From assembly GCA_002898795.1 (NCBI GenBank), contig BEIG01000024.1, positions 1-37,678 on the forward strand: 37,678 nucleotides of DNA, given 5' to 3'. Origin of the DNA: a bacterium HR30. Its GTDB lineage: Bacteria > Desulfobacterota > Binatia > HRBIN30. The translations under genes were made by a program, and so were the position numbers. Shown here one piece after another: positions 1 through 37,678 of this stretch (the first letter of the stretch is position 1; every line of letters starts with the position of its first letter). The notes below the pieces were generated by a model. The model was not told where the DNA came from. It did no database searches and saw nothing but the letters and a program-made list of their open reading frames with translations.

Positions 1-31
1 CATCTTCGAGATGAATCAGCTTGTTCGCTAA
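1..31 (+). CDS. gspF: 3' end of type II secretion inner-membrane protein GspF (partial)
   Basis: The first 31 bases read in one frame as IFEMNQLVR followed by TAA at 29-31. This matches the conserved C-terminal end of GspF (typically PIFEMNQLVR), the polytopic inner-membrane platform protein of the T2SS. Only the last nine codons are in the window; the rest lies upstream. The assignment rests on this short motif plus its position directly before gspG, which is the usual gene order. A 95 bp spacer separates it from gspG. Confidence 0.75.
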   Translation, partial: IFEMNQLVR

Positions 32-126
32 CCGTCCTTTGAGCCTGCATCTGGCAGTGTTACTTTGGCAATGGCTAAGCGGTGGAAGAGCTGGCCTGAG
101 ACTTTGGCGCTACGGAGGTTATCGCA

Positions 127-540
127 ATGCGCTCGGTGAGAAACGCAAGCGGATTTACGTTGATCGAGATCATGGTGGTGGTGTTTATCCTAGGGTTACT
201 TGTGACCCTTGTGGCTCCGAAGATCATTGGGCGAACCGACGAAGCGCGACGCACTAAGGCCGCGGCCGACATCAAGGCAATTGAGCAGGCACTCAATTTG
301 TTCAAGCTGGACAATGGCTTTTACCCCAGCACCCAAGACGGGCTCCAGGCTTTGGTCCAGCGCCCAGCCAACGCCCGCAATTGGAATCCCGACGGCTACC
401 TCTCGCAAATTCCGATAGACCCGTGGGGAAATCCCTATGTGTATTTTTCCGATGGTACCTCGGTGATTATCAAATCGTACGGTGCCGACGGCCAGGAAGG
501 CGGCGAGGGTAAAAACGCCGACATTGACAATCGTGGGTAA
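127..540 (+). CDS. gspG: Type II secretion major pseudopilin GspG
   Basis: This is a 137-residue major pseudopilin that polymerises into the periplasmic pseudopilus of the T2SS. The N-terminus is a short basic leader ending in Gly, followed by FTLIE with the conserved Glu at mature position 5, and then a hydrophobic helix to about residue 31. The C-terminal part has the GspG signature: a YPSTQDGLQALV segment, a DPWGNPY motif, and an acidic Gly-rich end (SYGADGQEGGEGKNADI) that in this family binds calcium. A GGAGG ribosome-binding site lies at 114-118, eight bases before the ATG. The leader should be cleaved and N-methylated by a prepilin peptidase not seen in this window. Length is normal for the family. 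Confidence 0.97.
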   Translation: MRSVRNASGFTLIEIMVVVFILGLLVTLVAPKIIGRTDEARRTKAAADIKAIEQALNLFKLDNGFYPSTQDGLQALVQRPANARNWNPDGYLSQIPIDPWGNPYVYFSDGTSVIIKSYGADGQEGGEGKNADIDNRG

Positions 541-995
541 CCGCCGTGTTGCATGGGAAAGCTCGGCAAGTCAGTTGGTCCGTACCGCACACTCAGTCTC
601 TTCTCTGCGGGCGCCTGGGTGGTCTCTAGGCCGTGAAGTGAGTTTCTCGCGTTTCCGGCCTCACTCCCGGCGGTGCTCTCGATCGAAACTGAGTGTCGGC
701 TTCGTTGGCTGGCAAACTGGCATCAAGACTTTGGGAAGGCCGGGCCACAGCACCGACTGGGCAGTATACCAAGGGGAGCCCGACGGAGTTTCTGGCTCGA
801 TTTGGGATACGCCAGGTGCCGGCGGACCTGCACGGTTTACGGCTGGAGTGGGAACGAGCATTTCGGCCCCGCTCAACGTCTTCCCCGACCGACTCCAAGC
901 AGGGCAGACACAGCCCAACGCCACTTCGTGTTATGTGGCTCCAGTTTGATCTTTCAGCGGCGAGCCTTCCCCAAAGGACCGAGAGCGGCACACCC
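541..995. other. Unassigned 455 bp gap between gspG and gspH
   Basis: No recognisable gene is visible in this interval inside an otherwise tightly packed operon. The gspH frame stays open upstream to an ATG at 693, and another plus-strand frame is open through 482-949. The deduced peptides match nothing I recognise, and a pseudopilin does not tolerate a 100-residue N-terminal extension. It may be an untranslated spacer, an internal promoter region or a decayed gene. Confidence 0.4.
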
Positions 996-1520
996 GTGAC
1001 TTCGCGGTCTGGAGGCTTTACGTTGCTGGAACTCAGCCTCGTGTTGCTTCTGCTCTCGGTAATGCTTGTTGTTGCTTTGCCTCGATTCCGCGATCGTGAC
1101 CGAGCCGAACTCTTGGCTCATGCCCATCGTCTCGAATTGACTTTCCGGTTTCTGCGCAATCAAGCTGTCCTCAGCGGCGTAGCTTACAGGCTGCATTTCG
1201 ACTTGGACCAACAGCGCTACTGGGTTGCCTTGGACGAGGCCGGCACGATGGACCTCGCACAATTTGTGTCAGAGGTTGGTTCACTCGCGCGAGGAGTGAG
1301 GCTGGGTGAAGCGGTCGTCATAACAGATGTCTCTTTACCCTTGGAAGGAATCAAGGTGGCCCAGGGCAGCTTGTATACCGTTTTTTATCCCGATGGATCA
1401 GTGGAACCAACGGTCGTTCACCTCGCGACCGCTCGAGAGGCATACACGATGTGGTTCGATCCTCGGTCCCAACGCCTTCGTGGCAGAAGCGGATACTGGG
1501 AGCCAAACTATGGCACCTAG
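996..1520 (+). CDS. gspH: Type II secretion minor pseudopilin GspH
   Basis: This minor pseudopilin (174 residues from the chosen start) joins the pseudopilus tip. A very short leader, MTSRSGG, precedes FTLLELSLVLLLL, with Glu at mature position 5 and a long hydrophobic helix. The rest is a GspH-like globular domain, including FLRNQAVLSG and the late motif YPDGS. I chose the GTG at 996 because it gives the short basic leader that prepilin peptidase needs; a GAGAG stretch lies about ten bases upstream. An in-frame ATG at 933 would give a 28-residue leader and is the main alternative. The end overlaps gspI by 11 bp, implying translational coupling. Confidence 0.85.
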   Translation: MTSRSGGFTLLELSLVLLLLSVMLVVALPRFRDRDRAELLAHAHRLELTFRFLRNQAVLSGVAYRLHFDLDQQRYWVALDEAGTMDLAQFVSEVGSLARGVRLGEAVVITDVSLPLEGIKVAQGSLYTVFYPDGSVEPTVVHLATAREAYTMWFDPRSQRLRGRSGYWEPNYGT

Positions 1521-1905
1521 GCACACTGACCGAGCCAACCGAAGCGGTTTTACGCTATTGGAAGTCCTCATCGCGTTGGCCATCCTAGCAATTGCGTTTG
1601 TCACCCTACTTGGCTGGCACGCCCGCAACGTTGCCACCATCATTTATGACCAGAATTTAGCGCGGGCCGTTCTGTTGGCGCGCGAGCGGGCTAGCTTGGT
1701 ACACTTCCAGGCGTTGCAACAGGGCATCGATAGCGTCCGGAGCGAGGCTGGTCCGATCGATGGCTATCCCGGCTTTTTTTACGACCAGGAGGTGTTTCCC
1801 ACAGGACTGGACGGTATGCGCCAAGTGATACTTCGGGTGTTCTGGGATCAGCGAAACGTGAATGCCTGCGAAGTGACGTTCTTTGTTCGCGATGCCGCAC
1901 AGTAA
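1510..1905 (+). CDS. gspI: Type II secretion minor pseudopilin GspI
   Basis: This 131-residue minor pseudopilin forms the tip complex with GspJ and GspK. A 12-residue leader with basic residues (MAPRHTDRANRSG) is followed by FTLLEVLIALAILAIAF, with Glu at mature position 5. The body has GspI features such as a conserved N-terminal stretch running into NLARAVLLARERA and a C-terminal strand ending in VTFFV. The ATG at 1510 lies inside the last codons of gspH. The frame is open further upstream, but only this start gives a processable leader. It overlaps gspJ by 14 bp. Confidence 0.93.
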   Translation: MAPRHTDRANRSGFTLLEVLIALAILAIAFVTLLGWHARNVATIIYDQNLARAVLLARERASLVHFQALQQGIDSVRSEAGPIDGYPGFFYDQEVFPTGLDGMRQVILRVFWDQRNVNACEVTFFVRDAAQ

Positions 1906-2641
1906 GTCCACCAGCGCTGGCTTTACGCTGCTCGAGTTGCTCGTTGCGATCGCAATCTTTGCGATCATGGCTACGACTGTTTATGGAGTCCTATGGCGTA
2001 CGTTAGACGGGAAAAACCGTGCTGAAGAACGGGCGGAGTTGTTCGCTGCCGGTCGCGATGCCGTCATGCGCATGGCCGATGATCTCGAACGGGCTTTGGC
2101 CCCAGGAACTTCCAGTCGCGGAGCAGTTTGGTTCATCGGCGTGCCCGGAAATGAGGCCGTACCGACTGATCAAGTCGGCTTTGTCATCGACACTCGGCGC
2201 GAGCGAAGTGCAGCTGGGCGCCGCGGAGGCAGAGTTTTTGTGTCGTACCTTTTAGAGCCCATGCCCGACGTACCCCGTGCATACGCGTTGCTGCGCCACG
2301 AGGAAGTTCTGCTGGATCCGTTGAGCCAAGCCACCACGGACTCCTTATCGAACGAGCAAGCGACCTCTAACCCGTTAACCAGCGACGTGTACTTAGTTGA
2401 CCGCGTTGCGGGCCTTCGTTTGCGGTATCTAGACCCTGCAACGGGTTCGTGGACCAACTCCTGGGACACCACCACTCCCGTGCAGCCTGGGCAGTTACCA
2501 CCGGGACTGCCCCCAGTCGTCGAAATTCAATTATTCTTGTTCGACAATAGCGGCGGGTACGTGGATTTCAGCACGCGTGTCGATCTCCTGCTCTATGTTC
2601 CTCCGCCAACGCCTGGTCCGGGAGGTTTGCCTCTTGGCTAA
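1892..2641 (+). CDS. gspJ: Type II secretion minor pseudopilin GspJ
   Basis: This 249-residue minor pseudopilin of the tip complex starts with leader MPHSKSTSAG, then FTLLELLVAIAIFAIMA with Glu at mature position 5. Family landmarks include RDAVMRMADDLERALAP, the N-terminal helix extension typical of GspJ, and VAGLRLRYLDPATGSWTNSWD, the GspJ strand seen before the VEI motif near the C-terminus. The start is the ATG at 1892 inside the end of gspI; a TTG nine bases upstream is less likely. The C-terminus is Pro-rich (PPPTPGPGG) and its codons also carry the gspK ribosome-binding site. Confidence 0.94.
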   Translation: MPHSKSTSAGFTLLELLVAIAIFAIMATTVYGVLWRTLDGKNRAEERAELFAAGRDAVMRMADDLERALAPGTSSRGAVWFIGVPGNEAVPTDQVGFVIDTRRERSAAGRRGGRVFVSYLLEPMPDVPRAYALLRHEEVLLDPLSQATTDSLSNEQATSNPLTSDVYLVDRVAGLRLRYLDPATGSWTNSWDTTTPVQPGQLPPGLPPVVEIQLFLFDNSGGYVDFSTRVDLLLYVPPPTPGPGGLPLG

Positions 2642-3818
2642 CAAGAGGGGCAACGAACGCGGGGTGGCCTTGATCATGGCTCTGCTGGTGGTGGCGCTGC
2701 TCACCATCACGGTCACGGAGTTCTTTTTCTCTGTAGAAATCGATGCTCGAATGGCCCGCAACTCCGTGCACAGCTTGCAGGCCGCATTGCTGGCTCGGTC
2801 AGGCATTAGTCTAGGCGAGGCGCTGCTGATGCAGGACCAAGATCCACTGACCGATTCGTTCCTGGAAGAGTGGTGCCCCCTGCAAGCCCGTGAAGGCCGC
2901 GCGTGCCAAATTGACGACGGCGGAGGGTTCATCGCTCTGCCCCCGAACTCTCGACTTCGAGTGGAAATCTGGGACGAAAGTGGCAAAATCAACGTTAACC
3001 TCACACGACCTCAAACCCAGGCGGAGTGGCGCGCTGGCCGCCTCAACCCTAATCCGGAACAAGCACCACAGCGTTATCAATCTTGGCTGTTCGCTCTCGG
3101 ACGGGTGATGGACTCTCGCACTGACGCGATAACCGCGCTCGACGACTATTGGAATCAACTCTTCGAGTTTTACTTTGGCCCGCTGACGAACCCTGCCGGA
3201 GGCGGTGCAACGCCGACGGCCGGAACCTCCGCCGCACAAACTCCAGGACTTATGGCGACTCCTCCGCCATTGACCACCTTATACTTTGGCTCGCTTGACG
3301 AAGTTACCGCGGTCCCAGGATTCCTGACCGCAGGCGAACTCCGTCGCTATCGAGCTTTTCTCACAGCATTTGCCTGGCCGTTTCCGAGCCAGGTTAACGC
3401 CAACACCGCACCTCGAGAAGTGCTGACAGCAATTATTGGTGACGCGCAGGTGGTGGAAGAAATCGTCCAGCAGCGGCAAACCCAAGTTTTGCAAGCGAGC
3501 AACGTGCTTGCGTTGATAACCACGGCTTCCACGAACCAGGACCCTTTGTACCGTAACGCACGCATGATGCTCGGTGCCAGAAGTAACGTTTACTCCATTC
3601 GCGCTACGGCCATCGTCAACATGAATCCCATGACCGGAACGGGAGGCATCAGTCGTTCCGCCGAAATGCTTGTTCGACGTGATCCCAAGCAGGTGCAGCC
3701 AGGAACGGCGGGTGGTACAGTAACGCGCTGGAAGCTTACACGGCTGTACTGGCAGAAAGATGCTGGGGCCGTTTTGTTTCGGCCAGAGTTTGGAAGTAGC
3801 GATTCAAATGAACTGTAA
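2634..3818 (+). CDS. gspK: Type II secretion minor pseudopilin GspK
   Basis: This is the large minor pseudopilin that caps the pseudopilus (394 residues). After a ten-residue basic leader comes VALIMALLVVALLTITVTEFFF. As usual for GspK, the Glu at mature position 5 is absent. Family motifs include SLQAALLARSGISLGEALL, DESGKINVN and QVNANTAPREVLTA. I chose the TTG at 2634 because a strong GGGAGG at 2620-2625 sits eight bases before it and the leader is then short. An in-frame ATG at 2595 would give a 23-residue leader and is the alternative. A Pro/Thr-rich loop occurs around residues 200-230. The start overlaps gspJ by 8 bp. Confidence 0.92.
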   Translation: MANKRGNERGVALIMALLVVALLTITVTEFFFSVEIDARMARNSVHSLQAALLARSGISLGEALLMQDQDPLTDSFLEEWCPLQAREGRACQIDDGGGFIALPPNSRLRVEIWDESGKINVNLTRPQTQAEWRAGRLNPNPEQAPQRYQSWLFALGRVMDSRTDAITALDDYWNQLFEFYFGPLTNPAGGGATPTAGTSAAQTPGLMATPPPLTTLYFGSLDEVTAVPGFLTAGELRRYRAFLTAFAWPFPSQVNANTAPREVLTAIIGDAQVVEEIVQQRQTQVLQASNVLALITTASTNQDPLYRNARMMLGARSNVYSIRATAIVNMNPMTGTGGISRSAEMLVRRDPKQVQPGTAGGTVTRWKLTRLYWQKDAGAVLFRPEFGSSDSNEL

Positions 3819-3842
3819 ATCGGTAAAGGCATAACGGAGTCC

Positions 3843-5360
3843 ATGCCCCAACGCGTCCTTGCCTTAGAGGTACGAACCGACCAAATCCGCGCCGCGCTAG
3901 TGGAGGCGTCCTTCCGCGACTACAAGGTCATCGGTCTTCACAAATTGTCACTGCGATCGGGGGAGGACTTGGAGGAAACCCTGCGCGATTTTGTGCAGCA
4001 GATCAATTTTCAGCCGCACACCATTGTTTCGTCGTTGCCAGGAGAACTGGTGACCTTACGAACGTTTTTCCTTCCCTTCAAAGACCGCAAGCGTTTGGAT
4101 CAAACCGTTCCCTACGAGCTGGAAACTCAGGTTCCGTTTGACCTCGAGGAAGTCGTCATTTCCTACCAGGTACTACAGCGGGAGAAGACGGGCAGCCAGG
4201 TTCTGGCAGCTTTGGTTCCCCGCACGGACTTGGAGCGGCACTTAAACGCCTTGCAAGGAGCCGGCTTGGACCCAAAGGTCGTGGATTTCGCACCTCTGGC
4301 CAGTCTCAACGTACTGCAGCTCCTAGATCTCCCGGTCGCTGAACGAACCGTTTTCATCGGCGGCGAAATCGATCGCCTGACCGTGGCCCTTTACCGGGGC
4401 GGAGCACTTGTTGGTATTCGCACCATCACCCCCGCGAGTGCCTGGTCCCTTCCGGACTCGGGCGAGGGGAACGGTCGGCCGGAAGTCCTGGAAAACGTGG
4501 TGAGCGACTTGATGGCTGAACTGCGTTGGACCCTTTTGGCGCTCAACGGAGACTCGGTGGAACAGGGCACGCGCTGTGTGCTTGTGGGCGAGGGTATTTA
4601 CTTCGATCAGCTAGCGGGTGGCCTACGGACCGAGCTTGGGATGAACGTTCTGCGCCTCCAGGAGTCGCCTCTCAAGGGATTGCCGTCAGCGTTACGAGAA
4701 CAGTTACCACCTTTCACCGCTCCCATTGGGTTGGCGCTCCGTGAGATCCAGCCAGACCGCTGTTATGGCCTCAACTTCCGCCTCGGCGAGTTCGCATACC
4801 ATCGGGGCCAACAAGAACTGCGGCGTGCGTTGTTCGGGAGCGCCACGCTAGCGGTGATTGCCTTGGGCCTGTTTGTTTTGCAGACGTACCTGAACTACCG
4901 CTACCTGGAAGCTCAGCTTGCAGCGGTCAACAACCAAATCCGATATATCTTCCGGCAGACCCTCCCTGACGTGCAGCGAATCATCGACGAGGGCCGGCAG
5001 ATTCGGGAGGAAATCGTTGCCGCGGAAAAGAGGCTGAAGCTTCTCGGAAGTGTTGCCCCGCCGAGTGGCGCCACAGCCATCGATGCCCTGAACGCGATTA
5101 GCACTGCGGTTCCAGAGTCGCTCAAGCTCGAAGTCGACGAGTACGTCATGGACACGGAGGAAATTAAAATTCGTGCCCACACGGACTCCCTGGACACGCC
5201 GAACGCCATTCGCGAAGCGATTGCGAACGGAAAATATTTTGCCGACGTTCAGGTAAAAGACATTAAGACCGCACCGGACGGCCGTGTGGACTTTCGGATC
5301 ATTCTCACCCTGAACAAGGGTGGCCTGCCCGCGGCCGGCCGTTCCAGCGGGAGAAGCTAA
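3843..5360 (+). CDS. gspL: Type II secretion assembly platform protein GspL
   Basis: This 505-residue GspL joins the cytoplasmic ATPase GspE to the periplasmic GspM. Residues 1 to about 310 form an actin/PilM-like cytoplasmic domain, beginning RVLALEVRTDQIRAALVE and containing SLPGELVTLRTFFLPFKDRKRLDQTVPYELE, which is the PilM/GspL signature. A single membrane helix lies near residues 330-350. A coiled segment follows (YLEAQLAAVNNQIR to EIVAAEKRLKLL), then a ferredoxin-like periplasmic domain. ACGGAG lies a few bases before the ATG. It shares one base with gspM through a TAATG junction. Confidence 0.95.
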   Translation: MPQRVLALEVRTDQIRAALVEASFRDYKVIGLHKLSLRSGEDLEETLRDFVQQINFQPHTIVSSLPGELVTLRTFFLPFKDRKRLDQTVPYELETQVPFDLEEVVISYQVLQREKTGSQVLAALVPRTDLERHLNALQGAGLDPKVVDFAPLASLNVLQLLDLPVAERTVFIGGEIDRLTVALYRGGALVGIRTITPASAWSLPDSGEGNGRPEVLENVVSDLMAELRWTLLALNGDSVEQGTRCVLVGEGIYFDQLAGGLRTELGMNVLRLQESPLKGLPSALREQLPPFTAPIGLALREIQPDRCYGLNFRLGEFAYHRGQQELRRALFGSATLAVIALGLFVLQTYLNYRYLEAQLAAVNNQIRYIFRQTLPDVQRIIDEGRQIREEIVAAEKRLKLLGSVAPPSGATAIDALNAISTAVPESLKLEVDEYVMDTEEIKIRAHTDSLDTPNAIREAIANGKYFADVQVKDIKTAPDGRVDFRIILTLNKGGLPAAGRSSGRS

Positions 5361-5962
5361 TGTTCGATTTTGCACCTCTCTTAAGGTACTTCGATCGCCT
5401 AGCACCACGGGAAAGGCTACTGCTTGTCGTAGCCGCAGTTTCTACGGTGTTGATTTTGGGGTACGCCTTCGTGTGGGACCCTCTTCAGGTAAACATGGAG
5501 CAGCTCTCGCGGAGAATTGCCATCAAAGAAAAGGAGCTGGTCGAACTCCAACGGCAGCGAGAGTACTACCTCGAACTGCTTCGGCAACTTGAAGCCTACG
5601 GCGACATTTCCGAGGTGGATCCAAACTTCAACCTGCTGGGTTATCTCCAAGGAGTTGTGACGGCAGCTGTGAGCCGAGAGAAAATCGTTTCCTTGAATCC
5701 CACCACGAGGCCGAAACCCGAGGCTCCAGAATTTTTGGAGGAAATGGTGGAAATCAAACTCACCCAGGTGGCCCTTCCGCAGATCGTGGAATTGTTGCAT
5801 CGCGTGGAAAAAGGAGATCACCCCCTACACTTTTCCCGCGTATCCATAAAGAAACGCGTGAACGACCCATATAGTTTCGACGTGCAGGCCATTGTGGCGG
5901 TACTCAAGCCAGCCGAGAAACCCCCGGAGAAGGCGAGTGACCGCCCTGCAGCGGCGAGTTAG
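5360..5962 (+). CDS. gspM: Type II secretion protein GspM
   Basis: This 200-residue bitopic inner-membrane protein pairs with GspL in the assembly platform. A short cytoplasmic N-terminus containing the typical LAPRERLLL motif leads into a membrane helix at about residues 19-38. A coiled coil then runs through MEQLSRRIAIKEKELVELQRQREYYLELLRQ, and a small ferredoxin-like periplasmic domain follows (LTQVALPQIVELLHRVE). The C-terminus is Pro/Glu-rich and probably disordered. The start ATG overlaps the gspL stop (TAATG). Confidence 0.93.
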   Translation: MFDFAPLLRYFDRLAPRERLLLVVAAVSTVLILGYAFVWDPLQVNMEQLSRRIAIKEKELVELQRQREYYLELLRQLEAYGDISEVDPNFNLLGYLQGVVTAAVSREKIVSLNPTTRPKPEAPEFLEEMVEIKLTQVALPQIVELLHRVEKGDHPLHFSRVSIKKRVNDPYSFDVQAIVAVLKPAEKPPEKASDRPAAAS

Positions 5963-5974
5963 TGGGAAACGACG

Positions 5975-6895
5975 ATGCGAGCGCTGCAAAACGGGTTTCG
6001 TGGGCTGCCCCTTCCCCCGTTGACTCTGCCAGAGTTTCTCACCCGTCGATTGTTCTGGCTGTACACCGCGTACACATTGGTGGTTTTCCTCGTCGCGCTG
6101 CTTTTCACATTTCCACATGACTTACTCATTAAAAGAGCACTCCAGAATCTCGACCGGGGGCCCCTGCCCCTCAGGGTTCAGAGCGCAGGCCTTTCGCCAC
6201 TGAAGGGTTACCAACTGGTAGGACTACGAATTGGCGGGTTAGACGAGGGGCAACCTCCACTTCTTGAGTTTTCTAGCGTATGGGCGCGGCCGCTGTGGAC
6301 GGAGTGGATCAAGGGGAATTTTTACGCCGCAAGCCTCGGTGCCGAACTGTACGGAGGCCAAATGCGAGGGCATCTTGCTTACCGCGACACAGGTCTGGTG
6401 GGAGTTGTCGCGTGGCAAAACCTGCAGTTATTGCGGTACCGCACGCTCCAAATCCAGTTGGAGGAGGGGCAAGTTGGAGGGCAGGTTGGGGGAAGTTTGT
6501 CATTCGAGTTGAGGGGCACAGCCTTCCAACAAGGACAAGCCAATGGCGAGATTGTGGTGGACGACCTCCGGCTCGAACGGGCGAAAATCAATGGATGGCC
6601 CGTGCCCGATGTGCGCTTCAAGCAGGTCAAATCGAAATTTCGTGTCACACCAGGGAAAGTGGATCTGACAGAGCTTGCGGCCAACGGCGACCTTGTCATC
6701 CAAGGTTCCGGCTCGATCACCTTGCGCGAACCCTACGGGGAAAGTCTTCTGAACCTGCGCTTGACCGTCGCCCCTGGACCGCAAACATCGGATACGATTA
6801 AGGCCGTTTTGGCCTTGTTGCCAAAACCGAGTGGCGGAAAACCTGACGCGCCGGTAACCGTAACCGGAACACTGGCACATCCAAAAATCCGCTAA
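5975..6895 (+). CDS. gspN: Type II secretion protein GspN (AsmA-like)
   Basis: This 306-residue protein has one N-terminal membrane helix at about residues 28-50. A long beta-rich periplasmic region follows, with repeating hydrophobic/Gly strands such as LPLRVQSAGLSPLKGYQLVGLRIGG and VNLTELAANG-like turns. This fits the GspN family found as the last gene of many deltaproteobacterial and Leptospira-type T2SS operons, whose fold resembles AsmA/TamB-type lipid-transfer proteins. A GGGAAA stretch precedes the ATG, 12 bp after gspM. The gene ends 16 bp before the 3' end of the convergent repeat-protein gene. Its role in secretion is poorly defined in the family. Confidence 0.85.
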   Translation: MRALQNGFRGLPLPPLTLPEFLTRRLFWLYTAYTLVVFLVALLFTFPHDLLIKRALQNLDRGPLPLRVQSAGLSPLKGYQLVGLRIGGLDEGQPPLLEFSSVWARPLWTEWIKGNFYAASLGAELYGGQMRGHLAYRDTGLVGVVAWQNLQLLRYRTLQIQLEEGQVGGQVGGSLSFELRGTAFQQGQANGEIVVDDLRLERAKINGWPVPDVRFKQVKSKFRVTPGKVDLTELAANGDLVIQGSGSITLREPYGESLLNLRLTVAPGPQTSDTIKAVLALLPKPSGGKPDAPVTVTGTLAHPKIR

Positions 6896-6911
6896 CCAAA
6901 CTCCTTTACCC

Positions 6912-9900
6912 TCAGCCCAGTCCGTCTCTCCCACTTCGCATTCGACCCGCAGTAAGCCCAATGAACCCTGCAAATATTGCCCAAGCCCATCCCCCAGTTG
7001 CTCTCTCTTGAACCTGACAACCGTCTCCTTCGGCCTCCCGAACATCGGTTCCCGGTGCTGCAGATTGCGTGGGCGACGGGTTGGATCCTGCAGGGGTAGA
7101 AGTTGGTGTCGAACGGGTGGAATGGGTTGGTGTGCCTGTACCCTCCAGAACCTGCGTCAAGGTCGGCGTGAACGTGGGGGTTTGCGCAGGAGTGAACGAC
7201 GTGGTTGGAGTAGGGGAGGGTGTTGGCTCCGCTCTGGGCAACTCCAGTGTGCCGAATTGCACAATTGCGGAGCGATTACCTGCCTCGTCCTCCGCTCGCG
7301 CGGCAATGTATACGCGGCCGTTCAGGGAATCAGGCAGGGTGGCCGAGATCGTTAGCGGTCGGCCCCGACCAGGCGCTGCATCTCCGAGCTTCACGACTAG
7401 GGAACTGGCTCGCTCAAACATCGTCGCGTCCAAGATAGGAGAGGAGGAAACTCGGAGGTCGATTCGTGCGAGCGTGCCGCAAAACTGATCGTCCCCAGGC
7501 GTGTCCCCTAGGACAATTCGCAGTTCTCGGGCAGCGACCAGATCCAGTCGTCCAACCGGCGGTGCGGGCGGCCAGGCATCAGTTTCGTAGTTCCCCGTGC
7601 TCCATGGATCGTGGTGGTACTGCCGCCAGGGCAGGTAACCGCAACTCGAGCCACTCGTTGAATAAACAAACAGGTATCCCTCGCGAGTCACCGCAGCAAT
7701 TTCTAAGGTGCCGTCCCCGTCAATGTCTCCTGCCGCTGGCGACCCGATCGACCAACCACCGGTGAACTTCGGCCACTCCGGTGGCACCGCCCCGAACGGA
7801 TCTACTGCCCGCAGGTCGTACACGCCGCTACCCCAGATGGCTTCCGCGACACCATCTCCCGTGATGTCGACAGCAATGGGTGCAACGAAAAATTGCAAAT
7901 CATTGACCAGCTGCGGAAAGGCAGGCCGAAATCCGCCTGAGGCCGGTGAACCATCGCTCTGTGCAATCTCCCAAAGGTTCAGATGATTTTCGGCAGGAAA
8001 CTGGCGCGCGGGAAGATTCGCGTCGAGGAACTTCCCTAAGCCAGCCGCGGGCGCGAGCAAGTGGTACCCACGACCAACGCCAAGCATCTCTGCGATGACA
8101 GGAGCACCCAAAGCCGGGTAACTCGGGCTGTCGACTGCGGGGCTTTCAGGGCCGAGGCGATCCGCCTGAAGCGTGCGAGGTATGCTGCCACGCTCGTTTT
8201 CTAGAAAGGACTCGCCGTTTCCCCGGAACACATAAGCCGGCCCCAACATCGAAAATGCCGCCACCTCCGAACGCCCGTCACGATCCAGGTCTGCCAACGC
8301 CGGCGGACCATTAGAACCGGTCCCCACCACCGGCAGCAATTCTGTCGTCAGCATGGCCAAACGCACCGGCCAACCGGTCAAAAAGGCGTCTGGGTTCCAC
8401 CCAAATAGCAATGGGTTAGAGCCTCGGTTGACCCCAGAAGAGTGGATCGCATACAGGCGCGTGTTGCCGCTTTCCAAAACCCCGCCCACTTGCAGAAAGT
8501 TCAATACCACGTTGGTGATCACGGCATTGGGCCGCTCTCTGTAAGCCTCGTTGACAACGGCGACCACATCCAGGAGGCCATCACCATCGACGTCCCCTAG
8601 AGAAGGGGGCACGATGATCTTGGTACCCATTCTCTGGCCAGCACTCGCAGTTAACCGAACGCGATTCGTGACGGGATCTACCGCAGCAACTTTCGCCGGA
8701 TCCTTCAGTAACACCGGCCACCCAGGAACCGGCCGGCCATCGAAGAACCAGGCGTAGATGTGCCGGTCCATCGCGCCGGCAATGATTTCCAGCGAGCCGT
8801 CCGCCGAACCGTCGAGGTTACCCAGAACCGGACCACTGATAAAGCCACGCGCCAAACGATTGTCCGGATCGAGGCGGTGCACACGATCCGGCACGAGCCG
8901 CATTTCCGGGATTTCCTCGCGTTCCGATCGGAGCGGAAAGGAAAACTCTAACCGGGTGCGGACAGGAAAACCGGGGCGCCTACGCCCGTTGCGGTCCCAC
9001 ACATACACCTTGCCATAGAGATCAGCGGCAACCACTTCAGGCGAGCCGTCTCGGTCCAGGTCACCCACGGCGGGCATCCCAAGGATCGGCGTATAAGGAT
9101 GCGGTACCTCGCCACTTCGGAATGCAGGGGAGTCAGTGTGCACCTCCATGAGATCCGTGTGCACCGGCCAACCGGGCGCTTCGTCGAGACTTGGCCCCGT
9201 GAACACGTGGACGGAGCCGTCGGAAGTCGCCATCAGCAAGTCGTCCTTGCCGTCTCCGGTGAGATCCACAAAGAGGGGACCAGCGCCGCCATCGCTGTTG
9301 AGCATGCGGGGAGTCCCTGGCCATGCCTTCGGGTCGCGGTGCAGAAACCACGCCCGCCGGTCTTCCCCGACGTTGCCCTCGTCATCGATCACTCGTAATC
9401 GCACCGTAGCCGTGAACCGGTCTGGATCGGGACTTCCGTCCTCCGTAGCCGGCGCCCCGGAAACACCATACGGCATGCGCGAAGCCAGCGCATGAAGATC
9501 GATCTGACCAAGAAGCCCGGAACGGGCTCGCACTTCGCTTCCCGTAGCCACCACAGAAAATTCTTCTTCGCGCGGCTGCACACCAGGGGCCACGGCAAGC
9601 TGCCACTGAAACGACCGCGCTCTGTTGGCGGCAACGCGTCCGGTAACACTCAAGGTGCCCGCGTCTGGCGACACGAGCGTAAACCATTGCGGGCTTTCGA
9701 TCTCGGCCTCGGGCGGAATTCTCCCTTGTTGGATCATCTCGACGGCGCGTCGGGCGTTGATCCGCCCGTAGCCAAAATATTGATCGAACCCTGCAATGGA
9801 TGGGAAACGTTGCGACTGCACGCCTTGGGGCAGGTCGAAGCCAACTCGATAATTCTGGGGCAACCCCATTTCGGGACGCGCATCGAAATTCACGTCATCG

Positions 9901-11249
9901 GCGCTTTGGGTCAGAATTTGTTTCACTTCGTTCGCGGAAAGGGGGTAGGGAGTGAGCTCCCCGTGATCGCCCGGATAGCGGGTAAGACGACCTCGATCTA
10001 TTTCGTTTCGCGCAGCTGAGTACAGAAGACCCGCAATGCCAGCTCCTAACCCCGTAGCCTCACTCGAACATGCAGTGGAAGGCACAGAGACTGCGATATG
10101 CGGGCCATAATTCGTGCAGCCGTTGAGGTACAAGTAGGAAGGGGGCGACATGGCAAGACCACCAAGAGACGCATATCGGGTCACTGAGTTCACGACCACT
10201 GTGCGTTCGTAAGCTGCCGGGTAATTGTGATGGGCCGACTCCTCGTCGGCAGCCGAGGCAATGACGACGACCCCCCGTCGGTACGCGTAATCGATCGCCG
10301 CCTGACCGAAGCTCGAATGGTTTAGCGTCCCCAGCGCCTCCTGAATCACCAATGCACCGCTGTCCACCGCGAATAACACACCTCGAGCGAAAGCGTTAAC
10401 TTCGGCCACGAAGCTGTCTGCAACCCGCACCATTAAGGCAATGCAATTCGGGCAGGTGCCTACAGACCCACCATTGTTCGCCTCGGCCGTGGAGTCGTGA
10501 GCCTCTCCGGTGCCGTGTCCGTAGTCAACCTCGTCTAGGGGGTCGTTGTCGTCTTCGAAAAAATCCCAACCGGAGATATCGTCGATGTAACCGTTTCCGT
10601 CTCCGTCGTGCCCGTCGGAAAAAAGAAAAATCAAGTCTTCCGGGTCCAGGACCCCATTACCATTTTCGTCGCGCACTCGTGAGTCCCGCTGCCAACCTTG
10701 ACCCGCCTCGTAATCGCGAATGTTGAACACGCCGTCGCCATTGCGATCCCAAGGGTCCGCACTGTTCGATGCACCCTCCGGTATCGGCAGCTCCCCGCGA
10801 TTCAGGTAAAACTTTGCCACCAAGTCTGGCAGCGGCCGATGCCAACGAATCCCAGAATCTAAAATCGCGATCACAACATCGGGCCGACCTGTAGTGACCT
10901 GCCATGCCAGGTCCACGCTGCTTCCGGTGACACCGAATAATTCTTGAGCATTCCCATCAATGTCTGGATTGCCCGTTGTTCCGCTGCCGAGCTTCCAGAG
11001 GGAGCCCCCGGTTAGGTCGTTGGGTATCACCGGTGGGTTGGACTCGGGCAGGAAGAGATACGCGGCAAAATCGTCCGAACGAATACAAGGCCCTTCCAAC
11101 CGGAACACGGAACGCCCACCCTCCGGTAGCGCCTCCTGCCGGCAAGGGCGGGGATTGGCAGGGTATGGAAACTCACCCGCTGCCGACATTGCGACGCTCA
11201 GCACGCTACCCACCCAGGCCGCCAGCCACCATCCTCCTCGTACGGTCAT
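6912..11249 (-). CDS. Exported subtilisin-fold (S8) protein with FG-GAP repeats and C-terminal sorting-like tail
   Basis: This 1445-residue protein starts with a signal peptide (hydrophobic to about residue 24). An S8 subtilase domain spans about 120-510. The Asp (D131 in AILDSG) and His (H245 in YGHGT) are present, but the usual GTSMAAP serine motif reads SSEATGLGAGIAG, placing Thr399 where Ser is expected, and the oxyanion Asn aligns with Asp335. Three calcium-type loops (DRNGDG, DENGNG, DGDGNG) interrupt the domain. About seven to eight FG-GAP/VCBS repeats (GDLDRDG, GDVDGDG, ADLDRDG, GDIDGDG) follow to about residue 1200. The end is a Pro/Thr-rich stalk, a GDGC motif, a short hydrophobic helix and an Arg-containing tail. 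GGGAG precedes the ATG by eight bases. It is convergent with the gsp operon and is a plausible T2SS substrate. It may be an inactive, scaffold-like subtilase. Confidence 0.88.
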   Translation of the reverse strand: MTVRGGWWLAAWVGSVLSVAMSAAGEFPYPANPRPCRQEALPEGGRSVFRLEGPCIRSDDFAAYLFLPESNPPVIPNDLTGGSLWKLGSGTTGNPDIDGNAQELFGVTGSSVDLAWQVTTGRPDVVIAILDSGIRWHRPLPDLVAKFYLNRGELPIPEGASNSADPWDRNGDGVFNIRDYEAGQGWQRDSRVRDENGNGVLDPEDLIFLFSDGHDGDGNGYIDDISGWDFFEDDNDPLDEVDYGHGTGEAHDSTAEANNGGSVGTCPNCIALMVRVADSFVAEVNAFARGVLFAVDSGALVIQEALGTLNHSSFGQAAIDYAYRRGVVVIASAADEESAHHNYPAAYERTVVVNSVTRYASLGGLAMSPPSYLYLNGCTNYGPHIAVSVPSTACSSEATGLGAGIAGLLYSAARNEIDRGRLTRYPGDHGELTPYPLSANEVKQILTQSADDVNFDARPEMGLPQNYRVGFDLPQGVQSQRFPSIAGFDQYFGYGRINARRAVEMIQQGRIPPEAEIESPQWFTLVSPDAGTLSVTGRVAANRARSFQWQLAVAPGVQPREEEFSVVATGSEVRARSGLLGQIDLHALASRMPYGVSGAPATEDGSPDPDRFTATVRLRVIDDEGNVGEDRRAWFLHRDPKAWPGTPRMLNSDGGAGPLFVDLTGDGKDDLLMATSDGSVHVFTGPSLDEAPGWPVHTDLMEVHTDSPAFRSGEVPHPYTPILGMPAVGDLDRDGSPEVVAADLYGKVYVWDRNGRRRPGFPVRTRLEFSFPLRSEREEIPEMRLVPDRVHRLDPDNRLARGFISGPVLGNLDGSADGSLEIIAGAMDRHIYAWFFDGRPVPGWPVLLKDPAKVAAVDPVTNRVRLTASAGQRMGTKIIVPPSLGDVDGDGLLDVVAVVNEAYRERPNAVITNVVLNFLQVGGVLESGNTRLYAIHSSGVNRGSNPLLFGWNPDAFLTGWPVRLAMLTTELLPVVGTGSNGPPALADLDRDGRSEVAAFSMLGPAYVFRGNGESFLENERGSIPRTLQADRLGPESPAVDSPSYPALGAPVIAEMLGVGRGYHLLAPAAGLGKFLDANLPARQFPAENHLNLWEIAQSDGSPASGGFRPAFPQLVNDLQFFVAPIAVDITGDGVAEAIWGSGVYDLRAVDPFGAVPPEWPKFTGGWSIGSPAAGDIDGDGTLEIAAVTREGYLFVYSTSGSSCGYLPWRQYHHDPWSTGNYETDAWPPAPPVGRLDLVAARELRIVLGDTPGDDQFCGTLARIDLRVSSSPILDATMFERASSLVVKLGDAAPGRGRPLTISATLPDSLNGRVYIAARAEDEAGNRSAIVQFGTLELPRAEPTPSPTPTTSFTPAQTPTFTPTLTQVLEGTGTPTHSTRSTPTSTPAGSNPSPTQSAAPGTDVREAEGDGCQVQERATGGWAWAIFAGFIGLTAGRMRSGRDGLG

Positions 11250-11382
11250 CCATGCGTCTCCCAGAGCGGGCCGATATCAAACTGGAGGCCACGAATCCAA
11301 CCAGGGGGCCACGAATACCCTTCGGTAGTTTCGCAGCGCTATTCTTGCAAACGGCGCGAATTTTCGCTTTCGGGCGCGCAGG

Positions 11383-12207
11383 ATGGAGCGGCTGATTTTC
11401 ACGGCGCCAGCGGTTACGCTCGGAGAGCTAGTGTTTGTCGCGGTCGCGGTCGTGCTCGTTCTCTTTATTCCGCTGCTAATCGGATGGGTCAATGCACGGG
11501 CGGCCAGCGCTCTAGCGCAACCAAGTATCGAGCCGGAGATCGGAGCAACTACCAAGGGTACCGAAATGCCCCCGGTAGCGTGGCAAGCCGCGCCGGAATC
11601 GCCTCCCTTGGAGTGGCCTGTGAGCCCTCCCGCTCCGTCGTTAGACCCGTGGCACCCCGACGAAGACGTTGCAGCCTACGGGACCACGAGCGAGCTTCCT
11701 GCGCGTTTTCAACCGGCCAACGTTGCGATGCAAGAGAACAATCAGGCTAACGCGCCCCAGCCAAGCTTGCCTCCACCTTTGGGCGCCATTCGCGACTGGC
11801 TTGCTCCATCCGGCCAGTACACGTCGCTCCCCGCCGTGTTTGTGTCGGAGTCGGAAGGCGCAAACACGAGGCTCGAGGACTTGCGTCACGTAACCCTCGC
11901 CACTTGGCCTGGAGTAGCTCGGGCGTGGCCTGCCGAGGTCCATGAACTCTGGGAACGTGGATTGAGGCTGTACGAGAGGTGGAAATCATCTCTTTTGAGC
12001 CTCTCGCTTCCGCTTCCAGCGGAGAGCCGGAGCTACACGCTGGCAAGGATCGAGACCGATGGAAGTCTTTTTCGCTTTCACATCCTCGTGTTCGATCAGC
12101 TCTGGCCCACTCAGCTCGACGAGGCTTTGGCCGTCTGTGTCATCGATGTCCGTCCAGAACAAGGCCCGGTTTCCTGGTGCGTGGTTCCGCCCGTGGTCAC
12201 GGCTTGA
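11383..12207 (+). CDS. Membrane-anchored protein of unknown function with Pro-rich linker
   Basis: I do not recognise this 274-residue protein. A hydrophobic segment at about residues 13-35 looks like a single N-terminal membrane anchor. A long Pro/Ala-rich, probably disordered linker follows to about residue 145. The C-terminal part (about 150-274) contains aromatic-rich helices (LATWPGVARAWPAEVHELWERGLRLYERW) and beta strands such as SYTLARIETDG and FRFHILVFDQLW, so it appears folded. It is divergent from the S8/FG-GAP gene across a 133 bp spacer. The next plus-strand gene starts about 155 bp downstream, so co-transcription is uncertain. Length and codon use support a real gene. Confidence 0.65.
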   Translation: MERLIFTAPAVTLGELVFVAVAVVLVLFIPLLIGWVNARAASALAQPSIEPEIGATTKGTEMPPVAWQAAPESPPLEWPVSPPAPSLDPWHPDEDVAAYGTTSELPARFQPANVAMQENNQANAPQPSLPPPLGAIRDWLAPSGQYTSLPAVFVSESEGANTRLEDLRHVTLATWPGVARAWPAEVHELWERGLRLYERWKSSLLSLSLPLPAESRSYTLARIETDGSLFRFHILVFDQLWPTQLDEALAVCVIDVRPEQGPVSWCVVPPVVTA

Positions 12208-12334
12208 TCTCTTTCGACCTGGGATTCAAGGCGCTAAAGTTCGGCGCGCTCGCAAGGTCTTGTCGGTACACTTCAGCACGCTCATGGTCCAAAGCGAATG
12301 CCTTAGCCGCAGAGAGATCAGTTACCACTGTCAC
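12197..12334 (-). CDS. Possible 45-residue small protein
   Basis: A minus-strand frame starting with GTG at 12334 encodes a 45-residue soluble peptide (MTVVTDLSAAKAFALDHERA, then a basic C-terminus ending in EIKP). A GAGGA motif at 12342-12346 (complement) sits seven bases before the GTG, which is good ribosome-binding spacing. The deduced composition looks protein-like, and the ORF fills most of the 156 bp gap between two plus-strand genes, overlapping the upstream gene by 11 bp. I recognise no family. It may equally be a chance frame. Confidence 0.25.
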   Translation of the reverse strand: MTVVTDLSAAKAFALDHERAEVYRQDLASAPNFSALNPRSKEIKP

Positions 12335-12363
12335 GGGACGTTCCTCGCAGTCCCCGCGGAGTG

Positions 12364-13884
12364 ATGGCCGAACTACGTTTTTCGTGGCGACTAGGGCAAC
12401 AAGCCAAACGACTAATGGAAATGATTGCCGCCGCCCTCGTCGTGGCCTACGTCCCCGGATTTGTTGCCGCAACGGAAATGATCCCCGCTTCGGCACCGGC
12501 CCATGACTTGAGCTTAGCTCGTGTGTTGGAGCGCGGCGTGCTTCGCTGGGGGGGCGACCTCCAAGGTGGAGAGCCTTACGTCTTTCGCGATCCGACGAAT
12601 CCGTCGGTGTTGGTTGGGTTCGAGGTCGAACTCGTTGACGCGGTAGCGCGCACGTTAGGGCTAAAAGCCGAGTTCGTTCAAAACGATTGGTCCACCCTGC
12701 TCTCATCTCTTGAGCGCGGGAATTTCGACGTCGCCGTTAACGGCATCGAAGTGACACCTGCCCGCGCCGCGGCTTACGCTCTCACGCGGCCCTATGCCAG
12801 CTTTCGGGAAAGCTTACTTGTGCGGCGCGACGATGCACAGAAATACCGCGAGCTCGAACACTTACGGGGCCACCCGGTTGGTACGTTGGCCAACTCGCTT
12901 GCACATGAAATCCTACGCGCGAACACAACGGCGCGAATTGTCCTCTACGAGGGCGTTGATGAACCGTTGACCGACCTTTCCGTGGGCCGCATCGACGCTG
13001 TGCTCATCGACGACATCATTGCACGGCGTTACTTGCCCGGGCATCCAAACCTGTTGGAAGTAGCGCAGGTTGCCGTGGGAAGTTACGCGATGGTGCTGCG
13101 TGCCTCCGACCTTGCTCTGCGTGACGCCCTCTCTGCAGCGCTGGATACCCTCGATCGCAGCGGGGAACTGCACGCCATCTTGCAACGCTGGAACATTGAG
13201 CCGGCTCAAGACCATCCCACCACTGCACGTCCGGCTGGCCCGCTCGTTACGCTCACCCAACAAGCAGAACTGTTCTTCCGGGCCGCTGGCGTCACGCTGG
13301 TGTTGTCAACTCTGGCAATGATCGTGGCCATCGCTCTCGGCTCGCTCCTGAGCGTTGCGCGTCAGTACGGCGGGGCAGTCCTCGCCACGCTCGCACAAGG
13401 TTACGTGGAGTTGTTTCGCGGAACGCCGGTACTGCTGCAGTTGTACGTTCTCTATTACGGCTTGGCACCGCTGATGGCTGTCGACGCTTTTACCACTGCC
13501 GTCCTCGGTTTGGGCATGAACTACGCTGCCTACGAAGCTGAGCTCTATCGAGCCGGGTTCCAGGCGGTCCCCCGTGGCCAACAAGAGGCTGCCCTTGCTT
13601 TAGGGATGTCACGCTGGCTTGCCTTGCGGCGCATCGTGCTGCCCCAAGCAATTCGCGTAGCACTTCCGGGCATGGCCAATGATTTCATTGCGCTGTTGAA
13701 AGATTCCTCGATTGTTTCCGTTATCACGGTTGTGGAACTGACAAAACAAATGACGATTACCGCGGTCGACCTTCGGAGCTGGCTGCTTCCCGGCGTGTTT
13801 TGTGCGGCGCTCTACCTCGCCATGAGTATTCCGCTCTCTCGGCTTGCCTTGCGGTTGGAGAGGAGGCTCGGGAAAGGCCGATGA
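12364..13884 (+). CDS. Fused substrate-binding protein and permease of a polar amino-acid ABC transporter
   Basis: One polypeptide of 506 residues combines two usually separate proteins. The N-terminus carries a signal-anchor-like segment (about 18-38). A type II periplasmic binding domain (SBP_bac_3 family) spans about 50-275, with the typical GFEVELVDAVARTLG, NGIEVTPARAAAYALTRPY and GTLANSLAHEIL motifs. A HisM/GlnP-type permease domain (about 290-505) follows, containing EFFRGTPVLLQLYVLYYG-like sequence and the EAA loop GQQEAALALGMSRWLALRRIVLPQAIR. The start is uncertain: ATG at 12364, or 12415/12421 closer to the hydrophobic segment. It overlaps the ATPase gene by ATGA. The substrate is probably a polar amino acid; the exact one cannot be read from sequence. 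Confidence 0.92.
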   Translation: MAELRFSWRLGQQAKRLMEMIAAALVVAYVPGFVAATEMIPASAPAHDLSLARVLERGVLRWGGDLQGGEPYVFRDPTNPSVLVGFEVELVDAVARTLGLKAEFVQNDWSTLLSSLERGNFDVAVNGIEVTPARAAAYALTRPYASFRESLLVRRDDAQKYRELEHLRGHPVGTLANSLAHEILRANTTARIVLYEGVDEPLTDLSVGRIDAVLIDDIIARRYLPGHPNLLEVAQVAVGSYAMVLRASDLALRDALSAALDTLDRSGELHAILQRWNIEPAQDHPTTARPAGPLVTLTQQAELFFRAAGVTLVLSTLAMIVAIALGSLLSVARQYGGAVLATLAQGYVELFRGTPVLLQLYVLYYGLAPLMAVDAFTTAVLGLGMNYAAYEAELYRAGFQAVPRGQQEAALALGMSRWLALRRIVLPQAIRVALPGMANDFIALLKDSSIVSVITVVELTKQMTITAVDLRSWLLPGVFCAALYLAMSIPLSRLALRLERRLGKGR

Positions 13885-14636
13885 TGCCCTCTGGCCTCCT
13901 CCGTGTCCAAGACATCCGGGTCGTCAGCGACGGTAAAGTGCTGCTGGACGGCATCTCGTTCGAGCTCGGGCGGGGCGAAATCTTGGCGGTTGTGGGCTCC
14001 TCAGGCAGCGGCAAAACGACTCTCCTGCGTACAATCAACTACCTGACACCGCTTACGGCCGGAGAAATCAACGTTGACGGGATTAGCCTTCACCCGGGTC
14101 TTTGCGAGCGCCGCGATGCCAAGCTCCTAACTCGCTTGCGGCGTACCGTGGGTATGGTGTTCCAACACTATCACCTCTTCCCGCACTTTTCCGTGCTGCA
14201 GAACTTAATCGAGGCGCCGGTCCGAGTTCGGGGTCTATCCCTCATCGAGGCTCAAAAATTGGCATGCGACGGACTCGAACGTTTGGGTATCGGTCACTTA
14301 GCCGAGTCCCTTCCGCACCAGTTGTCCGGAGGAGAACAACAACGCGTTGCCCTTTTGCGAGCACTGCTGATGGAACCGAAACTGCTGCTGGTTGACGAAC
14401 CTACATCGGCCCTCGACGCGGCCAACGTCACCCACGTTGCTGGCCTGCTCCGTGAATTCGCTGCCCGCGGCGGCGCTGTGCTCTTAGTAACGCATCAACC
14501 ATCATTGGTTCGTAGTGTATCGCATCGAATTGCGATTCTACGCCAAGGTAAGCTCGTCGCTTGCGGTGCGACGCAGGATCTGTATCCCAACGGACCCGCG
14601 GCGGCTTACTTGCAACGGGAAACAGTGTCGGCGTAG
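13881..14636 (+). CDS. Polar amino-acid ABC transporter ATPase (GlnQ-like)
   Basis: This 251-residue ATPase energises the fused binding-protein/permease encoded just upstream. It has the complete ABC set: Walker A GSSGSGKT (39-46), Q-loop in [10 protein letters not shown] (about 94-102), signature LSGGEQQ (148-154), Walker B LLLVDEP (168-174) and an H-loop His in VTHQ. The [11 protein letters not shown] stretch is characteristic of the polar-amino-acid ATPase family. I chose the ATG at 13881 because it overlaps the preceding stop codon (ATGA) and follows purine-rich AAAGG; an upstream open frame is a shadow of the permease. The closely related GlnQ, HisP and ArtP proteins cannot be told apart here. 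Confidence 0.93.
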
Positions 14637-14692
14637 CCCGGGTAGCTTCCCAAAGGCCGCTCACAGGGTGCCGCAAACTGTGGCTTCACGCG

Positions 14693-15880
14693 TCAGACCA
14701 TTTTCGTGGTCCGATATTTCACGTGGAGAGCGTTCGGTGACCGAAATGCCAGCCCAACGACTGCGTCTTGGAAGGAATCATCCTGGACCAAGTCCGGCAG
14801 ACGCTCGAGGAGAACCTCGAGTCCAATACGCGCTTCGAGCCTTCCCAGATGGGAACCAGCGCAGTAATGTCGGCCAAAACCAAAGGCAAGGTGACCTTCA
14901 GTATCGCGGTGCAAGTCGAAGCGATCGGGGTCCGGGTAGCGCCGTTCGTCTCGGTTGGCAGAGCCCAACGCCACGCTAACCAACATCTTGCGCGGGATGA
15001 CCGTTCCCCCAAGCTCGGTGTCCATGGTGGTCTCGCGGGTCACGTACTGAACGGGCGACTCCCAGCGCAATGTTTCCTCAATCACCTGGGGCAGCAGCTC
15101 TCCGTCTTGCCGCACTGCGTCCATCGCCTCAGGGTGAGTCAGTAAGGCAAATAACGCACTGCCGAGAAGCCGGTACGTCGTTTCCGCACCCGCCGGCACC
15201 AACAGGCGGCAAAAGCTCAGTATTTCTTCATCGGTGAGCTGTTCCCCTTCCACGCGCGCTGTTGCCAGCAAGCTGATGAGGTCTTCTCCCGGCTCCCGCC
15301 GACGGTGCTCGAGAACCGGTTTCAGGTAATCCACAATAGCTTGGGCCGCTGCAAAGGACCGCGGGGGGTCGTCCGCAATGCTGATCAGATCCAGCGCCCA
15401 ATGATGAAACTGCTTTGCATCTTGTTCCGGCAGCTGGAGAAACTGCTTGGTGAAAACCTGGATTGGGAATAGGAACGTGAACTCCTCGACGAGTTCGGCA
15501 TGTCCACGGCTGGCAAAGCGATCCACCAGATCGTGTGCCGTGGCCCGGATTGCTTCCGGAAGATCACCACTTGTCAGCGCCCTTGGCGTGAGGGCCGGCG
15601 TGATCAAGCGCCGATGCCGAATGTGTTCCGGTCCGTCCATTTCCAAAATCGTCCGGCCCAGCACCAGACCAATACCCCTCGCATTGGCCCGCGAGGAAAA
15701 GCGCTCCGAGTCCCGTAAAACGGTCAGGGCGTCTTCGTAGCGGGTTACCAGGTAATGCTGACCAAAAATTCCATCGACTAGGGCCACCGGCCACTCGTCC
15801 CGCAGCCGTTTGTAGACTGGGTACGGGTTGGGAACGGGGCTCATCATCGTGCCTCCAAACAACTCCACGGTGGTCGGCAT
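14693..15880 (-). CDS. Cytochrome P450
   Basis: This 395-residue soluble bacterial P450 is a haem-thiolate monooxygenase. Motifs in order are the C-helix segment HIRHRRLITPALTP, the I-helix oxygen-activation motif AGAETTYR, the K-helix ExxR in EETLRWESP, the PDPDRFDLHRD region, and the haem loop FGFGRHYCAGSHLGR with Cys340 as axial ligand. The size and lack of a membrane anchor indicate a class needing a separate ferredoxin/reductase, which is not in the window. I chose the ATG at 15880 because GGAGG lies ten bases upstream; an ATG at 15913 in the same frame would add 11 residues. Its substrate is unknown. It lies downstream of and on the same strand as the sigma-54 regulator, with a 433 bp gap. 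Confidence 0.95.
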   Translation of the reverse strand: MPTTVELFGGTMMSPVPNPYPVYKRLRDEWPVALVDGIFGQHYLVTRYEDALTVLRDSERFSSRANARGIGLVLGRTILEMDGPEHIRHRRLITPALTPRALTSGDLPEAIRATAHDLVDRFASRGHAELVEEFTFLFPIQVFTKQFLQLPEQDAKQFHHWALDLISIADDPPRSFAAAQAIVDYLKPVLEHRRREPGEDLISLLATARVEGEQLTDEEILSFCRLLVPAGAETTYRLLGSALFALLTHPEAMDAVRQDGELLPQVIEETLRWESPVQYVTRETTMDTELGGTVIPRKMLVSVALGSANRDERRYPDPDRFDLHRDTEGHLAFGFGRHYCAGSHLGRLEARIGLEVLLERLPDLVQDDSFQDAVVGLAFRSPNALHVKYRTTKMV

Positions 15881-16313
15881 GATCTCACAACCTCCCTCGA
15901 TCTGGGTTTCCACCTGGGCTTCGGCAACCAGCGCCTGCGGCGCGCAGCTCGTCGACCCAGGGGCTCGATCTCAAGCGAACGTCCTAATCATACGATTGAT
16001 TGATAATCAAGCACGGTCCTTGCGCTGGGAGGCCACGGGGTCATTGGCTGTTCTCCGGGTGCAGAGCGCGTGTAGCCGAACAACTTTCGCAGCGATGTGT
16101 CCGCTTCGCCGCCAGCCGTCTTTCAAATGGCAACACCGCTCCCGTTCTCCGTGAAAACAGGCGTGTGAACAAACCGGAACGATTGGGCAGGTGGACTCTG
16201 AGGCACGACGCTGCTTCGGTTACCCCTACCGTGCGGCTCTCCAGCTTCGCCCAACCGTGAGTTCCACTCCTTCCTTGGCTGGTAGGCTCACTGCAGACAT
16301 AAGAGAGGCCATC
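15881..16313. other. 433 bp intergenic region upstream of the P450
   Basis: No convincing gene is present on either strand; short open frames give peptides I do not recognise. The only notable element is an AT-rich patch around 15985-16010 in an otherwise GC-rich stretch, containing the near-palindrome described separately. This is the expected location of the P450 promoter (minus strand) and of any terminator for the sigma-54 regulator, though I see no clear stem plus T-run. Confidence 0.5.
16000..16010. promoter_or_regulatory. Perfect short palindrome upstream of the P450 (candidate operator)
   Basis: TTGATAATCAA is a perfect five-base inverted repeat around a central A, within an AT-rich island about 120 bp upstream of the P450 start. 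An overlapping copy of TTGAT lies four bases earlier (15996-16000), giving a tandem TTGATTGATAATCAA pattern. TATGAT can be read on the minus strand just downstream as a possible -10. The regulatory role is inferred from position and symmetry only. Confidence 0.3.
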
Positions 16314-17984
16314 CTAATCCAATCGAAAGCGACGGGGATCCACGCGAAGCGTTCGCAACAAGCGAGTAAAGTTTCCACGCGACATACCCAGCAACCTCGC
16401 GGCTTCGGCACAGTTGCCTTGGGTCTGGCGTAAAGTCGCCTCGACTCTTCGCAGCTTCTCCATACGCAAGCGGGCGTGCAAGCTCAGACCACTGAGACTT
16501 TGGCCTGCATCCAGGTCAGCCAAGTCTTCTACGCGGAGTACGGGCTCTACCGCGAGTAACACGGCGCGCTCGATGACGTACTCGAGTTCGCGCACATTCC
16601 CCGGCCAGTCATAAGCCTCGAGCTTTTCGATGACTCCTGGAGCCATCCCTTCTATGCGTTTGCCATAGCGATCGCGACTTTTGCGCAAAAAATGCCAAGC
16701 GAGTAGTTCCACATCTCCAGCTCGTTCGCGTAGTGGCGGCAAATGGATCGGCAGGGCCGACAAGCGGTGGTACAAGTCCTTGCGGAAATCTCCAAGCCTG
16801 ACAGCCTCCTGTAGGTCCCGATTGGTCGCGGCAATCACGCGGACATCGACTTTCTTTGTCCGTACCGAGCCAACTCGCTCGATCTCGCCTTCTTGCAAGA
16901 CACGCAAGAGTTTGGCCTGGATCGTGTGCGGTAAATCACCCACTTCGTCCAAAAACAGCACACCTCCGTCGGCACGCTCAAAGCGGCCGACACGGGCTTC
17001 CGTTGCACCCGTAAATGCTCCCTTTTCGTGGCCGAACAGCTCGCTTTCGGCGAGTTCTCTCGGGATGGCAGGACAATTGACTGCAACCCAGGGGCCACCT
17101 CGGCGCTCGCTCAAGGCGTGAATCGCGCGAGCAAGCAATTCCTTGCCTGTGCCGGTTTCACCGGTGATCAGAACAGGGGCACGCCCCGCCGCCCATCTCT
17201 GTGCCAAGGCCAAGGCGTGAAGGAAAGGAGCGCTTTGACCTACTAGTTCGGGGAAAAGACCAGCCTCGGTAGGCGACCGCCCGAGAACAATTTTACCGGC
17301 AGCCTCTGGCACATTTCGGCCCCGACCAGGCTTCGGCCCAAACGACGGCGGGATCGAGTGCATGCGCCGGTACACGAACAAAGCGATCGCCAAAGACGCA
17401 GAAACCGCAACTACTTGGCAAGCCGTGTTCTCGTTGAAACAGCGCTGAACGTCTTCCCGTGGGGCGCACAAAAGCCCGGTTAATTCACCGAATGCAATCA
17501 GGGGCAAAACCAAGACACTGTCCGAAAACGTTCCGTCGCCATCCCTTTCCACAAGCATCCTCAAAGGCAGCCACGGCAGATATTCGGCGCAAGCTTCTGC
17601 GATGTGAGAAGTGGCGAGCACGCACGGGGCGTTGCTCAATGTGAGGGTCGTTGGTTGACGACCACCACAGTAACCATTCGCCTCAACGTATCGAAAGGCC
17701 TGACCCTCTCGGAGATAAAACGCGACCCAACTAAACCCCAGGGGAGGCTGACAGCAAACCGCGGCGACCTTTCCCACGATGTGCGACACGTCAAGACCGT
17801 CTCCCACTTGCGTTCCACGCACCGTTATCAATTCCATGAGCGACGCCAGGCCATCGAGTGGTGCCCTCGGCGGGCGGAGCGATTGCCCGACGAATTCCGC
17901 CCACGTACTCACCCACCTCTCATGACCGCTCTCCCCGCGCTCCTCCCGTGATTCGATTTCATAAGGTGCACTGCTTCTGAACAT
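16314..17984 (-). CDS. Sigma-54-dependent enhancer-binding transcriptional regulator
   Basis: This 556-residue bacterial enhancer-binding protein activates RNA polymerase carrying sigma-54. The N-terminal third (about 25-205) looks like a GAF-type sensor domain, with no two-component phosphoacceptor visible. The AAA+ core has Walker A GETGTGKE (275-282), an intact GAFTGA loop (322-327) for sigma-54 contact, Walker B GGVLFLDE (340-347) and an arginine-finger region near [10 protein letters not shown] Fis-type helix-turn-helix ends the protein (about 525-548). I chose the ATG at 17984 because GGAGGAGGG lies immediately upstream at good spacing; a longer frame to 18143 would add 53 residues. It probably senses a small molecule, and the downstream P450 is a candidate target. 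Confidence 0.92.
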
Positions 17985-18099
17985 GGCCCTCCTCCGCAGG
18001 TGCAAAGAATCGGCCTTCCTCGAAGCAAGTGCCTTGCCATCTTCCCAATCAACCTCTGGCTTAGTCACCACAGCGGCAAAACTTAGGTACGAAAAGTTC

Positions 18100-18157
18100 G
18101 GTTGGATTCCCCCTGTTGTCAGATTGGAGGGGTTCCAATCCAACCCCTTGATTTTTT
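18100..18157. terminator. Nested inverted repeats with T-run (terminator or attenuator-like)
   Basis: GGTTGGATT (18100-18108) pairs perfectly with AATCCAACC (18137-18145). Inside this, GATTGGA (18122-18128) pairs perfectly with TCCAATC (18134-18140) around a five-base loop. The two stems share 18137-18140, so they exclude each other. The plus strand continues into ATTTTTTG (18151-18158), which would suit an intrinsic terminator for plus-strand RNA. On the minus strand it would lie in the leader of the sigma-54 regulator and is followed by only TTTT. The function is an inference. Confidence 0.35.
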
Positions 18158-18273
18158 GAGCGTCACCGCGATCCCTCCGAGGGAACCCAGCGGTTGGGTC
18201 CTGCCCGCATCAGAGTTATTAAGCCGCTCACTTTGATTGAGTCGCAAAAGCGCCCGAAGCACAGCGTCGCTGG

Positions 18274-18288
18274 TACTCACTCTGAGTA
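18274..18288. promoter_or_regulatory. Inverted repeat TACTCA-ctc-TGAGTA upstream of lexA
   Basis: Six-base arms flank a three-base spacer, and the flanks extend the symmetry imperfectly as GGT and ACC. It lies about 155 bp upstream of lexA. It could be an operator for either divergent gene or a small RNA hairpin. No family of regulator can be assigned. Confidence 0.25.
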
Positions 18289-18355
18289 ACCCGAGGACCT
18301 CACCGTGGGATCCTGCCGAGGCACAGCCTTTTCGGGCAGCAGCGAGAGAGGAGTG

Positions 18356-18365
18356 GTTGTACAAC
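18356..18365. promoter_or_regulatory. Palindrome GTTGTACAAC upstream of lexA (candidate LexA box)
   Basis: This perfect ten-base palindrome lies 78 bp before the lexA start codon. LexA usually represses its own gene through a symmetric operator, and operator sequences differ between phyla. This is the most symmetric short element upstream of the gene and does not match the enterobacterial CTGT-N8-ACAG box. A second symmetric element (18274-18288) is a competitor. Confidence 0.35.
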
Positions 18366-18400
18366 TCTCGTCACACCCGTTGCGGTTTCGCTTTCCCTTC

Positions 18401-18417
18401 GCTACCCGCCGGGTAGC
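18401..18417 (+). promoter_or_regulatory. GC-rich hairpin in the lexA leader
   Basis: GCTACCC and GGGTAGC form a perfect seven-base stem with a three-base loop, ending 26 bases before the lexA GTG. It would be part of the lexA mRNA leader if transcription starts upstream, and could affect translation or transcript stability. No T-run follows, so a terminator is unlikely. Confidence 0.3.
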
Positions 18418-18443
18418 CACTACGCAAGTAAAAGAGAGAGCGC

Positions 18444-19049
18444 GTGGGAATCACAAAACGGCAAAAGGAAATTTACGACTTTGTGTGCTCGTTCCTGGAG
18501 AGGAACGGGTACGCGCCCACGATTGGTGAGATTTGTGCTCAGTTCGGGTTGTCCTCGGTGGCAACCGTCCACAAACATTTGACGAACCTCGAACGTCGGG
18601 GTTGGATCCGACGCCGATCGAATCTTAGCCGTTCCATCGAGCCTATCCCGCACGGAACCAGAACGGGGGCGATTGAGCTGCCGTTACTTGGCTACGTCGC
18701 TGCAGGGGCGCCCATCGAAGCGTTGGAGCAAGAGGGTACGTTTGCTGTGCCCGAGTCCTTCGTCCGGCGGCCAAACTGTTTCGTTCTTCGCGTCCGTGGC
18801 GACTCGATGATCGACGACGGGATTCTAGATGGCGACTACATCATTGTCGAAGAGCGGGCTACTGCGGATAACGGTGAGACCGTGGTTGCTTTGGTCCGGG
18901 GCGAGGCCACAGTGAAGAAATTTCACGCCGAGCCAAATGGCAAAGTTCGTCTCGTGCCAGCTCACCCTACCATGCCGCCGATCGAAGCTCGGGCTGACGA
19001 GGTCATGATCCGCGGCATCGTCGTTGCCGTACTACGGAAGTACTTGTGA
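18444..19049 (+). CDS. lexA: SOS repressor LexA
   Basis: This 201-residue LexA represses DNA-damage genes and self-cleaves when stimulated by RecA filaments. A winged helix-turn-helix covers about 1-70 and includes APTIGEICAQFGLSSVATVHKHLTNLERRGWI. The cleavage bond is the Ala-Gly in GYVAAGAP. The S24-type catalytic dyad is Ser in RVRGDSMIDDG and Lys in VRGEATVKKF. The start is GTG at 18444, preceded by purine-rich GAGAGAG. The stop overlaps the hemW GTG start (GTGA), so the two genes are translationally coupled. Length is typical. Confidence 0.97.
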   Translation: MGITKRQKEIYDFVCSFLERNGYAPTIGEICAQFGLSSVATVHKHLTNLERRGWIRRRSNLSRSIEPIPHGTRTGAIELPLLGYVAAGAPIEALEQEGTFAVPESFVRRPNCFVLRVRGDSMIDDGILDGDYIIVEERATADNGETVVALVRGEATVKKFHAEPNGKVRLVPAHPTMPPIEARADEVMIRGIVVAVLRKYL

Positions 19050-20275
19050 ATTCGAGCTGTTCCCTCGAGTCCTCGTTGCTGCGGGAGAATCAAGCCGCGG
19101 TCCGAACTAGGGCACCAAACGGGGAACTGAGTATTTACGTGCACATTCCTTATTGCGTGGCCAAGTGCCCGTACTGCGATTTCAACAGCGTCGCGTCGTC
19201 TTCCTGGCCGGAGGAGGAGTACGTGGCGGCCTTGGAGCGGGAACTAGGAACGTATGCGAAGACGGATGTTTTTGCCGGTTTGCCCGTGACGACGGTTTAC
19301 TTTGGGGGCGGAACACCGTCACTCTTTTCCCCGTGGGCTTTCGAACGCCTTCTGTCGGCAATCGCCAAGGACTGGCCGATGCACTCGTCTGCGGAGATCA
19401 CGATGGAGGCAAACCCTGGCACGGTTGAGATTCACCGCCTCCAGGCATTTCGCGCAGCCGGCATCAACCGTTTGAGCCTAGGCGTGCAATCCTTCAACGA
19501 CGAAAACTTGCGGCTTCTCGGCCGTATTCATGGGGCCCAGGAGGCGATCGAAGCGGTTGCTTCTGCCTATGGCGCAGGTTTCGATAACGTCAATGTCGAT
19601 CTAATGTACGCACTTCCCGGTCAGACCCTGCAGGCGTGGGAGCGCGATTTACTCCAAGCTTGCGCTCTCGAGCCGACCCATATTTCGGCCTACAACCTCA
19701 CGTATGAAGAAGGCACCCCGTTCTACTCGTGGCGCAAGCGCGGCCGGCTGCGGCCGCTAGAGGAAGAAACCGAAGTCGCCATGTTTACCTTGGCGGAAGA
19801 TCTCCTCTCCCAACACGGGTACTGCCGCTACGAGATCTCGAACTACGCGCAGCCTTCGTTCCCATGTCGACACAATCTGAGGTACTGGACTTGCCAACCT
19901 TATGTTGGCGTTGGAGCCGGGGCCCACGGCTACTCTTCGGCGGGCGGGAACCTCGGATGGGGGTTTCGTTGGGCGAATGAGCGCTCTCCAAGCCGTTACA
20001 TGGCTCAAGTCCAGAAAGAGGGGCACGCACGGGTCGGTCTAGACCACTTAGACTTCCATCAAGCCGCGGGGGAATTTGTTTTTCTCACACTTCGTTGCAC
20101 CGAGGGGATCGATGCAGCCGCGTTCGCTCGGCGGTTTGACCGCCGGGTCGACGAGGCTTTCCCAGTAATTCATTCGCTGGTCGCGACTGGACTTTTGGAA
20201 CCCACACCTCAGGGATGGCGGCTCTCCCCTCGCGGAACGCTGCTAGCGGACTCGGTGTTCGCTGAGTTTCTTTGA
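19046..20275 (+). CDS. hemW: Haem chaperone HemW (radical SAM, coproporphyrinogen oxidase-like)
   Basis: This 409-residue radical SAM protein belongs to the HemW family, which binds haem and delivers it to membrane haemoproteins. It was formerly annotated as oxygen-independent coproporphyrinogen III oxidase. The iron-sulfur motif CVAKCPYC is at residues 37-44, followed by the family hallmark DFNS. Other landmarks are YFGGGTPSLF, ITMEANPGTVE, INRLSLGVQSF, VNVDLMYALPGQT and, near residue 275, CRHNLRYW then VGVGAGAHGY. The C-terminal HemW domain is complete. The first 27 residues are poorly conserved, but the GTG start coincides with the lexA stop. There is no sign of a true HemN N-terminal extension. 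Confidence 0.93.
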   Translation: MNSSCSLESSLLRENQAAVRTRAPNGELSIYVHIPYCVAKCPYCDFNSVASSSWPEEEYVAALERELGTYAKTDVFAGLPVTTVYFGGGTPSLFSPWAFERLLSAIAKDWPMHSSAEITMEANPGTVEIHRLQAFRAAGINRLSLGVQSFNDENLRLLGRIHGAQEAIEAVASAYGAGFDNVNVDLMYALPGQTLQAWERDLLQACALEPTHISAYNLTYEEGTPFYSWRKRGRLRPLEEETEVAMFTLAEDLLSQHGYCRYEISNYAQPSFPCRHNLRYWTCQPYVGVGAGAHGYSSAGGNLGWGFRWANERSPSRYMAQVQKEGHARVGLDHLDFHQAAGEFVFLTLRCTEGIDAAAFARRFDRRVDEAFPVIHSLVATGLLEPTPQGWRLSPRGTLLADSVFAEFL

Positions 20276-20295
20276 GCGGGCAGAACGAACTCGGT

Positions 20296-21075
20296 TTACC
20301 ACACCTGGCGCTTGGCGTTGCGCGTAGCGAGCGCCAGTGTTGCTGCAGCAAAAACAACCGAGACCAACAGACTTGTTGCGAACGAGGGAAGCCCCTCAAG
20401 CGAAGGCGCCTCCTGCCAGTAAAGACTGCGGCGTAAGGCTGCCATCCCATACATGAGTGGGTTGACGACCATGAGGAGCCAGATCGGCAGCGGTGCATCG
20501 TTGACGGGAAACACCGCACCGGAGAGGAACCAAAGGGGTAACAACAACATGTTCATCACGGCATGGAAACCTTGAGTGGAATCCATCCGCCAGGCGATGC
20601 TCAGCCCAAGCCCACTCAACGCGATGGCAAGGACACTCATCACGAGCACCGTGAGCACAAACGGGCCAAGCGCCAGGCGAACGCCGCCCGCTGGGGCGAA
20701 TGCCAGCATCAACGTGCCTTGAAGAGTAGCGAGCGTGGCAGATCCCAAAACCTGTCCCAGCACGATGGCAGACCTGGCCATCGGTGCCACCAAGACCCCC
20801 TGCAAAAAGCCCGACTTGCGGTCCTCAACGGTCGCGATCGTGGCAAAAATCGCGGTGAACAACAAAACCAAAACAACCGTTCCCGGGTAGAAGTACTCAA
20901 CGTACGATACACCGGCAAAGCCTGTGGGCCGAAAGGAGGCATTGAGCCCCCCTCCAAGTAAGAGCCAAAACACGAGTGGCTGCAGCAACGCCCCGGTTAC
21001 GCGACTTCGCTGCCGGACAAAGCGAACCATTTCCCGCCACCACAATCCCCACACAGGGAGAATCCACCGTCTCAT
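20296..21075 (-). CDS. ABC-2 type exporter permease
   Basis: This 259-residue integral membrane protein has about six hydrophobic segments and belongs to the ABC-2 transporter family (DrrB/NodJ-like). Typical motifs are VEYFYPGTVVLVLLFTAIF, EDRKSGFLQGVLVAPM and, late, NPLMYGMAALR. I chose the ATG at 21075 because it overlaps the stop of the ATPase gene (ATGA). Continuation upstream is only a shadow of that gene. Together with the ATPase it forms a two-component exporter whose substrate (drug, lipid or polysaccharide) cannot be told from sequence. The 3' end is convergent with hemW, 20 bp apart. Confidence 0.93.
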   Translation of the reverse strand: MRRWILPVWGLWWREMVRFVRQRSRVTGALLQPLVFWLLLGGGLNASFRPTGFAGVSYVEYFYPGTVVLVLLFTAIFATIATVEDRKSGFLQGVLVAPMARSAIVLGQVLGSATLATLQGTLMLAFAPAGGVRLALGPFVLTVLVMSVLAIALSGLGLSIAWRMDSTQGFHAVMNMLLLPLWFLSGAVFPVNDAPLPIWLLMVVNPLMYGMAALRRSLYWQEAPSLEGLPSFATSLLVSVVFAAATLALATRNAKRQVW

Positions 21076-22112
21076 ACCAGCTCTCCGCGATCCCCTTCTC
21101 CCACCCAAAACCGCTGGCCGGTGTGATGAACAAAAACGTCCTCCAGCGTCGGGCGTCCGTAAGAAATGAGAGAGATGGCCTGCCCAAAACGTTCGACAAG
21201 TCGTGGGACCCATTGGTGAGCCTCTGGACACTCTGCCCGAACCGTGCCGTCAACCACCCGCGCAGCCAAGCCAAATTCACGCTGCACCGCATCGGCGAGA
21301 TCAGGGGCACGCTCGGTGTGGATCACCAGCACATCGCCACCCACTTCCGCCTTCAATGATGCGGGAGAGCCAAGGGCCACTAACTTGCCTCGATGCAAGA
21401 TCGCAACCCGATCGGAGCGATCCGCTTCTTCCATGAAGTGGGTGGTAAAGACCACCGTGGTTCCATCGAGGCTTTGTAGTTGTCGGAGCAACAGAAAGAA
21501 ATCCCTGCGTGCCCCAGGGTCGAGACCCGTACTCGGTTCATCCAGGAGCAACAAAGGCGGTCGGGGAAGCAGGCATTTCGCCAGCTCAACCCGCCGCTGC
21601 ATCCCGCCCGATAATCGTTCCACGAGTTCGTTTTGGCGCTCCGCTAAACCAAAGCGCTCCAACAATTCCTGTGCTCTGTGGCGTACAGCGCTGCCCCACA
21701 GCCCATACAACTGGGCGTGCGCCAAAAGATTTTCCCACACAGTGAGCTTCGGATCCAAGCTTGGCCGTTGAAAGACCACTCCCAAGTACAGGCGAATTCG
21801 CCAAGGTTCCTCGTGCGAAGCATCGAAAATGCGCACCGCCCCCTCGACGGGGGCCACCAACGTCGAAAGAATTCGGAACAGCGTGGTCTTACCACCCCCA
21901 TTAGGCCCAAGCAGCGCAAACATCTCTCCTTGGTACACCTCGAACGACACACCCTGCAAAGCCCATCGGTCGCCATACCGGTATCCCAACGATTCAACTG
22001 CTACCGCCACCGTTCGAGGCGAAGTAGCCGCCGTCACGTTTGCAGATCCTGAACTAATGATGCGCGGCTGGAGCATCGGGGGCCTTGTAGCGATTCCTTT
22101 CCTCATTGCCAC
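21072..22112 (-). CDS. ABC-2 type exporter ATPase
   Basis: This 346-residue ATPase pairs with the permease that overlaps its 3' end. Walker A GPNGGGKT is at 69-76, the Q-loop lies in VVFQRPSLDPKLTVWENL, the signature LSGGMQ is at 167-172, Walker B LLLLDEPSTGLD starts near 187 and the H-loop His is in TTHFMEEAD. The C-terminal 90 residues form the extra domain usual in DrrA-type exporters. The GTG at 22112 has GAGGG six bases upstream; the ATG two codons later is an alternative. The first 35 residues are rich in small and polar residues and unlike the family. It diverges from the beta-propeller gene across 49 bp. Confidence 0.93.
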   Translation of the reverse strand: MAMRKGIATRPPMLQPRIISSGSANVTAATSPRTVAVAVESLGYRYGDRWALQGVSFEVYQGEMFALLGPNGGGKTTLFRILSTLVAPVEGAVRIFDASHEEPWRIRLYLGVVFQRPSLDPKLTVWENLLAHAQLYGLWGSAVRHRAQELLERFGLAERQNELVERLSGGMQRRVELAKCLLPRPPLLLLDEPSTGLDPGARRDFFLLLRQLQSLDGTTVVFTTHFMEEADRSDRVAILHRGKLVALGSPASLKAEVGGDVLVIHTERAPDLADAVQREFGLAARVVDGTVRAECPEAHQWVPRLVERFGQAISLISYGRPTLEDVFVHHTGQRFWVGEGDRGELV

Positions 22113-22161
22113 GTTGTTCCCTCGCTAGCTCCTATGCTATGCGGCTGTTGGCCTTGGAGGG

Positions 22162-23913
22162 ATGCGGATGGAGCAAACTTGGTTGGGGAGGGTACACCAC
22201 CGCGCGGTACTGCTGTTACTCCTCTGTTTTTGTGGCGGCACCGCCTCGCGGGCGGACATTCCAGCAGAACCGATTCGACTCAGTGTGCCACTTGTAGGTA
22301 GTAGTCTCGATGCTGACGTCCTGTTTGTCCGCCCGAACGCGGACGGGAGCGTCGCGCTTTTGCTCACGGCCGCGAGCAACCTCGTCGGCAGCGATCGCAA
22401 CGGTAAAAGCGACGTGTTTGTTGTGGACGTGGAAAGCCTGCTCGCCGAGCGTGTCAGCATTTCCTTTCTTGGTCGCGACCCCAACGACGGAAGCTTTCCC
22501 GGTGTTTTGACCGACGACGGATCTATCGCGGTGTTTGGCTCTGCGGCGAACAATTTGGTGACCGGCGACTTCAATCGTACTCCAGACCTTTTCCTGTTCG
22601 ACCGCAACTCCCGACGCACCAGCATTTTGACGCTGGCCAATGACGGGCTCGGGGGCGGAACGGTCCCAGATCTCCCTCCAGCCGTCTCCCCCGAAGGCCG
22701 TTGGATCGCCTTTGCTTCCCAGTCAGACGACTTCGTGGCAAACGACCGGAACGAAGCCAGCGACGTGTTCGTGCTCGATCGCGAATCGGGAACGATCACA
22801 GCGATGACTCTCACCAGGCTCGGGGCGACCGAAGTTCGAACTGCCAACGGGCCTAGTGCGGGCCCCGCGATCAGCACGGACGGCTGCATTGTGGCGTTCT
22901 TCTCCGACGCGAGCAACTTGGTCGAGCGCGACCGCAACGAGGCGCGCGACGTGTTCGTGCGTGACCGCTGCAACGATACCATCGAACGCGTCAGCGTGGC
23001 CAGTAATGGCGCCGAGGCCAATGGGCCCAGCCAAATAGAACTTGCGACTCTTGCGCTCAGTGGCGATGGCCGGTTCGTTGCATTTTCCTCTCGGGCCACG
23101 AACTTAGATGGTGATACCGGGCGCCGATCCCAGATCTTTGTGCGAGACCGCTTCTTGGGCACGACGCGGTTGGTGAGTCGTTCCCCAACGGGCGACATAG
23201 CCAATGCTCCATCGGTTTCACCAAGCCTCGACCGGGAAGGCCGGTTTCTCGTGTTTCAGTCTGCCGCAACTAACCTCTCGCCGGACGACGTGTGGCCTGG
23301 GGAGGACGTATTCGTGGTGGACCTAACCGATGGCGAGCTCCATCTTATCAGCCGTCCCAGCGCCGGCGGAGAGGCCGATGGTGACAGCTACGCCCCGAGC
23401 ATCTCCGCCGACGGCAGCCGAATCGTTTTCCTATCCCGAGCCCGCTTGAGCCCCGTGGATACCGACACACGGGTGGACGCTTACATCACCGCGAACCCCA
23501 TGTTTGGAAAGCCGCCCGGAGGATTAACCCCCACACCTGAAACCCCACCGAGCCCGACACCATCGAGCACAGCGACTCTGAGCCCCTCCGCAACTTTAGA
23601 ACCAACGGCCACAGTTACGCCAACGCCGACGTTTACTGAGACAGCGACACCGCCTCCAACCGCAACACCTACGCTTCACGTGGATGCGACGTCTACACCG
23701 GAAGCACCAGCAGTCGGTACAGCCACGGCGACGGCCACAGCCACAACCACGGTCCCCACACCTGTACCCTCTAGGCCGGCGGGTGGAAGCGGCGATGGCT
23801 GCGGATGCCGCATCGACCCCGAAACCGGCCAACTCACGGGATCTCCTATCTCGCCTTGGGCACTGTTACCCATGGCTTGGGTGCTTTGGTCTCGACGCTT
23901 TCGGAAACAATGA
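22162..23913 (+). CDS. Exported TolB/PD40-like beta-propeller protein with Pro/Thr stalk and C-terminal sorting-like tail
   Basis: This 583-residue protein starts with a signal peptide (basic start, hydrophobic core at about 15-25, then Ala-Asp). About seven repeats of roughly 60 residues follow to about residue 450. Each resembles a PD40/TolB blade with a SxAxNLV-DRN--SDVFVxDR core, suggesting a seven-bladed propeller. The region from about 455 to 550 is almost entirely Pro, Thr, Ala and Ser (TPTPTFTET-type), built from short degenerate TC/AC-rich DNA repeats, for example near 23717-23752. The end has GDGCGCR, a short hydrophobic stretch (WALLPMAWVLW) and an RRFRK tail. This matches the tripartite layout of the S8/FG-GAP protein at 6912-11249. 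The stop overlaps the pyrE start (ATGA). The ligand or partner is unknown. Confidence 0.87.
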   Translation: MRMEQTWLGRVHHRAVLLLLLCFCGGTASRADIPAEPIRLSVPLVGSSLDADVLFVRPNADGSVALLLTAASNLVGSDRNGKSDVFVVDVESLLAERVSISFLGRDPNDGSFPGVLTDDGSIAVFGSAANNLVTGDFNRTPDLFLFDRNSRRTSILTLANDGLGGGTVPDLPPAVSPEGRWIAFASQSDDFVANDRNEASDVFVLDRESGTITAMTLTRLGATEVRTANGPSAGPAISTDGCIVAFFSDASNLVERDRNEARDVFVRDRCNDTIERVSVASNGAEANGPSQIELATLALSGDGRFVAFSSRATNLDGDTGRRSQIFVRDRFLGTTRLVSRSPTGDIANAPSVSPSLDREGRFLVFQSAATNLSPDDVWPGEDVFVVDLTDGELHLISRPSAGGEADGDSYAPSISADGSRIVFLSRARLSPVDTDTRVDAYITANPMFGKPPGGLTPTPETPPSPTPSSTATLSPSATLEPTATVTPTPTFTETATPPPTATPTLHVDATSTPEAPAVGTATATATATTTVPTPVPSRPAGGSGDGCGCRIDPETGQLTGSPISPWALLPMAWVLWSRRFRKQ

Positions 23914-24512
23914 CTCGCCCGGCGGCGCGGGATGTGGCGGAGCTTCTCGCCCAAATAGGAGCGTTACGCTTTGGCCGTTTTCGCCTCAAGGATGGCCGCG
24001 AATCGCCCTTCTACATCGATTTGCGCGGCATCATCGCTTTTCCGCGTGTGCTCCGAAAGGTAGGCGAGTGGCTGTCAGCAGTTGCGACACCGCTGCACTA
24101 CGATTGCATTGCCGCGATCCCCTATGCTGGCATTCCGTTGGGAGTAGCCATGGCCCTAGCAGCGGACAAACCGCTTGTTTACGCCCGCAAGGAAGCCAAA
24201 GACTACGGCACGGAGCGCCGGGTAGAAGGCCATTTCCGCCGTGGCGATCGCGCACTCGTGGTGGACGATGTGCTCACCAGCGGGGCAGCAAAGGTTGAGG
24301 CGCTTGCTCCCCTCCGCGACGTTGGGCTGGTGGTTACGGACGTTCTTGTCATTGTGGACCGGGAAGAGGGTGGGGCAGAACTGTTACGACATTCGGGAAT
24401 CACGAGCCACCGACTCATCACCGTGCGGGAAGTTCTCCGCGAGTTCCGGAACCTGGGCCTGGTTACGAGTTCAGATTACGACTCGGCCTTACGCTTCTTG
24501 ACCAAAACATGA
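23910..24512 (+). CDS. pyrE: Orotate phosphoribosyltransferase PyrE
   Basis: This 200-residue enzyme transfers phosphoribosyl from PRPP to orotate to give OMP in pyrimidine synthesis. The PRPP-binding motif ALVVDDVLTSGAAK is at about 115-128. The flexible loop and substrate segment YARKEAKDYGTERRVEG (about 91-107) and LKDGRESPFYIDLR near the N-terminus are typical of OPRTs. I chose the ATG at 23910, which overlaps the propeller stop; a longer frame to 23805 is a shadow. The gene is isolated from other pyrimidine genes and sits in a cluster with a propeller protein, a protease and a glycosidase. Confidence 0.93.
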   Translation: MTRPAARDVAELLAQIGALRFGRFRLKDGRESPFYIDLRGIIAFPRVLRKVGEWLSAVATPLHYDCIAAIPYAGIPLGVAMALAADKPLVYARKEAKDYGTERRVEGHFRRGDRALVVDDVLTSGAAKVEALAPLRDVGLVVTDVLVIVDREEGGAELLRHSGITSHRLITVREVLREFRNLGLVTSSDYDSALRFLTKT

Positions 24513-25744
24513 AGGTTCCCCAAGCGTTGTCGGGGCATCGGCGCACCCGTTCCCGCAACTTGGTCCAAACTGATCACCGTGGCCTGCGGCTGACAGCAGA
24601 ACACCATCGTGGACCACTGACTGCTCTTGCACTGAGTATCCGGGCCGGTGCACGGTTCGACGGGCCTCATCCGGGTCTTGCCCACGCTGTCGAGCACATG
24701 ATGTTCCAGGGGACGAAGAACCTCGACCAACGTGCTCTAACCGAGCTTGCTGCACAACTGGGCGGGCAACACAACGCTGTCACCCGGTACGAAACGATCA
24801 CGTTGACATTCGAGTGTTTCAACCAAGATGCGGAACGGGCACTGTGGCTGCTCGCCGAGCAATACTACAACACCGTCGTAGACGAACAGCGATGGAAGGT
24901 GGAACGCCGAGTGGTACTCGACGAGCTTCGGGGATACCGAAGCGATCCAGTCCACACGCTAGAGGAAAGCGCTTTTTGCCGCTTTTTTCGGGGAGCCTTA
25001 GCCCACCCCATCGCTGGCACCTCGCGCTCCTTGGCCAACCTGAACGCAAAGGCCATTCGAGCCTTTCTCAAACGGCACTTCGTTCACGGTGCCACGTCCC
25101 TAGCGATTGCCGGCGGAGCTGACCCCGAACGCATCCTGCAGACCGCCGAGCGGCTTTTCTGGGGTGAACCAACGCCCGCGCCTCCGCCACCGCCAGTTGC
25201 GCCCGGCCAGTCAGGGATTCTCCGGCGACGCCAACACGGTACCGTTGGATACGTTACCTTTCTCATCGAGGCGCCCGCCTCGTTTCCGGACTTCTTCGCC
25301 GCCGCAACGGCTCTAGAGGTTCTCGGCGATGCTCCCGACACACGGTTGTTCCAAGAGATTCGCGGGCGACGTGGACTAGGCTACGCCGTCGATACTGGAT
25401 CCGCTTGGGGGCCCGACTGGGCGCTGTTTACCATCGGAGCGAGTTGCCCACGGGGCGACGTAGGCCGGTTGCGCGATACGATCGAAACCATTTGTAACCA
25501 GGCCTCAGAGTCGGGCTTCACGCAGGAGGAGTTCGACCGCGCCCGCAAGAAGCTGCGCTTTGCGTACGCACTGCTGGAAGATAGCTTGTTGGACCGTGCG
25601 GTGACTCTAGCTGAAGATCGACTCCTAGGTTTTCCGCTTCCGGAAGAAGTTGAAGTCCTTATCGCGAACCTTTCCAGGGACGAAGTGTCTCAAGCCTGGC
25701 GACAGGTTTGGCAGGGTCGTCGATTGACCGCTTTGCTGATGTAG
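24509..25744 (+). CDS. M16-family zinc metallopeptidase
   Basis: This 411-residue, single-length M16B peptidase has the inverted zinc motif HAVEH at residues 59-63 (His59, Glu62, His63) within GLAHAVEHMMFQGT. Glu139 in VVLDELRGY, 76 residues after His63, is the expected third zinc ligand. The C-terminal inactive-type half has the GRRGLGYAVDTGSAW motif of the family. No signal peptide is evident, so it is probably cytoplasmic or exported by an unseen route. The ATG overlaps the pyrE stop (ATGA). M16B enzymes often work as dimers or with a second inactive subunit, but no partner is encoded nearby. The physiological substrate is unknown. Confidence 0.92.
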   Translation: MKVPQALSGHRRTRSRNLVQTDHRGLRLTAEHHRGPLTALALSIRAGARFDGPHPGLAHAVEHMMFQGTKNLDQRALTELAAQLGGQHNAVTRYETITLTFECFNQDAERALWLLAEQYYNTVVDEQRWKVERRVVLDELRGYRSDPVHTLEESAFCRFFRGALAHPIAGTSRSLANLNAKAIRAFLKRHFVHGATSLAIAGGADPERILQTAERLFWGEPTPAPPPPPVAPGQSGILRRRQHGTVGYVTFLIEAPASFPDFFAAATALEVLGDAPDTRLFQEIRGRRGLGYAVDTGSAWGPDWALFTIGASCPRGDVGRLRDTIETICNQASESGFTQEEFDRARKKLRFAYALLEDSLLDRAVTLAEDRLLGFPLPEEVEVLIANLSRDEVSQAWRQVWQGRRLTALLM

Positions 25745-25746
25745 CC

Positions 25747-28395
25747 ATGCAACGGTCGCATCCCACCGCCAAGGCGAACTCCGGCCACCATGCCACAGGA
25801 GCGAATCTGTGCTTCCTCGTCAGTCACACACACTGGGACCGCGAATGGTATCGCACCTTCCAGGAATTTCGTGCGCGGCTAGTGGACGCTCTGGACTCCC
25901 TTTTGATCCTTCTCCATAACGACCCCGGCTATCGGTTTGTTCTGGACGGGCAGAGCATCATCGTGGCCGACTATCTCGCGGTGCGACCCACGCACGCCGC
26001 GGCAATCCGGAGGTACAGTCGTCAAGGCCGTCTTGCCCTCGGCCCGTGGTACGTACAGCCCGACTCGTTTTTACCAGTGGGAGAAACGCAGATTCGGAAT
26101 CTGCTTTTTGGTATCCGGCACGCACGCCGCTATGGCAAGCCGTCGCGGGTTGCGTATACGCCAGATTCTTTCGGTCACCCAGCGCAGTTCCCGCAAATTT
26201 TTGCCGGCTTTGGGTTGAAGCTTTTTGTGTATTGGCGAGGCAACGGTGACGAAATTGACACGTTACCGTCGACCTTCCGTTGGGTTGCACCCGATGGGAG
26301 TAGCATCGTTGCTCACCACCTGAGCCAAGGTTACTTCAACGCGGCCGGCCTGCCCGCCGACCCAGTCAGAGCCGCAGAGATTCTTGCTCCCATGGTCCGC
26401 GAACTTCGGCGGCGAGACCCTAGTTCACCAGCGTTGCTCATGAACGGCATCGATCACGCGTTTCCGCAGGCACATACCCAGGCAGTCGCCGATGCCCTTT
26501 CCACTGCGATTGGGGCGAAGGTCATTCGCGGCACTTTGGACGACTTTGCAGCCGCCATCGATGAGCCTCGCGCCTCGTACCAAGGTGAGTTCCGAGGGGC
26601 CCGTGTGGCCAATCTGCTGCCCGGCGTTTGGTCTAGCCGGATGCATCTCAAAGCTGCAAACCGCCGCTGCGAATCGCTGTTGATTCACTGGGCGGAACCG
26701 TGGGCGGCCCTGGCGCTTGCCCTTACCGGCGAGGACGAACGAGCCGCGCTGGAGTTGGCCTGGTCGGCCCTGCTGGAGAACCAAGCTCACGACTCCATCG
26801 GGGGATGCTCGCAAGACGCAGTTCACGAACAGATGCTCGATCGCTTCGACCGCGTTCGTGAGTTAGCGCAAGAAACCACGCGGAGAATTCTCGAGCGCCT
26901 CGCCGGCCTCGGAGACCACCGAGAAACGCCGTGGGGGGAACCGTGGTTCGTTTACGTCTTCAATCCTTGTCCATTTACTCGGACCGACGTGGTGCGCCTC
27001 CCCCTCGATCCCTATCCCTGGTTTGGTTTCGAAGGAGACGAAGCCAGAACCCTGGCCTTGCACCCGTGGATCACCGCAACCGTCACGTCATGCGGCTTTA
27101 CCGTGGACGGAGTGCCAGCACGCATTGTCGCCGACAGCGAGGCCCCTCGCATCCGCTTGCAGTTCCAGCAACCGCCGCGAGCCATTGAATTTGTTGCCCG
27201 CGACGTACCTGCGTTTGGGTGCGTGCGCTTCGTGCTGCGAACGCAAGAGCACGCTGTGGAGGACGTTGTCGATGATGGCTGGGAAATCAGCAACGAATTT
27301 TTGCGGGTGAAGGCAAACCCATCTGGCACCTTTGACCTGGATGTTCTCTCCGCCAACGTGCGTTATTGCGGGCTAGGAGATTGGGAGGATTGTGGAGACC
27401 GGGGTGACACGTACGATTTCGATCCCGTCCCCGGCTCAGCCTCCCTTCACAGCGTTCACTTCCGCCGGGCTCGCCACCCCAGCGGCATCCAGACACTTCG
27501 GATCGAACGGTTGCTTCGCGTGCCTCGTATGCTGGCCCCTTCGCGCGAGGAGCGCAGCCAAGAGACGGTGCTGCTACCCCTGGCCTTGGAGCTGCGGGTT
27601 GCACCGGGGCTGGACCGGCTCTTGGTCGACGTCGAAGTGGACAACACAGCCTGCGACCACCGGCTCAGGCTCTTGTTTCCAACGGGTAAGCCAACCGAGA
27701 AGTTTGTCGCGGCAACGACGTTTGACATCGCTCTCCGAGTGACGGCGGTCGAAGAGCGTCCGCATTGGGTCCACCCCGCACCTCGGACTTTTCCGCATCA
27801 AGGATTCATCAGCGCGAATGGCCTTACGCTAACGGCTCCAGAGCTTCCCGAGGCGGAAGTCACGCCCGACGGGACGATTGCCCTCACCTTGTTGCGTTCC
27901 GTTGGCTGGCTCGCCTTACCGGGCCTGCGGACACGTCCCCAGTTGGCGGGACCAACCATTGCCACGCCCCAAGCGCAGTGCCTCGGACTGTTTCGCACCC
28001 GGCTTGCCTTGAGCTACGGGCTGGATCCACAGACGGTTGCAGAGGTCAGCGCAGGGTTGTGGCCGATTGTCGGTGGGGATCAGCCGATCCTGCAACCACG
28101 GCAGTCGCTCCTCACCATCGAGCCGAGAGATGTTCTCCTCAGTGCGCTGCTTCCAGCACCGCGCGGCCGACGGCTGTGGCTTCGCCTGCTCAACCCGCGG
28201 GAATACCCGGTAGAAGCCTCTGTCCGGTTTGGGTTTGCCGTTGCCAACGTGCGAAGTGTGCGACTCGATGGCAGTGCAATACGCCAGCCATTCGAGTTCC
28301 AGCAGGGGGTGTTGCGCTGCGTCGTCGAACCGCATCGACTGCGTTCTTTCAGCATCGAGCTTCCAGCTCGGGCCCAAGAAAGGCGCAAACCCTGA
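25747..28395 (+). CDS. Glycoside hydrolase family 38 alpha-mannosidase
   Basis: This 882-residue GH38 enzyme is a retaining, metal-dependent alpha-mannosidase. The N-terminal catalytic (alpha/beta) domain starts with SHTHWDREWY, whose His29-x-Asp31 are the expected zinc ligands. TPDSFGHPAQFPQI contains the nucleophile Asp140. A helical mid-domain follows (ENQAHDSIGGCSQDAVHEQM), then beta-sandwich C-terminal domains. The motif spelling resembles mannosylglycerate hydrolase (MngB) and related cytoplasmic GH38 enzymes, and no signal peptide is present. I chose the ATG at 25747, only 2 bp after the M16 stop; a TTG at 25708 would overlap it. Its natural substrate may be mannosylglycerate or oligomannose; this cannot be decided here. 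Confidence 0.92.
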   Translation: MQRSHPTAKANSGHHATGANLCFLVSHTHWDREWYRTFQEFRARLVDALDSLLILLHNDPGYRFVLDGQSIIVADYLAVRPTHAAAIRRYSRQGRLALGPWYVQPDSFLPVGETQIRNLLFGIRHARRYGKPSRVAYTPDSFGHPAQFPQIFAGFGLKLFVYWRGNGDEIDTLPSTFRWVAPDGSSIVAHHLSQGYFNAAGLPADPVRAAEILAPMVRELRRRDPSSPALLMNGIDHAFPQAHTQAVADALSTAIGAKVIRGTLDDFAAAIDEPRASYQGEFRGARVANLLPGVWSSRMHLKAANRRCESLLIHWAEPWAALALALTGEDERAALELAWSALLENQAHDSIGGCSQDAVHEQMLDRFDRVRELAQETTRRILERLAGLGDHRETPWGEPWFVYVFNPCPFTRTDVVRLPLDPYPWFGFEGDEARTLALHPWITATVTSCGFTVDGVPARIVADSEAPRIRLQFQQPPRAIEFVARDVPAFGCVRFVLRTQEHAVEDVVDDGWEISNEFLRVKANPSGTFDLDVLSANVRYCGLGDWEDCGDRGDTYDFDPVPGSASLHSVHFRRARHPSGIQTLRIERLLRVPRMLAPSREERSQETVLLPLALELRVAPGLDRLLVDVEVDNTACDHRLRLLFPTGKPTEKFVAATTFDIALRVTAVEERPHWVHPAPRTFPHQGFISANGLTLTAPELPEAEVTPDGTIALTLLRSVGWLALPGLRTRPQLAGPTIATPQAQCLGLFRTRLALSYGLDPQTVAEVSAGLWPIVGGDQPILQPRQSLLTIEPRDVLLSALLPAPRGRRLWLRLLNPREYPVEASVRFGFAVANVRSVRLDGSAIRQPFEFQQGVLRCVVEPHRLRSFSIELPARAQERRKP

Positions 28396-28414
28396 GGCGG
28401 AAACGAGCGTTGTC

Positions 28415-29395
28415 TCAGGTTGTTACGCGTGGAAGGATCGACGTCACACGTAGCGCCGATGGCACCACTTCTATGGTTACGTCGGTCGTGCCGGGCTGTT
28501 CACCATCCATCTCGAACAACAACGGCTGGGCACTGGATATGTCTACCCGCTTCCCGCGGGCGTGGGAAAGCGCTGGATGATTCAAGTGTCGCCCCCGGAA
28601 CACTCGCGGCAATAACGAGAACAACAAGTGCAGGCGAGACACCTGCCGGAGCACCAGAACCTCCAACCAGCCATCGCTGGGGTCTGCCATGGGTGCCATG
28701 CGCATTCCTCCGGCATGAAAACGCCCGTTAGCTATCAACACCATTTCTGTGGGTCCGCAACTTATGGCGTGCCCGTCTACGACGACTTCCGTTGCCACGC
28801 ACCGAAACGACCAGAGAGCGCGCACGGCCCCGGCTACGTACGTCCAAAGCCCCCCGAGCAGCTTACGAGAGCGGTTCACGGCTGCGGCCGCCGCAGCACC
28901 CAAACCTACGTCCGCTGCGTTGAAGAAGTATCGGGTGGCGCGCCGTCCGCCTTGGCTGAACGATGCGTAGCCAGCATCGATGGATCGCACGCTGCCATTT
29001 GTCAAAGCCTCGAAAGCATCTCCCACCGTGCTGATTCCCACACTCCGTGCGAAGTCGTGGCCTGTGCCCGAGGGGATTACCGAGAGCACCGCATCCCTCG
29101 CCACGGGCTGTCCATCACAAAAAAAACCGTTGGCCACCTCGTTCACCGTTCCGTCACCCCCCACAGCGACTACATGCCGCACACCCTGGCGGAGCCATTC
29201 CTGAACCTTCAGCGTTGCGACGCCTGGCCCGTCGGTAAAATGCGCGTTCAGCCGGAAACCGCGTGCCTGTAACTCGGCAGCGAGAGCCGGCCAACGACGC
29301 CGCGTTTTTCCAGCCCCAGCTACCGGGTTCACCAGAACAAACAGCTCCTCCCCAACCGTCTCCGTACCGTGCAGTACTGCTCCCTTTTTCGTCAT
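28415..29395 (-). CDS. Diacylglycerol-kinase-like lipid kinase
   Basis: This 326-residue protein belongs to the DagK/YegS/sphingosine-kinase catalytic fold, which phosphorylates lipid hydroxyls with ATP. NPVAGAGK (23-30) and the signature GGDGTVNEV (79-87) form the nucleotide site, and PSGTGHDFA (108-116) is the second family motif. The C-terminal beta-rich domain includes the late segment EMDGEQPG, close to the usual xDGE motif. I took the ATG at 29395, with AAGG nearby upstream; the frame is open to 29476, which would place the start in the promoter region. It diverges from the XRE-cupin regulator across 109 bp. Lipid specificity (diacylglycerol, phosphatidylglycerol or other) cannot be told. 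Confidence 0.9.
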   Translation of the reverse strand: MTKKGAVLHGTETVGEELFVLVNPVAGAGKTRRRWPALAAELQARGFRLNAHFTDGPGVATLKVQEWLRQGVRHVVAVGGDGTVNEVANGFFCDGQPVARDAVLSVIPSGTGHDFARSVGISTVGDAFEALTNGSVRSIDAGYASFSQGGRRATRYFFNAADVGLGAAAAAAVNRSRKLLGGLWTYVAGAVRALWSFRCVATEVVVDGHAISCGPTEMVLIANGRFHAGGMRMAPMADPSDGWLEVLVLRQVSRLHLLFSLLPRVFRGRHLNHPALSHARGKRVDISSAQPLLFEMDGEQPGTTDVTIEVVPSALRVTSILPRVTT

Positions 29396-29457
29396 TTTCG
29401 CAGCCTTGTACTGAACCCGCCCTACGCTTTCCACTCGGCAAGTTCGCGCTGATTGCC

Positions 29458-29496
29458 TGTTGCCTATTGACAACAATGTTGCCTATAGGGCATAAG
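29458..29496. promoter_or_regulatory. Divergent promoter/operator region: direct repeats, palindromes and a -35/-10 pair
   Basis: Two direct copies of TGTTGCCTAT occur at 29458-29467 and 29477-29486, a 19 bp period. The second copy overlaps the palindrome CAACA-A-TGTTG (29471-29481), which is followed at once by CCTATAGG (29482-29489). TTGACA at 29467-29472 with CATAAG at 29491-29496 gives an 18 bp spacer plus-strand promoter candidate. This would place transcription start within a few bases of the regulator ATG at 29505. Autoregulation by the XRE-cupin protein is an inference. Confidence 0.4.
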
Positions 29497-29504
29497 CGGT
29501 AGCG

Positions 29505-30113
29505 ATGAACCAGAAAGCGTTGAAGCGATTGCGGGAGGAGCGGCTGCGGACATCGCTGCGCCAAGCAGCGGAGAAGTTCCGCCGCGCGAGAGAAGAGGCT
29601 GGTCTCACCCTGCGGGAGCTCGGTGAGAGGGCAGGGCTCGCCCCAAGTACGATCCTAAAAATTGAGAACAGCAAGCTCGTCCCGTCTTTGGCCGTGTGTA
29701 TTCGGCTCGCCGAGGCGCTCGGTCGACCGGTCAGTTATTTCGCCGAGGGGGACGAGCCTCCTTCCGACCTCCGTTTCACTCCAGTGGGAAGCGCACGGAT
29801 TAGCGAACTCCGCTCAGCGCCCATCCGCATCGAACATATCGCGGAACGACTGGTACACCCGCGGATGGAGGGATACCTGCTGCGCCTCGGCCCCGGCGCC
29901 AAAAGCGGGAGCGAGGTGCCGATCTCTTACAGTGGGGAAGAGATCGTGATCGGGGTCAAGGGCAGAGTCCGTTTCGAGATCCGTGGACAGGAGTACATCC
30001 TGGGCCCGGGCGACGTGCTGCATTTCAAGGGAGACATTCCCCACTTTTGGGAAAATGCGTCAGCCGGGGAGTCGCAAATCTACATGATTTGCGCCTTTTC
30101 GTACGAGCGGTAA
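29505..30113 (+). CDS. XRE-family transcriptional regulator with cupin sensor domain
   Basis: This 202-residue regulator has an XRE/Cro helix-turn-helix at about 22-78 (FRRAREEAGLTLRELGERAGLAPSTILKIENSKLVPSL) and a C-terminal cupin_2 barrel at about 125-197 (GAKSGSEV, then GRVRFEIRGQEYILGPGDVLHFKGDIPHFWEN). The family (PuuR-like) commonly represses catabolic genes and binds the pathway substrate or an intermediate in the cupin. No Shine-Dalgarno sequence is evident before the ATG at 29505, and the likely promoter is very close, so the mRNA may be leaderless. It ends 5 bp before the first acyl-CoA dehydrogenase gene, making it the probable local regulator of the cluster. Confidence 0.93.
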   Translation: MNQKALKRLREERLRTSLRQAAEKFRRAREEAGLTLRELGERAGLAPSTILKIENSKLVPSLAVCIRLAEALGRPVSYFAEGDEPPSDLRFTPVGSARISELRSAPIRIEHIAERLVHPRMEGYLLRLGPGAKSGSEVPISYSGEEIVIGVKGRVRFEIRGQEYILGPGDVLHFKGDIPHFWENASAGESQIYMICAFSYER

Positions 30114-30118
30114 CGCGT

Positions 30119-31219
30119 ATGTTCCAGTTTAGCTTCGACCCAGAGGATCAACTCGTTCAGGAAACGGCAAGCGCCTTTGCCCGGGAAATCTTACGGCCAG
30201 CCTCGCGGACGCATGAACGCAACGGCGTCCCCGTGGAGCTGTTTCGGCAGTACCAAGAATTGGGTTTTGCCAGCATGGAGCTTTCACCGTCCTTGGAGGG
30301 CTCCGGTCAGGGGCTGCTCGCCAAGGTCGTCGTTCTCGAAGAACTCGCCTGGGGCGACCCCGGTGCGACCCTGGCCCTAGAAAATCTTTCTTGGCTGCAG
30401 CCCGCACTGGCAACGATGCCCGAGCAACAGGCTCGAGCCATCGTTGCTGAGTTTCAGGCCCAGCCCCACACCAGGGTCGCCTTTGCCGATGGAAGAGATC
30501 TGGGCATGGAAATCCAAGCTGGTCGCGTAAGCGGGCACCTACCATTCGTTCCGGCTCATCGACCGGCATGGTTACTTCTCCGTACCGCAACTGGCCTCTT
30601 GCTCGTAAAAGGGGAGGACGTCGAGACCGAACCGGTTCCCGGCGCCGGCGTAGAAGCCGCGGGTGGTGCCAAAGTCACGCTTCATGGCGCCCACCCCTAT
30701 TGGGGAACCGCGGATTCGACGGAAACAGAACGCCTTTGGTCGCGAACGAGAATTGCCTTAGCCGCCCTGTTCGTTGGCGTGGCACGGGCCGCTCACGAGT
30801 ACGCAGTGGAATACACCCGGACACGCAACGTTTTTGGGCGCCCGATTGCACAGCACCAAGGCCCCGCATTCTTGCTCGCGGACATGCGTACGGCCATTGA
30901 AGCAGCGCGCCTTGCCACGTGGTATGCGGCAAAAGCATACGACTCGGGCGCTAGCGATGCGCCCCGTTGGGCAGCACACGCCTTTTTGGAAGGGACGGAG
31001 TGTGCCCTGGCGTGTACTCGCGACGCCGTACAGTTGCTCGGTGGGCACGGGTTTTTGCGCGATCATCTGGTGGAAAAATGGATGCGCGATGCCCGCGTGC
31101 TCACCCTTCTTTGCGGTGGACGTGACAGTGCCAGTGAAGACTTGCTTCGCTGGAAAGACGGCGAGTTGCAGCTCGTCTCGGCAAACCCCGAGGCGGAAAG
31201 AAAGGAGGCTCAAACATGA
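30119..31219 (+). CDS. Acyl-CoA dehydrogenase homologue lacking catalytic Glu (probable heteromer subunit alpha)
   Basis: This 366-residue acyl-CoA dehydrogenase homologue has the all-helical N-domain (DPEDQLVQETASAFAREILRP) and the C-terminal helical bundle. In the middle domain the TEPxAGSD FAD/substrate motif is absent; the aligned stretch reads VAFADGRDLGME. The C-domain keeps RTRNVFGRPIAQHQ (the RxxFG and Gln motif) and LLGGHGFLRD (GGxG), residues that contact the FAD of the partner subunit in this family. The EGTxxIQ loop with the catalytic Glu reads CGGRDSAS, with Cys at the Glu position. It is therefore unlikely to be an active homomer. The ATG is 5 bp after the regulator. The stop overlaps the next gene by ATGA. 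Confidence 0.9.
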   Translation: MFQFSFDPEDQLVQETASAFAREILRPASRTHERNGVPVELFRQYQELGFASMELSPSLEGSGQGLLAKVVVLEELAWGDPGATLALENLSWLQPALATMPEQQARAIVAEFQAQPHTRVAFADGRDLGMEIQAGRVSGHLPFVPAHRPAWLLLRTATGLLLVKGEDVETEPVPGAGVEAAGGAKVTLHGAHPYWGTADSTETERLWSRTRIALAALFVGVARAAHEYAVEYTRTRNVFGRPIAQHQGPAFLLADMRTAIEAARLATWYAAKAYDSGASDAPRWAAHAFLEGTECALACTRDAVQLLGGHGFLRDHLVEKWMRDARVLTLLCGGRDSASEDLLRWKDGELQLVSANPEAERKEAQT

Positions 31220-32295
31220 AATTTGGAATGCTGCACCTCTTGGAAAACCCGATGGGAAAAACGGAGTACCAGGTGGTGCACGAGCAAATGGAAATTCTCC
31301 AGGCCGCGGAAGCACTCGGATTCGATTCCGTATGGCCCGCCGAACATCACTTTTCGGAGTACGGGTATTGCGTCTCCACGGCACTCATGCTGGCGGCTTT
31401 GGTACCCGTCACACGGCGCATCCGGCTGGGCACGGGTATCGTGATCTTGCCGTTTCACAACCCCGTACGCGTGGCGGAAGAATTCGCGCTGCTCGACCTG
31501 ATGAGCGACGGCCGCGTCGACTTCGGGGTTGGCCGAGGGTACCAACCGCATGAGTTCCGGGGGTATGGCATCGATCAGTCGCAGTCGCGATCGATGTTCT
31601 CCGAATCGCTGGAAATTATTCTCCAAGCGTGGACCCAGGACCGTGTAACGTTTGAAGGGCGGCATTACCAAATCCACGACTTGCCGGTGCGGCCAAAGCC
31701 GCTCCAGAAACCCCATCCTCCAGTGTGGATGGCAGCCCTTAGCCCTGAAAGCTTTCTCACCGCAGGGCAAAAGGGTTTCAACCTGCTCTGCGCCCCAGTT
31801 TTCGGCTTTGGAGGTCGCTCTGGTGTAGAAAATCTCGCTGCTTACCGTGAGGCACTTCGCTCACACGGTCACGACAGCGCTCACAAAGAGGTCGCTGCTT
31901 TGGTGATGGTTTACGTCGCGGACACCGCGGAAGAAGCCGCGCGTGATTTTGCCGATCCCGTCATCTGGTACTACCGCACCTTCGCCAAGTACATCGCACC
32001 ACCCCCCGGCGAGCAGCCCATCAAGACCTACGAGCCCTATGTCGGCGTGCGCGACATGGCCGCTCAAGTGACCTGGGAACAGCTTCAAATGGCGGGTGCG
32101 GTCGTGTGCGGATCCCCTGTGGAATGCGTAGAGCGCATTCGACAGCTTCATGACCTCTTCGGCTTCACCACCTTGCTTTGTTGGACACGGCTCGGCGGAC
32201 TCGATCACCGCAAGGTCATTCGCAGCATGGAGCTCATGCAACGATACGTGATTCCCGAATTGCGTAACCTCCAACCTCAGAGAGCCGTTGCCTGA
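31216..32295 (+). CDS. LLM-class flavin-dependent monooxygenase, LuxA-like
   Basis: This 359-residue TIM-barrel protein belongs to the bacterial luciferase superfamily. It shows a close LuxA-like motif set: the AEHHFSEYG catalytic-His region, HNPVRVAEEFALLDLMSDGRVDFGVGRG (LuxA has a similar HPVRQ...LLDQMSKGRFNFG...RG) and FRGYGIDQSQSR. Such proteins bind reduced FMN (or F420 in some clades) and react with oxygen or act as oxidoreductases. The reactive Cys of LuxA at the VRG loop is Gly here. It is embedded between the two acyl-CoA dehydrogenase genes with an ATGA overlap on the 5' side, suggesting a shared substrate. The aldehyde or acyl substrate and light emission are not predictable; no luxB/C/D/E are present. 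Confidence 0.92.
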   Translation: MKFGMLHLLENPMGKTEYQVVHEQMEILQAAEALGFDSVWPAEHHFSEYGYCVSTALMLAALVPVTRRIRLGTGIVILPFHNPVRVAEEFALLDLMSDGRVDFGVGRGYQPHEFRGYGIDQSQSRSMFSESLEIILQAWTQDRVTFEGRHYQIHDLPVRPKPLQKPHPPVWMAALSPESFLTAGQKGFNLLCAPVFGFGGRSGVENLAAYREALRSHGHDSAHKEVAALVMVYVADTAEEAARDFADPVIWYYRTFAKYIAPPPGEQPIKTYEPYVGVRDMAAQVTWEQLQMAGAVVCGSPVECVERIRQLHDLFGFTTLLCWTRLGGLDHRKVIRSMELMQRYVIPELRNLQPQRAVA

Positions 32296-32314
32296 CCGCA
32301 ATCGACTGACTGCC

Positions 32315-33505
32315 ATGGTTCACTTCGAGATCGACCCGGAAACCACTCGGCTGCTCGAGATGGTGCGTTGGCTGGGCCGCGAATATATGCGCCCCCTCGG
32401 TATCGAAGCCGATCGCAAACACCAGCCAATTCCAGCGGACCATCCCTTCTACAAACAAGTTTGGGACTTGGGCATTGGTCGCCGCGGCTGGGGAGAGGAG
32501 CAGGGCAGCTCCGAGGGACCGCACCGGGCGGCCAGGCGCGGTGTCGTGCTTGCCGAAGAAATGGCATACTGGGACCGTGGCGTAGCCGTATCGTTGCCAG
32601 GCCCTGGGCTGGGTGCGCCGCCGATTCTGCTGCTGGGAACGCCGGAACAAAAACAAAGATTTTTCTCTGTCTTCAACGATCCGGAGCGGCCACACTGGGG
32701 CGCCTTTGCCATGACGGAGCCTGGAGCTGGCTCGGACGTCGCAGCCATTCGCACCCGTGCCCGACGCGAAGGCGACTACTGGGTGCTCACAGGGGAAAAA
32801 ATGTTTTGCTCCAATGGTGCACGCGCGGACTGGGTCGTCGTTTGGGCAACGATAGATCCCGCCCTCGGCCGAGAAGGACATCGCGCCTTTGTGGTCGAGC
32901 GGGGTACACCGGGCTTTCGGGTAGAACGGATCGAAGACAAAATGGGCCTCGTCGCCTACGAAAGTGCCGCCCTCGTCTTCGAAGACTGCCGCGTACCGGC
33001 AGCCAACCTCCTCGGCGGAGAAGAGGCATACCGGGAGCGTGCTGGGTTCAAAGGAGCCATGCAAAGTTTCAATGCCACACGCCCGATGGTGGCTGCGATG
33101 GCCATCGGTATCGCCCGAGCAGCGTTGGACCGCGCTACCGAATTCGTTCGCACCGCATACAGGCAAATGGCTCCGACTGCCCGCTACCGCCGCATCTTGG
33201 ATAAGCTCCTCTGGATGGAACGGAAAATTGCCTGTGGTCGTTGGCTTTGTTGGCGCGCAGCGTATCTGGCCGACATGCAACAGCCGAACATCACCGAAGC
33301 ATCGATGGCCAAGGCGTACTGCCCGCAAATTGCTCAAGAAGCCACGAGCCTGGCGATGGAAGTTTTGTCGGACCTGGGTGCAACCAAAGATGCGCTGGTC
33401 GAAAAATGGTTCCGCGACGTAAAGGCCATGGACATTGTCGAAGGCACCGGTCAGATCCAACGACGGATTATCGCACGGCAGTTAACGGGCCTTGCCGAAG
33501 TCTGA
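32315..33505 (+). CDS. Acyl-CoA dehydrogenase with catalytic Glu but degenerate C-terminal FAD motifs (probable subunit beta)
   Basis: This 396-residue acyl-CoA dehydrogenase carries AMTEPGAGSD for FAD/substrate contact, LTGEKMFCSNG in the middle domain, and VEGTGQIQRRI with the catalytic Glu near the C-terminus. In contrast, the RxxFG...Q segment expected after the ALDRATEFVR helix reads TAYRQMAPTARYRR, and the GGxG loop reads SDLGATKD. These are exactly the motifs retained in the other dehydrogenase gene at 30119-31219, so the two proteins probably complete one active site together. I used the ATG at 32315, 19 bp after the monooxygenase stop; TTG at 32288 would overlap it. Acyl specificity is unknown. 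Confidence 0.92.
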   Translation: MVHFEIDPETTRLLEMVRWLGREYMRPLGIEADRKHQPIPADHPFYKQVWDLGIGRRGWGEEQGSSEGPHRAARRGVVLAEEMAYWDRGVAVSLPGPGLGAPPILLLGTPEQKQRFFSVFNDPERPHWGAFAMTEPGAGSDVAAIRTRARREGDYWVLTGEKMFCSNGARADWVVVWATIDPALGREGHRAFVVERGTPGFRVERIEDKMGLVAYESAALVFEDCRVPAANLLGGEEAYRERAGFKGAMQSFNATRPMVAAMAIGIARAALDRATEFVRTAYRQMAPTARYRRILDKLLWMERKIACGRWLCWRAAYLADMQQPNITEASMAKAYCPQIAQEATSLAMEVLSDLGATKDALVEKWFRDVKAMDIVEGTGQIQRRIIARQLTGLAEV

Positions 33506-33558
33506 CGACCAGGGTCAAACGATGAATCTTCCAGTCCCTCAGCAAGCGGAGTGACACC

Positions 33559-34698
33559 ATGAGCGATCGAGGTCGGGTAGCGGTGTTTGTTGGTGCAGGG
33601 AAACCGTTCGAGTTGCGGGAGTATCCATTGCCTGACCCTGGCCCCGGAGAAATCCTCGTGCGCATTCGGCAAGCGAACATCTGCGGGTCCGACGTTCACC
33701 TCTGGCGTGGTGAAATGGAACGCATGGGGCGCTTTCCACCTACGGTCTTAGGTCACGAAGCGACCGGTGTTGTCGTTAAACTCGGGCGCGGGGCGGAAGT
33801 CGACTCCTATGGCGCGCCGTTGCGTGAGGGAGACCGGCTCGTCTGGGCATACTATGTTCCGTGCGGCCAGTGCCCTGCGTGTTTGCGCGGCGACGTGCAT
33901 GCTTGCGCCACCAGCTTGGTCACCGTGCACCGGCCCTGCGAACTCGCACCGCACTTCGTGGGTGGTTTTGGCGACTACTACGTCATCCGCCCTCAGCAGG
34001 CCAGGTTTCGCGCGCCAAACGAATTAAGCGACGAGGAGCTGGCAGGGGCTAACTGCGCCTTGGCTCAAGTGCTTTTTGGATTCAAACGCGTGGAACTTCG
34101 ATGGGGCGAGTCCGTCGTGATCCAGGGAGCAGGTGGACTTGGGTTGTATGCGGTCGCTGTGGCCAAGGAACTGGGAGCCAATCCCATCATCGTCGTCGAC
34201 GCAAGCTCGCATCGTCTGCGGTTTGCCCAACTTCTCGGTGCGGATGCAACTATCTTGCTCGATGAGCACCCGGATCCGCGCGAACGCACGGCGGAAGTTC
34301 AAAGGTTAACCGGCGGCTGGGGAGCTAACGTGGTTGTGGAAGTGGCTGGCGTACCCGATCCCTATCCAGAAGGCATTCGGATGCTCGGGAGAGGAGGGCG
34401 CTACCTGGCTCTGGGCAGCATCGTTCCTGGCAAGACGTTTGCCGCTGATCCTTCGCTATTGATCGGACCGAACCGCACGATCTTCGGCGTTTCCCTGTAC
34501 CCACCTGGCTCGTTGCTCGAGGCTGTTCTGTTTTTGCAACGCCGGCGTAACCATTACCCCTTCCATCAAATTGCCGCTCAGGCCTTCCCCCTCGAGGAAA
34601 TCGACAACGCTTTTGCCACTGCCGCCGCTGCCTCGGCAGGAAAAGGAGTGTACACTCGTGTGGGGATTCGCCCCGAGGGCGCGGAGCCTCGCTTATGA
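33559..34698 (+). CDS. Zinc-dependent medium-chain alcohol dehydrogenase
   Basis: This 379-residue medium-chain dehydrogenase has the catalytic zinc ligand Cys42 (CGSD) with His66-Glu67 in GHEATG. Four Cys of CGQCPACLRGDVHAC form a structural zinc site. The Rossmann motif GAGGLGLYAV and the following acidic residue in IVVDAS indicate NAD(H) preference. Substrate could be an alcohol, polyol or threonine-like compound; I favour an alcohol because an aldehyde dehydrogenase follows. GGAG lies about eight bases before the ATG. The stop overlaps the aldehyde dehydrogenase start (ATGA). Confidence 0.94.
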   Translation: MSDRGRVAVFVGAGKPFELREYPLPDPGPGEILVRIRQANICGSDVHLWRGEMERMGRFPPTVLGHEATGVVVKLGRGAEVDSYGAPLREGDRLVWAYYVPCGQCPACLRGDVHACATSLVTVHRPCELAPHFVGGFGDYYVIRPQQARFRAPNELSDEELAGANCALAQVLFGFKRVELRWGESVVIQGAGGLGLYAVAVAKELGANPIIVVDASSHRLRFAQLLGADATILLDEHPDPRERTAEVQRLTGGWGANVVVEVAGVPDPYPEGIRMLGRGGRYLALGSIVPGKTFAADPSLLIGPNRTIFGVSLYPPGSLLEAVLFLQRRRNHYPFHQIAAQAFPLEEIDNAFATAAAASAGKGVYTRVGIRPEGAEPRL

Positions 34699-36179
34699 TC
34701 GACCACGCAAGTGCTCGGGCCAAACTGCCATTCCTACCCACCCCGCGTCTGTTCATCGGAGGCGATTGGCAAGCGCCCCACGGTAGCGAACGGATCGCGG
34801 TGCAAGACCCCACAACAGGGGAGGTGTGGGGAGAGATCGCAGTGGCTGACCAAGAGGACGTGGACAAGGCGGTCAACGCGGCGCGTACCGCGTACGAGCG
34901 ACATTGGGGCCGCGCGGCACCTTCGGAGCGTCGGCGTGTGTTACAGCGTTTAGCCGAGGTCGTAGACGCTCATCGCGACGAGCTTGCCACCTTGGAGTCG
35001 CTCGACGTTGGCATGGTGCAAGCCGTGGCGCGCAGTTTCGGAGTCAAGGCCCTGGTCCGGAACCTGGAGTACTACGCCTCGTGGTGCGACAAGATTTACG
35101 GATGCGTGGTACCCTTGCCGGGAAAGGAATCGGCCCTGGATTACTGGCAACGAGAGCCCTATGGCGTGGTCGCTGCAATCACTGCCTGGAACACGCCCTT
35201 AGTGTTCATTGGCTCGAAAGTCGGGCCGGCGTTAGCCACAGGGAACACGGTGGTGGTCAAGCCATCGGAGCTTGGTTCGGTGTCCACATTGCGCTTTGCG
35301 GCGTTGTGCCAAGAGGCAGATGTTCCCCCTGGAGTCATCAACGTCGTCACGGGCGCTGCCTCCACAGGTCAGAGCCTCCTCCAACATCCCGGAGTCGACA
35401 AAATTTCCTTCACGGGAGGCTGCGCCACCGGCCGACGTGTGGCCGAGCTTGCGGGACGCGGGCTGAAGAAGCTGACGTTGGAACTCGGAGGGAAATCGCC
35501 GCAACTCATCTTCCCCGATGCTGCTCTCGACCGAGCCGTGGCTGGTGTCGCCCTTGGTGGCCTAGCTCTGTCTGGGCAGGCTTGTGCCGCAGGAACGCGG
35601 ATCCTGGTTCACGAAAGTATCTATGGTCCATTCGTAGAACGCCTGGTTTCGTTTTGCCGTGGTCTGCCACTGGGCGACCCGCTTTCCCCTTCGACCGTGC
35701 TTGGCCCACTGATTTCGGAAGAGCACCGGCAACGGGTCGAACACTACGTCGCACTGGCCGAGCGGGACGGAGTCACGTTCCATTGCAAAGGCGAGCGTGG
35801 CGAAGGAGACCTTTCGTCCGGTTTCTTTCTCTCGCCTACGATTGTTAGCGGCGTTCGGCCGGAGTCGCGGGTCGCTCACGAGGAAATTTTCGGGCCGGTG
35901 CTCGCGGTTTTCACCTTCCGCGAGGAGGAAGAAGCGGTCGCGCTGGCGAACTCAACCCGCTACGGACTCGCTGCTGGCGTCTGGACGACCGACCTGGCGC
36001 GGGCTCACCGCGTGTCGGCATCGTTGCAAGCAGGCGTTGTTTGGGTGAACAGCTACGGCAACCTGCCGTACACCGTTCCTTTCGGTGGATTCAAGGATAG
36101 TGGCTGGGGGCGCGAGGCGGGCCGCGAAGCTCTACTCGAGTACACCCAAATCAAAAACGTTTTCATCAGCCTTGCGTAA
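34695..36179 (+). CDS. Aldehyde dehydrogenase (NAD(P)+)
   Basis: This 494-residue aldehyde dehydrogenase has the general-base Glu263 in LELGGKSP and the nucleophile Cys297 in SGQACAAGTRI, in a complete ALDH fold. Other landmarks are NTPLVFIGSKVGPALATGN with VVKPSE (cofactor binding), FTGG, EEIFGPVL near 380, and the terminal PFGGFKDSGWGREAG. It oxidises aldehydes to acids. Its place as the last gene after the alcohol dehydrogenase suggests sequential oxidation of an alcohol or the product of the monooxygenase. The stop region overlaps the 3' end of the convergent EamA gene by 14 bp. There is no clear terminator. Confidence 0.94.
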   Translation: MIDHASARAKLPFLPTPRLFIGGDWQAPHGSERIAVQDPTTGEVWGEIAVADQEDVDKAVNAARTAYERHWGRAAPSERRRVLQRLAEVVDAHRDELATLESLDVGMVQAVARSFGVKALVRNLEYYASWCDKIYGCVVPLPGKESALDYWQREPYGVVAAITAWNTPLVFIGSKVGPALATGNTVVVKPSELGSVSTLRFAALCQEADVPPGVINVVTGAASTGQSLLQHPGVDKISFTGGCATGRRVAELAGRGLKKLTLELGGKSPQLIFPDAALDRAVAGVALGGLALSGQACAAGTRILVHESIYGPFVERLVSFCRGLPLGDPLSPSTVLGPLISEEHRQRVEHYVALAERDGVTFHCKGERGEGDLSSGFFLSPTIVSGVRPESRVAHEEIFGPVLAVFTFREEEEAVALANSTRYGLAAGVWTTDLARAHRVSASLQAGVVWVNSYGNLPYTVPFGGFKDSGWGREAGREALLEYTQIKNVFISLA

Positions 36180-37185
36180 GAGGGCGGCCACGACCGACGC
36201 ACTCTTGCATCGTGCCGTCTGCTGCAGGTGCGTGGGTTTGTGCTTGGACAACGCCCCGGCGTGCGAACACGTAGACTCCCACCACCGTAAGCATCACTCC
36301 AAGCACTTGGCGTGACGAAGGGACCTCACCCACGAGGACCAAGCTCGTCAGCAACGAAAGGATAGGCACGGTGGGCACCACGAGCACCGTGGCCCGAGCG
36401 AGGTCGATCCGGGTGAGCGCCGCGTACCAAAGCATCGTGCCACCGTAGCTCAACACGAGTCCCTGCAGCGCAACCCAGCCCCACGGAAACGCCGGCCAAC
36501 GGCCTGGCTCCAATAGCTCCACAGCATCCCAGCCCATAACGATCGTCAGCAACGCACCACCCCAGACATACCGCGCGGCAGCCAGGACATCTGCTGGCGT
36601 ACCTCCTAACCATCGCAGGACCACAAGATGCGACACTTGCCAACACAGTGGAGTCGCCAGCAAGTACCAACTCCCAGTTCCGACAGCTAGCCCTTCGAGC
36701 CCGAGCGCAACCAGCAGTCCGCTAAGGATCATCCCAGTGGCGGCGATTCGCTCGACGGTCGGACGAACCTTCAAAACAGCCCAACTGAGCACGAGCGCGT
36801 AAACTGGCTCGATCTGCAGGCATAGGAGGGTTTCAATGGCACTCGCACGTGCGGCACCCGCAAAGAAAAGAGTAAAGGCAAGCGAGGTGCCCAAAGCTCC
36901 GAGGATAACCAGCGCTGGCACCTGAGAGGGCCGAAAAAGCCGAGCAAGTCGGCCGCGGAGAGCAAGCACGCTAAGTGCCGCGGCACCAGCAAACCATGTG
37001 GTGACCACCGTGACAACCATTGGATCGCCCGCCCGAGTGGTCACGTTGGCTACAGCTGGAACGAAGCCGCCGTTTACGGCACACAACAAGGCATAAACAA
37101 TGCCGGCGCGCTCCCGGGCCGACATGCGCGTCACTTGCTCCCTCGACTCCGCCCGGAGCGCGGCGCCATCGCTCAGCGGTGCCAC
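36166..37185 (-). CDS. EamA/DMT-superfamily membrane transporter
   Basis: This is an integral membrane protein of about 339 residues with two EamA repeats, each of about five hydrophobic helices. Typical parts are VPAVANVTTRA and LVILGALGTSLAFTLFFAGAARASAIETLL in the first repeat and LSYGGTMLWYAALTRIDLARATVLVVPTVPILSLL in the second. DMT transporters move metabolites such as amino acids or nucleotide sugars; the substrate is not predictable. The start is uncertain: GTG at 37185 with GAGGGG five bases upstream, GTG at 37191, or ATG at 37125. The first places the start inside the upstream thioredoxin gene with a short overlap. The 3' end overlaps the convergent aldehyde dehydrogenase by 14 bp. 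Confidence 0.88.
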   Translation of the reverse strand: MAPLSDGAALRAESREQVTRMSARERAGIVYALLCAVNGGFVPAVANVTTRAGDPMVVTVVTTWFAGAAALSVLALRGRLARLFRPSQVPALVILGALGTSLAFTLFFAGAARASAIETLLCLQIEPVYALVLSWAVLKVRPTVERIAATGMILSGLLVALGLEGLAVGTGSWYLLATPLCWQVSHLVVLRWLGGTPADVLAAARYVWGGALLTIVMGWDAVELLEPGRWPAFPWGWVALQGLVLSYGGTMLWYAALTRIDLARATVLVVPTVPILSLLTSLVLVGEVPSSRQVLGVMLTVVGVYVFARRGVVQAQTHAPAADGTMQECVGRGRPLTQG

Positions 37186-37678
37186 GTCCACCCCTCAAAA
37201 GGCAAACCGCGCTTCGCATCGTAACCGACGTGGACAGCCGAAACGTGCCCGTCCTCATCGACCAAAACGAACGTCGGTGTACCACTCACGCCGTAAGCAA
37301 CGAACGCTTTGCGAAACTCATCGATGGCCACATCGGGGGGAAACACGCCCCGATAGTTTTCGAAGAAGCGATCCAGCTGTTTGCGAGGTTCATCGGTGAT
37401 TGCAACCACACGAACTCCATTCGTTTCCGCAAATGCCTGGAGCTCAGGTAGTGCTGCTTTACAAGCGCCGCACCAAGTCGCCCAGAAAAAGAGTAAGTGT
37501 TTGCGCCCCCGAGCCAATTGCCGGCTCATCTCGCCGCGATATGGTTCCACATCGATCGGCGGAGCGGGGCTGCCGACCTTTGGTGGCCCAGGGAGCGATG
37601 GCCAGCGCAAAGGGTACGTTCCCGCAACCAATTGCACCACGCGCCTTTGGCTCCCGCGCAAGACTTCCAACTCCAATA
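37173..37678 (-). CDS. Thioredoxin-fold protein, probably PDZ-thioredoxin fusion (5' end off window)
   Basis: The visible C-terminal 167 residues carry a TlpA/AhpC-TSA-type thioredoxin domain. It has the active-site WCGAC in FFWATWCGACKAALPELQAF, a cis-Pro region GTPTFVLVDEDG and a final strand. Upstream of this the frame continues to the window edge with LELEVLRGSQRRVVQLVAG, which resembles the last strands of a PDZ domain, then a linker (GSPAPPI). The frame has no convincing start inside the window, so the protein is truncated at its N-terminus. It overlaps the EamA gene by a few bases and they likely form one transcript. A periplasmic disulphide or reductase role is inferred. Confidence 0.85.
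   Translation of the reverse strand, partial: LELEVLRGSQRRVVQLVAGTYPLRWPSLPGPPKVGSPAPPIDVEPYRGEMSRQLARGRKHLLFFWATWCGACKAALPELQAFAETNGVRVVAITDEPRKQLDRFFENYRGVFPPDVAIDEFRKAFVAYGVSGTPTFVLVDEDGHVSAVHVGYDAKRGLPFEGWTWHR

Follow-up and report, generated by a model that had tools for sequence, protein, structure and literature searches.

The stretch of DNA analysed here (the window) is the whole of contig C24, 37,678 nucleotides long, in the 3.73-Mb genome of bacterium HR30 (genome G000). It contains two genes whose products end in a cysteine-bearing tail, and an operon for type II secretion, at the following positions:

127..6895, forward strand: type II secretion (T2SS) operon gspG-H-I-J-K-L-M, probably with gspN, convergent with the tagged subtilase gene
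6912..11249, reverse strand: tagged protein of 1445 amino acids with subtilase and FG-GAP propeller domains (PF00082, PF13517, PF01839)
6915..7031, reverse strand: C-terminal tag of the subtilase protein, EGDGCQV... (18.6 bits against TIGR03901, tail alone)
22162..23913, forward strand: tagged PD40 beta-propeller protein of 583 amino acids (open reading frame; PF07676, 41.6 bits over a cut-off of 20.9)
22162..22254, forward strand: N-terminal signal peptide of the PD40 protein, MRMEQTWLGRVHHRAVLLLLLCFCGGTASRA (signal-peptide-like by a simple rule; cleavage site inferred, end approximate)
23512..23790, forward strand: Pro/Thr/Ala-rich stalk of the PD40 protein, residues about 451-543 (from the sequence)
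23791..23910, forward strand: C-terminal sorting tag of the PD40 protein, GDGCGCR...RRFRKQ (Cys codon at 23800-23802; TIGR03901 match)
23857..23889, forward strand: hydrophobic segment WALLPMAWVLW of this tag (from the sequence)
23890..23910, forward strand: basic end SRRFRKQ of this tag (from the sequence)

The PD40 open reading frame ends, before its stop codon, in RPAGGSGDGCGCRIDPETGQLTGSPISPWALLPMAWVLWSRRFRKQ, and the tail of the protein is GDGCGCRIDPETGQLTGSPISPWALLPMAWVLWSRRFRKQ. The succession of a Pro/Thr-rich stalk, GDGCGCR, WALLPMAWVLW and RRFRK that the initial annotation had described at the end of this gene is present there exactly as described. The stop codon shares bases with the ATG that starts the next gene (ATGA, 23910-23913), which by eye is an orotate phosphoribosyltransferase gene. 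The subtilase protein ends in EGDGCQVQERATGGWAWAIFAGFIGLTAGRMRSGRDGLG. The two gene bodies are about 11 kb apart and the two tails about 17 kb, and the description of the proteins as non-homologous holds, with no match between the whole proteins at 1e-5 by blastp. In the secretion operon, gspG, gspH, gspL and gspM were recognized by PF08334, PF12019, PF05134 and PF04612 respectively, gspI and gspJ by N_methyl only, and gspK by a T2SSK match just below the cut-off. The last gene has no Pfam match and is called gspN by its place; it adjoins the tagged subtilase gene in the window and in two related genomes, G001 and G002.

TIGR03901, a model of the MYXO-CTERM sorting signal, matches the PD40 tail at 20.4 bits when the tail is taken alone and at 16.5 bits in the whole protein (cut-off 20). 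The subtilase tail has an E-value of 0.034 in a TIGR03901 search of its own genome, and when the whole subtilase protein was scanned the model was not listed even at E ≤ 10. We also built a model of our own, A1, from 28 tails; both tails of the window were left out of it, and the tail of the close PD40 orthologue in G001 was included. A1 matches the PD40 tail with an E-value of 4.2e-5, and the subtilase tail is absent from its matches at E ≤ 0.02.

Conservation of the tails in orthologues, a check that had been set for this reading, was found in the PD40 family, where the tail is kept in G001 and G002 while the stalk drifts: identity is 82% (G001) and 75% (G002) in the propeller, 61% over 33 residues and 59% over 46 residues in the tail, and most of the stalk falls outside the local alignments. 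A PD40 orthologue from a Candidatus Binatia bacterium (L041) covers residues 1-582 of our protein, with 74% identity in the best segment, and its tail is GGGDGCGCRVDPQTGDVSASPISVWALAPLAWWILSRRSRKG. Orthologues of the subtilase protein with Cys-bearing tails are present in G001, G002, G003, G012 and G014, and their cores read NGCQV in G001 and GACAV in G002.

Taken from the window alone, the case for these tails is weak. Such a tail occurs in 2 of the 145 open reading frames of at least 100 amino acids. The shuffled copies gave 9 of 2825, and loci of relatives that lack the tag gave 2 of 322; from these two backgrounds we estimate Poisson P values of about 0.08 and about 0.2. The idea that the likeness of the two tails is a coincidence of GC-rich, low-complexity protein ends draws on these counts, and it is hardly credible once other genomes are considered, where the case is far beyond chance. 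At E ≤ 1e-3, A1 finds tags in 15 of 148 genomes of the class, which are the 15 genomes of one order of uncultured Binatia, and in none of the 133 others; the C-terminal place and the signal peptides of the tags, described below, also speak against coincidence. With the threshold relaxed to E ≤ 0.02, four genomes outside the order match, the best with E = 0.002. TIGR03901 gives the same picture in 39 genomes (our own included), scoring above its cut-off in all 15 genomes of the order and in 0 of the 24 others in the class. Three of these 24 tag-negative genomes have weak TIGR03901 matches; in the one locus read from each, none was C-terminal and one had a Cys. In our own genome TIGR03901 matches nine places at E ≤ 10, three of them above the cut-off. 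The PD40 tail is one of a family of Cys-bearing C-terminal sorting tags in this order. Pfam named three of the eight own-genome tagged proteins that were scanned, all as FG-GAP proteins. Sorting the ectodomains into families by blast linkage put 79 of 111 proteins into one group, and the result was not used.

For a description of the tags we assembled 111 tails: 101 from relatives, eight A1 matches and one TIGR03901 match from our own genome, and the subtilase tail. The 101 are those with E-values up to 3.0e-4 among 108 A1 matches at E ≤ 1e-3, the seven weaker ones being left out. Two checks had been proposed, C-terminal placing and co-occurrence with signal peptides, and both came out in favor of a sorting signal. 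Of the 111 tails, 101 end within 25 residues of the stop codon (one of them runs off the end of its contig), five are followed by 28 to 53 extra residues, and five are internal. Signal-peptide-like starts, called by a simple rule, are present in 70 of 98 tagged open reading frames with complete 5' ends, compared to 42 of 278 other open reading frames in the same loci (Fisher test, 2.6e-24); the rule is unmet in the remaining 28 of the 98. Together with the tails of the PD40 orthologues, these results strongly support the proposal of a genome-wide C-terminal surface-sorting system.

Every one of the 111 tails has a Cys early in the match, a result partly built in by the models. The residue before it is G in 95 tails and S in 16, and D or G prevails at positions -2 to -4, where D, G, S, N and E all occur. 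Position +2 is V in 49 tails, I in 28, C in 14 and T in 11, the PD40 tail of the window being one of the 14 with a second Cys. Because the positions before G/S-C vary, as in the NGC and GAC cores of the subtilase orthologues, the core is better written, on the aligned tails, as Asp/Gly-[G/S]-C-x-[V/I], and GDGC, which the initial annotation had taken as the core motif, is one form of it. The accompanying suggestion that the tag might differ from described tags was half right: tails of this order match the MYXO-CTERM model TIGR03901, with at least one above its cut-off in each of the 15 genomes, which places the tag among described signals; its dialect differs from the GCGC core of Myxococcota given in PMC11980579, a second Cys at +2 being found in only the 14 of 111 tails noted above.

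The five open reading frames with internal tags (L063 in G000:C118, L061 in G000:C202, L160 in G003:C15, L173 in G013:C151 and L176 in G008:C30) continue in frame, with no stop codon, into another stretch resembling a signal peptide and another exported domain; L063 and L176 have a second tag-like motif later in the open reading frame. From their layout these look like pairs of surface proteins made as one precursor. MXAN_5598 is described as a similar case in PMC11980579.

MYXO-CTERM tags are cleaved in M. xanthus by the myxosortase MrtX, and their Cys residues are needed, as stated in PMC11980579. Our genome has two CPBP proteases above the Pfam cut-off. One, of 216 amino acids (G000:C8:45957-46553), is myxosortase-like: it scores 112 bits against MrtP, 99.5 against MrtC, 97 against Mrt_core (NF040914, cut-off 100) and 79 against MrtX, far below every one of the NCBIfam cut-offs for MrtX (180), MrtC (195) and MrtP (250). 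The other (L010) was rejected as a sorting enzyme, having weak Mrt scores of 37 bits at best. Relatives of the first protease were found at E ≤ 1e-10 in 14 of the 15 tag genomes and in one of the 133 others (G016), so that the 148 genomes divide into 14 with both tag and protease, one with the tag only (G014), one with the protease only (G016) and 132 with neither. Since the order is a single clade, this co-occurrence may stand for few evolutionary events.

All 15 proteases match MrtP, MrtC, MrtX and Mrt_core at E ≤ 0.001, and all 15 keep the catalytic motifs EExxxR (E115, E116, R120), H157 and HxxxN (H192, N196), which are the motifs named for MrtX in PMC11980579. Among 11 of them scanned singly, six pass the Mrt_core cut-off and none passes that of MrtX, MrtC or MrtP, the best scores being 117.4, 134.8 and 144.7 bits respectively. 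A search of solved structures by sequence found no credible relative of the protease, the single match being chance-like (E = 0.87). A gene that by eye is PilT-like is the first or second open reading frame downstream of the protease gene in all 15 loci (L064, L066-L079), and in many of them rlpA-like and TldD-like genes, also identified by eye, lie upstream. Among the tag-negative genomes, seven PilT-like loci, of which five have 62-70% identity to the query and the other two 53-54%, show no such protease gene within 1.5 kb.

In G014, where the 148-genome search found tags and no protease, an orthologous pilT is also missing (best match 43% identity, compared to 78% in G013); the protease locus is therefore probably missing from the assembly, and the absence is likely to be an assembly gap. 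G016, which lies outside the order and is 74% complete, has a protease (L079, in G016:C48) that is 36% identical, with no tag at E ≤ 0.02 and no Lgt2 (described below) found; it may have a different tag dialect, or its genome may be too incomplete. In the wider phylum, relatives of the protease occur at E ≤ 1e-15 in nine of 395 sampled genomes, seven of them outside the order, and the short flanks of four of these loci contain no tag or Lgt2.

The acyl-transferase that acts with MYXO-CTERM has not been identified, Lgt being a leading candidate, according to PMC11980579. We found two or more matches to PF01790 (LGT) in all 15 tag genomes. Having more than one such match was rejected as a marker of the tag since it is also seen in 8 of 24 tag-negative genomes, and we argue only from one clade, Lgt2. 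A tree that left out the most divergent LGT matches separates its 17 members from 20 further Lgts of the class (support for the split 1.00 unrooted, 0.99 rerooted). Lgt2 is present in 14 of the 15 tag genomes (it was not found in G001) and in none of the 133 others, and what is new here is this second Lgt clade, restricted within the class to the tag-bearing order. Its members score at least 380 bits, and the best Lgt outside the clade 280; the match of the members is a product of how the search was built, but the gap is not. All 17 places were found by PF01790 above its curated cut-off. NCBIfam Lgt models match the five Lgt2 proteins scanned, each below its cut-off, and the same is true of the canonical Lgt of our genome. 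G004, a genome 85% complete, has no match at E ≤ 1e-45 other than Lgt2.

The gene directly before lgt2 is fabI in 11 of the 14 genomes (L233, L235-L239, L242, L244-L247; three of the FabI proteins were scanned), and each of the five genomes of family f4 has the genes arranged as tagged protein, fabI, lgt2. This f4 arrangement may reflect one ancestral event. The adjacency of fabI and lgt2 may link the supply of fatty acids to the second Lgt, or lgt2 might simply travel with fabI.

The secretion operon offers a candidate route beyond the inner membrane. Of the 15 tag genomes 14 have GspG, but so do 22 of 24 genomes without tags, so type II secretion is available in the order without being specific to it, and we rejected it as a marker of the tag. 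By analogy with M. xanthus, the gspG-N operon is the predicted exporter of the tagged proteins.

What the sequences themselves show is the tags and their C-terminal place, the signal peptides, and a protease and an Lgt2 that are present and occur together with the tags across genomes. We consider it highly probable that the tail serves a Binatia lineage as a sorting signal of the MYXO-CTERM kind, on proteins that are exported, lipidated, possibly by Lgt2, and cut by the myxosortase-like protease; by this analogy it very probably destines exported proteins for the cleavage and lipid anchoring seen in myxobacteria. Weighing against this reading are the whole-protein scores of the two window proteins below the TIGR03901 cut-off, the absence of the subtilase tail from the A1 matches, the Mrt scores of our protease below the cut-offs, the exceptions G014 and G016, the Cys invariance partly built in by the models, and the restriction of the co-occurrence to one clade. 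For the insertion of the helix with the Cys outside, the lipidation, the cleavage, the order of the steps and the type II route we follow the M. xanthus system. A tagged protein would pass through Sec and stay anchored in the inner membrane through its C-terminal helix, [G/S]C facing the periplasm and the Arg cluster lying in the cytoplasm. The Cys would then receive a lipid, perhaps from the dedicated paralogue Lgt2, after which the CPBP intramembrane glutamic protease would cut off the helix and type II secretion would carry the protein onward.

An ordinary C-terminal membrane anchor, with a helix and a basic stop-transfer end, would keep the protein in the inner membrane with no lipid added and no cleavage. 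The hydrophobic and basic parts of the tail could come from any helix with Arg residues, and we nevertheless regard this reading as unlikely: a plain anchor needs neither a Cys nor a small residue before it, yet G/S-C occurs in 111 of 111 tails (partly by construction) and is kept in the PD40 orthologues, and the tags and the myxosortase-like protease are limited to nearly the same genomes. There is even less room for another known sorting system, either GlyGly-CTERM with rhombosortase or PEP-CTERM with exosortase. These share the tripartite plan, and many of our tails are Gly-rich before the helix; however, when the two whole proteins and the two tails were compared with NCBIfam up to E = 10, MYXO-CTERM models were the only sorting signals listed, and the genome encodes a matching protease of Mrt type. 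A MYXO-CTERM-like signal remains our preferred reading.

A 2024 paper by Haft reportedly predicted the myxosortases. The Binatia system shares with MYXO-CTERM (TIGR03901, TIGR03382) and MrtX-MrtC the tripartite C-terminal tag of Cys, helix and Arg on signal-peptide proteins, the CPBP glutamic intramembrane protease with its EExxxR, H and HxxxN motifs, the presence of type II secretion and the rare internal tags. It differs in lineage (Binatia as opposed to Myxococcota), in the dialect of the core, in its proteases, which in six of the 11 cases scanned singly pass the Mrt_core cut-off and in none that of MrtX, MrtC or MrtP, and in tag number: each genome has 2 to 16 tags at E ≤ 1e-3, which are lower bounds because a limited number of candidates was scored per genome, as against 35 in M. 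xanthus (PMC11980579). JDVT-CTERM with MrtJ and Synerg-CTERM with MrtS have a homologous Mrt-type protease, and an invariant Cys is common to JDVT-CTERM and our tag (PMC11980579), whereas the protease of our genome scores only 41 bits against MrtJ (cut-off 75) and 55 against MrtS (cut-off 130), and NCBIfam listed no such signal model for the tails of the window.

There is also a likeness to the Lgt/LspA lipoprotein pathway. In a lipobox a small residue and then a Cys stand at the periplasmic end of a helix, as in the tag, and Lgt2 is a paralogue of Lgt; unlike a lipobox, the tag has an inverted chain direction, is C-terminal, lacks the Leu-rich part, and goes with a CPBP-type protease. We put forward, as a tentative proposal that could well turn out otherwise, that Lgt2 is a dedicated enzyme adding diacylglyceryl to the C-terminal Cys before the myxosortase cut. 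The result would be an inverted, C-terminal lipoprotein pathway, and Lgt2 would be the acyl-transferase that the MYXO-CTERM field seeks.

Literature searches on MYXO-CTERM, myxosortase, Lgt and Binatota-type names gave no report of the system in Binatia among the matches listed, in sources available in part. PMC11980579 has no word beginning with Binat and calls the MYXO-CTERM tag myxobacteria-specific. What we describe is a complete-looking pair of tag and protease in uncultured Binatia, with a dialect of its own. Because of the restricted Lgt2 clade, the missing lipidation step can be put to a simple test by co-expression in E. coli, and the tags point to proteins of these uncultured Binatia that are probably on the cell surface.
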